Assembly: GCA_027486935.1 (NCBI GenBank)
Contig: JAIXOF010000099.1
Coordinates: forward strand, 1-64,000
Origin: Cyanobium sp. C1_MAG_00004
GTDB taxonomy: Bacteria > Cyanobacteriota > Cyanobacteriia > PCC-6307 > Cyanobiaceae
Direction: 5' to 3'
Length of the DNA: 64,000 nucleotides
Below, piece after piece: positions 1 through 64,000 of this stretch. The notes under the pieces are model-generated. The model was not told the DNA's origin, did no database searches, and saw only the letters and a list, made by a program, of their open reading frames with translations. Each line of letters opens with the position of its first letter. Position 1 is the stretch's first letter. The translations under genes and the position numbers were made by a program.

Positions 1-118
1 CGGTGGGGAACAGCAGCAGCCCGGACCAGCCGACAAAAACAAAGCGGTCGCGCTTGAGCCAGTCATCGAGGATGTCGAACCATCCCCGTTGTGGCGCGCG
101 CCCTACAGCGATCGTCAT
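1..118 (-). CDS. psbD: Photosystem II D2 protein, N-terminal part (cut by window edge)
   Basis: Reading leftwards from the ATG at 118, the protein begins [20 protein letters not shown] and continues with [15 protein letters not shown]. This is the conserved amino terminus of the D2 reaction-centre subunit. D2 pairs with D1 in the thylakoid membrane and holds the quinone QA. Only 39 codons lie in the window; the stop is beyond base 1. The start is fixed by the near-invariant N-terminal sequence. A 12-nt palindrome (125-136) sits a few bases upstream of the ATG and a 16-nt palindrome lies at 214-229. Confidence 0.95.
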
Positions 119-315
119 GAGAGGGCTTCATGAAGCGTTACAAGCAGATGGTACGGGGTTGGCGCCGTCTGTGCGCGCCCACGGCCGATGCAGATGCTCC
201 AATCCCGGCCAAATGAGCACATGTGCTCAGTGGCCCGCCCGCTGCGCCCACCCGCAGCGCCCGGGGGCTGTGATTCGCCAGAGTGGACCTGGTCCAGTCC
301 TGGCAGCCCCATCCG
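119..315. promoter_or_regulatory. psbD upstream region with two perfect palindromes
   Basis: This spacer separates divergent psbD and the UPF0367 gene. It holds a perfect 12-nt palindrome, GCTTCATGAAGC (125-136), in what would be the psbD leader. It also holds a perfect 16-nt palindrome, TGAGCACATGTGCTCA (214-229), placed where an operator could serve either gene. A GTTACAAG at 137-144 resembles one half of the HLR1 site bound by RpaB, but no good second half follows. Function is inferred only. Confidence 0.4.
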
Positions 316-579
316 ATGTACGTCGTCGAGCTCTCGATCAAGCTCAGCCCCATGCCCCTGGCCGTGCAGCGCAAGGAGCTCGCCGCCGCCGAAGGCCTGT
401 ATCAGCAGGTGCGGGACTGCATGGAGAGCGGCCATCCGCGGCTGCTGGAGCTCACCTGTGAAAAGGAGGAGCACAAGCGCCTGAGCCTGCTCAGCAGCGA
501 GGTGGTGGCCGTTCAGCTGTACGAAAAATCAGCCGCCGGCGGTGGCGGCAAGCGCCCCGGCTTCAGCTTTGACACCTGA
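316..579 (+). CDS. UPF0367 family protein
   Basis: The 87-residue protein begins [15 protein letters not shown] and carries [13 protein letters not shown] and [12 protein letters not shown], the signature of the small UPF0367 family found throughout cyanobacteria. Its function is unknown. I chose the ATG at 316 because the family starts with MYV; an in-frame upstream start at 283 would add 11 residues without family resemblance. The 3' end overlaps the following ABC ATPase gene by 38 nt, which suggests the two are co-translated. Confidence 0.85.
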
Positions 580-1294
580 CGCGAAACCCGGGGCAGGGGC
601 AACGCCGCTGCTGCAGATCGACGCTCTGCAGTACCGCTGGCCCAGCGGACGCGCTGCCCTTGATGGCTGCAGCCTGCAGATTCCCCGCCCGGGCCTATGG
701 ATGCTGGTGGGCGGCAACGGCAGCGGCAAGAGCACCCTGTTGCGTCTGCTGGCCGGCCTGCTGCCCCCCAGCGGCGGCACGATCACGGCCGCCTGCCCGA
801 TGGCACTGGTCTTCCAGAACCCCGACCACCAGCTGCTGCTGCCCAGCTGCGGCAGCGACCTGCAGCTGTGGCTGCCGCCGGGCCTCGATGCCGCAACCAG
901 CCGGGCCCGGGTGACCCAGGCCCTGGCCCAGGTGGGACTGGCGGGCCTCGAAGACCGGCCGATCCACACCCTGAGCGGCGGCCAGAAGCAGCGCCTGGCG
1001 ATCGCCGGCGCCCTCGCCAGCGGCGCTTCGCTGCTATTGCTCGATGAACCCACAGCCCTGCTGGACCCCACCAGCCAGGAGGAGATCCTGGGGCTGCTGC
1101 GCCGCCTCACCCAGGGGTCCCAGGAGCCCCTGGCGGCCCTGTGGGTGACCCACCGGCTCGAAGAACTGGAGCACTGCGACGGCGCTGCCCTGATGGCCGC
1201 CGGGCGCGCCGGGCCCTGGCAGCCCGGCGCGAGCCTGCGCCGGCAGCTCGAGCGCACCAGCGGGGCCTTGCCGGCCGGCGGGCCCAAAAGGTAA
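542..1294 (+). CDS. ABC transporter ATP-binding protein (CbiO/ECF-like)
   Basis: The 250-residue protein is a single nucleotide-binding domain. Walker A is GGNGSGKST (residues 57-65), the Q-loop is VFQNPDHQ, the signature is [16 protein letters not shown] and Walker B is [12 protein letters not shown], followed by a switch His in [13 protein letters not shown] resembles the ATPases of energy-coupling-factor (cobalt, nickel or vitamin) importers. No permease gene is adjacent, so the substrate cannot be stated. Translation probably starts at a GTG at 542 inside the preceding gene. A similar lone ATPase is common in cyanobacteria and plastids. Confidence 0.85.
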
Positions 1295-1337
1295 GGTCAT
1301 TCGATCCCAGCAATGGGACGTCCCCCTTGGGGGTCAT

Positions 1338-1409
1338 TCCTCGGTAGCTCAGTGGTAGAGCGGTCGGCTGTTAACCGATTGGTCGCAGGTTCGAATCCCG
1401 CCCGGGGAG
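1338..1409 (+). tRNA. trnN: tRNA-Asn (GUU)
   Basis: A complete 72-nt cloverleaf can be folded. The acceptor stem is TCCTCGG/CCGGGGA with one T-G wobble, the D stem is GCTC/GAGC, and the anticodon loop CTGTTAA carries GTT. The T loop is TTCGAAT. The T stem is GCAGG/CCCGC, which leaves an A-C mismatch at its middle pair. CCA is not encoded. It lies between the ABC ATPase gene and rpaA on the same strand. Confidence 0.95.
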
Positions 1410-1665
1410 TTTCAACAGTTGCCTTTGCAACAAACAAGGCTGAAGAGATCCTGAAGATCTCCAACACTTGCGCAGCAGATCGGTCACGGCTCTGCTGCAT
1501 CCTTTGGGCTCAGATCAGCTGCAGCCACTGCTTTCTGGAGTCAAGGCGCGGCGAGGGCCTGAGCCGGCCACGGCGGCCGCACAACGAAGCGATCGTGTGG
1601 GCCGGGTCCACACCCCTCCCAAAGGCTCCGCCAGTCAGGACAATGGACGTCATCGCTGCAGTGCC

Positions 1666-2442
1666 ATGAAGCCCGGCATCCTGCTGATCGAAGACGACGG
1701 CGACATGCGCGAGCTGGTGGCCGGCCATCTCGAGCACGGCGGTTTTGCCGTGCACCGCGCCGAGGACGGCATCAAAGGCCAGGCCCTGGCCATGCAGGTC
1801 AATCCCGATCTGATCCTGCTGGATCTGATGCTGCCCAAGGTGGACGGCCTGACCCTGTGCCAGCGGCTGCGCCGCGACGAGCGCACAGCCAAGATCCCGA
1901 TCCTGATGATCACAGCCCTGGGGGGCACCAAGGACAAGGTCAGCGGCTTCAACTCGGGCGCCGACGATTACCTGACCAAGCCCTTTGACCTCGAAGAGCT
2001 GACGGTGCGCATCAAGGCGCTGCTGCGCCGCAGTGAGCACAGCCCACTGTCGAGCAAGCACAACGAGATCCTGAGCTTCGGCTGCCTGACCCTGGTGCCC
2101 GAGCGCTTCGAGGCGATCTGGTTCGACCAACCGGTGCGGCTCACCCACTTGGAATTCGAACTGCTGCACTGCCTGCTGCAGCGCCATGGCCAGACCGTGG
2201 CCCCCTCGTTGATCCTCAAAGAGGTCTGGGGCTACGAGCCCGATGACGACATCGAGACGATCCGGGTGCATGTGCGGCACCTGCGCACCAAGCTCGAGCC
2301 CGATCCGCGCAAACCCCGGTTCATCAAGACGGTCTATGGCGCCGGCTACTGCCTGGAGCTGCCGGGCGACGACCAACTGGCCGAGCTGATCCCGCTGATG
2401 CGCGAAGCCCGCGAACGGGTCGAGCAGGCCAAGGCCAGCTGA
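1666..2442 (+). CDS. rpaA: OmpR-type response regulator RpaA
   Basis: The 258-residue protein has an N-terminal receiver domain with acidic pocket EDD (residues 9-11), phospho-acceptor Asp in [13 protein letters not shown] and Lys in [11 protein letters not shown]-terminal winged helix follows ([20 protein letters not shown], then [20 protein letters not shown]). The block [13 protein letters not shown] and the ending GAGYCLELP match RpaA, the output regulator of the cyanobacterial clock that is phosphorylated by SasA. I chose the ATG at 1666, where family homology begins; upstream codons are open but unlike the family. Confidence 0.92.
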
Positions 2443-2460
2443 TCATCAAGGGGCACCCCC

Positions 2461-3450
2461 TCAAAGCCGGGCCAGATCGAGCAGGGCCACCTCCCAAGCC
2501 AGGCGCGGCTGCACATAGCTGAGCAGGTGGCTGCGCAGGCGGTTGAGGCGCTCGACACAGGCCTGGCTGCCGCCGTTGCGCCACAGCAGCAGCTGCCACC
2601 ACTGCAGCAGCCACAGCTGTTGCTCGCCCTCGAGCTCGTCGCTGATGCGGCTGGCCAGTTGCAGCAGCTCAAGCGGCGCACAACTGGCCAGGGCTCCGCG
2701 CTGCTGGCCTAGCTGCTGCAAGCGCAGGGCCAGATCGCCCGGCAGCTGCTGCCACTGGTGGCGATGCTCGAGCAGGGCCCCGGGCGAACCGGCCGCCAGC
2801 TCGTCGAGGCCGGGAGCGTTGTCCGCTCCAGGGACATCGGCCGGCGGCTCAGCGGCGGCACAGCGCTGCAACACCTGGGCCAGATCAGCAGGCTCGAGCC
2901 GGCCCAGGGGCACGGTCTGGCAGCGCGAACGAATGGTCGTCAACAGTTGCTCGGGGGCAGCGCTGATCAGCAGCAGCAGGCCATCGCCGGGCTCCTCAAG
3001 GGTCTTGAGCAGGGCATTGGCGGCGGCCTCGGCCATGGCCTCGGCCCCGTCGAGCACCACCAGGCAGCCGCGGGCCTCGACCGGCCGCCGGGCCAAAAAG
3101 CGTGAGACCTCGCGCACCTGCTCGAGCCGCAGCTGGGGCGGCGTGCGGCGGCTGACCCCGGCCTCGAGGGCCTGGGACTGGGGCACCAGCCGCCCTTGAT
3201 GGCTGTAGGTGGGCTCAACCCACAGCAGATCGGGGTGGTTGCCCGCCTCAAGGCGGCGGCGCAGGGCCGGATCACCCGCCGGGCCAGCCACCACCCCCTC
3301 AAGAAAGCGCAGGGCCGCCAGCCGGCGGCCGACCCCATGGGGCCCGGCCAGCAGATAGGCCGGCGCCAGGCGACCGCGCTCCAGGCTGGCCATCAGCAGC
3401 GCCACCGCCTGGCGCTGGCCGATCAGATCGTCAAACAGGCCCGCTGCCAT
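2461..3450 (-). CDS. holB: DNA polymerase III delta-prime subunit
   Basis: The 329-residue protein starts MAAGLFDDLIGQRQAVALL, typical of the clamp-loader delta-prime subunit. The Walker A position reads GPHGVGRR, with Lys replaced by Arg, as expected for a subunit that does not hydrolyse ATP. VVLDGAEAMAEAAANALLKT and LEEPGDG follow, with the sensor-type arginine in IRSRCQTV. It acts in loading the sliding clamp at the replication fork. The start at 3450 lies 4 nt after the tmk stop, so the two genes form an operon, as in many bacteria. Confidence 0.9.
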   Translation of the reverse strand: MAAGLFDDLIGQRQAVALLMASLERGRLAPAYLLAGPHGVGRRLAALRFLEGVVAGPAGDPALRRRLEAGNHPDLLWVEPTYSHQGRLVPQSQALEAGVSRRTPPQLRLEQVREVSRFLARRPVEARGCLVVLDGAEAMAEAAANALLKTLEEPGDGLLLLISAAPEQLLTTIRSRCQTVPLGRLEPADLAQVLQRCAAAEPPADVPGADNAPGLDELAAGSPGALLEHRHQWQQLPGDLALRLQQLGQQRGALASCAPLELLQLASRISDELEGEQQLWLLQWWQLLLWRNGGSQACVERLNRLRSHLLSYVQPRLAWEVALLDLARL

Positions 3451-3454
3451 CGAC

Positions 3455-4123
3455 TCAGGATCCCCAGCGCTGGCGCAACGCCTGACGGCAGGCCGCACTG
3501 ACCTGATCGGGGAGCAGATCGGCGGCAATCGGCTGCCAGCCCCGCTGCGCCGCCAGGGCCGCAAAGCCCTGATGCACCCGCTGCAAAAAGGCCTCGCCGG
3601 CCGCCTCGATGCGGTCGGGCTGGTCGCCGCCCTGGCGCGCCCCGCGGCGCCGGGTGGCTTCGGCCAGGGGCAGATCCAGCCACAGGGTCAGATCCGGTTG
3701 CAGGCCGCCGGTGGCGATCTGCTCGAGCTGGGCGATCAGCTCGAGAGACAGGCCGCGGCCGTGGCCCTGGTAAGCGGCGGTCGAACCGCTGTAACGGTCG
3801 CTCAGCACCCAGTGGCCAGCCGCCAGGGCGGGCTCGAGCCGCTGCTGCACATGCTGGGCGCGGTCGGCGGCATACAGCAGCAGCTCGGCGGTGCTGTGGG
3901 GGGCGGCGCCGGCGGGGGGATGGAGCAGCAACTGGCGCAGGGCCTGGCCCAGGGGGGTGCCGCCGGGCTCGCGGGTGACCAGCAGCTCGGCCCCTGGGGG
4001 CATCAGACCGGACTGCGGCAGCCAGGCGGCCAACGCCTGCAGTTGGGTCGACTTGCCGCAGCCATCGATGCCCTCGAGCACCACCAAGCGTCCGCGCACC
4101 TCAGGTCCCAGAGCGATTGCCAT
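3455..4123 (-). CDS. tmk: Thymidylate kinase
   Basis: This 222-residue enzyme phosphorylates dTMP to dTDP. It shows the P-loop LEGIDGCGKST, the DR-box motif TREPGGTPLG, the SDRYSGSTAAYQGHGRG block and LWLDLPLAEATRR. I start at the ATG at 4123 (MAIALGPEVRGR); an earlier in-frame ATG at 4141 would add six residues. The 5' end overlaps the upstream P-type ATPase gene by 23 nt, and holB follows immediately. Confidence 0.92.
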   Translation of the reverse strand: MAIALGPEVRGRLVVLEGIDGCGKSTQLQALAAWLPQSGLMPPGAELLVTREPGGTPLGQALRQLLLHPPAGAAPHSTAELLLYAADRAQHVQQRLEPALAAGHWVLSDRYSGSTAAYQGHGRGLSLELIAQLEQIATGGLQPDLTLWLDLPLAEATRRRGARQGGDQPDRIEAAGEAFLQRVHQGFAALAAQRGWQPIAADLLPDQVSAACRQALRQRWGS

Positions 4124-6440
4124 CCTGCAGCAGCAGGGCATTGAGCACGACCGTGATCGAGCTCGAGGCCATCAGCAGGGCCGCCAGCGGCGGGGTCAGC
4201 AGCAGCCCGAAGCGGGGCAGCAGCAGGCCGGCCGCGATCGGAATCACGATCAGGTTGTAGCCAAAGGCCCAGGCCAGGTTCTGGAGCACCCGGGCCATGG
4301 TGGCGCGGGCCAGGCCGATCGCCTCGGGTACCGCCTCGAGCCGGTCACCCAGGATCACCAGACCGGCGCTGTCCTGGGCCACCTGGGTGCCCGTGCCGAC
4401 GGCGATGCCCAGGTCGGCGGCGGCCAGGGCCGGGGCGTCATTGATGCCGTCGCCCACCATCGCCACCGGCCCGGCGCCGCGGCGGGCCTCGAGCTGGGTC
4501 AGTTTGTGTTCGGGGCGCTGCTCCCAGGCCAGTTCGTCGTCGGCCAGGCCCAGCTGGGCCCCCAGCTGTTGCACCGGCGCCGCCCCATCGCCGCTGAGCA
4601 GCCCCAGGCCCAACCCCAGCTGCCGCAACCGCGCCACGGTGGCCGCCGCATCGGCCCGGGGTTGGTCGGCCACCTGCACCAGGCCCAGCAGGGCCTCGCC
4701 ACTGGCCACCGCCAGCAGGGTGCCGCCCTGGGCCGCCAGGGCTGCACCCTGGGCCAGCAGCTCGGGCGGCAGGGGCAGGGGCAGCTGCTGCTGCAGCCAG
4801 CCGAGCCGTCCCACCCGGGCGATGGTGCCGTCGGCCAGGACGGCTTGAACCCCATCGCCGACCACGGCACTGGCGCCTGTGACGGCCACCGGGGTCAGGT
4901 CCCGCCGCAGGGCCTCCTGCTGCAGGGCGTGGGCCAGGGGGTGGCGACTGCCGGCCTCGACCCCGGCCGCCAGGGCCAGCAGGGCCTCGGCGGTGGTGCC
5001 GGGCTGGGGCAGCACGGCGGTCACCAGCGGGCGCCCCAGGGTCAGGGTGCCGGTCTTGTCAAACAGGACGGTGGTCAGACGCGAGGCCATCTCGATCGCA
5101 TCGCCACCGCGGAACAGCAGACCGCGGCGGGCGGCCAGGCCCGAGCCAACGGTGATCGCCGTTGGCGTCGCCAGGCCCAGGGCGCAGGGGCAGGCCACCA
5201 CCAGCACGGCGATCGCCAGTTGCAACGCCAGGGCCAGGGGCGTTTCGGCGTGCTGGCCCAGCACCCCATGCATGCCATGCAGGCCGTGGCCGGCGTGCCC
5301 CATGTCAGCGGCCGGCTGCAGCACCTGGGGCCACAGGCGGGTGCCCCATTGCCACCAGAACAGAAATGTGGCCGCCGCCAGGGCCAGCACCGCCAGGCTG
5401 AAGCGGCCCGCCACCCGGTCGGCCAGGCCCTGGATCGGAGCCTTGCGCGCCTGGGCCTGCTCGACCAGGGCCATGATCCGGGCCACGGCGCTGTCGGCGC
5501 CGCTGCGCAGCACTTCGAGCTCCAACTGGGCCTCGAGGTTCAGGCTGCCGGCGGCCAGTTCCACCCCCGGTGCGGCGATCAGGGGCAGCGGTTCGCCGGT
5601 CAGGGCCGACACATCGACGCAGCCCATGCCCTGACGCACCCGGGCATCGACGGGCACCCGGTCACCGGGCGCCAGCACGATCACATCAGCGGGCCGCAGG
5701 CCGCCCACCCGCAGCGGGCGGGTCTGCCCCGGTGCCACCAGCAGCTGGGCTGTGTCCGGCTGCAACTGGGCCAGCTGCTCGAGCGCCCAGCCGGTGCGGT
5801 AGCGGGCCCGCTCCTCGAGGAAGCGGCCGCTCAGCACAAAGCCCAGCAGCATCACCGGCTCGTTGAAAAAGCAGGGCCAGCCACTGCTCGGCCACAGCAG
5901 GCCGACCACGCTGGCGCCATAGGCACTGGCCAGGCCGACACCCACCAGCGAATCCATGCCCGGCACGCCATGGGCCAGACCCCGGGCCCCGTTGACCAGG
6001 ATCTGGCGCCCCGGCCCCGCCAGGGCAGCGGTGGCCACCAGCCCATGAAACCACTGGTTGCCCAGCAGGGACGCCAGGGTCCCCTGACCCAGCAGGCCGA
6101 GCATGGCCAGGTGGGCCAGGCTCGACACCAGCACCAGGGCCAGGGCGACCACCAGCTGACGCCATTGCTGCCACCAGCTGCGCTGCTGCTGGCGTTGACG
6201 GCGGCTCAGGGGGTCTTCGCCCTGATCGCGGGCCTGAGCTTCAAACCCCAGCCCTGACAGGGCCGTGATCAGGTCGGGCAGGGCCTCGGCCGGGGTCGAC
6301 TCCAGATCGATCCAGGCGGTGCGGCTCAGCAGGTTGACGCTGGCGGCGGCCACGCCGGGCTGCTCGCGCAGCCGCTGCTCGACGGCGCGCACACAGCCGC
6401 CGCACTTCATGCCCTCGATCTCGAGCAGCAGCGTCGGCAC
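4101..6440 (-). CDS. Copper-type P1B ATPase
   Basis: The 779-residue protein has an N-terminal metal-binding domain with GMKCGGC (residues 10-16). It then shows TGEP (281-284), the transmembrane CPC motif (417-419), the phosphorylation site DKTGTLT (461-467), the HP motif in SRHPLAHALQ and GDGINDAPALAAADLGIAVG. CPC plus TGEP indicates Cu(I) transport, as in cyanobacterial CtaA and PacS; which of these it is cannot be decided here. An unusual His/Met-rich stretch (about 380-398, MGHAGHGLHGMHG) precedes the CPC helix and is probably exposed outside the cytoplasm. Its 3' end overlaps tmk. Confidence 0.9.
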   Translation of the reverse strand: MPTLLLEIEGMKCGGCVRAVEQRLREQPGVAAASVNLLSRTAWIDLESTPAEALPDLITALSGLGFEAQARDQGEDPLSRRQRQQQRSWWQQWRQLVVALALVLVSSLAHLAMLGLLGQGTLASLLGNQWFHGLVATAALAGPGRQILVNGARGLAHGVPGMDSLVGVGLASAYGASVVGLLWPSSGWPCFFNEPVMLLGFVLSGRFLEERARYRTGWALEQLAQLQPDTAQLLVAPGQTRPLRVGGLRPADVIVLAPGDRVPVDARVRQGMGCVDVSALTGEPLPLIAAPGVELAAGSLNLEAQLELEVLRSGADSAVARIMALVEQAQARKAPIQGLADRVAGRFSLAVLALAAATFLFWWQWGTRLWPQVLQPAADMGHAGHGLHGMHGVLGQHAETPLALALQLAIAVLVVACPCALGLATPTAITVGSGLAARRGLLFRGGDAIEMASRLTTVLFDKTGTLTLGRPLVTAVLPQPGTTAEALLALAAGVEAGSRHPLAHALQQEALRRDLTPVAVTGASAVVGDGVQAVLADGTIARVGRLGWLQQQLPLPLPPELLAQGAALAAQGGTLLAVASGEALLGLVQVADQPRADAAATVARLRQLGLGLGLLSGDGAAPVQQLGAQLGLADDELAWEQRPEHKLTQLEARRGAGPVAMVGDGINDAPALAAADLGIAVGTGTQVAQDSAGLVILGDRLEAVPEAIGLARATMARVLQNLAWAFGYNLIVIPIAAGLLLPRFGLLLTPPLAALLMASSSITVVLNALLLQDGNRSGT

Positions 6441-6562
6441 GACGACCCCCGGGGTCGCTCAGGCTAGGGGGATTGGCCGGTGCGGTTGATGGGATTCATC
6501 ACATGACAACAGACGGCAAGATGGTCTGACTTCTGGACCGCGCGGCCCCCGCGCCATCACCC

Positions 6563-7084
6563 GTGCCCCGCTCTCAGCGCAACGACAACTTCATCGACAA
6601 GAGCTTCACGGTGATGGCCGACCTGATCCTCAAGGTGCTGCCCACCAACCAGCGCGCCAAGGAGGCTTTTGCTTACTACCGCGACGGCATGAGCGCCCAG
6701 GCCGATGGCGAGTACGCCGAAGCGCTCGAGAACTACCAGGAGGCCCTCAAGCTCGAGGACGACCCCAACGACAAGGCGTTCATCCTCTACAACATGGCCC
6801 TGGTGTTCGCCTCCAACGGCGAGCACAGCAAAGCCCTGGACTTTTACGGCCAGGCCCTGGACCTCAACGGCAAAATGCCCCAGGCCCTCAACAACATGGC
6901 GGTGATCCACCACCATCTGGGCTCCCTGGCCGAAGAGCGCGGTGATGCCGACGAAGCCGACCGCCAGTACGACCAGGCCGCCGAGTTCTGGGGCAAGGCG
7001 ATCCGTCTGGCACCCAATAACTACATCGAAGCCCAGAACTGGCTCAAGACCAGCGGCCGCGGCAGCGTCGACGTGTATTTCTGA
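6563..7084 (+). CDS. ycf3: Photosystem I assembly protein Ycf3
   Basis: The 173-residue protein begins [20 protein letters not shown], the hallmark Ycf3 start. Three tetratricopeptide repeats follow ([54 protein letters not shown]). Ycf3 is a peripheral thylakoid chaperone for PSI core assembly. The start codon is GTG at 6563. The gene stands alone, divergent from the copper ATPase. Confidence 0.95.
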
Positions 7085-7363
7085 GCTGCGATCGCGGATC
7101 CGGCCCAGCCATCACCATCGCTTGGCTCGAGCTGGACTCTGGCAGAGAACAGACTGGTTCACCAGGCCTGCTGACACCCCTGCACCAAGACCATTCGCAA
7201 GATCTTGCGCTGGGCAATCCCCGCCTGCCCCAGTTGGCCACCCCGGTGAATGACCTGGCCGTACCGCAGATCGGCGTGCCGCTGCTGGTGGTGGTGTTCG
7301 GCAGCGGTCAGACCCATCCTGAAACCGGCAATCTGGGGGGCACTCTGCTTGCCAAGACTGGCT
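7085..7363. other. Spacer between ycf3 and the histidine phosphatase gene; no convincing gene
   Basis: One plus-strand frame stays open to a TGA at 7402 and includes NDLAVPQIGVPLLVVVFGSG. It has no credible ATG start or ribosome-binding site and no family I recognise. GC-rich sequence gives such frames by chance. No terminator with a T-run is visible after ycf3. Confidence 0.3.
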
Positions 7364-8020
7364 TCAAGGCTGCAGTGGGCGCTGGGCTGCAACCGGCGGG
7401 GTGATCGGCGGGGTGATCGGCCCACCGGGAAGCAGGCCAGCGCCTTGGCGATAGCAAGGGCGCTGAAACAGCTCACGCTGGCTGTAGCGCTGCACCTGCG
7501 GGACGGCTCCGGGGGCAGCCAAGCGAAACAGGATCAACTGATCGAAGTCGTCACTAGCGACCGCAGGCATGGCATCCCAACCCAGTCCGCGGGCAAGGGC
7601 TGGCATGCGTTCATGCTGCCAGAACACAACCACGCGCTCGTTGGGCGCCGATGCATCCCGGCGCAGTCGCTGGCCTTGCTCGAACGAATCCATGCGCGAG
7701 GCCTCATCGATCCGGATGTTCACCCCCGTGGCCACCGCCAGCGGTACGGCGGTCTGGTAGCTGCGGGCGTTGCGACTGCTGATGGGATCGAGAACGAACG
7801 TGATGATTCGGTCGGGCTTACCGAAGCAGGCGGGGATCAGGGTCGCCAGGGCAACGGCGCGCTGGAAGCCCAGGGGTGACAGGTTGTAATCACCCCTCTG
7901 AACATCCTTGTCGGCGTGGCGCATCAGGATCACATCCATGGCGGCCGCCGAGGGGGAGGCCGATGTTCCAACAACCAGCACGGCAGCGGCGGCCATCAGG
8001 CCCATAAGACGACGGTGCAT
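7364..8020 (-). CDS. Secreted histidine phosphatase superfamily protein
   Basis: The 218-residue protein starts MHRRLMGLMAAAAVLVVGTS and has an Ala-rich signal peptide ending near SAAA. The mature part opens with VILMRHADK, the phosphohistidine RHG-like motif of branch-1 histidine phosphatases. RVVVFWQHERMP probably supplies the second active-site His. The C terminus is Pro-rich (GGPITPPITPPVA). Substrate is unknown; export to the periplasm is inferred from the leader. I start at 8020 because the upstream in-frame region lacks a leader pattern. Confidence 0.75.
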   Translation of the reverse strand: MHRRLMGLMAAAAVLVVGTSASPSAAAMDVILMRHADKDVQRGDYNLSPLGFQRAVALATLIPACFGKPDRIITFVLDPISSRNARSYQTAVPLAVATGVNIRIDEASRMDSFEQGQRLRRDASAPNERVVVFWQHERMPALARGLGWDAMPAVASDDFDQLILFRLAAPGAVPQVQRYSQRELFQRPCYRQGAGLLPGGPITPPITPPVAAQRPLQP

Positions 8021-8066
8021 GGGAAATCGCGACAGCAACACGGCGGACCCGAGCGATCGCCATAGG

Positions 8067-8255
8067 GTGACATTGCAGCCGGCGATCGACGACGACGGCC
8101 GCCTGATCCGGATCGTCATCGCCGGCCAAGGGCATGCGTATGAACCGGGCGTCAAGGTCATCCTTGTCTTGTGGGTCGGACTACTGGCCTTGATCGGCTG
8201 GCTTTCCTCGATCGGGCTTTGGCGACAAAGCCGACTGGCATCAACCGTTGGCTGA
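8067..8255 (+). CDS. Possible small single-helix membrane protein
   Basis: A 62-codon frame from a GTG at 8067 encodes IRIVIAGQGHAYEPGVK followed by one strongly hydrophobic segment, VILVLWVGLLALIGWLSS, and a short basic tail. It is divergent from the histidine phosphatase gene and ends 11 nt before a long hairpin. I do not recognise a family. The hydrophobic run is the only support, so this is tentative. Confidence 0.3.
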   Translation: MTLQPAIDDDGRLIRIVIAGQGHAYEPGVKVILVLWVGLLALIGWLSSIGLWRQSRLASTVG

Positions 8256-8266
8256 TGTCTTCGAGG

Positions 8267-8302
8267 GCATTGGCAGTGATTGCATGTCATCACTGCCAAT
8301 GC
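8267..8302. repeat. 14-bp perfect hairpin with TGCATGTC loop, copy 1
   Basis: Arms GCATTGGCAGTGAT (8267-8280) and ATCACTGCCAATGC (8289-8302) pair perfectly around the loop TGCATGTC. There is no T-run on either side. It lies 13 nt beyond the radA stop. The 20-nt core AGTGATTGCATGTCATCACT recurs at 61531-61550 inside a second hairpin whose outer stem differs. Confidence 0.85.
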
Positions 8303-8315
8303 GCGCACCAGGACC

Positions 8316-9764
8316 TCAGGCCCGGTCGTCAGCCGGGTTGACCCCCAGGGCCGCCACCAGGGCCTGGGCGATGGTGGCGGCTTCGAGCAACTCCAGGCCC
8401 AGGCCCGCCGCCACCGGGCCCAGGCCGCTGCCCCGCGGCACCACCGCCCGGGTGAAGCCCAGCCGGGCCGCCTCGCCCAGCCGCAGCTCGAGCTGGCTGA
8501 CCGGCCGCAGCTGGCCGCCCAGGCCCAGTTCGCCGATCAGCAGCGTGCCCGGCGGCAAGGTGAGATCGCGAAAACTGGCGACGACGGCGGCAGCCACACC
8601 CAGGTCGGCGGCGGGCTCTTCGACTTCAAGGCCACCGGCCACCGCCAGGTAGCAATCAAAGCGGGACAGGGGCAGGCCCATGTGCTTTTCGAGCACCGCC
8701 AAGATCTGGTGCAGCCGGTTGACGGCGATGCCTGTGGCGCTGCGGCGGGGGCTGGCATAGCTGGTGGTGCTCACCAGGGCCTGCAGCTCGACCACCAGCG
8801 GCCGGGTGCCCTCGCAGGCCACGATCGTGGCGCTGCCGCTGCTGGGCTCTTCACCCCCCAGAAACAGTTCGCTGGGGTTGGTGACCTCGGCCAGGCCGCG
8901 ATCGCGCATCTCGAACACCCCCAGCTCGTGGGTGGCGCCGAAGCGGTTCTTGACCGCCCGAAGCAGCCGGTGGCTGGCGAAGCGGTCCCCCTCAAAGGTG
9001 AGCACCGCATCGACCAGGTGCTCGAGCACCTTGGGCCCCGCCAGTGCACCCTCTTTTGTGACATGGCCCACCAGCAGCAGGGCCGTGTGCTGGCGCTTGG
9101 CGATGCGGGCCAGGGCGGCGGCGCATTCGCGCACCTGGGCCACCGACCCCGGGGCGCTGCTGAGCTCGCCGTCGTGCAGGGCCTGGATGCTGTCGATGAT
9201 CGCCACCGCCGGCCGCAGGGCCTCGAGCTCCTGCAGCACCAGCTCCAGGTCGGTCTCTGACAGCAGCTGCAGGTCGGCATCGGCAACAGGTCCGCTGCCC
9301 GAGGCCTGTTGGGCCTCGGCCTCGGCCAGGCGCCGCCAGCGCAGCTTGACCTGCTGGGCCGACTCCTCGGCGCTGACGTAAAGCACCGAGGTGCGGGCGG
9401 CCATGGATTGGGCGCTCTGCAGCAGCAGGGTGCTCTTGCCGATGCCGGGATCGCCCCCCAGCAGCACCAGCGAGCCCGGCACCAGGCCGCCCCCCAGCAC
9501 CCGGTCGAACTCGCCGTAACCGCTGCCGAGGCGCTGCAGCGGCCGCTCGCCAACTGCCGAGATCGGCTCGGAGCGGCGGGCCCCCGCCGGGGCCAACGCT
9601 TCACCGGGCGCCGGCACCGGCCGTCGGCGGCGCTGGTCGGCGGGGGGGGCAGCCGCCTGTTCGATCAGGGTGTTCCAGCTGCCGCAGCTGCTGCAGCGCC
9701 CGAAGAACTGACGCGTCTGGGCGCCGCATTCGGTGCAGACGAACAGGGAAACGGGCTTGGCCAC
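8316..9764 (-). CDS. radA: DNA repair protein RadA
   Basis: The 482-residue protein has an N-terminal C4 zinc finger (CTEC and CSSC, residues 10-27). A RecA-like ATPase core follows with Walker A GGDPGIGKST and the RadA-specific KNRFGATHELGVFEM. A C-terminal Lon-protease-like domain (LAVAGGLEVEEPAADLGVAA) completes it. RadA (Sms) drives branch migration during recombinational repair. Length and domain order are normal. The 36-nt hairpin at 8267-8302 lies just downstream. Confidence 0.95.
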   Translation of the reverse strand: MAKPVSLFVCTECGAQTRQFFGRCSSCGSWNTLIEQAAAPPADQRRRRPVPAPGEALAPAGARRSEPISAVGERPLQRLGSGYGEFDRVLGGGLVPGSLVLLGGDPGIGKSTLLLQSAQSMAARTSVLYVSAEESAQQVKLRWRRLAEAEAQQASGSGPVADADLQLLSETDLELVLQELEALRPAVAIIDSIQALHDGELSSAPGSVAQVRECAAALARIAKRQHTALLLVGHVTKEGALAGPKVLEHLVDAVLTFEGDRFASHRLLRAVKNRFGATHELGVFEMRDRGLAEVTNPSELFLGGEEPSSGSATIVACEGTRPLVVELQALVSTTSYASPRRSATGIAVNRLHQILAVLEKHMGLPLSRFDCYLAVAGGLEVEEPAADLGVAAAVVASFRDLTLPPGTLLIGELGLGGQLRPVSQLELRLGEAARLGFTRAVVPRGSGLGPVAAGLGLELLEAATIAQALVAALGVNPADDRA

Positions 9765-9868
9765 GGGGGGCTGATCGCGATGAGTTGTGAAGAAAGGCGT
9801 CGTCCAGGTAACGAATGCCGCTCCTGGCCTTTTCAGTAGGTCCCATCTGTTGTAGCGGCGTCGCCAGG

Positions 9869-10615
9869 ATGACGGCTTCTGCCACCCCCAAAGAAACGAT
9901 CCTTGTCGTCGATGACGAGGCGAGCATTCGCCGGATCCTGGAGACCCGCCTGTCGATGATCGGCTATCGGGTGGTCACCGCCTGCGACGGCGAAGAGGCG
10001 CTTGAGGCCTTTCACCAGTGCAACCCCGACCTGGTGGTGCTGGACGTGATGATGCCCCGCCTCGATGGCTACGGCGTCTGCCAGGAGCTGCGCAAGGAAT
10101 CGGACGTGCCGATCGTGATGCTCACGGCCCTCGGCGATGTGGCCGACCGCATCACCGGCCTCGAGCTCGGGGCCGACGACTACGTCGTCAAGCCATTCAG
10201 CCCCAAAGAGCTGGAAGCCCGCATCCGCTGCGTGCTGCGCCGGGTCGACAAGGAAGCCGTCGCCGGCATCCCCAATTCGGGGGTGATCAGCATTGCCGAC
10301 CTGCGCATCGACACCAACAAGCGCCAGGTCTACCGGGGCGCCGAGCGCATTCGCCTCACCGGCATGGAGTTCAGCCTGTTGGAGCTGCTGGTCAGCCGCA
10401 GCGGCGAGCCCTTCAGCCGCGGTGAGATTCTCAAGGAGGTGTGGGGTTATACACCCGAGCGTCACGTGGACACCCGGGTGGTGGATGTTCATATTTCCCG
10501 GTTGCGCTCCAAACTGGAAGACGACCCGGCCAATCCCGAGCTGATCCTCACAGCACGGGGCACCGGTTACCTGTTCCAGCGCATCGTTGACGCCGTTGCC
10601 CCCGAAGGATCCTGA
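9869..10615 (+). CDS. rpaB: OmpR-type response regulator RpaB
   Basis: The 248-residue protein has a receiver domain (ILVVDDEASIRRILETRLSM, LVVLDVMMPRLDGYG with the phospho-acceptor Asp, DYVVKPFSPKE). A winged-helix domain follows (LTGMEFSLLELLVSRSGEPF, VDTRVVDVHISRLRSKLEDD). This matches RpaB, the essential high-light and redox regulator that binds HLR1 sites upstream of photosystem genes. I start at the ATG at 9869 (MTASATPKETILVVDDE). Its 3' end overlaps plsX by 29 nt. Confidence 0.95.
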   Translation: MTASATPKETILVVDDEASIRRILETRLSMIGYRVVTACDGEEALEAFHQCNPDLVVLDVMMPRLDGYGVCQELRKESDVPIVMLTALGDVADRITGLELGADDYVVKPFSPKELEARIRCVLRRVDKEAVAGIPNSGVISIADLRIDTNKRQVYRGAERIRLTGMEFSLLELLVSRSGEPFSRGEILKEVWGYTPERHVDTRVVDVHISRLRSKLEDDPANPELILTARGTGYLFQRIVDAVAPEGS

Positions 10616-11933
10616 AACCGGCGGCCAGCAGGGCCGCCGCAGCAAACCCAACCGCACAATCCGCCGCCTGGTGATCTGGTATCGCCGCAATGCGGCGGTG
10701 ACCTCGCTGGTGGACACGGCCACCTCGGCCGCGGGTGTGGCCGGCAACATGGCCGGCAATGTGGCCGGTGCCGCCGGCTCGGTCGCGGGCTCGGTGGTCT
10801 CCGGGGCCGGCTCGGTCGCCGGCACCATGGTGTTTGACCCGCTGCGGCGGTTGCAGCGCGGCCTGGGCGGTCCGGGCGAGGACACCCCGATCAACGATGC
10901 CGATCGCCTCTGGGTCGCGGTCGATGGCATGGGCGGAGACCACGCGCCGGGGCCGATCCTCGAGGGCTGCCTGCAGGCGGTCGAACGGCTGCCGCTGCGG
11001 GTGCGCTTTGTGGCCGAGACCGAGCCTCTGGCGGCCGTAGTGGCCGCCATGGGCCTGCAGGAGCAGCTCGACGAGGCCGTCAGCCGCGGCCTGATCGAGC
11101 TGGTGCCCAGCGGCCCCTCGGTGGGCATGGACGACGAGGCGACAGCGGTGCGCAAAAAGCGCGACGCCAGCATCAACAGGGCCATGGACCAGGTCAAGGA
11201 AGGCCGGGCCCTGGCGGTGTACTCGGCCGGCAACTCGGGTGCGGTGATGGCCTCGGCCATCTTTCGCCTGGGCCGGCTCAAGGGCATCGACCGCCCGGCC
11301 ATCGGCGCCCTGTTCCCCACCAAGGACCCCGAGCAGCAGGTGCTGGTGCTCGATGTGGGCGCCAACATGGACTGCAAACCCGAGTGGTTGCTGCAGTGGG
11401 CCCTGCTGGGCAACATCTACAGCCGCGACGTGCTGCAGGTGGGCCAGCCCCGCGTTGGCCTGGTCAACATCGGCGAAGAGGAATGCAAGGGCAACGACCT
11501 GTGCCTGCGCACCTACCCGCTGCTGGCCGGCGAGAGCCGCCTGCAGTTCGCCGGCAACTGCGAGGGACGCGACATCCTCTCGGGCGAGTTTGACGTGGTC
11601 GTCTGCGACGGCTACACCGGCAACGTGCTGCTCAAATTCCTGGAGAGCGTCGGCAGCGTGCTGCTCGATGTGATCAAGGCCGAGCTGCCCCGCGGCCGTC
11701 GCGGCAAGGTGGGGTCGGCCTTTCTGATCGGCAATCTGCGCCGCATCAAGAAACGGCTCGACCATGCCGAGCACGGCGGCGCCCTGCTGCTGGGGGTCGA
11801 TGGGGTCTGCGTGATCGGCCATGGCAGCAGCAAGGCCCTGTCGGTGCTCAGCGCCCTGCGGCTGGCCCATTCGGCCGCCAGCCACGGCGTGATGGAGAAC
11901 CTGCACGCCCTGAGCCGAAGCGCCTGTGGTTGA
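10587..11933 (+). CDS. plsX: Phosphate acyltransferase PlsX
   Basis: PlsX makes acyl-phosphate from acyl-ACP for phospholipid synthesis. The catalytic region begins near residue 107 with WVAVDGMGGDHAPGPILEG and includes VYSAGNSGAVMA, VLDVGANMDCKPEWL and GHGSSKALSV. About 105 residues precede the usual PlsX start, including RRLVIWYRRNAAVTSLVD and a low-complexity Ala/Gly/Val stretch (AGNMAGNVAGAAGSVAG). Extended N termini are known in picocyanobacterial PlsX. The start codon is TTG at 10587, inside the rpaB 3' end. fabH, fabD and plsC follow. Confidence 0.92.
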   Translation: MTPLPPKDPETGGQQGRRSKPNRTIRRLVIWYRRNAAVTSLVDTATSAAGVAGNMAGNVAGAAGSVAGSVVSGAGSVAGTMVFDPLRRLQRGLGGPGEDTPINDADRLWVAVDGMGGDHAPGPILEGCLQAVERLPLRVRFVAETEPLAAVVAAMGLQEQLDEAVSRGLIELVPSGPSVGMDDEATAVRKKRDASINRAMDQVKEGRALAVYSAGNSGAVMASAIFRLGRLKGIDRPAIGALFPTKDPEQQVLVLDVGANMDCKPEWLLQWALLGNIYSRDVLQVGQPRVGLVNIGEEECKGNDLCLRTYPLLAGESRLQFAGNCEGRDILSGEFDVVVCDGYTGNVLLKFLESVGSVLLDVIKAELPRGRRGKVGSAFLIGNLRRIKKRLDHAEHGGALLLGVDGVCVIGHGSSKALSVLSALRLAHSAASHGVMENLHALSRSACG

Positions 11934-11957
11934 CTGAGCCCAAACGCGGTTTCCCCT

Positions 11958-12986
11958 GTGAGCGCGCCGGCACCCGGATCCTTGCTACAGGGCATGGCCC
12001 TGGTCGGATCAGGCAGCGCCGTTCCCGCCACCAGGGTCAGCAACAGTGACCTGAGCGCCCGGGTCGAGACCAGCGACGACTGGATCCGCAGCCGCACCGG
12101 CATCGCCGCCCGCCGCATCGCTGCCGCCGATGAAGGTCTGACGGCCCTGGCTGCCCGCGCCGCCCGCGCCTGCCTGGAGCAGGCCGGCTGGCAGGCCGAG
12201 CAGGTCGATCTGATCGTGCTGGCCACCTCAAGCCCCGACGATCTGTTCGGCACCGCACCGCGGGTGCAGGCGGCCCTGGGGGCCCGCAACGCCGTCGCCT
12301 TTGACCTGACCGCGGCCTGCAGCGGATTCCTGTTTGCCCTGATCACCGCCGGCCAGTACCTGGCCAGTGGGTCAATGCGCCGGGCCCTGGTGATCGGCGC
12401 CGATCAGCTGAGCCGCTGGGTCGACTGGGACGACCGGCGCACCTGCGTGCTGTTCGGCGATGGGGCCGCAGCGGTGGCCGTCGAGGCCTGCCCGGCCGAG
12501 CAGACCGGCCTGCTCGGCTTTCGCATGCGCAGCGACGGCAGCCGCAATGCCTGCCTGACCCTGGCCCAGACCGACCTTCACACGCCGCTGCTGCCGGGGG
12601 TCACGGCCCAGCAGGGGGGCTTTGCCCCGATTCAGATGAACGGCCAGGAGGTGTACAAGTTCGCCGTGCGCGAGGTACCGGCGATCCTGGCCGAGCTGCT
12701 GGAGGCAACCGGCACCAGCCCCGACCAGCTGAACTGGCTGCTGCTGCACCAGGCCAACCAGCGCATCCTCGATGCGGTGGCCGAACGCTTTGCCATGCCC
12801 AGCGAGCAGGTGCTCAGCAACCTGGCCGATTACGGCAACACCTCGGCGGCCACGATTCCGCTGATGCTGGACGAGGCCGTGCGCGACGGCCGCGTGCAGC
12901 CGGGTCACCTGCTGGCCAGCAGCGGCTTTGGGGCCGGGCTCAGCTGGGGTGCCGCCCTGTTGCGCTGGCAGGGACCGGCCGCCTGA
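11958..12986 (+). CDS. fabH: 3-oxoacyl-ACP synthase III
   Basis: FabH condenses acetyl-CoA with malonyl-ACP to start fatty acid synthesis. The 342-residue protein has the catalytic Cys in TAACSGFLFAL, the His in LLHQANQRILDAV and the Asn in YGNTSAATIPLMLDEAV. The start is a GTG at 11958, 24 nt after plsX, with a family-like beginning (GMALVGSGSAVPATRVSN). It belongs to the plsX-fabH-fabD-plsC lipid cluster. Confidence 0.95.
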   Translation: MSAPAPGSLLQGMALVGSGSAVPATRVSNSDLSARVETSDDWIRSRTGIAARRIAAADEGLTALAARAARACLEQAGWQAEQVDLIVLATSSPDDLFGTAPRVQAALGARNAVAFDLTAACSGFLFALITAGQYLASGSMRRALVIGADQLSRWVDWDDRRTCVLFGDGAAAVAVEACPAEQTGLLGFRMRSDGSRNACLTLAQTDLHTPLLPGVTAQQGGFAPIQMNGQEVYKFAVREVPAILAELLEATGTSPDQLNWLLLHQANQRILDAVAERFAMPSEQVLSNLADYGNTSAATIPLMLDEAVRDGRVQPGHLLASSGFGAGLSWGAALLRWQGPAA

Positions 12987-13040
12987 GCCGGCGGGGGTGA
13001 AGCCGTAATCTCCTGCCACTGACAGCAGGAGCGACGGTCC

Positions 13041-13931
13041 ATGGGCAATGCCTGGGTGTTTCCCGGCCAGGGATCGCAAAAGCCCGGCATGGCCGCCGCC
13101 GTGCTCGAGCTGCCCGGCGCCCGCGAACGGTTCGCTTCAGCCTCCGAACTGCTGGGGCGCGACCTGCTGGCGATCTGCCAGGGGGAGGCCAGCGGCGAGC
13201 TGAGCGATCTCAACGACACCCGCAACACCCAGCCGGCCCTGTTCGTGCTCGAGAGCCTGCTGGTCGATGGTCTGCTGGCCCAGGGCCGCGCCCCCCAGCT
13301 GGTGGCCGGCCACAGCGCCGGTGAACTGGTGGCCCTATACGCGGCCGGGGTGTTTGACGCTGGCACCGGCCTGCAGTTGATCCAGACCCGCAGCACCCTG
13401 ATGGCCGCTGCCGGCGGCGGCGCCATGACCGCGGTGATGGGCTTTGACCGGGCCCAGCTCGATGAACTGGTGGCCGCCAACGAGGGCGTGGTGATCGCCA
13501 ATGACAACAGCGACGCCCAGGTGGTGATCTCGGGCAGCCCCGAGGCTGTGGCCACCGTGAGCAGCCAGCTCACCTGCAAGCGGGCGATCCCGCTGGCCGT
13601 GAGCGGCGCCTTTCATTCGCCGTTCATGGCGGCGGCCGCGGCGGCGTTTGCCGAGGTGCTCGAGACCGTGCCGTTCGCAGCGGCGCGGGTGCCGGTGCTG
13701 AGCAACACCGACCCCAGCCCCACCACCGACGCCGCCGTGCTCAAGGCCCGGCTGAGCAGCCAGATGACCAGCGGCGTGCGCTGGCGCGAGACGATGCAGC
13801 GCTTCGAAGCCGAGGGCATCACGGTGGCCGTCGAGATCGGCCCCGGCAACGTGCTCAGCGGCCTGATCAAGCGCAGCTGCCCCGGCATCACCACCGCCCT
13901 GATCGGCGGCGCTGCGGACCTGGTTCTTTGA
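13041..13931 (+). CDS. fabD: Malonyl-CoA:ACP transacylase
   Basis: The 296-residue enzyme transfers malonyl from CoA to ACP. It has VFPGQGSQKPGM, the nucleophile motif GHSAGELVALYAAG with the active Ser, the catalytic His in SGAFHSPFM and VEIGPGNVLSGLI. GHSAGE replaces the commoner GHSLGE, a tolerated variant. An AGGAG-type ribosome-binding site lies near 13027. The stop overlaps the plsC frame. Confidence 0.95.
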   Translation: MGNAWVFPGQGSQKPGMAAAVLELPGARERFASASELLGRDLLAICQGEASGELSDLNDTRNTQPALFVLESLLVDGLLAQGRAPQLVAGHSAGELVALYAAGVFDAGTGLQLIQTRSTLMAAAGGGAMTAVMGFDRAQLDELVAANEGVVIANDNSDAQVVISGSPEAVATVSSQLTCKRAIPLAVSGAFHSPFMAAAAAAFAEVLETVPFAAARVPVLSNTDPSPTTDAAVLKARLSSQMTSGVRWRETMQRFEAEGITVAVEIGPGNVLSGLIKRSCPGITTALIGGAADLVL

Positions 13932-13939
13932 AGGGGGCC

Positions 13940-14683
13940 ATGAACCGTCCGGTCAATGCGGTCAAGCGGGTCCTGCGGCGGCGCAAGCGGGCCGAACCGC
14001 CGGCGCTGCTAAGCACCCCGAAGCCCAGCCTCACCTACCGGCTGATCAGCTACCTGCTGGTGTTTCCGATCTACCGGCTGCTGTTTCGCGGCCGCACCGG
14101 CGGCAACGCCAACGTGCCCCTGGAGGGGGCCGTGGTCGTGGTCGCCAACCACGGCTCCCACCTGGACCCACCGCTGCTGGGCCATGCCCTGGGGCGGCCG
14201 GTGGCGTTCATGGCCAAGGCCGAACTGTTCAAGGTGCCGCTGCTGGGGCCGATCATTCGGGCCTGCGGCGCCTATCCGGTGGCCCGGGGTGCCAGCGACC
14301 GGGAGGCGATCCGGACCGCCAATGACCGCCTCGACGAGGGCTGGGCGATCGGCGTGTTCATCGACGGCACCCGCCAGAGCGATGGACGGGTCAACATCCC
14401 CCAGGCCGGTGCGGCCCTGCTGGCGGCCCGCGCCGGGGTGCCGCTGCTGCCTGTGGCGATCATCAACAGCCACCGGGCCCTGGGAACGGGGTCCAAACGG
14501 GCCCGGCTGGTGCCGATCCACATCCGCATCGGCACGTTGATCCCGCCGCCCGCCAGCCGCCGCCGCCCCGACCTGGATGCGGCCACCGCCGCCTGCCAGC
14601 AGCAGATCAACGCCCTGCTGGACCAGGGCCTGCTGCCCCAGGGCCCGCAGCGGACGGCAGGTGTGCTGCCGCCCAGCCCCTGA
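13940..14683 (+). CDS. plsC: 1-acyl-sn-glycerol-3-phosphate acyltransferase
   Basis: The 247-residue protein makes phosphatidic acid from lysophosphatidic acid. It has a basic N terminus, a membrane segment (LISYLLVFPIYRLLF), the catalytic motif ANHGSHLDP and the substrate-binding block FIDGTRQSDGR, close to the usual FPEGTRS. ATG 13940 gives MNRPVNAVKR; a TTG at 13928 overlapping the fabD stop is an alternative start. The last 77 nt overlap the oppositely oriented ydcF-like gene. Confidence 0.9.
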   Translation: MNRPVNAVKRVLRRRKRAEPPALLSTPKPSLTYRLISYLLVFPIYRLLFRGRTGGNANVPLEGAVVVVANHGSHLDPPLLGHALGRPVAFMAKAELFKVPLLGPIIRACGAYPVARGASDREAIRTANDRLDEGWAIGVFIDGTRQSDGRVNIPQAGAALLAARAGVPLLPVAIINSHRALGTGSKRARLVPIHIRIGTLIPPPASRRRPDLDAATAACQQQINALLDQGLLPQGPQRTAGVLPPSP

Positions 14684-15269
14684 GGTCGTGGCCGCTGACC
14701 ACCCACAGCACTGAGCGCAGACCATCGCGCCACAGCTTGCTACCGGGCTCTTGAATGCAGCGGCCACCGCAGCTGACCGGCACCGGCGTCAGGTGGATGC
14801 CGCGGCTGCCGGCCACCAGCCGGCCCACCAGCAGAGCGCGCTGCATGTGATCGCTGCTGGTGACCAGCAGGGCATGGCGAATGCGGGCCCGGCGCAGGTC
14901 ATCCACCAGCGAGGTGAAGTTCGAGACCGTGTCCTGGGCGCGGTAATCGAGCAGCACCTGATCGGGCGGCAGGCCCTCGCGCTGGCCGAAGAGCCACTGG
15001 GCGTACTCGGGATTGCTGCCGCCGCTGACCACCACCGGCAGGCCCTGCTGCCTGGCCAGCTCGGCAGCCACCTGCTCGCGGGCCACATCGCCCCCTAGCA
15101 CCAGGATCATCTGGGGGCGGGGCGGCGCCGGCCACCACCAGCCCCGCGACAGCCACACCAGCCCCCCGACCAGACCAGCCAGCAGCAGGGCCCGCCAGGG
15201 CCGCGGGCGGCGGGGGCGGCGGGGGCGGCGGGCGCGGCGGCGAACCGGGCGGCGACGGGATGGGGCCAT
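14607..15269 (-). CDS. YdcF/DUF218 family protein
   Basis: The 220-residue protein has a very Arg-rich N terminus (residues 1-25), one membrane anchor (ALLLAGLVGGLVWLSRGWWW) and a DUF218 domain. The domain shows MILVLGGD, VVVSGGSNPEYAQ, the family motif NFTSLVDDLRRA and LLVTSSDHMQRA. DUF218 proteins are linked to cell envelope and vancomycin-sensitivity phenotypes, but the activity is not established. The ATG at 15269 overlaps the tsaB stop (ATGA), so it is the last gene of the ycf34-tsaB operon. Its 3' end overlaps plsC. Confidence 0.8.
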   Translation of the reverse strand: MAPSRRRPVRRRARRPRRPRRPRPWRALLLAGLVGGLVWLSRGWWWPAPPRPQMILVLGGDVAREQVAAELARQQGLPVVVSGGSNPEYAQWLFGQREGLPPDQVLLDYRAQDTVSNFTSLVDDLRRARIRHALLVTSSDHMQRALLVGRLVAGSRGIHLTPVPVSCGGRCIQEPGSKLWRDGLRSVLWVVSGHDLRGWAAAHLPSAAGPGAAGPGPAGR

Positions 15270-15874
15270 CAGCCGTCTACCGGGCTGGTGGGATAAAGCG
15301 GCAGCACCGCCTGCCAGGGCGAGGGGGTGGCAGCGGCCGCCCGGGCCGCGCTGATCGTCAGCAGCGGCTGCAGATCCCCAGGGATCTGGACGGTGGCGTC
15401 GACGCAGGGGCCGGGCGGCAGCGCCGTGCCGGTGGGAAACAGGCGCGGTGCCGCCAGTTCGGCCACCCCGCCGATGGCGGCCGGGTCGGGCCCGTACAGC
15501 CCGGCCACCACCCCGCGGCGCGGCAGGGTCTGGCACAGCCAGGTGGGTTCGGCCAGGGCCAGGCGTGCGGCCACCAGGGCAAAGCTGCTGATGCCATCGA
15601 GGGGCAGCTGCAGCTGCTGGGCCAGGGTGCGGGCCAGCACCACCGTCAGCCGGGTACCGGTGAAGCCCCCCGGGCCCGTGGCCACCGCCAAGCGCCCCAG
15701 CTGGGGCCAGCGGTCCGCCGGCAGCAGCTGCTCGACACAGCCGAGCAGCTGGTTGGACAGGGCCCGGCCCAGGTCAAAGGCCATCAGCCGGGGCGGGATG
15801 TCGGGCTGCTGCAGATCAACCAGACCGACCCCCAGCACAGGACTGGAGCTGTGCAAGGCCAGCAGCAGGCTCAT
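15269..15874 (-). CDS. tsaB: tRNA threonylcarbamoyladenosine biosynthesis protein TsaB
   Basis: The 201-residue protein begins MSLLLALHSSSPVLGVGL and carries AVATGPGGFTGTRLTVVLAR, the diagnostic block of the YeaZ/TsaB ASKHA-fold family. TsaB partners TsaD and TsaE in making t6A at position 37 of ANN-decoding tRNAs. Start and stop both overlap neighbours by 4 nt (ATGA), which indicates translational coupling. Confidence 0.88.
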   Translation of the reverse strand: MSLLLALHSSSPVLGVGLVDLQQPDIPPRLMAFDLGRALSNQLLGCVEQLLPADRWPQLGRLAVATGPGGFTGTRLTVVLARTLAQQLQLPLDGISSFALVAARLALAEPTWLCQTLPRRGVVAGLYGPDPAAIGGVAELAAPRLFPTGTALPPGPCVDATVQIPGDLQPLLTISAARAAAATPSPWQAVLPLYPTSPVDG

Positions 15875-16122
15875 GTGGGCACCGCCTGGCCAGGGCGCAG
15901 ACGCCGCCAGCGGCCCGGGTCGGCCTCAAAACTGCCGCAGGCCCGCACATCCCATTCGACCCCCACGGCGCCATCGGGCAGATCGCGCACCTGGACATGG
16001 ATGCGGGGCTGAACCGGCACCAGATCGGGCGCGGCCTGCAGATGGGGCGCCCCATGCTGACGCTCGACCGCGTGGTAGGCCTGACAGCGGTCGACCCATT
16101 GGCAGTCCACGCAGATGCACAT
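15871..16122 (-). CDS. ycf34: Ycf34 iron-sulphur protein
   Basis: The 83-residue protein begins MCICVDCQWVDRCQAYHAVE. The clustered Cys residues (C2, C4, C7, C13) match Ycf34, which binds an iron-sulphur cluster and affects photosynthetic electron transport in Synechocystis. The C-terminal half contains VEWDVRACGSFEADPGRW, also family-like. It heads the ycf34-tsaB-ydcF operon and is divergent from the nucleotidyltransferase gene, whose longest open frame would overlap its start. Confidence 0.85.
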   Translation of the reverse strand: MCICVDCQWVDRCQAYHAVERQHGAPHLQAAPDLVPVQPRIHVQVRDLPDGAVGVEWDVRACGSFEADPGRWRRLRPGQAVPT

Positions 16123-16150
16123 GCGGCCGCAGCCATGCCAGGACCCCATT

Positions 16151-17389
16151 GTGCCGGCGCGGGATGACGCCGCCGAGCGGCTATGGCAGCGCCTGGCCCC
16201 GCAGGCCTGGCCGCTGCCACTGGACGCCCTGCCCGCCGGCAGCGCCCTGGTGGGGGGTGCCGTGCGCGACGGCCTGCTGGGACGCCTGAGCCCCCAGCCC
16301 GACCTGGATCTGGTGGTGCCCCGCGAGGCCATCGCCCTGGCCCGCACCCTGGCGCGGCAGCGGGGCGGCAGCGCCGTGGTGCTCGACCAGCAGCGCGACA
16401 TCGCCCGCCTGGTGCTGCGGGGCTGGTGCTTTGACCTGGCCGCCCAGGAGGGAGCCGAGCTGGCGGTCGATCTGCAGCGCCGCGACTACAGCATCAACGC
16501 CATCGCCCTGCCCCTGGCGCCGGGGGCGCCGCTGCTGGACCCCACCGGCGGGCTGGAGGCCCTGAGCCGCCGCCAGTTGGTGGCGATCAGCGAAGCCAAC
16601 CTGCTGAGCGACCCCCTGCGCCTGCTGCGGGGTCTGCGCCTGGCCGCCGAACTGCAGTTCAACCTGGAACCCGGCACCCGCGGCTGGATCCAGCAGCACC
16701 GCGCCAGCCTGGGGGCCGTCGCCGGCGAACGGGTGCTGGCCGAACTGGAGAAACTGGCCACCGCCCCCGACGGCGCGGCCGGCCTGCTGCAGGTGCTGGA
16801 GGCCGGCCTGCTGGAGCCCTGGCTGCCCCCCCAGCTGCCGCTGCAGGCCCCCCTGGCCGGGCTCACCCCCAGCCGGGCCAGCGCCGTGGGCCTGACGGCC
16901 CCAGAGCAGGCCTGGGCCCTGCCCCTGGCCCGGCTGGCCTGCCTGGCGGACGGCCCGGGCCTGTCCCGGCTGCGCAGCAGCAGGGCCCTGCAGAAGCGCG
17001 TGCAGCAGCTGCGCCAGCAATGGCAGCTGTTGGACGGGCGGCAGCTGGAGCAGCTCGACGAAAGCCAACGGTTCGCCCTCCACAGCCAACTCAGCGATGA
17101 CCTGCCGGCCCTGCTGCTGCTGGGCAACTGCGCTGCAACCCCGCTGCTGCAGCGCTGGCGAGATGGGGGCGATCCGCTGTTCCATCCCCGTCCTCCCCTC
17201 GACGGCGCCGCACTGCAGCAGCGGCTGGGCCTGGCTCCAGGTCCCCGGCTGGGCCAGCTGCTGAGCCACCTGAGCCGGGAGCGGGCCTTTGGCCGCCTGG
17301 CCCGTGACAGCGAATCCGATGCCGAGACCGAGGCGGCGCTCAACGCCGCCCGCCGCTGGTTGCAGGAGCAAACCCCGCAGGCGACGTGA
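16151..17389 (+). CDS. tRNA nucleotidyltransferase / poly(A) polymerase family (CCA-adding type)
   Basis: The 412-residue class II nucleotidyltransferase has GGAVRDGLLG, the catalytic acidic pair in PDLDLVVP, RRDYSINAIALPL and LLRGLRLAAEL. It should add CCA, or part of it, to tRNA 3' ends; some cyanobacteria split C- and A-addition between paralogues, so the exact activity is open. I start at the GTG at 16151, which has AGGA seven bases upstream. ATG codons at 16115 and 16121 would collide with the divergent ycf34 start. Confidence 0.85.
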   Translation: MPARDDAAERLWQRLAPQAWPLPLDALPAGSALVGGAVRDGLLGRLSPQPDLDLVVPREAIALARTLARQRGGSAVVLDQQRDIARLVLRGWCFDLAAQEGAELAVDLQRRDYSINAIALPLAPGAPLLDPTGGLEALSRRQLVAISEANLLSDPLRLLRGLRLAAELQFNLEPGTRGWIQQHRASLGAVAGERVLAELEKLATAPDGAAGLLQVLEAGLLEPWLPPQLPLQAPLAGLTPSRASAVGLTAPEQAWALPLARLACLADGPGLSRLRSSRALQKRVQQLRQQWQLLDGRQLEQLDESQRFALHSQLSDDLPALLLLGNCAATPLLQRWRDGGDPLFHPRPPLDGAALQQRLGLAPGPRLGQLLSHLSRERAFGRLARDSESDAETEAALNAARRWLQEQTPQAT

Positions 17390-17457
17390 TTAACTTTGTT
17401 TCGCAAAGGCGTTGAAGCAAGACAGCCCGCCCCAGCAGTTCCCCTTTCCTTTCCCCC

Positions 17458-17889
17458 ATGAGCGTTCGTCTCTATGTCGGCAACCTGCCGACCGCCTTTG
17501 ATGCCAAGGAGCTTGAAGCTCTGTTCACGGCCGTGGGCGAGGGGGTGCGGTTCAAGCAGGTCAATGACCGTGACACCGGTGCCTGCCGTGGCTTTGGCTT
17601 CGCCAATGTCGACGACGCCAAGCTGGCCGAGGCTGTGATCGAGCAGCTCAATGGCAAGGAGTTCGGCGGTAACGCGCTGCGCATCGAGATCTCCGAGCGC
17701 CGCGATGCCCGCGCTGGCGGCCCTGGCAACGACCGTCGCGGCCCCGCTGGCAGCAACCCCGTGGCCCGCAAGGCCGTCAACAAGGTGGTGCATGCCGACA
17801 GCGTCGACAGCGAAGCCCCCGACCCCCGTTGGGCCGGCGAACTCGCCAAACTGAAGTCCCTGCTCGCCAACCAGACTGCAGCTGTCTGA
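17458..17889 (+). CDS. RRM-type RNA-binding protein
   Basis: The 143-residue protein has one RNA recognition motif with RNP2 LYVGNL (residues 5-10) and RNP1 RGFGFANV, followed by an Arg/Gly-rich linker (RRDARAGGPGNDRRG) and a short acidic tail. Cyanobacterial Rbp proteins of this type are cold- or stress-induced and some help target photosystem mRNAs to thylakoids. The role here is inferred from family. The stop lies inside the presumed start region of the next gene. Confidence 0.9.
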   Translation: MSVRLYVGNLPTAFDAKELEALFTAVGEGVRFKQVNDRDTGACRGFGFANVDDAKLAEAVIEQLNGKEFGGNALRIEISERRDARAGGPGNDRRGPAGSNPVARKAVNKVVHADSVDSEAPDPRWAGELAKLKSLLANQTAAV

Positions 17890-18841
17890 GCCCGAGATCT
17901 GGACCTGGAAAGGCCTGGACATTGCTTTCACGCATGTTCCAGGCCCCACGTCGGCAGCACCCCAGGTGCTGCTTGTCCATGGTTTTGGCGCCAATCGCAG
18001 GCACTGGCGCCACAACCTGACCAGCCTGGCCCGGGTGGCTGGTGTCTGGGCGATCGATCTGCTGGGATTCGGTGCCAGCAGCAAGCCACCATCCCAGCTG
18101 CAGGGCGAAATCGCCAGGGCTGGGGCGGTGCGATACGGCTTTGACCTCTGGGCCGAGCAACTGCTGGCCTTCACGAGCGAAGTGATCGCTCCAGCCGCCC
18201 CCGCCACCCCCCTGCACCTGGTGGGCAACTCGATCGGTGCCGTGGTCACCCTCAATACGGCCCGCCTGCTGATCGCCCAGGGACAACCACCGGCAGGGGT
18301 CGTGCTGATCGACTGCGCCCAGCGCACCCTGGACGACAAACGGGCCGCCAGCCTGGGGCTGGTGGAACGGGCCAGCCGGCCCCTGGTCAAGCAACTGGTG
18401 CGGCGCCGCTGGCTTCTGGCCCTGCTGTTTCGCAGCCTGGCCCGCCCAGCGGTGATCCGCCAGGTGCTGCAACGGGCCTACCCCAGCGGTGCCCACGTCG
18501 ATGCCGAACTGGTGGCGCTGTTGCACGGGCCCAGCACCGAACCCGGGGCCCTGGAAAGCTTCCGAGGCTTTGTGAACCTGTTCAACGATCACCTGGCGCC
18601 GGACCTGCTGACCCAGATCGACGGGGCCAGCCCAGGGGTGCCCGTGCGCCTGCTGTGGGGCGCGGCCGATCCCTGGGAGGATCCAGCTGAGGCCCGCCAA
18701 TGGGCGGCAGAGCATGGCTGCATCCAGGAGCTGGTGGTGTTGCCCGGGCTGGGGCACTGTCCCCACGACGAAGCACCGGAGCTGGTGAACCCGATCCTGC
18801 GGAGCTGGATCGCAGCCTCGCCTGAACGGGTCTCGCCCTAG
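17882..18841 (+). CDS. Alpha/beta hydrolase with no canonical start codon
   Basis: The protein shows VLLVHGFGANRRHWRHN (oxyanion region), nucleophile Ser in VGNSIGAVV, Asp in LLWGAADPWEDP and His in GLGHCPHDE, so it is a complete alpha/beta hydrolase. The first ATG, GTG or TTG in frame is a GTG at 17966, inside the core beta strand. Family-like sequence (EIWTWKGLDIAFTHVPG) continues upstream of it. The frame is open only from 17855, and it contains CTG codons at 17876 and 17882 next to the RRM gene stop. I mark CTG 17882 as a provisional start. Substrate is unknown. Its TAG stop shares the CTAG at 18838-18841 with crtB. Confidence 0.8.
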   Translation: MSEPEIWTWKGLDIAFTHVPGPTSAAPQVLLVHGFGANRRHWRHNLTSLARVAGVWAIDLLGFGASSKPPSQLQGEIARAGAVRYGFDLWAEQLLAFTSEVIAPAAPATPLHLVGNSIGAVVTLNTARLLIAQGQPPAGVVLIDCAQRTLDDKRAASLGLVERASRPLVKQLVRRRWLLALLFRSLARPAVIRQVLQRAYPSGAHVDAELVALLHGPSTEPGALESFRGFVNLFNDHLAPDLLTQIDGASPGVPVRLLWGAADPWEDPAEARQWAAEHGCIQELVVLPGLGHCPHDEAPELVNPILRSWIAASPERVSP

Positions 18842-19773
18842 CGCACCTGGGCCACCACAAATGAGCGGGGCAGATCCAGCAGCTTCCCTGCCGTGGGCAC
18901 ATAGGCCCGCTTGTTGAACACGTCGTAGCCGTGCTGCTCGATCACATCGAGAATCCCCCGGTACAGCCGCAACGACGCCCAGACCGGCCAACGGGCATCG
19001 GGTGCCAGCCAACGCACCCCCGCCTCGCTGCGGGCAAACCAATCACGGGCCCGCTGCAACTGAAACGCCATCAGGCGGCGCCAGTTGTCGTCCACGACGC
19101 CGGCCATCAGCTGCTCTTCGCTGACGCCGAACCGGGCCAGTTCATCGAGCGGCAGGTAGATGCGGCCCCTCCCCCGGTCTTCGCCGACGTCCCGCAGGAT
19201 GTTGGTGAGCTGATTGGCGATGCCCAGGGCCACCGCCGCCGTCGAGGTGTCAGGGGGCTGGCTCCAGGGAGCGCTGGTGTAGGCCGAATCAAGGCCCATC
19301 ACCTCCTGGGTCATCAGACCGACCGTGCCGGCGACGCGATAGCAATACAGCTCGAGCTCCGCAAAGCTGGCGTAGCGGTGGTTGAACAGATCCATGCGCT
19401 GACCCTCGATCATGTCCAGGTAGGGCTGGATCGGCTGGGGATAGCGCTCCAGGGTGTCAGCCATGACCCGATCGAGGCCGTCGCAGACCTTGCCGGCGAA
19501 CAGCTCTCGCGTGCGCTGCTCCCAGGCATCCAGACGGGCTGCCAGCTCGTCGGTGGGCCGCTGCTGCGCCTCGGCACTGTCCATCAGCTCGTCGGTGCGG
19601 CGGCACCAGACGTAGATGGCCCAGATCGCCCGGCGCTTGGCCGGGGGCATCAACAGGGTGCCCAGATAGAAGGTTTTGGCCCACTGTGCCGTCTCCTGGC
19701 GGCAGGCCTCATAGGCCTGCTCCAGGTTGGGCAGGGCCACGGCCAGAGCCGGAGAGTTGCCGGCGATCGCCAC
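18838..19773 (-). CDS. crtB: Phytoene synthase
   Basis: The 311-residue enzyme joins two geranylgeranyl diphosphates to 15-cis-phytoene. It carries both Asp-rich motifs, DELMD in YVWCRRTDELMD and DVGED in LTNILRDVGEDRGRGRIYLP, plus YCYRVAGTVGLM. I start at the GTG at 19773 (VAIAGNSPALAVALPNLEQA), 2 nt after the crtP stop. An ATG at 19827 would lie inside crtP. The crtP-crtB order is the usual cyanobacterial operon. Confidence 0.95.
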   Translation of the reverse strand: MAIAGNSPALAVALPNLEQAYEACRQETAQWAKTFYLGTLLMPPAKRRAIWAIYVWCRRTDELMDSAEAQQRPTDELAARLDAWEQRTRELFAGKVCDGLDRVMADTLERYPQPIQPYLDMIEGQRMDLFNHRYASFAELELYCYRVAGTVGLMTQEVMGLDSAYTSAPWSQPPDTSTAAVALGIANQLTNILRDVGEDRGRGRIYLPLDELARFGVSEEQLMAGVVDDNWRRLMAFQLQRARDWFARSEAGVRWLAPDARWPVWASLRLYRGILDVIEQHGYDVFNKRAYVPTAGKLLDLPRSFVVAQVR

Positions 19774-19775
19774 GA

Positions 19776-21248
<1,473 letters not shown>

Positions 21249-21277
21249 CTAGAGTCGACGTCGGCAACACCCTTTCC

Positions 21278-21628
21278 ATGCCTGACGCCACCCTGCTCAA
21301 GAGCACGACACGCCACATCCGGCTGTTCACGGCCCGGGTCGAAGATGGCGATCTGGTGGCCGATCCGGGGCAACTGACCCTCGATGTGGACCCGGATAAC
21401 GAATTCATCTGGGATCAGGCGACCCTCGAGCTGGTGCAGCAGCGCTTTCGCGACCTGGTGGACGCCCAGGCCGGGGCCGACCTGGACGATTACAACCTGC
21501 GCCGCATCGGTTCTGAGCTGGAGGGCTACCTGCGCGAGCTGCTGCAGGCCGGCACCCTGCGCTACAACCCGGATTGCCGGGTGCTCAACTATTCGATGGG
21601 CCTGCCGCGCACACCCGAGAACCTGTGA
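21278..21628 (+). CDS. ndhM: NDH-1 subunit M
   Basis: The 116-residue protein starts [20 protein letters not shown] and includes [20 protein letters not shown] and [20 protein letters not shown], which identify NdhM. This is a peripheral subunit specific to the oxygenic-photosynthesis NDH-1 complex. The ATG at 21278 fits the family start. The stop overlaps the next gene (GTGA). Confidence 0.93.
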
Positions 21629-22308
21629 CCCGCTCCCGTTACGACAGAGACGGCAGGGATGGCTACGGGGACTACGGCTCCCGTTACGACTCCCGCTACG
21701 ACCCCCGTTATGAGGAGCGCGGCCCTGCAGGGCGGGGTCCCTCGCGCAAAGGTGGTGGGGCCGGTACTGGCGGCGGCAAGCCCGGCGGTGGTCCAGGAGG
21801 TGGTCCCGGAGGTGGTGGGCCGATGCAGTTCAACATCGGCACGATCGCAGTCCTGGCCGGGGTGCTGGTGGTGGGCATCGGCATCGGCACCGGCATCTCC
21901 AGCACCACCCAGGGGGATCAGGGCAACATCGCCAGCTCGCAGCAGCTCGACATGGCGGTGCCCGACCCCGAGTTCTGCCGCCAGTGGGGCGCCAGCGCCT
22001 TCGTCATGGACATTGAGCTGTACACGACGATGAACCCCAGCTCGAGCTTTGTCACGCAGCCGGCCCTCAAGCCCGGCTGCGTGATCCGCCGCGAGAACTG
22101 GAGCGTGCTGCAAAAGGAAGGTGCGGTCACCGCCGAGCAGATGCGCCAGTGCAAGCAGCGCATGAACACCTTTGCCTACATCGGCTCGATCAAGGACAAG
22201 CCGATCGTGCGCTGCGTCTACCAGACCGACACCAGCGAGAACAAGTTCCTGACCAAAGGCGTGGCCGACGACACGGTCGGCATCACCCCCGAGGCCGATC
22301 AGTTCTGA
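21625..22308 (+). CDS. DUF3172 membrane protein
   Basis: The 227-residue protein begins with a Tyr/Arg/Asp-rich segment ([20 protein letters not shown]), then a Gly-rich stretch, one membrane helix ([20 protein letters not shown]) and a conserved outer domain with paired Cys ([39 protein letters not shown]). It fits the cyanobacterial DUF3172 family of unknown function. The GTG start at 21625 overlaps the ndhM stop. Its last 10 nt overlap rbcR on the other strand. Confidence 0.8.
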
Positions 22309-23279
22309 GCCTGCTGCTGGGCCGGCTCCTGCTGCAGGGGCCGCCTCAGCGGGCTGTCGGGGCTGGCGAACACCGGCAGAATCTCGCGCCTGAAGGCCTC
22401 GGCCGCACGCGAGCAGTACCGGGCCGGATGGGTGATCAGCTTGAGCTGACGCCGCACCAGCAGGTCGGCCATCTGGGGCCGGTGCACACTGCCGGCCGAC
22501 AGCTCCCGCTCGATCGAGACCACCGGCAAGAAGGCCGCCCCCAGGCCGCTCTGCACCGCGTTTTTGATCGCCTCGAACGAGTTGAGCTCCATCTCGATCT
22601 TGAGCCGGCTGACGTCGAGGCCCGAGCGGGCCAGCAGCTGGTCGACCATCTTGCGGGTGGTCGACTGGGCGTCCAGACAGACGAAGCCCAGGCGGTACAA
22701 ATCGTCCTTGGTGAGCTCATTGAGCCGGGCCAGGGGGTGCTTGACCGGCAGCACCAGCGCCAGTTCATCGCTGGCATAGGGCACCACCTGCAGCTGCTCG
22801 CTGAGCTCGCTGGGCAACTCGCCGCCAATGATCGCCAGATCGATCTGACCGTTGGCGACGCTCCAGCCGGTGCGGCGGGTGCTGTGCACCTGCAGCTGAA
22901 CGGCCACATCGGGGTACTTTTGCCGGAACAGACCGATCATGCGCGGCATCAGATAGGTGCCGGTGGTCTGGGAGGCACCCACCACCAGCGAGCCGCCCTT
23001 GAGGTTGTGCAGATCGTCAAGGGCGCGGCAGGCCTCCTGGCACTGGCTCAGGATGCGGTCGCAGTAGCTGAGCAGCAGGTGACCGGCCTCGGTCAGCTGG
23101 GCCTTGCGGCCGCCCCGGTCGAACAGCGACACATCGAGCTGCTTCTCCAGGTTCTGGATCTGCAGGCTGACCGCCGGCTGGGTCACATAAAGACTGTCGG
23201 CCGCTTTTTTGAAGCTGCCTTCGCTGGCGATCGCCCGCAGGATGCGCAGCTGATCAAGGGTGAAGGGCAGATCGGCCAT
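22299..23279 (-). CDS. rbcR: LysR-type regulator RbcR
   Basis: The 326-residue protein begins [20 protein letters not shown], with the helix-turn-helix [20 protein letters not shown], and has a standard effector domain ([20 protein letters not shown]). The sequence matches RbcR/Ycf30, the regulator of RuBisCO and CO2-fixation genes; CmpR and NtcB are related paralogues. No rbcL is nearby. The ATG at 23279 gives the family start. Confidence 0.85.
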
Positions 23280-23391
23280 CGCTCTGGGGAACCAGGGTCG
23301 CCCGCAGGCGGTGCGGCAGATGTCCCAGAACTCTAGGGGGCCCGACCTGCCGCCAGAATCGTCTGCTTCACATGCCCTTGCAGACGACGCC

Positions 23392-24126
23392 ATGACCAGC
23401 TCCCTGCACCACAGCAGCTGGGTGATGCTGGCCTTGCTGGTGGGCTTTGCCGCAGTTCACAGCGGCGGCGCCTCGCTGCGGGTCTGGGGCGTGGCGCGCC
23501 TGGGCGAGCGGGCCTGGCGGCTGCTGTTCGCCGCGGTGAGCATTCCGGCGGCGGTGGTGGTGATCGGCTATTTCCTGGCCCACCGCTACGACGGCGTGCG
23601 CCTGTGGAACCTGCAGGACCAGCCCTGGATCGTGCCGGTGGTCTGGGCCGGCACGGCGATCAGCTTTCTGTTTCTGTACCCGGCCACGTACAACCTGCTC
23701 GAGATCCCTGCGGTGCTCAAACCCCAGGTGCGGCTGTACGCCACGGGAATCATCCGCATCAGCCGCCACCCCCAGGCGGTGGGGCAGATCCTGTGGTGCG
23801 CCACCCACCTGCTGTGGATCGGCAGCAGCTTCATGGTGGCGGCCTGCGTCGGCCTGATCGGCCACCACCTGTTTGCGGTCTGGAACGGCGATCGGCGGCT
23901 GGCGAACCGCTTTGGTGATGCCTTTGCCGAGCTGAAGGCCAGCACCTCGGTGATGCCGTTCAAAGCGGTGATCGACGGCCGCCAGACCCTGGTGCTGCGC
24001 GAATTCCTGCGGCCTGCCCAGCTGGGCATCGCCATCGCCGTGGGGGTGTTCTGGTTCGCGCACCGGTTCATTGGCCTGGGTGCGACCGCGTTCTCCCGCA
24101 CGGCCCTGGCCCACTGGCTCGGTTGA
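23392..24126 (+). CDS. NnrU family membrane protein, possible 15-cis-zeta-carotene isomerase
   Basis: The 244-residue protein has about six membrane segments, VLLGF-like starts and the NnrU-type motifs [10 protein letters not shown] and [20 protein letters not shown], whose His residues are candidate haem ligands. Plant Z-ISO, which isomerises 9,15,9'-tri-cis-zeta-carotene between the two desaturases, belongs to this superfamily. crtP and crtB lie 2 kb away. Assignment to Z-ISO is inference. The ATG at 23392 is chosen because a hydrophobic N-terminal helix follows at once. Confidence 0.7.
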
Positions 24127-24248
24127 GCTGGGCACGGCTGGGCTGGGCTGGGCGGATCCTGAACACCAGGTCCTGACAGAGGCCGGGGCCTTTCGCTCGG
24201 GGCTTCCTACACTCGGGCCTCAGCCTGCCCATTAGGGAGCCCCGCCGG

Positions 24249-26255
24249 ATGCCGTCCGCCGCAGAAGTCGCCTGGTTGATCCCGGTTCTGCCCCTGCTCG
24301 GCGCAGTGATCACCGGCCTGGGCCTGATCAGCTTCAACCGGACCGTCAACCGCCTGCGCAAACCCGTCGCCGTGTTGTTGATCAGCTGCGTCGGCGCGGC
24401 TGCGGTCCTCAGCTACGCGGTGCTTGCCGAGCAACTGGCCGGCGCCCCGCCGACCGAAGTGCTGTTCACCTGGGCCAGCGCCGGCAACTTCAGCCTGCCG
24501 ATGGGGTTCAGGGTCGATGCCCTGGCCGCGGTGATGCTGGCCCTGGTGACCACCATCGCCCTGCTGGTGATGGTCTATTCGGATGGCTACATGGCCCACG
24601 ACAAGGGCTATGTCCGGTTTTTCACCTATCTGGCCCTGTTCAGCAGCTCGATGCTGGGGCTGGTGATCAGCCCCAACCTGCTCGAGATCTACGTCTTCTG
24701 GGAGCTGGTGGGCATGTGCTCCTACCTGCTGGTGGGCTTCTGGTACGACCGCGACGGCGCTGCCAATGCCGCTCAAAAGGCGTTTGTGACCAACCGGGTG
24801 GGCGACTTCGGCCTGCTGCTCGGGATTCTGGGACTGTTCTGGGCGACGGGCAGCTTTGATTTCGAGACCATCGGCAGCGGCCTGCAGAACGCCGTCAGCA
24901 GCGGCGTCGTGCCCGGCTGGGCTGCCGTCGCCCTGTGCCTGTTCGTGTTCATGGGACCGATGGCCAAATCGGCCCAGTTCCCCCTGCACGTCTGGCTGCC
25001 CGACGCCATGGAGGGCCCCACGCCGATCTCGGCCCTGATTCACGCCGCGACGATGGTGGCCGCGGGGGTGTTTCTGGTGGCCCGCCTTCAGCCCCTGTAT
25101 GCCCCTTTTCCCCAGGTGCAGGCCACGGTGGCGGTGATCGGCGCGATCACCCTGGTGCTGGGCGCCAGCATCGCCCTCACCCAGATGGACCTCAAGAAGG
25201 GCCTGGCTTACAGCACCGTCAGCCAGCTCGGTTACATGATGCTGGCCATGGGCTGCGGCGCCCCCGTGGCGGGCATGTTCCACCTGGTGACCCATGCCTT
25301 CTTCAAGGCGATGCTGTTCCTGGGCTCGGGCTCGGTCATCCACGCCATGGAAGAGGTGGTGGGCCACGAGCCGGTCCTGGCCCAGGACATGCGGCTGATG
25401 GGTGGGCTGCGCAAGCACATGCCGATCACCGCCAGCACCTTCTTCATCGGCTGCGTGGCGATCAGTGGCATCCCGCCCCTGGCCGGTTTCTGGAGCAAGG
25501 ACGAAATCCTGGGGGTGGCCTTCGGCCGCTTCCCGCTGCTGTGGGTGGCGGGCTTCGTGACCGCAGGCCTGACCGCTTTCTACATGTTCAGGCTGTACTT
25601 CCTCACGTTTGAGGGGCCGTTCAGGGGCGGCGACAAAGCCATGGCAGCCCAGCTGCTGGCCGCCGCCGGCAAGGGGGCTCCCGAGCACAACGACCACGGC
25701 CATCACGCCGACCACCCGCACGAGAGCGGCTGGCAGATGGCGATGCCGCTGGTGGTACTGGCGGTGCCCTCGGTGCTGATCGGCCTGCTGGGGGTGCCTT
25801 GGAACAGCCGCTTCGGCCTGTTGCTGGATCCCCACGAAGCGATCGAAGCGGCCCAGCACTTCAGCTGGGGCGAGTTTCTGCCCCTGGCCGGCGCCTCGGT
25901 GGGCATCTCGATCACCGGCATCACCGTGGCGGTTCTGGCCTATGCCCTGCACAAGCTCGATCTGGGCACCGCTGTGGCAGGCCGCTTCCCGGCCCTGAAT
26001 GCCTTTCTGGCCAACAAGTGGTACCTCGACGCCATCAACGACAAGCTGTTCGTCCAGGGCAGCCGCAAGCTGGCCAAGCAGGTGCTCGACGTCGATTCGA
26101 AAGTGGTGGACGGCGTCGTCAACCTCACCGGCCTGCTGACCCTGGGCAGCGGCGAAGGTCTCAAGTACTTCAACACCGGCCGGGCCCAGTTTTATGCCCT
26201 GATCGTGTTTGGCGGGGTGATCGCCCTGGTGGTGCTGTTTGGTTCGCTGGGCTGA
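24249..26255 (+). CDS. ndhF: NDH-1 subunit 5 (NdhF)
   Basis: The 668-residue antiporter-like membrane subunit contains YVFWELVGMCSYLLVGFWYD, QFPLHVWLPDAMEGPTPISA, LIHAATMVAAGVFLVARL and GIPPLAGFWSKDEIL. It is the distal proton-pumping subunit of NDH-1. A His-rich loop (EHNDHGHHADHPHES) is present before the C-terminal helices. The last codons GSLG and the TGA lie within the left arm of a 79-nt hairpin at 26241-26319. Confidence 0.96.
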   Translation: MPSAAEVAWLIPVLPLLGAVITGLGLISFNRTVNRLRKPVAVLLISCVGAAAVLSYAVLAEQLAGAPPTEVLFTWASAGNFSLPMGFRVDALAAVMLALVTTIALLVMVYSDGYMAHDKGYVRFFTYLALFSSSMLGLVISPNLLEIYVFWELVGMCSYLLVGFWYDRDGAANAAQKAFVTNRVGDFGLLLGILGLFWATGSFDFETIGSGLQNAVSSGVVPGWAAVALCLFVFMGPMAKSAQFPLHVWLPDAMEGPTPISALIHAATMVAAGVFLVARLQPLYAPFPQVQATVAVIGAITLVLGASIALTQMDLKKGLAYSTVSQLGYMMLAMGCGAPVAGMFHLVTHAFFKAMLFLGSGSVIHAMEEVVGHEPVLAQDMRLMGGLRKHMPITASTFFIGCVAISGIPPLAGFWSKDEILGVAFGRFPLLWVAGFVTAGLTAFYMFRLYFLTFEGPFRGGDKAMAAQLLAAAGKGAPEHNDHGHHADHPHESGWQMAMPLVVLAVPSVLIGLLGVPWNSRFGLLLDPHEAIEAAQHFSWGEFLPLAGASVGISITGITVAVLAYALHKLDLGTAVAGRFPALNAFLANKWYLDAINDKLFVQGSRKLAKQVLDVDSKVVDGVVNLTGLLTLGSGEGLKYFNTGRAQFYALIVFGGVIALVVLFGSLG

Positions 26256-26319
26256 GGGCTTTCAGCCGCCGCGCCCGCGGAGCGGGCCATGCGGCTTTCT
26301 GCCCTCAGCCCAGCGAACC
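26241..26319. repeat. 79-nt hairpin with 19-bp perfect arms overlapping the ndhF stop
   Basis: The arm GGTTCGCTGGGCTGAGGGC (26241-26259) is perfectly complementary to 26301-26319. Inside are a 5x5 mismatch (TTTCA/TTTCT), 5 bp (GCCGC/GCGGC, 26265-26269 and 26291-26295), a 3x3 mismatch and 6 bp (GCCCGC/GCGGGC) closed by a GGA loop. The ndhF stop codon is part of the outer arm. It could end transcription or protect mRNA, but there is no T-run after it. Confidence 0.85.
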
Positions 26320-26462
26320 CGCCGGTAAGGGGGCGCGAGAGGCGGTTGATGCGGGAGAAGGGGCTGAAGCGGAGCTGCCCGCATCGCGGCCTTTAGAGCA
26401 CCTTTGGCCTGCCTCGCCCAAACTCCCGTGCGCCCGCCCATCCCCCTCGCCCGCTCCCCCGC
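26320..26462. other. Spacer between two long hairpins, ndhF-ndhD region
   Basis: No gene is visible. An 8-bp inverted repeat, GATGCGGG (26348-26355) with CCCGCATC (26378-26385), gives this stretch a third, smaller hairpin with a 22-nt loop. The second half is C-rich on the plus strand. Confidence 0.5.
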
Positions 26463-26539
26463 TTGAGCCGGGGGGCTGCCCGAACGTCGCATTGCCAGCT
26501 GCGCTGGCGTGGCGACGGAAGGGCAGCCCCCCGGCTCAA
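26463..26539. repeat. 77-nt hairpin with 19-bp perfect arms upstream of ndhD
   Basis: The arm TTGAGCCGGGGGGCTGCCC (26463-26481) pairs perfectly with 26521-26539. Inside are a 3x3 mismatch (GAA/GAA), 6 bp (CGTCGC/GCGACG), another 3x3 mismatch and 6 bp (GCCAGC/GCTGGC) with a TGC loop. The architecture mirrors the hairpin at 26241-26319 although the arm sequences are unrelated. No flanking target duplication is apparent. Confidence 0.88.
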
Positions 26540-26625
26540 CCCTTCGCTCTGTGTGACATCCCCCATGGCAATCGGGCGGAACCGGCTGGGATTTCTACAC
26601 TCCAGCCAAAGCACCCGCCCTGTCT

Positions 26626-28215
26626 GTGGCCTTTCCCTGGCTGAGCGCCTCGATCTTGTTTCCGATCGGCGCGGCGCTGCTGATCCCGTTCGTGCCCGAC
26701 AAAGGCGACGGCAAGACCGTGCGCTGGTTCGCGCTCGTGGTGGCGCTGCTGACCTTTCTGCTGACCGTCGGCGGCTACCTGAACGAGTACAACCCGGCCG
26801 ATCCGGGCCTGCAGCTCGATGAACACATCGACTGGCTGCCCGACTTGGGGCTGGCCTGGTCGGTCGGGGCCGACGGGCTCTCGATGCCCCTGATCCTGCT
26901 GACCAGCTTCATCACCGCCCTGGCGGCACTGGCGGCCTGGCCGGTGAGCTTCAAACCCAAACTCTTCTACTTCCTGCTGCTGGCCATGGATGGCGGCCAG
27001 ATCGCGGTGTTCGCGGTGCAGGACATGCTGCTGTTCTTCCTGGCCTGGGAGCTGGAACTGATCCCGGTGTACCTGTTGCTGGCGATCTGGGGCGGCAAGA
27101 AACGGCAATATGCCGCCACCAAGTTCATCCTGTACACGGCCGGCAGCTCCCTGTTCATTCTGCTGGCGGCCCTGGCGATGGCCTTCTTTGGCAGCTCCAG
27201 CGGCATGCCGATCAGCTTCGAATACAGCGCCCTGATGGACAAGGGCTTCCCGATCGGCTTCCAGCTGCTCTGTTACGCCGGCCTGCTGATCGCCTTTGGC
27301 GTCAAGCTGCCGATCGTGCCCCTGCACACCTGGCTGCCCGACGCCCATGGCGAGGCCACGGCGCCGGTGCACATGCTGCTAGCGGGCATCCTGCTGAAGA
27401 TGGGCGGCTACGCCCTGCTGCGCTTCAACTGCCAGATCCTGCCCGACGCCCACGCCCAGTTCGCGCCCCTGCTGGTGGTGCTGGGGGTGATCAACATCAT
27501 TTATGCGGCGCTGACGTCGTTCGCCCAGCGGAACCTCAAACGCAAGATCGCCTACAGCTCGATCAGCCACATGGGCTTTGTGCTGATCGGCATCGGCAGC
27601 TTCAGCGCCCTGGGCTCCAGCGGAGCCATGCTGCAGATGATCAGCCACGGCCTGATCGGCGCCAGCCTGTTCTTTTTGGTGGGGGCCACCTACGACCGCA
27701 CCCACACCCTGCAGCTCGACGAGATGGGCGGTGTGGGCCAGAAGATGCGCAAGATGTTCGCCCTGTGGACCGTCTGCTCGCTGGCATCCCTGGCCCTGCC
27801 TGGTATGAGCGGTTTTGTCAGCGAGCTGATGGTGTTCGTGGGCTTCGCCACCGACGACGCATACACCCTGCCCTTCAGGATCGTGATCGACGGCCTGGCC
27901 GCCGTTGGCGTGATCCTGACGCCGGTCTACCTGCTGTCGATGCTGCGGGAGATCTTCTATGGCAAGGAGAACGTCGAACTGGCCTCCCACAGCGAGCTGG
28001 TCGATGCTGAGCCGCGCGAGATCTACGTGATCGGGGCCCTGCTGGTGCCGATCATCGGCATCGGCCTCTACCCAAGGCTGATGACCGACACCTACAGCGC
28101 GGCCATGGAAGCCCTGGTGGCCCGCAACGAGAGCGCGATGAAGGCCCTCACCTCGCCCGCCGGAGGGTCCCTGATCCGCCAGACGGCGCTGAGGGCCCCG
28201 ATGATCCCCGGCTAA
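26626..28215 (+). CDS. ndhD: NDH-1 subunit 4 (NdhD)
   Basis: The 529-residue antiporter-like subunit contains [60 protein letters not shown] and [20 protein letters not shown]. With ndhF it most likely belongs to the D1/F1 respiratory and cyclic-flow form rather than the CO2-uptake form, judged from its close pairing with ndhF and absence of CO2-uptake (chpX/chpY) genes. The start is a GTG at 26626. Confidence 0.95.
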
Positions 28216-28297
28216 GCGCTGCGTTGCAACGCTCCGGAATGGCCTTAATCTTCATTCCCGATCCCAACGGCACCGCCCCTGTGCCGGTTCTGACCGC

Positions 28298-28660
28298 ATG
28301 AAACAGCTGAATTTTCTGCTGATCTTCAGCTTCGGCCTGGCGATGGTGATGTTCACCCTTGAGAACACCGCCGCCACCACCGTCAACTTTTTGCCGGGGA
28401 TCAAGGCCACCATGCCGCTGGCCGCCCTGCTGCTGGTGGTCGGCGGCATCGGCGCCACGGCGGCCTGGGTGTTTGCCGTCTGGACCGGCGTGGTGCGCAA
28501 GGTCGAGGCCGTCCAGGCCCAGGGCGAGATGGAGGCGCAACAGGTGCGCATCCGTGAGCTCGAGAACGACCTGCAGCGCTACCGCGCCACCGTCGACGCC
28601 CAGCTGGGCCTGCTGCCGGCGGCCGGCGAAAGCGGCGGCAGCAGCGTGGCGCTGAACTGA
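28298..28660 (+). CDS. LapA-domain (DUF1049) membrane protein
   Basis: The 120-residue protein has two membrane helices (LNFLLIFSFGLAMVMFTLEN and MPLAALLLVVGGIGATAAWV), followed by a coiled-coil-like tail (EAVQAQGEMEAQQVRIRELE). This is the layout of LapA/LapB-interacting DUF1049 proteins, linked to envelope homeostasis in other bacteria. The cyanobacterial role is not established. It follows ndhD on the same strand. Confidence 0.75.
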   Translation: MKQLNFLLIFSFGLAMVMFTLENTAATTVNFLPGIKATMPLAALLLVVGGIGATAAWVFAVWTGVVRKVEAVQAQGEMEAQQVRIRELENDLQRYRATVDAQLGLLPAAGESGGSSVALN

Positions 28661-28764
28661 GGGACCATCCCCCCTAGTGCCCCTGGTGCCCAAAGGCCAC
28701 TGCCGGTAGCGTGCATTAGTGGTGCAAGGCCCGATGTCACGACCGAACCTCTGCACCCGGGGCC

Positions 28765-29679
28765 TTGGCTGAAGCGGGGGCACGGCTGGCGATCCGGCTG
28801 CTGCAGGATGCCGCTGAACGCGGCGACATCGACCCCTGGGATGTCGATGTGATCGCCGTGGTCGATGGCTTTCTCGACCAGCTGCGCAGCCGTCTCACCC
28901 TCGCCCCGCCGCTGCAACGCTCCCGATCGGGAAGCGGCGGCAGCTTTGAGCATGACCTGGCCGAGACCAGCGAGGCTTTCCTGGCAGCCTCGGTGCTGGT
29001 CAGCCTCAAAGCCGAGGTGCTCGAGGCGGCCACCTTTCCACCGCCGCCGGCCCAGGACGATGAGGCGCTGTTTGACTGCGATGCCGACGGCCAGGGCTGG
29101 CTGGTGAACACGGGCTTCAGCCTGCCCAGCCGGCCGGAACGCCACCTCTGGCGCCGGCCGGTGGCACCGCCACCGCTGCAGCGACCGGTGACCCTGGGCG
29201 AGCTGATCCGCCAGCTCGAAGACATCGCCGAGCGGATCGAAAGCGACGAGCTGCGCAGCCGCGCCCGGCACCGCCCCAAGCGCTACAGCGAGCGGGCGGC
29301 GATCGCCCAGGTCGCGGCCCTCGCCCACCGCGAGAAGCTGCCCGAGACCACGGCCGCCCTGAGCCGCTTTCTGCTGAGCTGGGATCCCGGAAGCGACTGG
29401 GCCGACTTTGATGCGCTGTGCGCCGCCTGGAGCGCCCAGATCGAGCGGCAGCGCATGCACGACGAGCTGGACAGCGACAGGGCCGGCGTGTTCTGGGCGC
29501 TGCTGTTCCTGGCCCATCAAGGCAAGGTGGAGCTGCAGCAGCACGGCGGACTCTTCGGCCCCCTCGAGCTCAGACGCCTGCTGGAGAGCGGCGAAAGCCG
29601 TCAGCTGCCTTTGAGCGCAGTCGCTGCCGGCGGCGAGGGGTCAGCTCAGACGCCGTCTCATGCGTCGCTTGCGGCCTGA
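28765..29679 (+). CDS. scpA: Segregation and condensation protein A
   Basis: The 304-residue kleisin opens with ARLAIRLLQDAAERGDIDPW and DVDVIAVVDGFLDQL, the SMC-binding N-terminal domain of ScpA. The winged C-terminal domain includes DRAGVFWALLFLAHQGKVEL. ScpA bridges the SMC dimer with ScpB in chromosome condensation. The only start consistent with homology is a TTG at 28765; no ATG occurs after the upstream in-frame stop. Confidence 0.88.
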   Translation: MAEAGARLAIRLLQDAAERGDIDPWDVDVIAVVDGFLDQLRSRLTLAPPLQRSRSGSGGSFEHDLAETSEAFLAASVLVSLKAEVLEAATFPPPPAQDDEALFDCDADGQGWLVNTGFSLPSRPERHLWRRPVAPPPLQRPVTLGELIRQLEDIAERIESDELRSRARHRPKRYSERAAIAQVAALAHREKLPETTAALSRFLLSWDPGSDWADFDALCAAWSAQIERQRMHDELDSDRAGVFWALLFLAHQGKVELQQHGGLFGPLELRRLLESGESRQLPLSAVAAGGEGSAQTPSHASLAA

Positions 29680-29724
29680 GGCGCCGATTAGGCTGCCTTG
29701 AACCGACCGAAGTGAGCCCCGCCG

Positions 29725-30909
29725 ATGAAGGCGATGATTCTCGCGGCCGGCAAGGGAACCCGCGTGCGTCCCATCACGCACACGATTCCCAAGCCGATGA
29801 TCCCGATCCTGCAGAAACCGGTGATGGAGTTTCTGCTGGAGCTGCTGCGGGAGCACGGCTTCAACGAAATCATGGTCAACGTCTCCCACCTGGCCGAGGA
29901 GATCGAGAACTACTTCCGTGACGGCCAGCGCTTTGGCGTGCAGATCGCCTACAGCTTCGAGGGCCGCATTGAAGACGGTCAGCTGATCGGGCAGGCCATG
30001 GGTTCGGCTGGCGGCCTCAAAAAGATCCAGAGCTTCCAGCCCTTCTTTGACGACACCTTCGTGGTGCTCTGTGGCGATGCTCTGATCGACCTGGATCTCA
30101 CCGAAGCGGTGCGGCGTCACAAGGCCAAAGGCGCCCTGGCCAGCCTGATCACCAAGCGGGTGCCGATGGAGCAGGTGAGCAGCTACGGCGTCGTCGTCAC
30201 CGATGCCGACGGCCGCGTGCGCTCCTTCCAGGAGAAGCCGGCGGTGGCCGAAGCGGCCAGCGACATGATCAACACCGGCATCTACATCTTCGAGCCAGAA
30301 GTGCTCGACTATGTGCCAGCCGGAGTTCCCTTTGACATCGGCTCGGACCTGTTTCCCAAACTGGTCGAATCGGGGGCTCCGTTCTATGCCCTGCCGATGG
30401 AATTCGAATGGGTTGACATCGGCAAGGTGCCTGATTATTGGCAGGCGATCCGCAGCGTCCTCCAGGGTCAGGTTCGGCAGGTGCAGATCCCCGGCCACGA
30501 GGTCAGGCCCGGCATCTTCACCGGTCTGAATGTGGCCGCCAACTGGGACAAGATCAGCGTCAAGGGGCCGATCTACGTGGGCGGCATGACCAAGATCGAA
30601 GACGGCGCCACGATCATTGGACCGGCAATGATCGGCCCCAGTTGCCACATCTGCGAAGGGGCAACGATCGACAACTCGATCATTTTCGACTACTCACGCA
30701 TCGGCCCCGGCGTGCGCCTGGTCGAAAAGTTGGTCTTCGGCCGTTACTGCGTCGACCGCAATGGCGATCACTTCGATCTGCAGGAGGCAGCCCTCGACTG
30801 GCTGATCACCGACACCCGCCGCCAGGACGTGGTCGAACCCTCACCCCAGCAGAAGGCTCTGGCTGAGCTGCTCGGCAGCGACCTGGCCCTGGGGGCGGCC
30901 GCCAGCTGA
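29725..30909 (+). CDS. NDP-sugar pyrophosphorylase (mannose-1-phosphate guanylyltransferase-like)
   Basis: The 394-residue protein has the nucleotidyltransferase signature AMILAAGKGTRVRPITHTIP with KPMIPI, then VVLCGDALIDLD and NTGIYIFEPEVLDYVP. A C-terminal left-handed beta-helix region follows (GATIIGPAMIGPSCHICEGA). It makes an activated sugar for cell-wall or exopolysaccharide; GDP-mannose is the best guess from family resemblance. An ATG at 29725 is preceded by GCCCCGCCG. Its last 69 nt overlap metF on the other strand. Confidence 0.85.
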   Translation: MKAMILAAGKGTRVRPITHTIPKPMIPILQKPVMEFLLELLREHGFNEIMVNVSHLAEEIENYFRDGQRFGVQIAYSFEGRIEDGQLIGQAMGSAGGLKKIQSFQPFFDDTFVVLCGDALIDLDLTEAVRRHKAKGALASLITKRVPMEQVSSYGVVVTDADGRVRSFQEKPAVAEAASDMINTGIYIFEPEVLDYVPAGVPFDIGSDLFPKLVESGAPFYALPMEFEWVDIGKVPDYWQAIRSVLQGQVRQVQIPGHEVRPGIFTGLNVAANWDKISVKGPIYVGGMTKIEDGATIIGPAMIGPSCHICEGATIDNSIIFDYSRIGPGVRLVEKLVFGRYCVDRNGDHFDLQEAALDWLITDTRRQDVVEPSPQQKALAELLGSDLALGAAAS

Positions 30910-31803
30910 GTCGCCGGCGCCGGCGACCGGCCCGATGCCGGCCTGGCGCAGAATCTCGGGAATGCGCTCTTCGGCCTTGATCGCCATCAGATGGACCCCC
31001 TGGGCGATCTGGCTGTAGCTGGCCACCTGCTCGGCGGCGATGGCGATTCCCTCGGCGGCTGGATCCCTCGCAGCCGCAAGCCGGTCGATCACCGCCTGCG
31101 GAATGTTGGCGCCGGGCACCACCCGGTTGATGAAGGCGGCATTGCGGGCCGACTTGAGCAGGAACACCCCCGCCAGCACCGGCAGGCCCAGGGGTGCGGC
31201 GATCTCATCGACAAAGCGGCGCAGGGCCTCGCCATCGCTGACCATCTGGGTCTGCACAAACCGGGCACCGGCCTGCTGCTTGCGCTGCAGGCGGCTGCGC
31301 AGGCCGCTGCGGCTGGGGGACTGGGGATCGGCAGCGGCCCCGGCAAAGAAGGCCGTGCCGCCATCGGGCAGGGTCCCCTGCACCGGATCGAGGCCGGCAT
31401 TGAGCCGGTCCACCAGCTGCAGCAACCGCACCGACTCCAACTCGTTGACAGCCCGGGCGCCGGGCTGATCCCCCGCCCGCACCGGGTCGCCGGTCAGACA
31501 CAGCAGGTTGCGCAGACCCAGGGCATGGGCCCCCAGCAGATCGGCCTGCAGGGCAATGCGGTTGCGATCGCGGCAGGCCATCTGCAGCACCGGCTCGATG
31601 CCGGCCTCGAGCATGAGGCGGCAGACAGCAATGCTGCTCATGCGCATCACCGCGCGACTGCCATCGGTGACGTTGACCGCATGCACCCAGCCCCGCAATG
31701 CCGAGGCCGCCGCCAGGGTGCGGGCGGGGTCGCCACCACGGGGGGGTGTGACCTCGGCCGTGATCGCGAACCTGCCCCTTGCCAGGGCCTGTTGAAGCAG
31801 CAA
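30841..31803 (-). CDS. metF: Methylenetetrahydrofolate reductase
   Basis: The protein contains AITAEVTPPRGGDP, VNVTDGSRAVMRMSS, HALGLRNLLCLTGDP and ARFVQTQMVSDGE, which match the FAD-dependent MTHFR family. It reduces 5,10-methylene-THF to 5-methyl-THF for methionine synthesis. I start at the TTG at 31803 (LLLQQALARGRFAITAEV), where the family begins; an ATG at 31878 would add 25 unrelated residues. The length is about 320 residues. The 3' end overlaps the sugar nucleotidyltransferase gene. Confidence 0.82.
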   Translation of the reverse strand: MLLQQALARGRFAITAEVTPPRGGDPARTLAAASALRGWVHAVNVTDGSRAVMRMSSIAVCRLMLEAGIEPVLQMACRDRNRIALQADLLGAHALGLRNLLCLTGDPVRAGDQPGARAVNELESVRLLQLVDRLNAGLDPVQGTLPDGGTAFFAGAAADPQSPSRSGLRSRLQRKQQAGARFVQTQMVSDGEALRRFVDEIAAPLGLPVLAGVFLLKSARNAAFINRVVPGANIPQAVIDRLAAARDPAAEGIAIAAEQVASYSQIAQGVHLMAIKAEERIPEILRQAGIGPVAGAGDSAGGRPQGQVAAEQLSQSLLLG

Positions 31804-31897
31804 ACCGCAGCAGCCGAACCAGGCCCCATCATCGACCACGGGGCCAGCCGGGCAGGCAGCCTGCCTACAGTGAACCAATCACCTGGGTGGTGACGCC

Positions 31898-32200
31898 ATG
31901 GAGACCACAGGGCCGCGCAGCGGCGAGCTGCGCAGTGATCTCTCGGAGCGAGAGATCGAGATCATCGACCTGGTGGCCCGCGGCCTCACCAATCAGGAGA
32001 TCGCCTCAGAACTGACGATCAGCAAACGCACGGTCGACAATCACGTCAGCAACATCCTGACCAAGACCGGCGCCAAGAACCGGGTGGCGTTGCTGAACTG
32101 GGCGATGGACAACGGCAAGATCTGCCGCGACGGCTTCAACTGCTGCAGCCTGCCCGAGAAACCGGCACGGACGGACAGGGGTCCAGGGAAGCCAGGGTGA
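31898..32200 (+). CDS. pedR: PedR-like LuxR-type transcription regulator
   Basis: The 100-residue protein is little more than a LuxR helix-turn-helix: LSEREIEIIDLVARGLTNQE, then IASELTISKRTVDNHVSNIL and TKTGAKNRVALLNWAMDNGK. A Cys-containing tail (KICRDGFNCCSLP) follows. The small cyanobacterial PedR has this size and a Cys that senses thioredoxin, switching photosynthesis genes with electron flow. Assignment is by resemblance. The last 65 nt overlap a small opposite-strand gene. Confidence 0.75.
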   Translation: METTGPRSGELRSDLSEREIEIIDLVARGLTNQEIASELTISKRTVDNHVSNILTKTGAKNRVALLNWAMDNGKICRDGFNCCSLPEKPARTDRGPGKPG

Positions 32201-32345
32201 AGGAACCCGCAGCCAGGGCGAACAGATCGGCGTAAGCCAGGCAGTCGGCCTCTGCGACGCCGGCAAAGCGGAACACCCCCTGATGGTCGTACAGGGCCAG
32301 CCGGGGTGCGGCTGAGATCTCAGGTTGCAACACGTGCTGGGCCAA
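32136..32345 (-). CDS. Small conserved-type hypothetical protein
   Basis: The 69-residue frame from an ATG at 32345 gives LALYDHQGVFRFAGVAEADC and LAYADLFALAAGSFTLASLD. The composition is protein-like, and it resembles small hypotheticals seen in picocyanobacteria, but I cannot name a family. The tail overlaps the 3' end of the PedR-like gene. Confidence 0.5.
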   Translation of the reverse strand: MAQHVLQPEISAAPRLALYDHQGVFRFAGVAEADCLAYADLFALAAGSFTLASLDPCPSVPVSRAGCSS

Positions 32346-32372
32346 CGCGTCCCATCTGCCTCACATCTGATC

Positions 32373-32909
32373 CTAGGGATTGAGCATCGCCAGCAACGAC
32401 TGCCGCTCGCCCGCAGGCCACGCCGCCAGGGGGGTGCCCGCCAGGGCCGCGTTGCTGAACCGGCCCTGGCCGGTGATCTCCTGGACACACCAGGGGGGCA
32501 CCGCCACGGGCTGGGTCGGACTGGCCAGCTCGACCTCGGCGATCACCAGGGGGGCATTGGCGTCCTCGAACACATCGAGAACCCAGTCACCCCCGGGCAG
32601 GTCGAGGCCATAACGCCATTTGCGCAGGGCGCTGGGGCAGAGCTCCAGCAGGGCCTTGGCATCGGCCACCGGGATCGGGTACTCGAACTCGTGGCGCACC
32701 AGGCCGTGGCTGGCGGGGGCGTCGCATTTGAGGGTCAGCCAGGCGCCCCCGCACCCGTCGCTGCGCACCCGGGTGGTGAAGCCATCGGCAGCAGCGCTCA
32801 GATAGCCCTGCTGCAGCCGTGCCTCCCAGGTCACGTGGGCACGCCAGGGTGGCGGTGATCCGTCCGGGCCCGCCCCGACCAGAAACCGCCGTTCGATCTC
32901 CAGAGCCAT
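32373..32909 (-). CDS. CYTH-domain triphosphate tunnel protein
   Basis: The 178-residue protein opens MALEIERRFLV, the ExExK-type motif of CYTH enzymes, followed by QQGYLSAAADGFTTRVRSDG and LTLKCDAPASHGLVRHEFEY. These acidic and basic residues line a tunnel that binds triphosphates. Bacterial members hydrolyse inorganic triphosphate or act as adenylate cyclase-like enzymes; the substrate cannot be predicted here. It lies 17 nt downstream of nadK. Confidence 0.82.
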   Translation of the reverse strand: MALEIERRFLVGAGPDGSPPPWRAHVTWEARLQQGYLSAAADGFTTRVRSDGCGGAWLTLKCDAPASHGLVRHEFEYPIPVADAKALLELCPSALRKWRYGLDLPGGDWVLDVFEDANAPLVIAEVELASPTQPVAVPPWCVQEITGQGRFSNAALAGTPLAAWPAGERQSLLAMLNP

Positions 32910-32926
32910 GGGGGGCGTCGCAGCGG

Positions 32927-33880
32927 TCAGTTGTGGGAATGTTCGGCGCCCGTCAGGCTGCCGGCCCAGTGCAGCTTGCGCGTCAGGGCCCTGTAGTACG
33001 ACGGGCTCTGGTCGAGAATCACCATCAGGGCCGGGTGGGGGCTGCGCTGCACCACGCAGCGGTCGCCGGGTTCGAGCACGGTGGCGTAAGCACCATCCTT
33101 CCAGAGCTTGACCCTGCGGCTCAGCTCCCCCAGGGGCCAGACGCACAGGTGCGAGCGCGGCGGCACCACCACGGCCCGGCTCGACAGGCTCATCGGACAG
33201 ATCGGGTTGACCACGATCGCCTCGATCCCGGGGTGCAGGATCGGACCGCCGGCGGCCATCGCGTAACCAGTGGAGCCGGTCGGGGTGGCCATGATCAACC
33301 CATCACCCCGGTATTGGTCGACCACCTCACCGTCGATCTCGAGCTCCAGCAGGCAGGTGGGTGACACCTCGTCGAGGTAGGGCCTGAAATACAGGTCGTT
33401 GAGGGCCAGATGGGGGCCGTCCCCATCGGCATCGGCATCGGCGCCGCCAACGGCCTGGGGCTCGCGGCTGCCGGCACGGATGACCCGGGCCTCGAGCATC
33501 ATGCGCCGCTCCAGGGCAAAGCGGTCATCGCGCAGGCGCTGCCAGAGGTTGTCGTCCTGGTCGGCCAGGCGCAGCAGGCTGCGGTCATGGGTCAGAAAGC
33601 CCAGGTGGCCGCCGACGTTGAAGCTGAGGATTGGCACATCGAGGGGGGCCAGATGGCGGGCCGCCCCCAGCACGGTGCCGTCCCCACCCAGGACCAACGC
33701 CAGATCCGGCAGCTCAGTCTCGGTGGCCAGCAGGCCCGGGAAGGGGTTGCTGGCCAGGCCGCTGGTGGCGGTGACCACAGCCACCCCCTGGTCCCTGAGA
33801 TCGTCGGCGCAGCGACGGGCCTGACGCTGGGCCGCCTGGCTGCCGGCGCGCACGATCAACCAGATGCGATCGAGGCGCAT
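32927..33880 (-). CDS. nadK: NAD kinase
   Basis: The 317-residue protein has the GGDGT motif in [20 protein letters not shown], the glycine-rich [22 protein letters not shown] and [20 protein letters not shown]. It makes NADP from NAD. An acidic insert [11 protein letters not shown] (about residues 144-154) is encoded by a short CATCGG repeat near 33420-33440. The gene follows ndhE after 11 nt, so it may be read from the ndh operon. Confidence 0.93.
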
Positions 33881-33891
33881 GGCCCTGAGCT

Positions 33892-34215
33892 CTACCAGCG
33901 CAGCAGGTTGAAGCGTTCCATGTCGACGGTCTCGCGGTTGCGATACAACGACAACAGGATCGCCAGACCGACAGCGGCCTCAGCAGCAGCGACGGTGATC
34001 ACAAAGATCGCAAACACCTGACCGCGGATTAGCTGCCCATCCAGATAGCTGGAGAAAGCCATGAGGTTGATGTTGACCGCATTGAGCATCAGCTCAATGC
34101 TCATCAACACCCGCACCGCATTGCGGCTGTTGATCAGGCCCCACACGCCGGTGCAGAACAGGATCGCCGCCAACACCAGGTAGGCCTGCAGAGGGATCTC
34201 GGTGGGCAGGTTCAT
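33892..34215 (-). CDS. ndhE: NDH-1 subunit 4L (NdhE)
   Basis: The 107-residue protein has three membrane helices and the NuoK-type [20 protein letters not shown] and [14 protein letters not shown]. The acidic residue in MSIELML lies on the proton path of complex I. The start overlaps the ndhG stop by 4 nt; the gene closes the ndhA-I-G-E run. Confidence 0.95.
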
Positions 34216-34808
34216 GGCTTGCTGGTCAGCAGGGGGGTACGGGCCTTCTCGATCAGGCCCTGATCGGCAGGCTCACCGGTGATCACGTCACTGGTGTACA
34301 CATCGCGGCGGGCAAGCACGATGGCGCCGATCATCGCCATCAGCAGCAGCACGGAAGCGAGCTCAAACGGCAGCAGGTAATCGCTGAACAAGTGCTCACC
34401 GATGCGGGCCGTCGCCTCCTCGCCGATCGAGGCGGGTCCCGGCAGCGCCCAGGGGGTGGTGAACGCGACGCGCACCAGCAGCAGGAACAGGCCTCCGCAA
34501 ACGGCCGCCGACAGGACCCGGCGCAGGGCCAGCCCCGGAATCGCCGACAGGTCCTCCCGTTTGTTGACGAGCATGATCGCGAACAGGATCAGCACGTTGA
34601 CCGCGCCCACATACACCAGGATCTGGGCGGCGGCCACAAAGCTGGCGTTGAGCAGCAGGTAGAGCCCGGACACCGAGAGAAACACCCCGGCCAGCAAAAA
34701 AGCGGAATAAACGATGTTGGGCAGCAGCACCACGCCGAACGCCCCCACCACCAGGGTGATCGAGAGGGCTGCAAAACAAATCAGCTGGGTCGTCGAAGCG
34801 ATCGTCAT
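34212..34808 (-). CDS. ndhG: NDH-1 subunit 6 (NdhG)
   Basis: The 198-residue membrane subunit contains [40 protein letters not shown] and [20 protein letters not shown], which are NuoJ/NdhG features. It overlaps ndhI upstream and ndhE downstream by 4 nt each. Confidence 0.95.
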
Positions 34809-35440
34809 GCGTCGGCGCCTCCCTTCGAACTAGCGGCAGCTTCGGATGCTGCCGGTGGTTTGGGCAAGCCTTCGAGCACCTGCGCGGGCAGCTGGCCGGC
34901 ACGGGCCCGGTTCGGGTCAACCCCATGGGGGTCCACCTCGCCCTTGGGCAGGTAGGCGAGCTCCCGCAGGGGGATCACCGACGGGTCGGTGGTCACGCTG
35001 GTGGGCAGGCGGCCCAGGGCGACGTTGTCGTAGTTAAGGCTGTGGCGATCAAACGCCGCCAGCTCATACTCCTCAGTCATCGACAGGCAGTTGGTGGGGC
35101 AGTACTCGACGCAGTTGCCACAGAAGATGCAAACCCCGAAATCGATCGAGTAGTTGCGCAGCTCCTTCTTCTTGGTGGCTTTGTTCATCACCCAATCGAC
35201 CACCGGCAGGTTGATCGGACAGACCCGCACACACACCTCACAGGCGATGCACTTGTCGAACTCGTAGTGAATCCGGCCCCGATAGCGCTCCGAAGGGATC
35301 AGCTTCTCGTAGGGGTACTGGACCGTGACCGGACGCCGGCGCAGGTGGTCAAAGGTGACCCCCAGGCCCTGGGTCATGGCCTGGGCTGCACCGACCGCCT
35401 CACGGGTGTAGTCGCCGACTTGCTTGAGAAACCCGAACAT
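34805..35440 (-). CDS. ndhI: NDH-1 subunit I (iron-sulphur)
   Basis: The 211-residue protein carries two 4Fe-4S motifs, [16 protein letters not shown] and [15 protein letters not shown]. It begins [20 protein letters not shown], typical of NdhI. It passes electrons within the peripheral arm of NDH-1. A 109-nt spacer separates it from ndhA; the spacer holds two close GCGGTTCAG copies near its ndhI end. Confidence 0.96.
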
Positions 35441-35549
35441 GGCGGTTCAGTGGAAGCGGTTCAGAGGAGATGGAGGAACGGGGCCGGGCTGGCAGATCGC
35501 CTGAACCCATCATGGAGGCGGTTGCAGCGCAGCTGGGGCGACGGCTGGA

Positions 35550-36677
35550 TCATCCGCCGAAAGCTCCGGGGAAGGCCAGCTTGAGTCCAGCGGTCACCAG
35601 CAGGTTCACCAGGCCGATCGGCAGCAGGAACTTCCAGCCCAGGTTGAGCAGCTGGTCGATCCGCACCCGGGGCACCGACCAGCGCAGCAGGATCGCCAGA
35701 AAGACCAGCAGGTAGGCCTTCAGCACAGTCATGACGATGCCGACCGACGCGGCGATCACCTGCACCGGCGCCGCATCGACCGACTGACCGAGCCAGCCGG
35801 CCAGCCACTCGATCGGCAGGGGGAAGCCCCAGCCCCCCAGGTACAGCACCGAAACCAGCAGCGCTGAGAGAACCAGGTTGATGTAGCTGCCCAGATAGAA
35901 CAGGGCAAACTTCATGCCGGCGTACTCGGTCTGATAACCGGCAACCAGTTCTTCTTCGGCCTCTGGCAGGTCGAATGGCAGGCGTTCGCATTCGGCCAGG
36001 GCGCAGATCCAGAAGATCACGAAGCCCACGGGCTGGCGCCAGATGTTCCAGCTGAAAATGCCGGCACCGTTCTGTTGGTTGACGATGTCGACGGTGCTGA
36101 GCGAATTGCTCATCATCACGACCGCCAGCACGGCCAGGGCCAGGGGGATCTCGTAACTGATCGACTGGGCCGCCGCCCTCAGTCCGCCCAGCAGGGAATA
36201 TTTGTTGTTGGAGGCATAGCCGCTCATCAGCAGGCCGATCGGCTGGATGCTGCTGAGGGCGATCCACAGAAAGATGCCGATGCCCACATTGCTGATCAGC
36301 AGGTTCTGACCAAAGGGCACCACCAGCCAGCTGAGGATGACCGGGATCAGGACCAGAACCGGGCCCAGGGTGAACAGCAGACCGTCGGCCCGGGCGGGGA
36401 TGATGTCCTCCTTGAACACCAGCTTGAGGCCGTCGGCCATCGGCTGCAGGATGCCCAGGGCACCGGCATATTCCGGGCCGATGCGCTGCTGCACGGCGGC
36501 TGAGATTTTGCGCTCAAGCCAGACGTTGACCAGGACGCCGACAACGGCGGCCACCAGCACGAGCACCATCGGCAGGGGCAGCCATAGCAGGTGCGCCATG
36601 CCGGGACTCAGGCCGATGCCCTCGAGGGTCGTCTCGAAGCTGGCCTGCAGATCCAGGCCCCCTGTGGTGGTCACCAT
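35550..36677 (-). CDS. ndhA: NDH-1 subunit 1 (NdhA)
   Basis: The 375-residue membrane subunit has [59 protein letters not shown] and [20 protein letters not shown], all hallmarks of NuoH/NdhA at the quinone site. It is the first gene of the ndhA-I-G-E operon and lies just downstream of gltA. Confidence 0.96.
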
Positions 36678-36701
36678 CGGAGCGGCAGTGATGGGGGCAA
36701 C

Positions 36702-37865
36702 TTAGCGGGCCTGCAGGGGCATCCAGTCACGGCCCGAGGCACCGGTGTAAATCTGCGAGGGGCGGTAGATGCGATTGGCCCCCAGCTGCTCCTTCCAATG
36801 GGCCAGCCAGCCGGCGGTGCGGGCGATCGCAAAGATCGGTGTGAACAGGTCCTCGGGGATGCCGAGCTTGCGGTACACAAGCCCCGAATAGAAATCGACG
36901 TTGGGGTAGATGCCCTTGGGGCCGAGCCGGGTGGCGGCGGCCTGCTCGAGCCGGCGGGCCAGGTCGTACAGGGGGTCGTGACCGAAACGGTCGAACAGCT
37001 CTTCGGCCAGCTTCTGCAGGATCACGGCGCGGGGGTCCTTGACCTTGTACTCGCGGTGGCCGAATCCCATGATCTTCTGCTTGCTGGCGATGGCCTGATC
37101 GAGCCAGGCCTCGACCCGGTCCTCACTGCCGATCTCCTCGAGCATCGTCAGCACGTCCTCGTTGGCGCCGCCGTGCAGGGGGCCGGCCAGGGTGCCCACC
37201 GCCGAGGCCACCACCGCATAGGGATCGGTCAGGGTGCTGGCCGTCACCCGGGCGCTGAAAGTGCTGGCATTGAGGCTGTGCTCGGCGTGCAGGATCAGGC
37301 ACGCATCGAAGATGCGGGCCGCCATCGGGTCAGGCTCACGCTCGGTGAGCATGTACAGAAAGTTGGCCGCATAGGGCAGATCGTCCCGGGGCTGGATCGG
37401 GTCCTGACCTTTGCGGATCAGCTGGAAGGCCGCCACCATCGTCGGGATCTTGGCCAGCAGCCGCACCACCGCCCCGACGATGTATTCGGGGTTGTCGAGG
37501 GCCCGGCGCGAATAGAAGAGCCCCAGGGACGCTGCGCTGGCCTGCAGCGCATCCATCGGGTGCCCCTGGGAGGGGAAGCTCTTCATCATGTCGCGGATGC
37601 GGAAGCTCACCCGCCTGTGCATCTGCACCTCGTGCTCAAAGGCACGCAGCTCGGCCGCCGTGGGCAACTCGCCCCAGATCAGCAGGTAGGCGGTCTCGAG
37701 AAAACTGCTCTGGCCCACCAGATCGCCGACCGTGTAACCCCGGTAGGTGAGCAGGCCCTGGCGGCCGTCGATGTCGCAGATGGCCGAATGGGTGGCGGGC
37801 ACCCCCTCAAGGCCAGGACTGAAGGCAGGCCCCTCAACCGGGGGAGTCAAGGAATCGACGGCCAT
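36702..37865 (-). CDS. gltA: Citrate synthase
   Basis: The 387-residue enzyme condenses acetyl-CoA with oxaloacetate. Its catalytic residues are in LILHAEHSLNASTFSARV, AGPLHGGANEDVLTMLEEIG and MGFGHREYKVKDPRA. LTYRGYTVGDLVGQSSFLET is typical of bacterial type. Start and length are normal. ndhA begins 24 nt downstream of the stop, so co-transcription is possible. Confidence 0.95.
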   Translation of the reverse strand: MAVDSLTPPVEGPAFSPGLEGVPATHSAICDIDGRQGLLTYRGYTVGDLVGQSSFLETAYLLIWGELPTAAELRAFEHEVQMHRRVSFRIRDMMKSFPSQGHPMDALQASAASLGLFYSRRALDNPEYIVGAVVRLLAKIPTMVAAFQLIRKGQDPIQPRDDLPYAANFLYMLTEREPDPMAARIFDACLILHAEHSLNASTFSARVTASTLTDPYAVVASAVGTLAGPLHGGANEDVLTMLEEIGSEDRVEAWLDQAIASKQKIMGFGHREYKVKDPRAVILQKLAEELFDRFGHDPLYDLARRLEQAAATRLGPKGIYPNVDFYSGLVYRKLGIPEDLFTPIFAIARTAGWLAHWKEQLGANRIYRPSQIYTGASGRDWMPLQAR

Positions 37866-37922
37866 GACCCAGAGACTGATGGCCTGAACCTAGGGCGGCC
37901 CCAGCTCCCAGGGCCGTAGCGA

Positions 37923-38471
37923 TCACAGCAGCAGGGCCCGCGGGGGAACCAGCAGCAGCAGGCGGGCCCGGGCCTGCCCAGGGGTCCAGGCCAGCAGGGC
38001 CACCCCCGCTTTCTTGAGCTGCAGGCTGCCGGGGTCAGCCCCGATCAGGCTGGCCGCCAGGCAGCTCAGATCGGGCTCATGGCCGACCAGCGCCCAGCGC
38101 TCAACGCCCGGGCGCTCAACGCACGGCGGCTGAACGTCGAGCGGCTGAACATCGAGCGATGTTGCTGCGCCGAGCTGGCGCAACCAGCCGGCGGCATCGC
38201 CGCCGGGGGCCAGGGCCGGGGCCTCGCTCAGGGCCGGGGCCAGCCCCGCCTGCAGCGCCAGCTCGGCCGTCTGCCGGGCCCGCAGCAGCGGACTGGTGAA
38301 CAGCTGGTTGCAGGTCAGATCGAGGGTCAGCAGACGCTGCAGCACCGCCGCGGTGCGGCGCCGGCCGGCGGGGGTCAGGGGCCTGGCCCCATCGGCGAGC
38401 TGGGGGTCCAGCCCCGGCTCATCGACCGCATCGGCGGCGATGCCGTGCCGCAGCAGCAACAGCTCAACCAT
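37923..38471 (-). CDS. sixA: Phosphohistidine phosphatase SixA
   Basis: The 182-residue protein begins MVELLLLRHGIAADAVDEPG, with the LRHG catalytic motif, then LFTSPLLRARQTAELALQAG and WALVGHEPDLSCLAASLIG with the second His. SixA removes phosphate from phosphohistidine in His-containing phosphotransfer proteins. A CTC-rich repeat encodes SLDVQPLDVQPPCVERPGVE. The start overlaps the upstream DUF3352 gene by 8 nt. Confidence 0.85.
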   Translation of the reverse strand: MVELLLLRHGIAADAVDEPGLDPQLADGARPLTPAGRRRTAAVLQRLLTLDLTCNQLFTSPLLRARQTAELALQAGLAPALSEAPALAPGGDAAGWLRQLGAATSLDVQPLDVQPPCVERPGVERWALVGHEPDLSCLAASLIGADPGSLQLKKAGVALLAWTPGQARARLLLLVPPRALLL

Positions 38472-40065
38472 CGAACTGCAGGCGAGCCTTGAGCAGCAGC
38501 TGGCCACCGTCGGGCTCGACTGCCAGGGCCAGCCCCTGGGCCGCCTCGCCCAGGGGCTGGCCCGCCAGGCCCGAGAGCAGCTGCCAGGGTTGCCATTGCT
38601 GGAGCAGCTCGCGGGCGGGGGCGCCGGCCACTGCCCAGCGCAACAGGGCCTGCGGCGCCGCCAGGGCCTCAAGCTGGTTCAGCCGTTGACGGGGCGGCTG
38701 CCGTTGCTGCAGCTGCTCCGCCAGCACAGCCAGGGTCTGGGCCCACCAGACCGGCGTGTCGGCGCCGCCGGCCGCCGGCAGGGTGTGGGCTCCCAACAGG
38801 GTGGCCTGCAGGCTTGGGTCGCTGTCGCCGCGCTGCTTGCGCACGGCCGCCGGCGTGATCGCCGCCAGCCGGGTCCAGACCTGAACGGTCTGGCCCTGCA
38901 GCTGCAGGGGTGCCTCCACCAGACCCGCCGCCCGCAGCGTGTCCTGCAGCTGCTCGGGATCGGGGTTGTGGGCCGGGCTGCCCAGCTGCCAGCCCAGGGG
39001 ACCCTGGGCCCAGAGCAGGGGGCCATGGTCAGCAGCGGCCACCAACGCCGGCATCGAGCCGGACTCGGCCGCCAGCACGCGCTGCAGCAGCGCCTGCAGC
39101 GGCAGCCCCCAGTCGGCGGGGGACTGCAGCAGGGCCAGGCTGTCGGCATCGCCGCGATAAGCCTGCAGCAAGCCCGCCGCGGCGGGTCCGTCAGGGGTTG
39201 CGGGGGGGGTTGCGGCGGGCCCGGCAGTGGCGCCGTCGGCCAGCTCAATCCGGGCTTCAACCGTCAGGGTGGCCCCCTCGGGGCGCAAGGCGGCCACCAC
39301 ACCGGTGGTGCCAGGCCAAAACCAGGGCTCGAGAGCCTGGGGTCGGGCGCTGATCAGGGCCACACCCTGTCCCAGCTCGCGCAGGCTGGCCTGAAAGGCG
39401 GGGTTGGCGGCCTGGTTGAGCTCGTCGATCTGGGAGACATCAAGGGCCTGCTCCAGCACCCCACGCCCCGAGGCGATCAACACCAGATCGTCGTTGATCA
39501 AAGCTGTGGCCAGCGGTTGGCTGGGCTGGCCGACCAGGCCACCACGGCCGCTGATCAGCCCCATGCCGCGGTAGCTGCTGACCTGCAGATCGGTGCCGGC
39601 CAGGCTGCGGGTCTGCCAGAAGCGCTGCACAAACCGGCGCGCCCCCTCAGGGTCGCGGCTGCGCAGGCTCAGCAACCAACCATTGGGGGGGGCATCGGCG
39701 CTGTCGGCCAGCAGGGCCAGTCCGGTTTCGGGCGCCAGCCAGCCGGCCAGCTCGCTGGCGTAGTCGAGGCCGGCTGCGGCAAAGGCACCATCGCGCAGCG
39801 CGGCGACTGCGGCGACCGCCTGACGTCGCTGACGGCTGGGGGCCACGGCCCGGGCATACCCCTCGAGCTGACGGCCATCGCTGAACACAAACAGACTCAA
39901 CGGGGCCTGGCGGGGCACAAAGCGGGCCGCCAGCGGCATGGCCAGGCTCTGATGCTGGAGCTGCAGCGGCGAATGGGCCAGCACCCACCACCAGGCCGTA
40001 CCGGCAATGGCGAGCAACGCCATCAGACTCGCCAGCACCACCGCCAGAAACGGGCGGGCCTTCAT
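38464..40065 (-). CDS. DUF3352 membrane-anchored protein
   Basis: The 533-residue protein starts MKARPFLAVVLASLMALLAI, a single N-terminal anchor or signal, and continues as a large Ala/Leu/Gln-rich extracytoplasmic domain. PRQAPLSLFVFSDGRQLEGY and NDDLVLIASGRGVLEQALDV fit the cyanobacterial DUF3352 family of unknown function. The gene is co-oriented with and overlaps sixA. Confidence 0.72.
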   Translation of the reverse strand: MKARPFLAVVLASLMALLAIAGTAWWWVLAHSPLQLQHQSLAMPLAARFVPRQAPLSLFVFSDGRQLEGYARAVAPSRQRRQAVAAVAALRDGAFAAAGLDYASELAGWLAPETGLALLADSADAPPNGWLLSLRSRDPEGARRFVQRFWQTRSLAGTDLQVSSYRGMGLISGRGGLVGQPSQPLATALINDDLVLIASGRGVLEQALDVSQIDELNQAANPAFQASLRELGQGVALISARPQALEPWFWPGTTGVVAALRPEGATLTVEARIELADGATAGPAATPPATPDGPAAAGLLQAYRGDADSLALLQSPADWGLPLQALLQRVLAAESGSMPALVAAADHGPLLWAQGPLGWQLGSPAHNPDPEQLQDTLRAAGLVEAPLQLQGQTVQVWTRLAAITPAAVRKQRGDSDPSLQATLLGAHTLPAAGGADTPVWWAQTLAVLAEQLQQRQPPRQRLNQLEALAAPQALLRWAVAGAPARELLQQWQPWQLLSGLAGQPLGEAAQGLALAVEPDGGQLLLKARLQFDG

Positions 40066-40108
40066 GCAACCCACGCAGGATGGGTCCATCTTGACCCCTG
40101 TGGCCGCC

Positions 40109-40453
40109 ATGACCACTCCCCTCGCCATTCGCGCCCGCCAGCTGCAGGAGCGCCTGCAGGCCGGCGAACCGATCCAGTTGGTCGATGTGCGTGAGGACCA
40201 GGAACTGGCGATGGCCAGACTCGACCATCCCGTCATTCACCTGCCCCTGAGCCGCGCCGCCGAGTGGATGGACCGGGTGGACACCCTGCTGGACCGCGAC
40301 CAGCCCGTCGCCGTGCTCTGCCACGCCGGCATTCGCAGCTATCAGTTCGGCTGCTGGCTGATCGAACAGCAGGGCTTCACGGCGGTGCTCAACCTGCAGG
40401 GCGGCATCGACGCCTGGAGTGCGGAGGTGGACCCGGCCGTGCCCCGCTACTGA
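40109..40453 (+). CDS. Rhodanese-like protein
   Basis: The 114-residue single-domain protein has PIQLVDVREDQELAMARLDH and the active-site loop AVLCHAGIRSYQFGCWLIEQ with the catalytic Cys. NLQGGIDAWSAEVDP closes the fold. Rhodaneses carry persulphide sulphur; the partner is unknown. Many cyanobacteria carry such a protein. The ATG at 40109 fits the family start. Confidence 0.88.
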   Translation: MTTPLAIRARQLQERLQAGEPIQLVDVREDQELAMARLDHPVIHLPLSRAAEWMDRVDTLLDRDQPVAVLCHAGIRSYQFGCWLIEQQGFTAVLNLQGGIDAWSAEVDPAVPRY

Positions 40454-40462
40454 GCAGGCTCG

Positions 40463-40510
40463 CGCTGACACGTTCGCGCTGACACGTTCACGCTGACACG
40501 TTCACGCTGA
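40463..40510. repeat. 14-nt tandem repeat, 3.4 copies
   Basis: The unit CGCTGACACGTTCR occurs at 40463, 40477 and 40491 and is followed by a partial CGCTGA at 40505. It fills the gap between the rhodanese gene and hrcA, about 50 nt before the hrcA start. Copies differ only in the last base. Confidence 0.9.
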
Positions 40511-40558
40511 ATCGCCCTACGCTCGCTGCACATCCGCCGGCTGGAGCACGGCACACCG

Positions 40559-41563
40559 TTGCAGAGCCTTTCTCCCCGCCAACAACAGGTTCTGCAGGCG
40601 ACGGTGCAGCATTACGTCGACACCACCGAACCGGTGGGCAGCAAGACCCTGGTGCGCCGCTTTGGCCTGGGGGCCAGTGCCGCCACCGTGCGCTCGGCGA
40701 TGGGAGCCCTGGAGCAGCGGGGGCTGCTCACCCAGCCCCACACTTCGGCCGGGCGCATCCCCAGCCAGGCCGGCTACCGGGCCTATGTGGACCAGCTGTT
40801 GCCCGCACCAGGGGCGGCCGCCCTGCAGCTGCAACGGGAGTTGATGGGACTGAGCCTGCAATGGGCAGCCCTCGATGACCTGTTGCTCCACCTGGCCCGG
40901 CGACTGGCCGACCTGACGGGGCTGCTGAGCCTGATCACCCCACCGCTACGACAGCAGCGGGACCTGCAGGCCGTTCGCCTGGTGGCCCGCGACGACCGCC
41001 TGCTGGTGTTTCTGGTGGAGGGGTCGGCCTCGAGCACCAGCCTCAACCTGCGCCTGCCACGGGGCCTGGATCACCAGATCCCGATCCTGGAGCGCTGGCT
41101 CAACGGCCAACTGCACAATCCGGATCCAGCTGCAGCACGCTCGCCGTTCGCCTGGAACCGGCTGCCGGCCGAACTGCGCAACAGCGGTGCACTACTGCGT
41201 CAGGCCCTGGAGCATCACGACCATCACCAGCACGAACCGGAGGCCGTGGTGGCCTCGGGCCTGGGCGGCCTGCTGGGCCAACCGGAGTTCCAGCGGACCT
41301 CGAGCCTGTTGCCGCTGGTGGAGCTGGTTGAAAGCCACCCGACCGAGGTGCTGGGTCCTGATCCGAACGACGTCGGCATCTTCATCGGGCACGAGCATCC
41401 CCACCAGGCACTCAGACAGTGCTCCGTGGTGCAGGCCAGCTACCGCTGTGCCGACGGCTCCCAAGGACGGGTAGCCCTGGTGGGCCCGATGCGCATGGCC
41501 TATGCAACAGCCCGTGCCGCGGTGCGCTCGGCCGCCGAATTGCTGCAACGCTTGCTGAACTGA
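40559..41563 (+). CDS. hrcA: Heat-inducible transcription repressor HrcA
   Basis: The 334-residue protein begins with the winged helix LSPRQQQVLQATVQHYVDTT and EPVGSKTLVRRFGLGASAAT, then LTQPHTSAGRIPSQAGYRAY, which are diagnostic for HrcA. The C-terminal part includes VALVGPMRMAYATARAAVRS. HrcA binds CIRCE operators before groESL and similar genes. The start is TTG at 40559. A 14-nt tandem repeat lies upstream; I see no clear CIRCE element. Confidence 0.93.
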   Translation: MQSLSPRQQQVLQATVQHYVDTTEPVGSKTLVRRFGLGASAATVRSAMGALEQRGLLTQPHTSAGRIPSQAGYRAYVDQLLPAPGAAALQLQRELMGLSLQWAALDDLLLHLARRLADLTGLLSLITPPLRQQRDLQAVRLVARDDRLLVFLVEGSASSTSLNLRLPRGLDHQIPILERWLNGQLHNPDPAAARSPFAWNRLPAELRNSGALLRQALEHHDHHQHEPEAVVASGLGGLLGQPEFQRTSSLLPLVELVESHPTEVLGPDPNDVGIFIGHEHPHQALRQCSVVQASYRCADGSQGRVALVGPMRMAYATARAAVRSAAELLQRLLN

Positions 41564-41579
41564 GCCGCACAACCGGCCA

Positions 41580-42698
41580 ATGGCCATTCACATGCGCCCG
41601 CAGCCCGCAGGCCACGCCATCGCCAGATGGCTGGCCAGCCATCTGGCCAGTCTGATCGCGCTTGCGCTGGCCATAGCACTGGTGCTCGGCCTGGCGCCAG
41701 GACTGCAGGCCCCGTTTCGAGCGGCGACCGCCACACGGCTGCCGGCTGAGTCGATCGTGGTCGACATGCGCCTGGCCAACATCTATGGCTTTTCAACCAA
41801 CGACAAGTCCTACACAGTTGAAGGCAAACTGTGGCTGACGTATTCAGACCAGCTTGAACAAGAACTGCGCCAGAACAAGATTGATCCCATAAAACTGGTC
41901 AGCTTCTACAACAAGATCAAGCCCTGGGACTCCGAACTGATCAGCCTGAATCAAACTCCAGAAAGACTGAGCGATGGTCGGCACCGCTCGAGCTACACCT
42001 TCAACGGCAATTTCTATGCCGATGACGTCAATTTTCTACTGTCACCCTTTGGCGGACTGGATCTGTCAGTGATCGTCCAAGCCGAACCAACGCCACTCAG
42101 CACAGCAGACAAACATCAACCAATCCAACTGATCACCGGCGAAGGCGAGCTGGGATCCAGAGTCAACATCAATGGCTACGAATTATCCGGCTGGAATTTT
42201 AAATCCATCCAACGCATGCGCAGCTCCAAGCTCGAACAGAGCCGATCGCTGCCACCGTCACGGCTCGAATTTCAGGTCTCGTATCAGACCAGCTTCTGGG
42301 CAGCGCTTGTCGAATGGATCCTGCCACTCATCATCGTAATGTCCCTGACTCTGTTCGCACCGAACATCTGCAGCGCCATGGGATCTGAGCGACTGGCCAT
42401 CCCTCCGGTTGTGCTGCTCACGATTGTGCTGATGCAGCAGTCCTACCGGGATTCGCTGCCATCGCTGCCCTATCTCACCTTCCTGGACGGGCTTTACGCC
42501 TACTCCTACCTGGTCACACTGGCGATTTTTGTCCTGTTCATCCGCTCAAGCAACCTGCTGAACAAGGCACCGCACGATCAACATGCTGCCGTGGGTCGTC
42601 AGAACGATCGAATGGACGCCCTGGTGCAGATCGGAGCCCTGAGCGGTTATGTGCTGGTGATCCTGAGCTGGTTCATGGCGGAAAAACTTCCCGGCTGA
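41580..42698 (+). CDS. Probable prokaryotic pentameric ligand-gated ion channel
   Basis: The 372-residue protein has an N-terminal hydrophobic leader (about 21-44), then a predicted extracellular beta domain beginning ESIVVDMRLANIYGFSTNDK and including YTVEGKLWLTYSD. Four helices follow: M1 near 238-260 with its Pro (WILPLIIVMSLTLF), M2 near 272-293, M3 near 303-323 and M4 near 349-366. The M2-M3 linker SLPSLPYLTFLDGLYAYSY matches the conserved Pro-x-x-x-Tyr-Leu-Thr pattern of Cys-loop-type channels such as GLIC. Codon use turns AT-richer than in neighbours from about 41760. Ligand is unknown. Confidence 0.72.
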   Translation: MAIHMRPQPAGHAIARWLASHLASLIALALAIALVLGLAPGLQAPFRAATATRLPAESIVVDMRLANIYGFSTNDKSYTVEGKLWLTYSDQLEQELRQNKIDPIKLVSFYNKIKPWDSELISLNQTPERLSDGRHRSSYTFNGNFYADDVNFLLSPFGGLDLSVIVQAEPTPLSTADKHQPIQLITGEGELGSRVNINGYELSGWNFKSIQRMRSSKLEQSRSLPPSRLEFQVSYQTSFWAALVEWILPLIIVMSLTLFAPNICSAMGSERLAIPPVVLLTIVLMQQSYRDSLPSLPYLTFLDGLYAYSYLVTLAIFVLFIRSSNLLNKAPHDQHAAVGRQNDRMDALVQIGALSGYVLVILSWFMAEKLPG

Positions 42699-42760
42699 CA
42701 ATCAACATCGAATCAGCTGTTTTTCTGCGTGGTTTTTTGCCTGTGGGACCTGGGAGAGCC

Positions 42761-44050
42761 TCAGCTGCCCAGACCCCCCAGGCTGGCCCCCAACTTGTCG
42801 GCAACGGTGTTGACGTCTTTGTCGCCGCGGCCCGAGAGATTGAGCACCACCTCGGTGCCCGGGGCCAGGGTGGGACAGAGGGACTCCAGGGCGGCAAAGG
42901 CGTGGGCCGTCTCAAGAGCCGGAATGATGCCCTCAAGCTCGCTCACCAGCCGCAACGCATCCAGGGCCTGCTGGTCGGTGACGGCCACATAGTCGGCGCG
43001 GCCGATCTCACGCAGGTAGCTGTGCTCGGGGCCGACACCGGGGTAGTCAAGGCCGGCGCTGATCGAATGGGCCTCCTGCACCTGGCCTTCGCTGTCCTGC
43101 AGCAGCAGGCTCATGGCGCCGTGCAGCACACCAATGCGCCCCTCGGTGATCGTGGCGGCATGGCGGCCGCTGGCCACCCCCTCACCGGCAGCTTCGACCC
43201 CCACCAGCCGCACGCTCGTGTCCTGCACGAACGGATGGAACAGGCCCATGGCGTTCGAACCGCCGCCCACGCACGCCACCAGCACGTCGGGCAGACGACC
43301 GAAGGCTTCCTGGCACTGGGCCTTGGCCTCCTTGCCGATGCAGGCATGAAAGTCGCGCACCAGCATCGGGTAGGGATGGGGCCCGGCGACCGAACCCAAG
43401 ATGTAATGGGTGGTCTCGACGTTGGTGACCCAGTCGCGGATCGCTTCGCTGGTGGCGTCCTTGAGCGTGGCGGTGCCGGCCGTGACGGGCTGCACCGTGG
43501 CCCCCAGCAGCCGCATGCGGAACACATTGAGCGCCTGGCGCCGCATGTCTTCGGCGCCCATGTAAATGACGCACTCGAGGCCGAAACGGGCGCACACCGT
43601 GGCGGTGGCCACGCCGTGCTGGCCGGCACCGGTCTCGGCAATGATCCGCTGCTTGCCCATGCGCAACGCCAGCAGGGCCTGGCCCAGGGCGTTGTTGATC
43701 TTGTGGGCACCGGTGTGATTGAGGTCCTCGCGCTTGAGCCAGATGCGTGGGCCACCCTCGGGCCGGGCGTAATGGGCCGTCAGCCGTTCCGCTTCATAGA
43801 GCGGAGTGGCCCGGCCCACATAGTTGGCCAGCAGGTGGTCAAGCCGAGCCGTGAAGGCGGGGTCAGCCCAGGCTTCGGCAGCGGCGGCCTCAAGCTCGGC
43901 CAACGCCGGCATCAGGGTTTCGGGCACGTACTGGCCCCCGAAACGACCGAAGCGGCCAGCGGCCGTCGGCCTGACCTGGGGCGCCAGAGCGGTGGCGGCA
44001 CCTTCGCTGGATTGACCCTGACCAAGGGCTCCGCTCACTGCACTGACCAT
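42761..44050 (-). CDS. trpB: Tryptophan synthase beta chain
   Basis: The 429-residue enzyme makes tryptophan from indole and serine. It contains [20 protein letters not shown], the PLP lysine in [20 protein letters not shown] and the phosphate loop [15 protein letters not shown]. The ATG at 44050 ([15 protein letters not shown]) is chosen; an upstream ATG at 44191 would read through a region unlike TrpB. A repeat-rich 416-nt spacer lies upstream. Confidence 0.95.
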
Positions 44051-44466
44051 CGCGGACGAGCTTGAACAATTGAGCCAGCGTAGGCAGTCCCGCGCGACGC
44101 CGAAGCCCCCACCAACCTGAACCAAAGCAGGGGGGCCTTGTGCCGTGGCAAGGGCGAGTGCGGATGCCAGCGCCCTTGTCCAGAGCCCCATGCCGATCTC
44201 GGCACATCAGCATCAGCGTGCCGTGATGCGCGTGTGCCGTGATGCAGGCGTGCCGTGATGCGGGCATGCGGAGATCGGCGGGGGTCTGAAACCACCGCAA
44301 CACCCCGTCCTGAAAGCGGAGCCTTCGTTGAGAAGCGGGGCAACGGTCAGTGAGCGCTGGAGCCAGCGACAAGGCCACCAGCAACAAGGCACCAACGACA
44401 AGGGAGCCAGCAACAAACAGACGGCCCTGTCATGCGCTGAACTGGAAAGACCGGCTTCAGTAAGCG
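44051..44466. other. Repeat-bearing spacer between trpB and the SUI1 gene
   Basis: No gene is visible. A 9-bp inverted repeat (GCCGATCTC 44192-44200 and GAGATCGGC 44271-44279), extended by CCCC/GGGG across a small bulge, encloses three copies of a 16-nt tandem unit. Towards the SUI1 gene, several imperfect CAGCAACAAGG-like copies (44370-44420) give a second, looser repeat. Open frames across it are repeat translations. Confidence 0.5.
44218..44265. repeat. 16-nt tandem repeat, three copies, inside an inverted repeat
   Basis: GTGCCGTGATGC occurs at 44218, 44234 and 44250, each followed by four variable bases, giving an exact 16-nt period. The array sits in the loop of the inverted repeat 44192-44200/44271-44279, on the upstream side of trpB. 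Confidence 0.85.
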
Positions 44467-44793
44467 ATGGCCAAGGGTGGTTGGCAGGAATTCAGCAGTG
44501 CCTCGAGCCTGCAGCGCCCATCCCAGCCCGCGGCGGCAGCGACCCCCAAGGCCCAGCAGCGGGTGCGGGTGCAGCGCACCAAAGCGGGCAAGGGCGGCAA
44601 GCTTGTGACCGCGATCAGCGGTGTCGAAGCGCCCGAAGCCGAACTGAAGGCCCTGCTCAAGACGCTCAAGGCGAGCGCCGGCACCGGCGGCACCCTGAAA
44701 GACGGGCTCATCGAACTGCAGGGCGACCAGGTGGCAGCGGCCCTGGACGCGCTGACCAAAGCCGGCTACCGGCCAAAGCAGGCGGGGGGCTGA
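44467..44793 (+). CDS. SUI1/YciH translation factor
   Basis: The 108-residue protein begins MAKGGWQEFSSASSLQRPSQ and contains the SUI1 core VRVQRTKAGKGGKLVTAISG and TLKASAGTGGTLKDGLIELQ. Bacterial YciH resembles eukaryotic eIF1 and is thought to help reject wrong initiation complexes. An N-terminal Ala/Pro/Gln-rich extension (about 30 residues) precedes the domain. cysC follows after 48 nt. Confidence 0.9.
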   Translation: MAKGGWQEFSSASSLQRPSQPAAAATPKAQQRVRVQRTKAGKGGKLVTAISGVEAPEAELKALLKTLKASAGTGGTLKDGLIELQGDQVAAALDALTKAGYRPKQAGG

Positions 44794-44841
44794 GCGAGCC
44801 AACAGGGACAATGGCTGCCACGCCTCTTGTTCAGCAGCGCC

Positions 44842-45492
44842 ATGACCGCCCCCACGGCCCCCTACGGCGAGCTCACCAACACCGGCGCAGCCACCAACAT
44901 CGCCTGGCACCACAGCACGATCACGCGCGTCGACCGGGCCCAGCAGCGGGGGCATCGCAGCGCGATTCTGTGGTTCACCGGGCTGAGCGGCTCCGGCAAG
45001 AGCACCCTGGCCAACGCCGTCAACGCCGCTCTGTTTGAGCGGGGCCTGGCCTGCTATGTGCTCGACGGCGACAACGTGCGCCATGGGCTCTGCAAGGACC
45101 TGGGTTTCTCCGATGCCGACCGCGAGGAGAACATCCGCCGCATCGGCGAGGTCGCCAAGCTGTTTCTTGATGCCGGCGTGGTGGTGCTGACGGCATTCGT
45201 CTCACCGTTCCAGGCCGACCGCCAGCGCGCCCGAGACCTGGTCGAGGCCGGCGATTTCATCGAGATCCACTGCGCCGCCGACCTGGCGGTTTGCGAGCAG
45301 CGCGACACCAAGGGCCTCTATGCCAAGGCCCGTGCCGGCGAAATCAAGGAGTTCACCGGCATCTCGAGCCCTTACGAGGCACCCGAGTCACCTGAGCTGC
45401 GGATCGACACCGGCAGCCAGAGCCTCGAGCAGAGCGTGGCGCAGGTGCTGGGCCATCTGGCAACCCAGGGGGTCATTCCGCAGCAGGGCTGA
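44842..45492 (+). CDS. cysC: Adenylylsulfate kinase
   Basis: The 216-residue enzyme makes PAPS from APS. It shows the P-loop [67 protein letters not shown] and [21 protein letters not shown] start at the ATG at 44842 ([20 protein letters not shown]). Its 3' end overlaps the PerM-family gene by 20 nt. Confidence 0.94.
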
Positions 45493-46555
45493 GGGGTTCG
45501 GCCTGCCGCAGCTGGCGGGCCCAGGCATCGAGAAACGTCTTGCCGCAGCTGGCCACCGGCACCGCCAGCAGCAGCCCCAGCAGATCGCCCAGGCCCAGCA
45601 GGCTGCCCAGGCGAGCACCCAGGGGCAGGCAGATCAACAACCAGGCCGGCTGCAGGCCGACGATGCTGCCCATGAGCCTGGGTTGGATCACCTGATCCAC
45701 CACCTGGCCCACTGAAATCGCCGCCACCAGCACCTCGATGCCCGTCCGCGGATCATCGAGCGCCAGCAGGATGCTGACAGCCGTGATCGTCAGGGCGCTG
45801 GCATAGGGCACCAGGGTGGTGAAGCCGATCGCCACGGCAAACAGCACGCCGTAGGGGATCCCCAGCAGGGTGAACACCAGGATCTGGGCACCGCTGAGGA
45901 TCAGCGCCAGCAACACCTGGCCGGCGAAGTAACCGCGAAAGGTGCGGTTCAGGGTCTGACCGACCAGCGGGCGCACAGCGGGCGGCAGCCACTGCAGCAG
46001 CCCCCGGCTGATCGACTCGCCACCGATCAGCAAAAACACCGCCAACACCACGACGATCAGGGTGTTGAGCGTCAATCCAACGGTGGCCCCCAACAGCCCC
46101 AGCAGCCGCTGGCTCAGCTGGCTGGCCAGCTGGCTGGTGCGGCTGAGCAGCTCGCTGCTCAGATCACCAAAATCGGTGGGCAGTCCGCGGGCGGCGGCCA
46201 GCTCCTGCACCCGGGTGAGCAACACCTCACCCTCGGCCAGCCAGCCCGGCAGAGCCGTGATCAGCTCGCCCAGCTGCTCGATCAGCCGCGGCACCAGCCA
46301 CAGGGCCGCCAGGGCCAGGCCCGCCAAGGTGAGGCCGATCACCGCCAGCAGCGCCAACGGCCGGGGCACGCCCAACCGGGCCAGGGTGCGGCTGGGGATG
46401 TCGAGCAGAAAGGCGATCAAGGCCGCTGCCACAAACAGCGCCGGAAACGGCGCCAGCGGCAGCACCAGCTGGCGCAGCACCCACAGGTTGAGCACCAACA
46501 ACGGCAGCGCCAGGCCGGCCTTGAGCCAGGGGGGCAGAACAAGCCGCTCAAGCAT
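45473..46555 (-). CDS. AI-2E/PerM family transporter
   Basis: The 360-residue protein has about seven to eight membrane helices. [60 protein letters not shown] and [20 protein letters not shown] are typical of the AI-2 exporter-like family (formerly UPF0118). Cyanobacterial substrates are not known. It converges on cysC. Confidence 0.85.
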
Positions 46556-46601
46556 GACCCTGGCCCATTAGCGCGCGCACCGGATCCACAAGCCCGCCTC
46601 C

Positions 46602-47183
46602 TCAGCCCATGTGATCCAGGTAAGCGCGGCTGCCCAGCTCCAGCAGCCGTCCGTCCTTGGCCACTACCTGGTCGTGCAGCTCAGCGCGGTAGGCCTGGAC
46701 CCGCTCGGCCAGCGCCTGGTCGCTGGTGGCCAGGATCTGGGCCGCCAGCAGCCCCGCATTGGTGCCGTTGCCGATGGCGACGGTCGCCACCGGGATGCCG
46801 GCCGGCATCTGCACGATGCTGTGCAGCGAGTCGACCCCCGACAGGGCCTTGCTCTGCACCGGCACGCCGATCACCGGCAGAGGGGTGAGCGCGGCCACCA
46901 TGCCGGGCAGATGGGCGGCGCCACCGGCGCCGGCGATGATCACCTTGAGGCCGCGGCCAGCAGCCTGCTGGGCAAAGGCAACCATCTCAAGGGGAGTGCG
47001 GTGGGCTGAGAGCACCCGCACCTCGGCACCAACCCCAAGGTTGGCCAGGATCTCGACCGCCGGCTGCATCGTCGGCAGATCCGAGTCGCTGCCCATGATC
47101 ACCGCCACCGGTGGGCAGGGGGTGGCCTGCGGCTCGGCTGCTGCAGAAACGGTCAACGGGCACGGGCGCGGCAAGACTGGCAT
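46602..47183 (-). CDS. purE: N5-carboxyaminoimidazole ribonucleotide mutase
   Basis: The 193-residue protein contains [60 protein letters not shown] and [19 protein letters not shown], diagnostic for class I PurE in purine synthesis. The ATG at 47183 gives [10 protein letters not shown]; another in-frame start at 47213 would add ten residues and overlap nothing. It is divergent from nagA. Confidence 0.94.
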
Positions 47184-47221
47184 TGTCTCCCGTCCTGGCG
47201 CCGCGGCCAGCACCCTTTGCC

Positions 47222-48430
47222 ATGCAGTGGCTCACCGGCGTTCGCCTCCCGCATGCCAGCCGCTGCAGCCATGGCGCCGACCAGCGCTGGCGGGTGGGCC
47301 TGGACACCGCCTCGCCAGAGCTGGGGCCGGTGATCAGCCGCCTCGAACCCCTGCCCCCCGGCACGGCAGCCGCCGGCGACGACTGGCACGGCGACTGGTT
47401 GAGCCCGATGGGGCTCGACCTGCAGATCAACGGTGGTCTGGGGCTGGCCTTTCCCGAGTTGGAGCCCGCTGATCTGCCGCGGCTGCAGGAGCTGCAGGAG
47501 CTGCTCTGGCGCGACGGGGTCGAGGCGATCTGTCCCACCCTGGTGACCTGCGGCGTCGAACCGCTGCGCCAGGCCCTGACGGTGCTGCAGCAGGCGCGGC
47601 GGGCCGATGCCGCTGAGCGGGACGCCCACGCGACGCCCCGCCAACGCTGCCGGCTGCTGGGCGCCCACCTCGAGGGACCCTTTCTGGCCCACGGGCGCCG
47701 CGGCGCCCACCCCGAACAGCACCTGGCCGCCCCCAGCCTGGCGGCCCTGGCCGAACGCATCGCCGGCTTCGCCGGCGGCCCCGCTGGCGACATTGCCCTG
47801 GTGACCCTGGCGCCCGAGCTCGAGGGCGCCACCGCGGTGATCGCCGAACTGTGCAACCTGGGGGTGGGGGTCAGCCTGGGCCACAGCGCCGCCAACGAGC
47901 GCCAGGCCGCCGCGGCCTTTGAGGCCGGCGTGACGATGCTGACCCACAGCTTCAACGCCATGGGGGGGCTGCAGCACCGCGACCCCGGCCCGGTGGCCGC
48001 CGCCCTGCTGCGGGGTGATGTGGCCCTGGGGCTGATTGCCGACGGGGTGCACGTGGCCCCGTCGATGGCGGTGCTGCTGCAGCGGCTGGCGCCCCAGCAG
48101 GTGGTGCTGGTCAGCGACGCCCTGGCCCCCTACGGCCTGGGCGAGGGCCAGCACCGCTGGGACGAGCGGCTGCTGATCGTCGAAGACGGCAGCTGCCGCC
48201 TGGCCGACGGCACCCTGGCCGGCGTCACCCTGCCCCTGCTCGAGGGGGTGCGCCGCCTAGCGGCCTGGAGCGACGATCCCGGCCGCGCCATCGCCGCCGC
48301 CACGGTGCTGCCCCGGCAAGTCTTGGGCGACCGGCGCACCCCGCGCGAGCTGCTGCTGGGGCGACCCTTGGAGCACAGCCTGCGCTGGAAGCAGACAGGC
48401 GAAGGTTTGCGCTGGCAAGTGGCTTCATGA
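47222..48430 (+). CDS. nagA: N-acetylglucosamine-6-phosphate deacetylase
   Basis: The 402-residue amidohydrolase shows [20 protein letters not shown], the metal-binding Glu in [19 protein letters not shown], His in [34 protein letters not shown] and the catalytic Asp in [17 protein letters not shown]. It deacetylates GlcNAc-6-P from amino-sugar or peptidoglycan turnover. ATG 47222 follows purE divergently by 38 nt. Confidence 0.9.
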
Positions 48431-48878
48431 GCCGTATGGCCTGGCATCTGCCTGGCGCCACAGGCATCATTAGCAGGTGGATGATCGCCCTGATCAGCAA
48501 GGCCGACATCACCCCGGTGCAGCTGAACCCAGGACAGCAGCGGCAACAGATGCATCAAGAACCGCAACGCCTACTTGAAATGCGGCGAGCGCGAAACCTA
48601 CACATCTCCGAGCAAGAAATGTCACGAGCGGCAGCGACAGAACCATGAATTCGCGCACTTCAAAGGATCTCTCACCATTGCCAACATTCACATCAAGCAA
48701 AAGCCAGCTATAGCGACCAAGGATAACGTCTAAGACTTGCAGCAGGCGCCCCCATATCTGATCCGCCCTGGCGCCGGAAGAACCGGGAAGAGCAAAGCGA
48801 AAGACACAAGCCAAAAGAAAAACCCACGGCAGCATTCAATGCCTTAGATTTTGAGCCATAACAGGCCAAGACATCGCG
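48431..48878. other. AT-richer spacer before the autotransporter gene; no firm gene
   Basis: From about 48540 the sequence becomes noticeably AT-richer than nagA. A minus-strand frame 48509-48835 (108 codons, MLPWVFLLACVFRFALPGS) has a leader-like start but no family I recognise, and a plus-strand frame ending near 48730 contains ten or so Lys/Cys-rich codons. Neither has enough support to call. TGCCTG/CAGGCA forms a small hairpin after nagA near 48450-48467. Confidence 0.3.
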
Positions 48879-50729
48879 ATGAAATTGCGCTACAAAACTA
48901 AAAAAGTTTTAATTATTCTTGCACTTTTTGCGCAATTGCCTCTTCCAGCTCTTGCCACCGACACCACAATTGATAGCGCACAAACAACAACCCAAGGGGC
49001 TTCTAACCCCCCTTTGAATGGCAATGACTCTCTAACGATTACCCCATCAGGAAGCATCTCGACGAACGAGGACAACACACGCGGCATTTTTGCGACTGGA
49101 GGCTCTAATCAAATCACGAACAATGGCGCCATCCAAACCAATGGCAATGGGTCCGGCGACAGCGGCAATAACGCGGATGGAATTTTTGCGAATGGCGGGT
49201 CCAATAGCATAACCAACAATGGCACAATTCGCACCCAAGGCTCGAGAGCGAGAGGCATACAGACTCGAGACAACAACAATATCATTGTAAACAATGGATC
49301 CATCGAAACAGTGTTTTCCGCGGGGATCCAAACAACTTCCACAAGCAATCTAAACCAAATCATCAACAATGGATCCATACGAACCAGCGGCCTCGACGCC
49401 AATGGCATTCACGCCGGAGGCAGTTTTAATTCAATCATTAACTCTGGATCTATAAGAACAACCGGGGCTTCCACTGCGCCGGGCGAGGCAGCCGGCATTT
49501 ATGCCCGTGGCGGATCCAATACAATCACCAACTCGGGCTCGATCATTAGCCAAAACGGAGACGCAATCTATTTTTTATCAAATAACAATTCACTGAATCT
49601 GCTGAACGGCTCCTTCCTTGGCGGCGGACTATCCCTGGGAGCAGGCACAACTGTATCCATTCAGACCGGCTCAAGCCACTCCAAACTGCTGACATTTTCT
49701 GGAACGCTATCGGGACTGTCAAGCAATGGACCAGTGCCCGTATTCTTCAATCAGACAACACAACAAGCCGCCACGATAGATCCAACCATTTTCGCAAGCT
49801 CATCCGACAATCTGGCCGACATGACTTCGGCTGTCTCCTCTTTGACACCGAAAAGGGCGCCAGGGGCAAGCAACACCAACAGACTCTGGCTCAATGGATT
49901 TGGAAATGCGTCCGCCTATTCCGCCGCAACTTCCACACTTGCCTTCAATTATGAGTTCTCTGGAATAGCAACTGGATACGAACTGATTCAAAACAAGTCA
50001 AGCATACTCGGCATAATGGGTGGCTACGGAAAAACGAGTACCACCGCAAACAGCAGTTATACCCAATCATTTAGCACAAGCAGCGATGGTGGCTTTGCCG
50101 GGATTTACGGGACCCAACATTGGAGAGCCTGGTCGATTGACTATGGACTTTATGCAGGACTTCAAGGATTCACAACAACTCGATTCATCAACGACAACAC
50201 AGCATACGCGGGGAATTCTGCTGCCAATGCTTATCAACAAGGGTGGTGGATGTCGCCAGAGCTTGGAATTAAGTTGAATGCTGGCACACTCAACGGGTGG
50301 AGCATAATCCCCCAAGCTCAAATCAGATATGCCCACCAATGGCTTGGATCTTATCAAGAAACTGGTGGCGGGACAGGCAACGCCTCTGTCACCGCAAGAA
50401 ACGTTGCGATTGGACAGACCTTCCTAGGAATTGGCACGCGCAAATCCATAGACACAAAAATCGGAAAGCAGACCAAATTAACAGTCGAAGGAAAAGCTGG
50501 CTGGATCTACAGAGGCGCAGCCGGAGACAGATCTGTCAATGTATCAATGATAGGACGCTCACTGCCACTTCCAACAGAGATGGAAAGCAGAAATATCGTT
50601 GGGCTTTCAGCCGCCATCCAACTGGACCTCTCAAGTAACGTATCGCTGAACATCAAGGGCGACTACGCATCTGGCGGTGGCATGAGTTTTTTTGGTGGGG
50701 GCTGGGCAGGGCTTAGCATTAAGCTATAG
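48879..50729 (+). CDS. Autotransporter (type V secretion) with beta-repeat passenger
   Basis: The 616-residue protein has a signal peptide (LIILALFAQLPLPALA, cleavage near 26). The passenger, about residues 30-300, is Asn/Gly/Ser/Thr-rich with a degenerate repeat of the type N-x-I-x-N-x-G-x-I-x-T-x-G, for example SNQITNNGAIQTNGNG and SNSITNNGTIRTQGSRARGI. The C-terminal part from about 340 (RLWLNGFGNASAYSAATSTL) alternates like a 12-strand outer-membrane beta barrel. It should expose its passenger at the cell surface. Base composition is far AT-richer than the flanks, with A-rich codons, which suggests transfer. Confidence 0.82.
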   Translation: MKLRYKTKKVLIILALFAQLPLPALATDTTIDSAQTTTQGASNPPLNGNDSLTITPSGSISTNEDNTRGIFATGGSNQITNNGAIQTNGNGSGDSGNNADGIFANGGSNSITNNGTIRTQGSRARGIQTRDNNNIIVNNGSIETVFSAGIQTTSTSNLNQIINNGSIRTSGLDANGIHAGGSFNSIINSGSIRTTGASTAPGEAAGIYARGGSNTITNSGSIISQNGDAIYFLSNNNSLNLLNGSFLGGGLSLGAGTTVSIQTGSSHSKLLTFSGTLSGLSSNGPVPVFFNQTTQQAATIDPTIFASSSDNLADMTSAVSSLTPKRAPGASNTNRLWLNGFGNASAYSAATSTLAFNYEFSGIATGYELIQNKSSILGIMGGYGKTSTTANSSYTQSFSTSSDGGFAGIYGTQHWRAWSIDYGLYAGLQGFTTTRFINDNTAYAGNSAANAYQQGWWMSPELGIKLNAGTLNGWSIIPQAQIRYAHQWLGSYQETGGGTGNASVTARNVAIGQTFLGIGTRKSIDTKIGKQTKLTVEGKAGWIYRGAAGDRSVNVSMIGRSLPLPTEMESRNIVGLSAAIQLDLSSNVSLNIKGDYASGGGMSFFGGGWAGLSIKL

Positions 50730-51071
50730 ATGTCTTCAAACGCTTATACCTCCTGTCACCAAAGTAAGGTCCAAAAAAGCGGAGTACACGAGGCCATCAA
50801 ATCTATAAATTTTTCTCACACTCTAGATTCAAGCAGTGATCCAGCCCTGTCCAAGGTATTCCGTTCACAACCACTGAGTCCCAGGATGCCCCACTCAGCA
50901 ATAGTGGCGACGTTGCCCTCCGAGGTTGAGAGCTCACATAATTGCTTTGAATGCTGTAAGCAACCGTGCCTCAGAATCTTCGGACACGACGGAGGCGGCT
51001 CAGGGCATGTTTCGGGTGCGTACTCCTAATGTGCCGTTAGTTCTGGCTGCGCCACAGCAGCTCTCTGACCG
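50730..51071. other. Spacer between the autotransporter gene and chlM; nothing recognised
   Basis: The AT-richer composition continues to about 51000. Frames in it (for example 50730-51029 plus) have no family resemblance, no ribosome-binding site and no hydrophobic pattern. No strong terminator, tRNA or attachment-site repeat is visible. The last 70 nt presumably hold the chlM promoter. Confidence 0.4.
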
Positions 51072-51794
51072 ATGGCGTCTTCCGATCTGCTCGACAAGAC
51101 CCTTGCAAAGGACTCCGAAAAGCAGGAGGTCAAGGGCTATTTCGAGACCACGGGCTTCGATCGCTGGAACCGGATCTACAGCGACAGCACCGAGGTCAAC
51201 CGGGTGCAGCGCAACATTCGCATCGGCCACCAGAAGACTGTCGACAACGTGCTCGCCTGGCTGAACGAGCAGGGCAACTTGGCCAACCGCAGCTTCTGCG
51301 ATGCCGGCTGCGGTGTGGGCAGCCTGAGCCTGCCCCTGGCCCAGCTGGGCGCCGGCTCGATCGCCGCCAGCGACCTGTCCGAAGCAATGGTGACCGAGGC
51401 CGCCCGCCGCGCCGGTGAGGCCGGGATCCCCAGCGAGCGTCTCAACTTCACGGCCTCGGACCTCGAGAGCCTGGAAGGCCGCTACGACACCGTGATCTGC
51501 CTGGATGTGTTCATCCACTACCCCCAGGCCGCCGCCGAAGAGATGGTGCGTCACCTGGCCGGCATGGCCGAACAGCACCTGATCGTCAGCTTTGCCCCTT
51601 ACACGCCGCTGCTGGCCGTGCTCAAGGGCATCGGCCAACTGTTTCCGGGGCCCAGCAAGACCACCCGCGCCTACACCCTGCGCGAAGCGGGCATCGTCGC
51701 TGCCGCCGCGGCCTGCGGCTTCAAGCCGGTGCGCCGCAGCCTCAACAAGGCCCCCTTCTACTTTTCACGCCTGATCGCCTTCGAGCGGGGCTGA
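51072..51794 (+). CDS. chlM: Magnesium protoporphyrin IX methyltransferase
   Basis: The 240-residue SAM-dependent enzyme begins MASSDLLDKTLAKDSEKQEV and has KGYFETTGFDRWNRIYSDST, the SAM site FCDAGCGVGSLSLPLAQLGA and LIVSFAPYTPLLAVLKGIGQ with LFPGPSKTTRAY. It methylates Mg-protoporphyrin in chlorophyll synthesis. GC content returns to the genomic norm here. The stop is 1 nt from the end of the convergent DUF167 relic. Confidence 0.95.
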   Translation: MASSDLLDKTLAKDSEKQEVKGYFETTGFDRWNRIYSDSTEVNRVQRNIRIGHQKTVDNVLAWLNEQGNLANRSFCDAGCGVGSLSLPLAQLGAGSIAASDLSEAMVTEAARRAGEAGIPSERLNFTASDLESLEGRYDTVICLDVFIHYPQAAAEEMVRHLAGMAEQHLIVSFAPYTPLLAVLKGIGQLFPGPSKTTRAYTLREAGIVAAAAACGFKPVRRSLNKAPFYFSRLIAFERG

Positions 51795-51795
51795 G

Positions 51796-52097
51796 TCAGT
51801 CCCCGGGGCCGAGGGCCTCACGCACTGCTGCGGCCGTCCAGCCCTCGACGGCGATCTGCTTGTGGCGGCTGGTGTGGCCGCGCAGCAACTGCACCGCACT
51901 GGCCGGCACCCCCAGGCGCTTGGCCACAAAGCGCAGCAGGGAGGCATTGGCGGCACCATCGACGGGCGGCGCCTGCAGCTTGATCACAAGGGTGCCTCGC
52001 CAACAGTGGCGCCCTGGCGCAAGCCCACCACCTGATCACGGCTGCCGCGAGGCTGCAGCCAGATCGCCACCGGTTCAGGGCTCGGGCCCATCGTCAT
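51796..52097 (-). pseudogene. DUF167 (YggU-type) gene with apparent 1-nt frameshift
   Basis: Reading leftwards from ATG 52097 gives PVAIWLQPRGSRDQVVGLRQ and GATVGEAPL, then a TGA at 51986-51984. One frame over, a GTG at 51987 continues VIKLQAPPVDGAANASLLRF and VAKRLGVPASAVQLLRGHTS to a stop at 51796. Joined, they form the standard DUF167 domain (GEAPLVIKLQAPPVDGAAN). A single missing G near 51988 explains the break. It may be a real decay event or a sequence error. Confidence 0.8.
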
Positions 52098-52130
52098 CCC
52101 CCAAGCGGGGCTGAGGTCTGTACCCCAGGG

Positions 52131-52751
52131 TCAGCCGTTGACCTGGCGATACAGGGTGACCCGCAGCCCCACCGGCGTCTGATCAGGCTTGACGGCATAG
52201 CTGGCCGTGCCGACCAGTCCTTCGAACTGCTGACCACCGCCGACCACCGTGAAGGTTGCCGATTCAGGCAGCACATCCAACAAACGCATCACGGCGCGGC
52301 CACTCTTCAGGCCTTTGAACTGTTCAGCATTCAACACAAATGACTGCAATCCCCGCAATTGCAAGGTGCCGTCATTGAGCTTGAGGGTTCCCTGAAAATT
52401 GGTCAGATAACGGTTGGGTCCACCGACCTGCTTGCTTGGGACTTGCACCACTTCCTCCACACCAGAGAAGACCGTGGTTTGATCGGCCGTTTCACAGGAT
52501 GGTTTGCTCGCGAGGCTCGCCGAGTAAACGATCGCGTCTCCGACACCGAGTGCACCATCGGCGTCGTTGTCGCGCCATGTCACCGGATTGAGCTTGCAGA
52601 ACCAGAGCTCAAAGCTCTTCTCCGGCTTCGTGACGGTCAACGATTGACCCGAGGACTTGGGATCGGACTGGCACCCCTGCACAACCAGGGTCCCCATCGT
52701 CACAACCAGAGCCAGCCAGCGCCTCGCCACGGTGATCTTGCATCTGCCCAA
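52131..52751 (-). CDS. Putative lipoprotein or secreted protein of unknown function
   Basis: The 206-residue protein has a basic N terminus, a hydrophobic leader (WLALVVTMGTLVVQGC) and a Cys at residue 27 that could be lipidated, though VQGC is not an ideal lipobox. The rest looks like a soluble beta-rich domain (GPNRYLTNFQGTLKLNDGTL). I do not recognise the family. The gene sits between DUF167 and the RluA-like gene on the same strand; base use is slightly less GC-rich than its neighbours. Confidence 0.6.
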   Translation of the reverse strand: MGRCKITVARRWLALVVTMGTLVVQGCQSDPKSSGQSLTVTKPEKSFELWFCKLNPVTWRDNDADGALGVGDAIVYSASLASKPSCETADQTTVFSGVEEVVQVPSKQVGGPNRYLTNFQGTLKLNDGTLQLRGLQSFVLNAEQFKGLKSGRAVMRLLDVLPESATFTVVGGGQQFEGLVGTASYAVKPDQTPVGLRVTLYRQVNG

Positions 52752-52827
52752 ATGCTGGCTTAAGCACAGACCCCATCCGTTAACGGCGCCTTAAAGGCAG
52801 ACAACAGACAACGTTTGCCAGAAGACA

Positions 52828-53841
52828 TCAGCCCTGACCTGTTGTGGCGATCTGCAGAAGCGGCGGCAGCGGAGCCTCAACCACGAACCCCTGCCCATCA
52901 GGGGGACTGAGGCTCAACCGGTGCGCATGCAGCTGGTACCCCCCATCGCCGGGCAGGGCATCGGCGCGGGCCAGGCCGCCGGGCAGGTACAGGGGGTCGC
53001 CCAGCAGCGGCGCCCCGGCCGCGGCCACATGGATGCGGATCTGGTGGGGGCGGCCCGTGGCGATTGCCACCTGCACCAGCCAACCGTCGGCCCGGGGCTC
53101 GAGCAGGGTCAGCAGGCTGCGGGCCGGCAAACCCCCGCCATCGCCAGGGGCCGCCGCGCACCAGAGGCTGCCCAGGCGCCCATGGGGCCGGCGGCCAATG
53201 GGGGTCTGCAATGGCAGCGCCTGGCCAACGGCCAGCTGCAGCAAGGCTGAGCCGGGTTGGGGCGGGCTCAGCAGGGCGCGGTAGACCTTGTGGGGTCCAG
53301 AGCCCGAGCCGGTAGCCGACGCCAAGGCCGCAGCCGAGGCCGCCGTGCTGTCGCGCAGCTGGGCGCTGAGCCAGGCGCGGGCCTGGCGCGAGCGCGCGCA
53401 CACCAGCAATCCCGAGGTGAACCGGCCCAGGCGATGCACGGGGCGGGCGCCTGGGGCCACCCGGGCGAGCTGGCCCAGCACCGTGTGTTGCAAAAAGCCC
53501 CCGGCCGGCAGCACCTGAAGCCCGCTGGGCTTGTTGAACACCACCAGGTCGCCGTCGTCGAACAGGGGGCCGGGCAGCACCGGCACGGCGGGCTCCTGCC
53601 AGGGGGGGCGATGCCACACCAGCCGATCGCCGGCTGCCAGCGGTCCATCGCCCCAGAGGCGTTGGCCGTTGCGCCAGATCTGCCCGGCGGCGAGCCGCTC
53701 ACCCCACACCCCAGGATCCGAATGGCTGTAGCGCTCGGCATAGAAACCAGCGGTGCTGGCGGCCGCAGCGCTGACCCGGTCGCGGTAGGCGTGGCCGTTG
53801 TTGCAGGCGGCCGGCAACCAGTCAGCAGGTGCCTCAGCCAA
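52828..53841 (-). CDS. RluA-family pseudouridine synthase-like protein lacking catalytic Asp
   Basis: The 337-residue protein follows the RluA fold: LVVFNKPSGLQVLPAGGFLQ, HRLGRFTSGLLVCARSRQAR, HKVYRALLSP and ATGRPHQIRIHVAAAGAPLL with GDPLY. The active-site motif is normally HRLDxxTSGLL; here the codon for Asp is GGC, giving Gly (bases 53427-53429). An N-terminal S4-like region (ERLAAGQIWRNGQRL) is present. Related plant and algal proteins also show HRLGR, so this may be a divergent subfamily rather than decay. RNA target is unknown. Confidence 0.82.
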   Translation of the reverse strand: MAEAPADWLPAACNNGHAYRDRVSAAAASTAGFYAERYSHSDPGVWGERLAAGQIWRNGQRLWGDGPLAAGDRLVWHRPPWQEPAVPVLPGPLFDDGDLVVFNKPSGLQVLPAGGFLQHTVLGQLARVAPGARPVHRLGRFTSGLLVCARSRQARAWLSAQLRDSTAASAAALASATGSGSGPHKVYRALLSPPQPGSALLQLAVGQALPLQTPIGRRPHGRLGSLWCAAAPGDGGGLPARSLLTLLEPRADGWLVQVAIATGRPHQIRIHVAAAGAPLLGDPLYLPGGLARADALPGDGGYQLHAHRLSLSPPDGQGFVVEAPLPPLLQIATTGQG

Positions 53842-53846
53842 CGGGC

Positions 53847-54563
53847 TCAGTCAACCAGCCCGTGCTCGAGGGCATAGCGCACCAGTTCGGTGCGGCTGGC
53901 GGTGCCGGTTTTGATGAACAGCCGGCTGACGTACTTCTCGACGTTGCGGATCGAGGTCTCGAGGCGGCGGGCGATCTCCTTGTTCATCAGGCCTTCGGCC
54001 ACCAGCTGCAGCACCGAGGCCTCGCGGGGGGTGAAGGCGTGTTCGGCCGGGGCGGTGGCCCTGGGGCTGCTGCCGGTGGCCAGCAAGGTGCGGATCTCGG
54101 AGATCTGGCGGGCCATCGAGCCGATGTCGGCATCGGCAAAACGGGCCGCTTCGGCCAGCAGACGCTCCTGGCGGCGCACCACATTGCGCACCCGGGCCAC
54201 CAGCTCGTCGGGATCGAACGGCTTGGGGATGTAGTCGTCGCAGCCCGCCTGAAAGCCGGAGATGCGATCGGCGGTCATGCCCTTGGCGGTCAGAAAGATG
54301 ACCGGCGTGCCGCCGAGCCGTTCGTCGGCCCGCAGCTTCTGCAGCAGGCCATAGCCATCGCAACGGGGCATCATCACGTCGGTGATCACCACGTCGGGCA
54401 GCAGCTCCTGGGCCACCTGCCAGCCCTGCTCACCGTCGTTGGCGGTGGTGACATCAAAGCCCTCGTCATCGAGGTAGGCCTTGACGGCGGTGCGCAGGCC
54501 GGGTTCGTCGTCGACCAGCAGCAGGCGGATCGGCGTTGTGGTCTCGGGGTTGTCGGTGCTCAT
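53847..54563 (-). CDS. NarL/LuxR-type response regulator, Ycf29-like
   Basis: The 238-residue protein has a receiver domain (RLLLVDDEPGLRTAVKAYLD, VVITDVMMPRCDGYGLLQKL, DDYIPKPFDPDE), then a linker and a LuxR helix-turn-helix (LMNKEIARRLETSIRNVEKY, VSRLFIKTGTASRTELVRYA). RNVEKYVSRLF and RTELVRYALE match Ycf29, a plastid- and cyanobacteria-encoded regulator of unknown regulon. No sensor kinase is adjacent. ATG 54563 is chosen. Confidence 0.8.
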   Translation of the reverse strand: MSTDNPETTTPIRLLLVDDEPGLRTAVKAYLDDEGFDVTTANDGEQGWQVAQELLPDVVITDVMMPRCDGYGLLQKLRADERLGGTPVIFLTAKGMTADRISGFQAGCDDYIPKPFDPDELVARVRNVVRRQERLLAEAARFADADIGSMARQISEIRTLLATGSSPRATAPAEHAFTPREASVLQLVAEGLMNKEIARRLETSIRNVEKYVSRLFIKTGTASRTELVRYALEHGLVD

Positions 54564-54584
54564 GGGCGGCATTCAAGTGCAGGG

Positions 54585-55088
54585 TCAGCGACCGGTCGAT
54601 GGCAGCCGTTGTTCGGATTCCTGCAGGTGGCCGCTGTAGCCCAGCTGGCGGGCCTTGTCGCCCAGGGTGGAGGGGTCCTGCTTGGCCAGTTCGGGAAAGC
54701 ACACCGCCCACCAGATCAGATGGTCGAGTCGGTTGCTGGGGTTGATCACCCCGCCGGGGTTGAGCTGGCGCACGATCAGGTCGCGGCCGTCGTTGGTGAC
54801 CCGCATTGGCGCCTTGGCACTGCAGCGGATCGTGTCGTTGCGCACCTGCAGGTCGTTGGGCAGCTCCAGCCAGACCTTGACCCGGCGCACGTCGGGCATG
54901 GCCGGGTCCACCTCGATCTGATAGACGCCGGTGGCCTGCTTGCCCCCCGCCACCAGCCGCTCGCTCAGCAGCACCATGGTCTTGGGGCGCGACAGCTCAG
55001 GGGATTCCATCAGCCCTGACTGGGCCCAGACCGCAGCGGGGGCCAGGGCCAGGGCGGCGCAGCAGAGTTTGGCGAGGCTTGTCAGCAT
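54585..55088 (-). CDS. DUF2808 secreted protein
   Basis: The 167-residue protein has a signal peptide (MLTSLAKLCCAALALAPAAV, cleavage after WAQ or nearby) and a domain with YQIEVDPAMPDVRRVKVWLE, typical of DUF2808, a cyanobacterial exported family of unknown function. I start at 55088; an in-frame ATG at 55097 would overlap the divergent cysteine desulfurase start. Confidence 0.75.
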   Translation of the reverse strand: MLTSLAKLCCAALALAPAAVWAQSGLMESPELSRPKTMVLLSERLVAGGKQATGVYQIEVDPAMPDVRRVKVWLELPNDLQVRNDTIRCSAKAPMRVTNDGRDLIVRQLNPGGVINPSNRLDHLIWWAVCFPELAKQDPSTLGDKARQLGYSGHLQESEQRLPSTGR

Positions 55089-55095
55089 GGCTCCC

Positions 55096-56280
55096 ATGCT
55101 GGCTTACCTCGACCACCACGCCACCACCCCCTGCGACCCGGCTGTGGTGGCGGCGATGGCGCCCTGGTGGGGCGAGCAGTTCGCCAACCCCGCCAGCCGG
55201 CTCTATCGCCCGGCCCTGGAGGCCGCCGCCGCGATAGAGGCTGCGGCCGCAGAACTGCACCAGGGGCTGGCGGCGCCCAGCGGGGCCCAGGTGGTGTTCA
55301 CCAGCGGCGCGACCGAGGCCAACAACCTGGCCCTCAAGGGCCTGGCCGAGGCGGCCCTGAGCAGCGGCAACCCGCGGCGCCGGCTGGTGAGCGTGGTCAG
55401 CGAGCACCACGCCGTGCTCGACGTGCTGCGCTATCTCGAGCGCCACGGCTTTGCGCTCACCCTGCTGCCGATCGATGCCCAGGGGCTGCTGAACCCGGCT
55501 GACCTGCAGGCTGCCCTGGACCCAGGCGCCGGCGGGCCGGTGCTGGCGGTCAGCGTGATGGCCGCCAACAACGAGATCGGCACCATCGCCCCCCTGGCCC
55601 AGCTGGCGCCGCTGGTGCACGCTGCCGGCGCCCTGCTGCATGTGGATGGGGCCCAGGCGGTGGGTCACATCCCCCTGGCCATGGAGGCCTGGGGCATCGA
55701 CCTGCTGAGCCTGAGCGGCCACAAGCTCTATGGGCCCAAGGGCATCGGCGCCCTGCTGGTGGCCCCGGGGGTGCAAGTGGCCCCCCAGCTGCAGGGCGGC
55801 GGCCAGCAGGGGGGCCTGCGCCCCGGCACCCTGCCGGTGCCGCTGATCGTGGGGCTGGCGGCGGCGCTCAAGCAGGCCCTGGCCGACCGCGAGGGGCGGG
55901 CCCTGCGGCTCGCAGCCCTGCGCGATCAGCTGTGGACGGGGCTGCAGGCGCTGGGTGGGCTGACGCTCAACGGCCCGCCGCCGGGCCCCCAGCGGCTGCC
56001 CCACAACCTGAGCGTGACCGCAGGCGGGGTCGATGGCACCCGGCTGCACCAGCTGCTGCGCCGCCAGATCGCCGTCAGCAGCGGCTCGGCCTGCAGCCAG
56101 GGCTCGGCCTCACATGTGCTGGCGGCACTGGGGCGCACGCGGGCCGAGGCTGCGGCCACGGTCCGCTTTGGCCTGGGGCGCAGCACCACCGCGCAGCAGG
56201 TCGAGCAGGCCTTGCGCGCCATGGCCGACGCCCTGGATCAGGCCAGCAACCGCTCAGCAGCCTCGCGTCCCGAGAGGTAG
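55096..56280 (+). CDS. Cysteine desulfurase (NifS/IscS type)
   Basis: The 394-residue PLP enzyme begins MLAYLDHHATTPCDPAVVAA and shows FTSGATEANNLALKGL, HHAVLDVLRYLE, the PLP lysine in LSGHKLYGPKGIGALLV and the catalytic Cys loop VSSGSACSQGSASHVLAALG. It supplies persulphide sulphur for iron-sulphur clusters or tRNA thiolation. The start is 7 nt from the divergent DUF2808 gene. Its 3' end overlaps the amine oxidase gene by 43 nt. Confidence 0.9.
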   Translation: MLAYLDHHATTPCDPAVVAAMAPWWGEQFANPASRLYRPALEAAAAIEAAAAELHQGLAAPSGAQVVFTSGATEANNLALKGLAEAALSSGNPRRRLVSVVSEHHAVLDVLRYLERHGFALTLLPIDAQGLLNPADLQAALDPGAGGPVLAVSVMAANNEIGTIAPLAQLAPLVHAAGALLHVDGAQAVGHIPLAMEAWGIDLLSLSGHKLYGPKGIGALLVAPGVQVAPQLQGGGQQGGLRPGTLPVPLIVGLAAALKQALADREGRALRLAALRDQLWTGLQALGGLTLNGPPPGPQRLPHNLSVTAGGVDGTRLHQLLRRQIAVSSGSACSQGSASHVLAALGRTRAEAAATVRFGLGRSTTAQQVEQALRAMADALDQASNRSAASRPER

Positions 56281-57599
56281 GCCCCCTGCATGGTGGCGGG
56301 GAACGCCGTACTGGCGGCTTCGCCAGCCAGAACGAGCGACTGCCAACGGCGTCCCAGCTCCTGGCGCAGCGCCGTCGCCGGCACCGGACCGACGGCCGGA
56401 TAGGAGTAACTGCCAAAGGCAAAGGGGTCATCGCCCCAGCGGGTCAGCCACACCTGCAGCGGTGCGCCAATGGTCGCCTGGGGGTAGCAGCGTCTGAGCT
56501 GGCCCAGGGCCGAGGCGACGATCCCATCGTCAGACCTGCGGGCCATCTGGCGCGCCTGGCTGGCGGCGTTGAAGCCCATCAACGCCGGACGGCCGATCAG
56601 CGGTGTCAGATCCACCCACTCGGCCCAGAGACCCGGCTCGGCACTGTCATTGCGGATCCAGGTCTGCGGCCCCCAGAAGCGCTCGCCAAAGACCAGCACG
56701 ATCTTGTCCAACACGCCCATGCCCAGCTGGGCGATCGCCTGGGCCTTGGCCGCGGGCAAGGGGGGATCAAAGCGGATCGCCCCCCGTTGCAGCACCCCTA
56801 AAGGAACGGTGCAGCAGAGCCGTTGGGCCTGGAACACCTGACCGCCAGCGGTGGTCACCGTCACCCCATCGGCACGGTTGTTGATCTGGCTGACCTGCTG
56901 ACCCAGGCGAATGTCGACGCCCTGCGCCAGATGGGCCACCAGCCGATCCAGACCAGCCGGAACCAGCGCATCGCCGCCCAGCAGCTCCTGGCCATCGCCC
57001 CCAGGCGCATCGGCAGCGATCGCGTCAAGATCGGCACCCAGCTCGTGTTCCACATCGGCGATCAGCAGAAAGCGCTGATCGCCACTGAGCTGGGCCGGCA
57101 GCAATTGGCGCAGCGGTTGATCAGCGCGGCCATCGGCTTGGGCCCGGGCCATGGCCGCGGCCAGCCAGGCGTCGGCACCTTCACTGCGGCCGGCGGTCCA
57201 GGGCTGGCCATCGGGGCCGATGGTGATGCGGCTGCTGTCATCGGTCGGCAGCAGCGGCAGTTTCAGCTGGCGTTCGACCAGATCGACCAACGGGTTGGTC
57301 TCCAGACCGTGCAGCCAGGAGGCCCCCAGCTCAATGGGCCAACCCTGACGCCGGTCGGTCCAGATGCGGCCGCCCAGGCGCTGACGCGCCTCGAGCACCA
57401 CCACCGCGTGCCCCGCAGCGATCAGGCGCTGCGCGCAGGCCAGGCCCGCCAGGCCCGCGCCGATCACCAGGGACTGGGGCCCATCGGCTGGGGGCCCGCC
57501 GGCAGCACTCGAGCCGTCCGGGCGCGAGCGCAAATGCCCCCAGCCCAGCACGGCTGCCGAGGCGGCAAGACCCTGACCCACAAACCAGCGGCGCCGCAT
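56238..57599 (-). CDS. FAD-dependent amine oxidase with Tat-like leader
   Basis: The 453-residue flavoprotein begins MRRRWFVGQGLAASAAVLGW, a twin-Arg-type signal. The FAD site is LVIGAGLAGLACAQRLIAAG with VVLEARQRLGGRIWTDRRQG, followed by IELGASWLHGLETN and a C-terminal AGEAASTAFPATMQGAYLSG. This is the monoamine/polyamine oxidase fold. Substrate is unknown; L-amino acids or polyamines are both possible. Periplasmic location is inferred. It lies directly downstream of rsmH. Confidence 0.82.
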   Translation of the reverse strand: MRRRWFVGQGLAASAAVLGWGHLRSRPDGSSAAGGPPADGPQSLVIGAGLAGLACAQRLIAAGHAVVVLEARQRLGGRIWTDRRQGWPIELGASWLHGLETNPLVDLVERQLKLPLLPTDDSSRITIGPDGQPWTAGRSEGADAWLAAAMARAQADGRADQPLRQLLPAQLSGDQRFLLIADVEHELGADLDAIAADAPGGDGQELLGGDALVPAGLDRLVAHLAQGVDIRLGQQVSQINNRADGVTVTTAGGQVFQAQRLCCTVPLGVLQRGAIRFDPPLPAAKAQAIAQLGMGVLDKIVLVFGERFWGPQTWIRNDSAEPGLWAEWVDLTPLIGRPALMGFNAASQARQMARRSDDGIVASALGQLRRCYPQATIGAPLQVWLTRWGDDPFAFGSYSYPAVGPVPATALRQELGRRWQSLVLAGEAASTAFPATMQGAYLSGREAAERLLA

Positions 57600-57604
57600 C
57601 GGAA

Positions 57605-58474
57605 CTAGCCCCGCCGCCTAGCCACCCGCCAGCGGGCGCTGCGGGCGCGGGGGTTCGCCCCGACCTCGTCGTCGCTGGCCTGCACCGCCTTGCGGGTCAC
57701 CCGCTCGAGCCGCTCGTCGCCCAGGAAGGCGGTCTTGACGCGCCGGTCTTCAAGCGAATGAAAGCTGATCACCCCGAACAGGCCCCCCGGCAGCAACCAG
57801 TCAGGGGCTGCACCTAATAAATGATCTAGCACCCCCAGCTCGTCGTTAACGGCGATGCGCAGCGCCTGAAAGGTGCGCGTCGCCGGATGGATGCGGCCGC
57901 GCCGGGCCGCCGGCGGGTAGCAACCGGCGACCAGGTAAGCCAGCTCGGCCGTGGTTCTGCCGGCCCAGGGACCCTGCTCTTGGATGCGGCGGGCAATGCG
58001 GCGCGACAGCCGCTCCTCGCCGTACCCATAGATGAGGTCGGCCAGCTCGGTCTCATCGAGCCGATCGATCAGGGCCCCGGCCGTCTCACCGGCCAGCGGG
58101 TTCATGCGCATGTCGAGCGGACCCTCGAGCCGAAAGCTGAAGCCCCGGGCGGGCACATCGAGCTGGGGGCTGCTGACCCCCAGATCGGCCAGCACCGCAC
58201 TCACCGGCTCGCTGGGCACGAACGCGGCAAAGTTGGTCGCCACGATCTGGACACGATCGGCAAAGGGGGCAAGGGCGCCTGCGGCGGCGGCGCGGGCGCT
58301 CGGGTCCTGGTCCAGCCCGATCAGGCGCAGACCGGGGTGGGCCGCCAGCAGCAGGCCACTGTGACCGCCGCCGCCGAGGGTGCAGTCCAGCAGCACCCCG
58401 CCCGGTGGCAGTTCGGCAAAGGCCGCCAGCACGGCATCGGCCAGCACCGGCACATGGTCAAAGCCCCGATCCAT
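57605..58474 (-). CDS. rsmH: 16S rRNA (cytosine-N4)-methyltransferase
   Basis: The 289-residue enzyme begins [20 protein letters not shown] and shows [19 protein letters not shown], the motif [26 protein letters not shown] and [18 protein letters not shown]. It methylates C1402 of 16S rRNA (the former MraW). It is divergent from ndhH, with a 107-nt spacer between the two starts. Confidence 0.95.
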
Positions 58475-58581
58475 GGCAGCGCGCCCGCCCTGGCCCCATC
58501 CTCGTGCCCAACAGGGGCGGTGACTGAACCGCCGAAGGGTTTCCTTAGGATGGGCCTGCGATCACTGCCGTTGCGGCTGTC

Positions 58582-59766
58582 ATGACCCAGCTCGAGACCC
58601 GCACGGAGCCGATGGTGGTCAACTTCGGCCCCCATCACCCCTCGATGCACGGGGTGCTGCGGCTGGTGGTGACCCTCGACGGCGAAGACGTGGTGGACTG
58701 CGAGCCGGTGATCGGCTACCTGCACCGCGGAATGGAGAAGATCGCCGAGAACCGCACGAACATCATGTTCGTGCCCTATGTCAGCCGCATGGACTATGCG
58801 GCGGGCATGTTCTACGAAGCGATCGTGGTCAATGCCCCCGAGCGGCTGGCCGATGTGCCGGTGCCCCGGCGCGCCAGCTACATCCGGGTGTTGATGCTGG
58901 AGCTGAACCGCATCGCCAACCACCTGCTGTGGCTTGGCCCCTTTCTGGCGGACGTGGGCGCCCAGACGCCGTTCTTCTACATCTTCCGCGAGCGGGAGAT
59001 GATCTACGACCTGTGGGAAGCCGCCACCGGTCAGCGCCTGATCAACAACAACTACTTCAGAATCGGCGGCGTCGCGGCCGATCTGCCCTACGGCTGGCTC
59101 GAGAAGTGCCTCGACTTCTGCGACTGGTTTGGCCCCAAGATCGACGAGTACGAAAAGCTGATCACCAACAACCCGATCTTCCGCAAGCGGATCGAGGGCC
59201 TGGGCACCATCAGCCGCGAGCAGGCCATCAACTGGAGCCTCTCGGGCCCGATGCTGCGCGCCTCGGGCGTGCCCTGGGACCTGCGCAAGGTCGACCATTA
59301 CGAGTGCTACGACGACTTTGACTGGAACGTCGCCTGGGAGACCGAGGGCGATTGCTTTGCCCGCTACCGGGTGCGCGTGCAGGAAATGCGTGAATCGCTC
59401 AAGATCCTGCGCCAGGCCTGCCAGATGATTCCCGGCGGCCCCACCGAAAACCTCGAAGCCCGCCGCATGGCCGAGGGCAAAAGCAGCGAGTTCGCCGGCT
59501 TCGATTACCAGTACGTGGCCAAGAAGGTGGCTCCCACCTTCAAGATCCCCCAGGGCGAGCTGTATACCCGGCTCGAATCCGGCAAAGGCGAGATCGGGGT
59601 GTTCATCCAGGGCAACAACGACGTCACCCCCTGGCGCTTCAAAATCCGCGCGGCTGATCAGAACAACCTGCAGATCCTGCCCCACATCCTCAAGGGCAGC
59701 AAAGTGGCCGACATCATGGCGATCCTCGGCTCGATCGACGTGATCATGGGCTCGGTCGACCGCTGA
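58582..59766 (+). CDS. ndhH: NDH-1 subunit H
   Basis: The 394-residue protein contains [60 protein letters not shown] and the ending [18 protein letters not shown], identifying the NuoD/NdhH quinone-site subunit. It starts [13 protein letters not shown] at the ATG at 58582. A DUF2752 frame follows in the same reading frame. Confidence 0.97.
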
Positions 59767-59823
59767 ATCGACCGCTCAATACCGCTGAACCGCTTCCTGC
59801 GACGTCTTAGCCGGGCCGGCTTT

Positions 59824-60195
59824 TTGTTGCCCGCCAGCCTGACGGGGTATCTCTGGCTCAAAGGCCTGCACCCAGCGCTCCCCGGGTGGCCCTGCCCCCT
59901 GCGCGCCCTGACCGGTATTCCCTGTCCCACCTGCTTTCTGACGCGGGCCACGGGGGCGGCCCTGCGCGGCGATCTGCCCAGTTCGCTGCAACTGCATGCC
60001 TTTGGTCCCGTGGTGGCCACCGCCCTGCTGTGGTGGTCGATCACAGCGCTGCACCAGCGGCGGCTGGTGCCACCCCAGCTGCCGGCCTGGCCCCTGGGCG
60101 CCGGGGCGCTGGCCCTGGTGGCCTACTGGGGGTTGCGTCTGTGGCTCAGTTTTGGCCTGGGGATCCAGGGCTTCCCGGCATTTCCGCCGAGCTGA
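59824..60195 (+). CDS. DUF2752 membrane protein
   Basis: The 123-residue protein has WPCPLRALTGIPCPTCFLTR, the CP-x-TG-x-CP-x-C pattern of DUF2752, and two later helices (FGPVVATALLWWSITALHQR, LALVAYWGLRLWLSFGLGIQ). Function is unknown. The frame is open from just after the ndhH stop, with only TTG codons at 59824 and 59827 as usual-type starts; they lie in a T-run after a 4-bp stem. The stop codon is the first TGA of an 8-nt tandem array. Confidence 0.72.
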   Translation: MLPASLTGYLWLKGLHPALPGWPCPLRALTGIPCPTCFLTRATGAALRGDLPSSLQLHAFGPVVATALLWWSITALHQRRLVPPQLPAWPLGAGALALVAYWGLRLWLSFGLGIQGFPAFPPS

Positions 60196-60256
60196 TCAGG
60201 TGATCATGTGATGAAGTGATCATGTGATGAAGTGATCAAGTGATCAAGTGATCAAG
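60193..60256. repeat. 8-nt tandem repeat, eight copies (TGATSAWG type)
   Basis: Eight consecutive octamers can be read: TGATCAGG, TGATCATG, TGATGAAG, TGATCATG, TGATGAAG and three TGATCAAG. The period is exactly 8 from 60193 to 60256. Most units contain the palindrome TGATCA. The array begins on the DUF2752 stop codon and ends 6 nt before the end of the next, convergent gene. Confidence 0.92.
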
Positions 60257-60262
60257 GCTGAA

Positions 60263-60949
60263 TCAACTGATCAGACCCTTGTGATAAGCCGCATTCTGCA
60301 GATAAAAGCTGCTCACTGGGACAGCCAGCAGGGCACCGAGCCCACAGGTGCACACCGACACCACCACGACCAAGACCCAGGCCAGGATTTCAATACCCAG
60401 AAAATCAGGCCCGTTGGCCGAGCGGTACACCGCCTGAAATGAGGCTGCAAAAGCATCAGTGATCGACTGGTCGGTCAGAAAGATGCGATTCACATAGATC
60501 GGCATCACCAGCGCCACAACGATGCCCGGAACAATGCAGAGCACAAAGCCGATGGTCATCACCAAAGAGAAGAAGATGCCCGCCAGCAGATAGCGCCAGG
60601 GGCGCCTCAGCAGTTCAGAAAAGGCAGCCTTAACCGTGATCGTCTCCCCTTGGGCGTAATGCAGCGCCGGCACCGCCACAAACAGCACCCCCACCAGGCT
60701 GGAGAGAATCGAGAAGGGCACCTGGGCCAACTGCCCCAGGGCCGAGGCCGCCGTAACGGCCGCATCGCCAGCGGCACCACCACCGGCCACCCCGACGCCG
60801 ATCAACACCATCACCCAGGTCACGGCAGCCCCCAGGCCCGCCAGCACCGCGGTGGCGATCCAGATCAGCAGGATCGTTGGCACATGGCGCACAAACGCCT
60901 CCCAGGCCTTGTTGATCGTGGGCTGTTCGTAGGCCAAGGGGGCGGCCAT
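60263..60949 (-). CDS. Integral membrane protein of unknown function
   Basis: The 228-residue protein has about five hydrophobic segments (TILLIWIATAVLAGLGAAVT, ILSSLVGVLFVAVPALHYAQ, YLLAGIFFSLVMTIGFVLCI and others) and a conserved-looking IVPGIVVALVMPIYVNRIFL. That pattern resembles YciC/DUF975-like membrane proteins but not closely enough to name. The ATG at 60949 is chosen; it is divergent from menI. Function unknown. Confidence 0.7.
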   Translation of the reverse strand: MAAPLAYEQPTINKAWEAFVRHVPTILLIWIATAVLAGLGAAVTWVMVLIGVGVAGGGAAGDAAVTAASALGQLAQVPFSILSSLVGVLFVAVPALHYAQGETITVKAAFSELLRRPWRYLLAGIFFSLVMTIGFVLCIVPGIVVALVMPIYVNRIFLTDQSITDAFAASFQAVYRSANGPDFLGIEILAWVLVVVVSVCTCGLGALLAVPVSSFYLQNAAYHKGLIS

Positions 60950-61016
60950 GCAGGTCGGGCGCAAAGTAGTTGGCATCGTCGCAGCTGCCGGCAGGGGAGA
61001 CAACCAGGTGAGACCC

Positions 61017-61466
61017 ATGGACCCTGACACCTGGTTGCTGCTCTGCCGCACCGTGCGCTTCGGGGACACCGACGCCGCTGGCGTGATGCATTTCGCCCGG
61101 CTGCTGAGCTGGTGTCACGAGGCCTACGAAGAAAGCCTCGAGCGCTTTGGCCTGGCGGCGGCCGAGATCTTCCCAACGCCAACGGCCGCCCTGACCGTCG
61201 CCCTGCCGATCGTGCACTGCAGTGCCGACTTTCGCCGGCCCCTGGTGTGTGGCGACCCCATGACCATCGAGTTGGCGCCACGGCGTCTCGATCCCGGCGG
61301 GTTCGAGGTGAGCTATCGCTTCAGCACCAGCGGCCAACCCGCCGCCACAGGCCTGACCCGCCACCTGGCGATCGACAGCCGCAGCCGTCAGCGCTGCCCC
61401 TTGCCCGCCGCCATCAACCGTTGGTTGGAGGCCTCCAACCTGGGGGGAGGGATCCAGCCGCTCTGA
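61017..61466 (+). CDS. menI: 1,4-dihydroxy-2-naphthoyl-CoA hydrolase (4HBT thioesterase)
   Basis: The 149-residue hot-dog thioesterase has VRFGDTDAAGVMHFARLLSW and CHEAYEESLERFGLAAAEIF. The Asp in GDTDAAG is the usual catalytic residue of cyanobacterial DHNA-CoA thioesterases. It releases DHNA for phylloquinone synthesis, the PSI A1 cofactor. menE and menC lie 1 kb downstream on the other strand, which supports the call. ATG 61017 is chosen. Confidence 0.82.
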   Translation: MDPDTWLLLCRTVRFGDTDAAGVMHFARLLSWCHEAYEESLERFGLAAAEIFPTPTAALTVALPIVHCSADFRRPLVCGDPMTIELAPRRLDPGGFEVSYRFSTSGQPAATGLTRHLAIDSRSRQRCPLPAAINRWLEASNLGGGIQPL

Positions 61467-61523
61467 GCTGAACCGACCAGCCACGACTGCCAGGCCCCGG
61501 CCGCTTCGTAGGGGTCCCAGGGC

Positions 61524-61557
61524 CCTTACCAGTGATTGCATGTCATCACTGGTAAGG
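61524..61557. repeat. 13-bp perfect hairpin with TGCATGTC loop, copy 2
   Basis: Arms CCTTACCAGTGAT (61524-61536) and ATCACTGGTAAGG (61545-61557) pair perfectly around TGCATGTC, in the same orientation as copy 1 at 8267-8302. The inner 6 bp and loop are identical to copy 1; the outer 7 bp differ but remain fully paired on both sides. It stands between menI and the MazE/MazF-like ORF. Confidence 0.88.
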
Positions 61558-61593
61558 CGATGGCGCGCCCCCATGGGGACCCCAAAACAAAGA

Positions 61594-61641
61594 TCAGCTG
61601 ACGCTGACCGCACTCAGCTGATCGCATTCAGCTGACCGCAT
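61594..61641. repeat. TCAGCTGA repeats, last two copies in a 14-nt tandem
   Basis: TCAGCTGA occurs at 61594, 61614 and 61628. The last two copies belong to a 14-nt tandem unit, TCAGCTGAYCGCAT. The array runs into the first ATG of the MazE/MazF-like ORF (61640). Confidence 0.75.
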
Positions 61642-62506
61642 GCCGCTCTGCGTCCCATGCGGTGGGAACCCTGATGAGCGGTTGCGCTCCCTCACCCCGA
61701 TGGCTTGTCCTGACGCTGGAACCAACGGCGACCCTGGAACCACTCCTGGCACTGGTTCTGCTGCAGACGCCTGCTTCGGCCTCAGCTCAGCACCCGAATC
61801 GGAGCCTTCGGACCCTTCGGACCCTGCGGTGCTGGCGGCGTTTGAGGCAGCGGCCTGGGAGATCGGCCACAACGCCCGGCGCAGGGACATCCGCCGCAAT
61901 TTGCGCAACCATCGTCAGCGACTGCGGGCCAGGGGCCTGCGGCCTGTGCAGTTCTGGCTGCCTGACCTGCGCCGCTCTGACGCTCAGGAGCAGGCGCGAT
62001 CCCAGTCACGGGCTGTCACCTGGAGTGACGACAGGAGTAGCGGCTGGAGCAACGACTGGAGCAACGTCTTGAGCCTGCCAACGCCGTCGGTGTCAGCCTC
62101 CGAACCCAGGACGGCGATCGCACGGGGTGAGCTGCGGGTGCTGCTCGACAGTGCACCGTTCCCAGCCGCCCTCCAACCGCACCTGGAGCGGCTCCCGAGC
62201 GAAGAACCGAAAGAGGACGCAAGAGAGCAACCCCAGATCGCCGCGATCCTGTTGGACAACGCCTTTTCGGAGCTGTCCACGACTCTCGTGTGCCCGCTGA
62301 CCACCAGGCTCAGCCGCGCCCCACTGCTGCGGGTTCCTCTCAATCCATCGGCAATAAACGGACTGCGCCGTAGCCATCAGCTGATGCTCGATGGGCTCAC
62401 CACCGTGCCCCGCCAGCAACTGGGTGCCTGCATCGGCAGGCTGAGCGACGAGGATCTGAAGCGGTTGGGCCTCGCCCTGCTGGTGGTGTCAGGCCTGGCC
62501 CGCTAG
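61640..62506 (+). CDS. Fused MazE antitoxin-like and MazF toxin-like protein
   Basis: One 288-codon frame encodes three parts. Residues 1-88 are a Pro/Ser/Gly-rich lead of unknown nature. Residues 89-126 (RNHRQRLRARGLRPVQFWLP and AQEQARSQSRAV) match the MazE-type DUF3018 antitoxin. Residues about 160-288 (STTLVCPLTTRLSRAPLLRV, INGLRRSHQLMLDGLTTVPR, LGACIGRLSDEDLKRLGLAL) match MazF. The usual GDYGKPRPALV segment is disrupted: Arg-Pro is replaced near EQPQIAAIL and about 20 acidic residues are inserted, so RNase activity is doubtful. A minisatellite-like SGWSNDWSN linker joins the parts. Later ATGs (e.g. 61700) may be the true start. Confidence 0.7.
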   Translation: MPLCVPCGGNPDERLRSLTPMACPDAGTNGDPGTTPGTGSAADACFGLSSAPESEPSDPSDPAVLAAFEAAAWEIGHNARRRDIRRNLRNHRQRLRARGLRPVQFWLPDLRRSDAQEQARSQSRAVTWSDDRSSGWSNDWSNVLSLPTPSVSASEPRTAIARGELRVLLDSAPFPAALQPHLERLPSEEPKEDAREQPQIAAILLDNAFSELSTTLVCPLTTRLSRAPLLRVPLNPSAINGLRRSHQLMLDGLTTVPRQQLGACIGRLSDEDLKRLGLALLVVSGLAR

Positions 62507-63715
62507 CCACTGCTGCCAGCGCCGGCGCTCCCACTTGCCGGTGACGGTGCGCTCCAGCTGGGGGCACAACAGCCAGCGAGCCGGCCGCTGGGCAGGGGGC
62601 AGCTGGCGCGCCAACAGGGCCAACTCAGCGAGCACAGGCGGACCATCGGCACCAGCGAGGGCCTGCAGGCGAACCAGCGCCACCAGCCGCTGGCCCCAGC
62701 GCGGATCGGGCTCGCCCAGCAGCAGCAGCGCCGCCACCGGCAGCTCTGCAGCCTCAAGCAGCGCCCCAAGCCGCTGCTCCACCTGCTCGGGGAACACCGT
62801 CTCGCCACCGCTGTGGATCGCCCCGTCGAGGCGACCTTGGATCTCGAGCCCGCTGGGGCTGAGCCGGGCGGCATCGCCGCTGCGCCACCAGCCATCGGCG
62901 CTGCGGGGCAGCTGCACCAGCTGGCCCTGGTGCAGCCAGCCGGGGCTGAGCCGACTGGTGAGGACCTCAAGGGGGGCGCTGACATCGGGATTGTCCACAC
63001 ACCCTGGGGCACCAGCAGACCCCACCGCGCCGGCCAGCCGCAGCTGCACATCGGCCAGGGGCTGACCGCAGCCGGACTCGCCCGCCAGAAAGCGCTCGGG
63101 CGGCAGGGCGCAGACCATGGCGGCGGTCTCGGTGGCGCCGTAGCAGGGCGCCAGCCGCAGCTCCAGCTCCCTGGCCCGGTGAGCCAGGGCTGCCGGCAGG
63201 GGGGCACCCCCCACCCAGATCAGATCCAGCTGCTGCAGCCAGGCGATGCCCGCAGGTTCGTCCAGCAGCCGCAAGAGCTGGGTGGGCACCAGCGACAGCA
63301 GCACCGGACCCTGATCCGCCAGGACAGAGGCCGGCAGGGCGCTCGCCAGGGCCACGGGGTCGCGCATCAAGGCGGGGTCCAGGGCCTGGTGGCGCGCGCC
63401 CCAATGGCGGCAGCGCAGCCAGGGCATCAGACCGCTGACGTGATGCAACGGCAGCGGATTGAGGTGCAGACAGGCGGCGGGCTCGTAGCCGAGCGCGCCC
63501 AGCCAGGCAGCGGTGGCCGCCGCTGAGGCCTGCAGGTGGGTGAGGGGCTGCAGGCACCAGCGGCGCCCCCCCGCCGAGCCGCCGCTGCCCACGATGACTC
63601 CCGGGCCGAACTGCCGCTGCAATGCCTCGGGCACCGGCGGAGCCTGCTCATCAGGGGCCGCCAGGGGCACCAGACGCCCCGCATCCCAGGCCTGCTCGAG
63701 CTGCTGGGGAGTCAT
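62489..63715 (-). CDS. menE: O-succinylbenzoate-CoA ligase
   Basis: The 408-residue adenylate-forming enzyme has GVIVGSGGSAGGRRWCLQPL in place of the P-loop, LHHVSGLMPWL, APCYGATETAAMVCALPP, WWRSGDAARLSPSGLEIQGR, LDGAIHSGGETVFPEQVEQR and the catalytic lysine in ERTVTGKWERRRW. It activates OSB in phylloquinone synthesis. The ATG at 63715 overlaps the menC stop (ATGA). Its 3' end overlaps the MazE/MazF-like ORF by 18 nt. Confidence 0.9.
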   Translation of the reverse strand: MTPQQLEQAWDAGRLVPLAAPDEQAPPVPEALQRQFGPGVIVGSGGSAGGRRWCLQPLTHLQASAAATAAWLGALGYEPAACLHLNPLPLHHVSGLMPWLRCRHWGARHQALDPALMRDPVALASALPASVLADQGPVLLSLVPTQLLRLLDEPAGIAWLQQLDLIWVGGAPLPAALAHRARELELRLAPCYGATETAAMVCALPPERFLAGESGCGQPLADVQLRLAGAVGSAGAPGCVDNPDVSAPLEVLTSRLSPGWLHQGQLVQLPRSADGWWRSGDAARLSPSGLEIQGRLDGAIHSGGETVFPEQVEQRLGALLEAAELPVAALLLLGEPDPRWGQRLVALVRLQALAGADGPPVLAELALLARQLPPAQRPARWLLCPQLERTVTGKWERRRWQQWLAGQA

Positions 63716-64000
63716 GACGCCGCCTGCCAGACCTGCCACGGATCGGTGGCCAGCAGCGGGCCGGTGGGCTGCCAGCCGGGGGCCAGGCCGGGGGCCGCGG
63801 GCGTCGGCCCCTGGGCCTGCAGGGCCGCCAGGTGATGGAGCCAGCGGCGGCCGATGCCGGTTTCAAAGGCGGTGCTCAGCATCAGCCGCGGCCGGCCGGC
63901 GCCCAGTTCGGCCAGCAGCGGCCGCGGGTCCCCCTCCTGGCTGGGGCGGCGCACCTGCCAACCCGACCACTGGCGGCGCAGGGCTGGACAGTGGCGCAAC
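63712..64000 (-). CDS. menC: O-succinylbenzoate synthase, C-terminal part (cut by window edge)
   Basis: The visible 95 residues include RPRLMLSTAFETGIGRRWLH and HLAALQAQGPTPAAPGLAPG, the end of an enolase-superfamily OSB synthase. The stop at 63712 overlaps the menE start. The rest lies beyond base 64000. The assignment rests on this tail plus the menE neighbour. Confidence 0.82.
   Translation of the reverse strand, partial: LRHCPALRRQWSGWQVRRPSQEGDPRPLLAELGAGRPRLMLSTAFETGIGRRWLHHLAALQAQGPTPAAPGLAPGWQPTGPLLATDPWQVWQAAS

What the first reader, a model, noticed from the sequence alone, without database searches (positions are those of the whole stretch)
48500..51060. AT-rich island carrying a classical autotransporter
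Base composition drops sharply between nagA and chlM. The only solid gene encodes a signal peptide, an Asn/Gly-rich repeat passenger and a C-terminal beta barrel. Classical type Va autotransporters are unusual in cyanobacteria. The passenger repeats suggest a surface adhesin or grazing/phage-resistance factor. No integrase, tRNA or direct repeats were seen at the edges, so how it arrived is unclear.
Basis: partly seen in the sequence, partly recalled or inferred. Interest (0 to 1): 0.62.

Follow-up and report, generated by a model that had tools for sequence, protein, structure and literature searches.

The report
Acquired surface autotransporter in a picocyanobacterium
A low-GC stretch of a picocyanobacterial genome carries one gene for a self-exporting surface protein that was inserted between two neighbouring housekeeping genes; it is a new, narrowly distributed member of a well-known protein class, probably an adhesin, rather than a new kind of system.

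Summary
GC falls from about 0.68-0.74 to 0.50 between nagA and chlM, the lowest stretch in the window, and the 616-aa ORF (48879-50729) is a classical type Va autotransporter. It has a signal peptide, a beta-helix passenger with six I-x-N-x-G-x-I repeats, an alpha-helical linker and a 12-strand PF03797 barrel. The modelled barrel matches EstA, AaaA, NalP, EspP and AIDA-I.

The insertion is supported: 47 of 53 relatives have only 6-231 bp between nagA and chlM, including all three same-genus genomes that could be read. None has this gene there. Six carry other, unrelated inserts, so this junction tolerates insertion. Full-length homologues were found only in Synechococcus sp. HJ21-Hayes (two copies, about 56% and 46-51% identity). 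One of these lies in a low-GC stretch beside a tyrosine integrase and tRNA-Ser. A broken copy occurs in one further genome. No integrase, tRNA or edge repeats were found at the focal insert.

"Unusual in cyanobacteria" holds for the phylum but not for this family (86 of 300 genomes have PF03797; the focal genome has two). Adhesion is the likeliest role but is inferred only; grazing or phage resistance is untested.

A side finding may be more interesting: an HMW1C-like N-glucosyltransferase next to the genome's second autotransporter.

The parts
48431..51030 (.). low-GC insert between nagA and chlM (approximate edges)
   Evidence: GC 0.50 vs 0.675 mean; 47 of 53 relatives have 6-231 bp here
48879..50729 (+). 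autotransporter gene, 616 aa
48879..48956 (+). Sec signal peptide, residues 1-26 (MKLRYKTKKVLIILALFAQLPLPALA)
   Evidence: sequence inspection; homologues have a comparable hydrophobic leader ending ..LA before the mature DTT start
48957..49784 (+). passenger, residues 27-302, predicted beta-helix with Asn/Gly-rich repeats
   Evidence: AlphaFold2 pLDDT mostly 80-95 over residues 51-250; six I-x-N-x-G-x-I motifs
49083..49556 (+). repeat core of the passenger
   Evidence: DNA repeat families D1-D3
49785..49841 (+). alpha-helical linker, residues 303-321
   Evidence: barrel model
49884..50726 (+). 12-strand translocator barrel, residues 336-616
   Evidence: PF03797 92 bits; model pLDDT 82, pTM 0.79; Foldseek to EstA, NalP, EspP
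48431..48878 (.). left flank of insert, no long ORF, no homologue beyond matches of 22-55 bp in 200 family genomes
50730..51030 (.). right flank of insert, no homologue found
51037..51054 (+). remnant of the conserved element upstream of chlM (TAGGATCCGCGCCA in relatives); marks the right edge
47219..48430 (+). nagA-like gene, left neighbour
   Evidence: TIGR00221 188.9 bits, below its cut-off of 225.65
51072..51794 (+). chlM, right neighbour
   Evidence: TIGR02021 214.6 bits, above its cut-off of 158.9

Best explanation
The gene encodes a monomeric (type Va) autotransporter. Sec exports it, the BAM (Omp85) machinery inserts the 12-strand barrel in the outer membrane, and the short Asn/Gly-rich beta-helix passenger is displayed on the surface, probably uncleaved, where it most likely mediates contact with surfaces, particles or other cells. 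It is not ancestral at this site: a DNA segment of about 2.6 kb was gained between nagA and chlM in this lineage, from a small gene family shared with few other picocyanobacteria, which in one relative sits beside an integrase and a tRNA gene. Architecture and insertion are shown by sequence comparison and modelling. Surface display is inferred from the family. Adhesion and the mode of transfer are inference.
For: PF03797 match. A barrel model from 46 barrels gives linker helix plus 12 strands, pLDDT 82. Nearest solved folds are EstA, AaaA, NalP, EspP, Hbp, AIDA-I and BrkA, TM up to 0.80, and sequence profiles agree. Passenger modelled as a beta-helix. Omp85 present in the genome. Insertion: nagA-chlM gap 6-231 bp in 47 of 53 relatives and no autotransporter there in any; GC3 0.50 versus mostly 0.84-0.90; element upstream of chlM retained. 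Patchy homologues: only G217 and a broken copy in G137 among 400 family genomes at more than 40% identity, no other in 339 phylum genomes, only HJ21-Hayes in the genome-contig collection. Mobility: the G217 C14 homologue lies about 5.6 kb from a tyrosine integrase next to tRNA-Ser, in sequence of about 50% GC. Amino-acid changes are far fewer than synonymous ones (pN 0.27-0.32, pS 0.74-0.82), so the protein is maintained.
Against: No mobility gene or edge repeats at the focal insert, and the relative's integrase has no match in the focal genome. The two flanks of the insert have no identifiable source. Autotransporter genes of this subfamily are low-GC in G217 too (GC3 0.54-0.55), so low GC is only weak evidence of a foreign donor. 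The barrel ends in Leu, whereas the homologues end in Phe. No passenger function can be read: no Pfam domain, no significant PDB fold match.
Confidence: 0.68

Rival explanations
1. The gene is old and native at this site and was lost in the other lineages; its low GC reflects selection on surface beta-helix proteins, not transfer.
For: Homologues in G217 are also low-GC (GC3 0.54-0.55) and so is the genome's second autotransporter gene (GC 0.55).
Against: 47 of 53 relatives, including three same-genus genomes, have a tight nagA-chlM junction; many parallel clean losses would be needed. The flanks of the insert have no counterpart in relatives.
Confidence: 0.1
2. The passenger is an enzyme or a competition toxin rather than an adhesin.
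For: Right-handed beta-helices include lyases, epimerases and tailspikes, the best though non-significant folds; the string GDSG occurs in the passenger (DNA around 49155, residues 93-96).
Against: No Pfam enzyme domain. GDSG is in a loop not conserved in the homologues. The passenger is a short array of similar rungs.
Confidence: 0.15
3. The insert is an assembly chimera or contamination.
For: The genome is a 239-contig draft; reads were not available.
Against: The insert is internal to a 97.6-kb contig, its only full-length relatives are in the same family, and the element upstream of chlM is recognisable at the edge.
Confidence: 0.04

Closest known systems
Type Va autotransporters with AIDA-I/EspP/NalP/EstA-type 12-strand translocators (PF03797)
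   Same: Signal peptide, beta-helix passenger, alpha-helical linker, 12-strand barrel; the modelled barrel superposes on EstA (TMq 0.74), AaaA (0.76) and NalP (TMt 0.79-0.80).
   Different: About 11-18% sequence identity to the solved barrels; short passenger of about 275 residues without catalytic domain or a recognised self-cleavage motif; C-terminal Leu.
Autotransporter pair of Synechococcus sp. HJ21-Hayes (L079/L122 and L080/L123)
   Same: Same architecture and repeat type, 56% and 46-51% identity over the full length.
   Different: Different chromosomal places; the C14 copy has a longer passenger and lies beside an integrase and tRNA-Ser.
The focal genome's second autotransporter (G000:C222:2260-8103)
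   Same: PF03797 barrel.
   Different: 1947 aa, ten PATR repeats (PF12951), no significant full-length similarity to the focal protein, adjacent to an HMW1C-like glycosyltransferase.

Membership tests
Type Va autotransporter | N-terminal Sec signal peptide | tested here: met
   By inspection only: KLRYKTKK n-region, VLIILALFAQLPL core, ALA end; the homologues have a comparable leader. No predictor was available.
Type Va autotransporter | C-terminal 12-strand barrel of PF03797 | tested here: met
   92 bits; 12 main strands in the model, pLDDT 82; Foldseek and HMM matches to solved translocators.
Type Va autotransporter | Alpha-helical linker before the barrel | tested here: met
   Residues 303-321 helical in the model.
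Type Va autotransporter | Beta-helical passenger on the same chain | tested here: met
   Predicted, pLDDT mostly 80-95 over residues 51-250.
Type Va autotransporter | Host has BAM/Omp85 | tested here: met
   PF01103 at G000:C79, 175 bits.
Type Va autotransporter | Passenger exposed on the cell surface | not testable with these tools
   Needs proteomics or protease shaving.
Adhesin / self-associating autotransporter | Measured adhesion or aggregation | not testable with these tools
   Inference from architecture only.
Integrase/tRNA genomic island | Integrase, tRNA or att repeats at the edges of the focal insert | tested here: not met
   None found; present only near the homologue in G217.
HMW1C-glycosylated adhesin | N-x-S/T sequons enriched in the passenger | tested here: not met
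   8 observed, 11 expected.

The most novel reading that the evidence does not exclude
The focal protein belongs to a small, lineage-private family of surface autotransporters that circulates among picocyanobacteria on integrase islands and can settle as single genes at tolerant junctions such as nagA-chlM, changing the cell surface strain by strain in ways that alter grazing or phage attachment.
Probability: 0.2. Interest if true: 0.45.

Novelty: new member of a known kind. Interest (0 to 1): 0.27.

Why it matters
Surface proteins are the main variable interface between picocyanobacteria and their grazers, phages and particles. This case shows the gain of one autotransporter at a site that is empty in the same-genus genomes that could be read, and shows that this family is far from free of type Va proteins. 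It is useful as an example and for annotation, but the mechanism itself is well known.

Tried and rejected
Edge repeats, tRNA and integrase at the insert: none. Homology of the insert's flanks: none beyond matches of 22-55 bp. Phage or plasmid origin: no phage or viral-contig relative; on plasmids only about 25% identity to Rhizobiales barrels. Passenger function by fold: only non-significant generic beta-helices in PDB; the viral library gave one match below E=0.001 with TM 0.13, which I discount because that model's barrel half was poor. AlphaFold on three full-length sequences left the barrel unresolved; a 46-barrel alignment resolved it. Glycosylation of the focal passenger by the genome's HMW1C-like enzyme: considered because of N-G-S/T in the repeats, dropped because sequons are not enriched. 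Serine protease reading of GDSG: dropped, not conserved. Literature: no paper found on the function of a picocyanobacterial type Va autotransporter in the held library.

Full report
What is there. The stretch 48431-51030 has GC 0.502 in a window whose 2.6-kb mean is 0.675 (sd 0.040); nothing else in the window falls below 0.625, and its tetranucleotide profile is the most deviant. Its only long ORF is 48879-50729, 616 aa, with GC3 0.50 against 0.84-0.90 in five neighbouring genes and 0.72 in a sixth. The left neighbour is nagA-like (TIGR00221, below its cut-off) and the right neighbour is chlM (TIGR02021, above its cut-off).

What the protein is. Pfam PF03797 (autotransporter beta-domain) matches residues 336-592 with 92 bits. 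A model built on an alignment of 46 barrels from the same family of cyanobacteria gives a helix at 303-321 and 12 main strands, mean pLDDT 82, pTM 0.79. The nearest solved structures are EstA, AaaA, NalP, EspP, Hbp, AIDA-I and BrkA, all classical autotransporters, and a profile search finds the same group. The passenger model from three full-length homologues is a beta-helix with pLDDT mostly 80-95. It holds six I-x-N-x-G-x-I repeats, far above chance. The signal peptide is clear by eye. Omp85, needed for barrel insertion, is in the genome. So the architecture is that of a classical autotransporter; surface exposure itself was not tested.

How it got there. In 53 relatives where both genes were read, nagA and chlM are 6-231 bp apart in 47. 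Six carry other inserts of 0.4-6.1 kb, and none has this autotransporter. The three same-genus genomes with a readable junction are all empty (70, 231 and 89 bp). Relatives have a conserved TAGGATCCGCGCCA-type element just upstream of chlM; the focal genome keeps a recognisable form of it at 51037-51054, which sets the right edge of the insert at about 51030. The other inserts differ in content. G030 has 6.1 kb at GC 0.486 with glycosyltransferase and FkbM methyltransferase genes. G143 has PIN and HicA genes plus a chlM fragment. G140 has a PIN-like pair similar to G143's, by reading its ORFs. The junction is therefore a tolerant place, not one used by a single element.

Relatives of the gene. 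Among 400 genomes of the family the protein search found full-length homologues only in G217 (two, 57% and 50%) and broken pieces in G137. G049 matches only in the barrel at 23-26%. A search of 339 genomes across the phylum with a three-row profile found no other. The genome-contig scan named G217: Synechococcus sp. HJ21-Hayes. Phage, viral-contig and plasmid collections gave no close relative. The G217 C14 homologue lies in about 9.5 kb of roughly 50% GC sequence that begins beside tRNA-Ser and a tyrosine integrase (PHROG integrase 91.6 bits; Pfam Phage_integrase just below its cut-off) and runs to the contig end. No repeat of the tRNA end was found that would mark the far side. That integrase has no match in the focal genome. 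The link from island to single-gene insertion is therefore suggestive only. Between the focal gene and its G217 homologue synonymous sites are near saturation (pS 0.74-0.82) while pN is 0.27-0.32, so the protein has been kept functional.

How unusual. PF03797 is found in 86 of 300 genomes of this family, and the focal genome has a second one of a different kind (C222). In a phylum-wide sample 9 of 102 other genomes match, only one strongly. A 2015 survey reported autotransporter-domain proteins as specific for Synechococcus strains among cyanobacteria (PMC4365693).

Function. The likeliest role is surface adhesion, by architecture and by the variable number of passenger repeats between homologues. 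No catalytic domain was found, and structural matches of the passenger were generic and not significant. Grazing or phage resistance remains a hypothesis. Samples were drawn evenly from larger groups, so absence means absence in those samples.

Side finding. Next to the second autotransporter (1947 aa, ten PATR repeats) lies a divergent gene that reaches the contig edge but is nearly complete, and matches HMW1C-like N-glucosyltransferases over its length (NF049992 575 bits, below that model's cut-off of 1000; PDB 3q3e 464 bits). The HMW1C_N domain occurs in 5 of 300 family genomes, all of which also have PF03797 (hypergeometric 0.0018, not corrected for relatedness). The second autotransporter has 63 N-x-S/T sequons against 41 in the reversed order. 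This could be an adhesin-glycosylation pair and deserves its own study. It does not concern the focal protein, whose sequons are not enriched.

Noticed in passing
G000:C222 (L084) 2-1843 minus and 2260-8103 plus: HMW1C-like N-glucosyltransferase gene divergent from a 1947-aa PATR autotransporter rich in N-x-S/T sequons; HMW1C_N is rare in the family (5 of 300 genomes) and always with PF03797. Possible adhesin glycosylation pair in a cyanobacterium.
   Followed up: partly
nagA-chlM junction in L076, L077, L126, L129, L130, L085: Six of 53 relatives carry other inserts of 0.4-6.1 kb at the same junction (glycosyltransferases, PIN and HicA toxin-antitoxin genes, others).
   Followed up: partly
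L078 9302-9469, L077 9188-9532, L085 10183-10371: Partial extra copies of chlM near the intact gene in three genomes, of the 3' end in two of them; may mark recombination events at chlM.
   Followed up: no
L080 9875-19843 (Synechococcus sp. HJ21-Hayes): tRNA-Ser followed by a tyrosine integrase and about 8 kb of low-GC sequence with proteins of unknown family and the autotransporter; runs to the contig edge.
   Followed up: partly
window 51037-51054 and relatives: Conserved TAGGATCCGCGCCA element a short distance upstream of chlM in most relatives examined, promoter-like.
   Followed up: no
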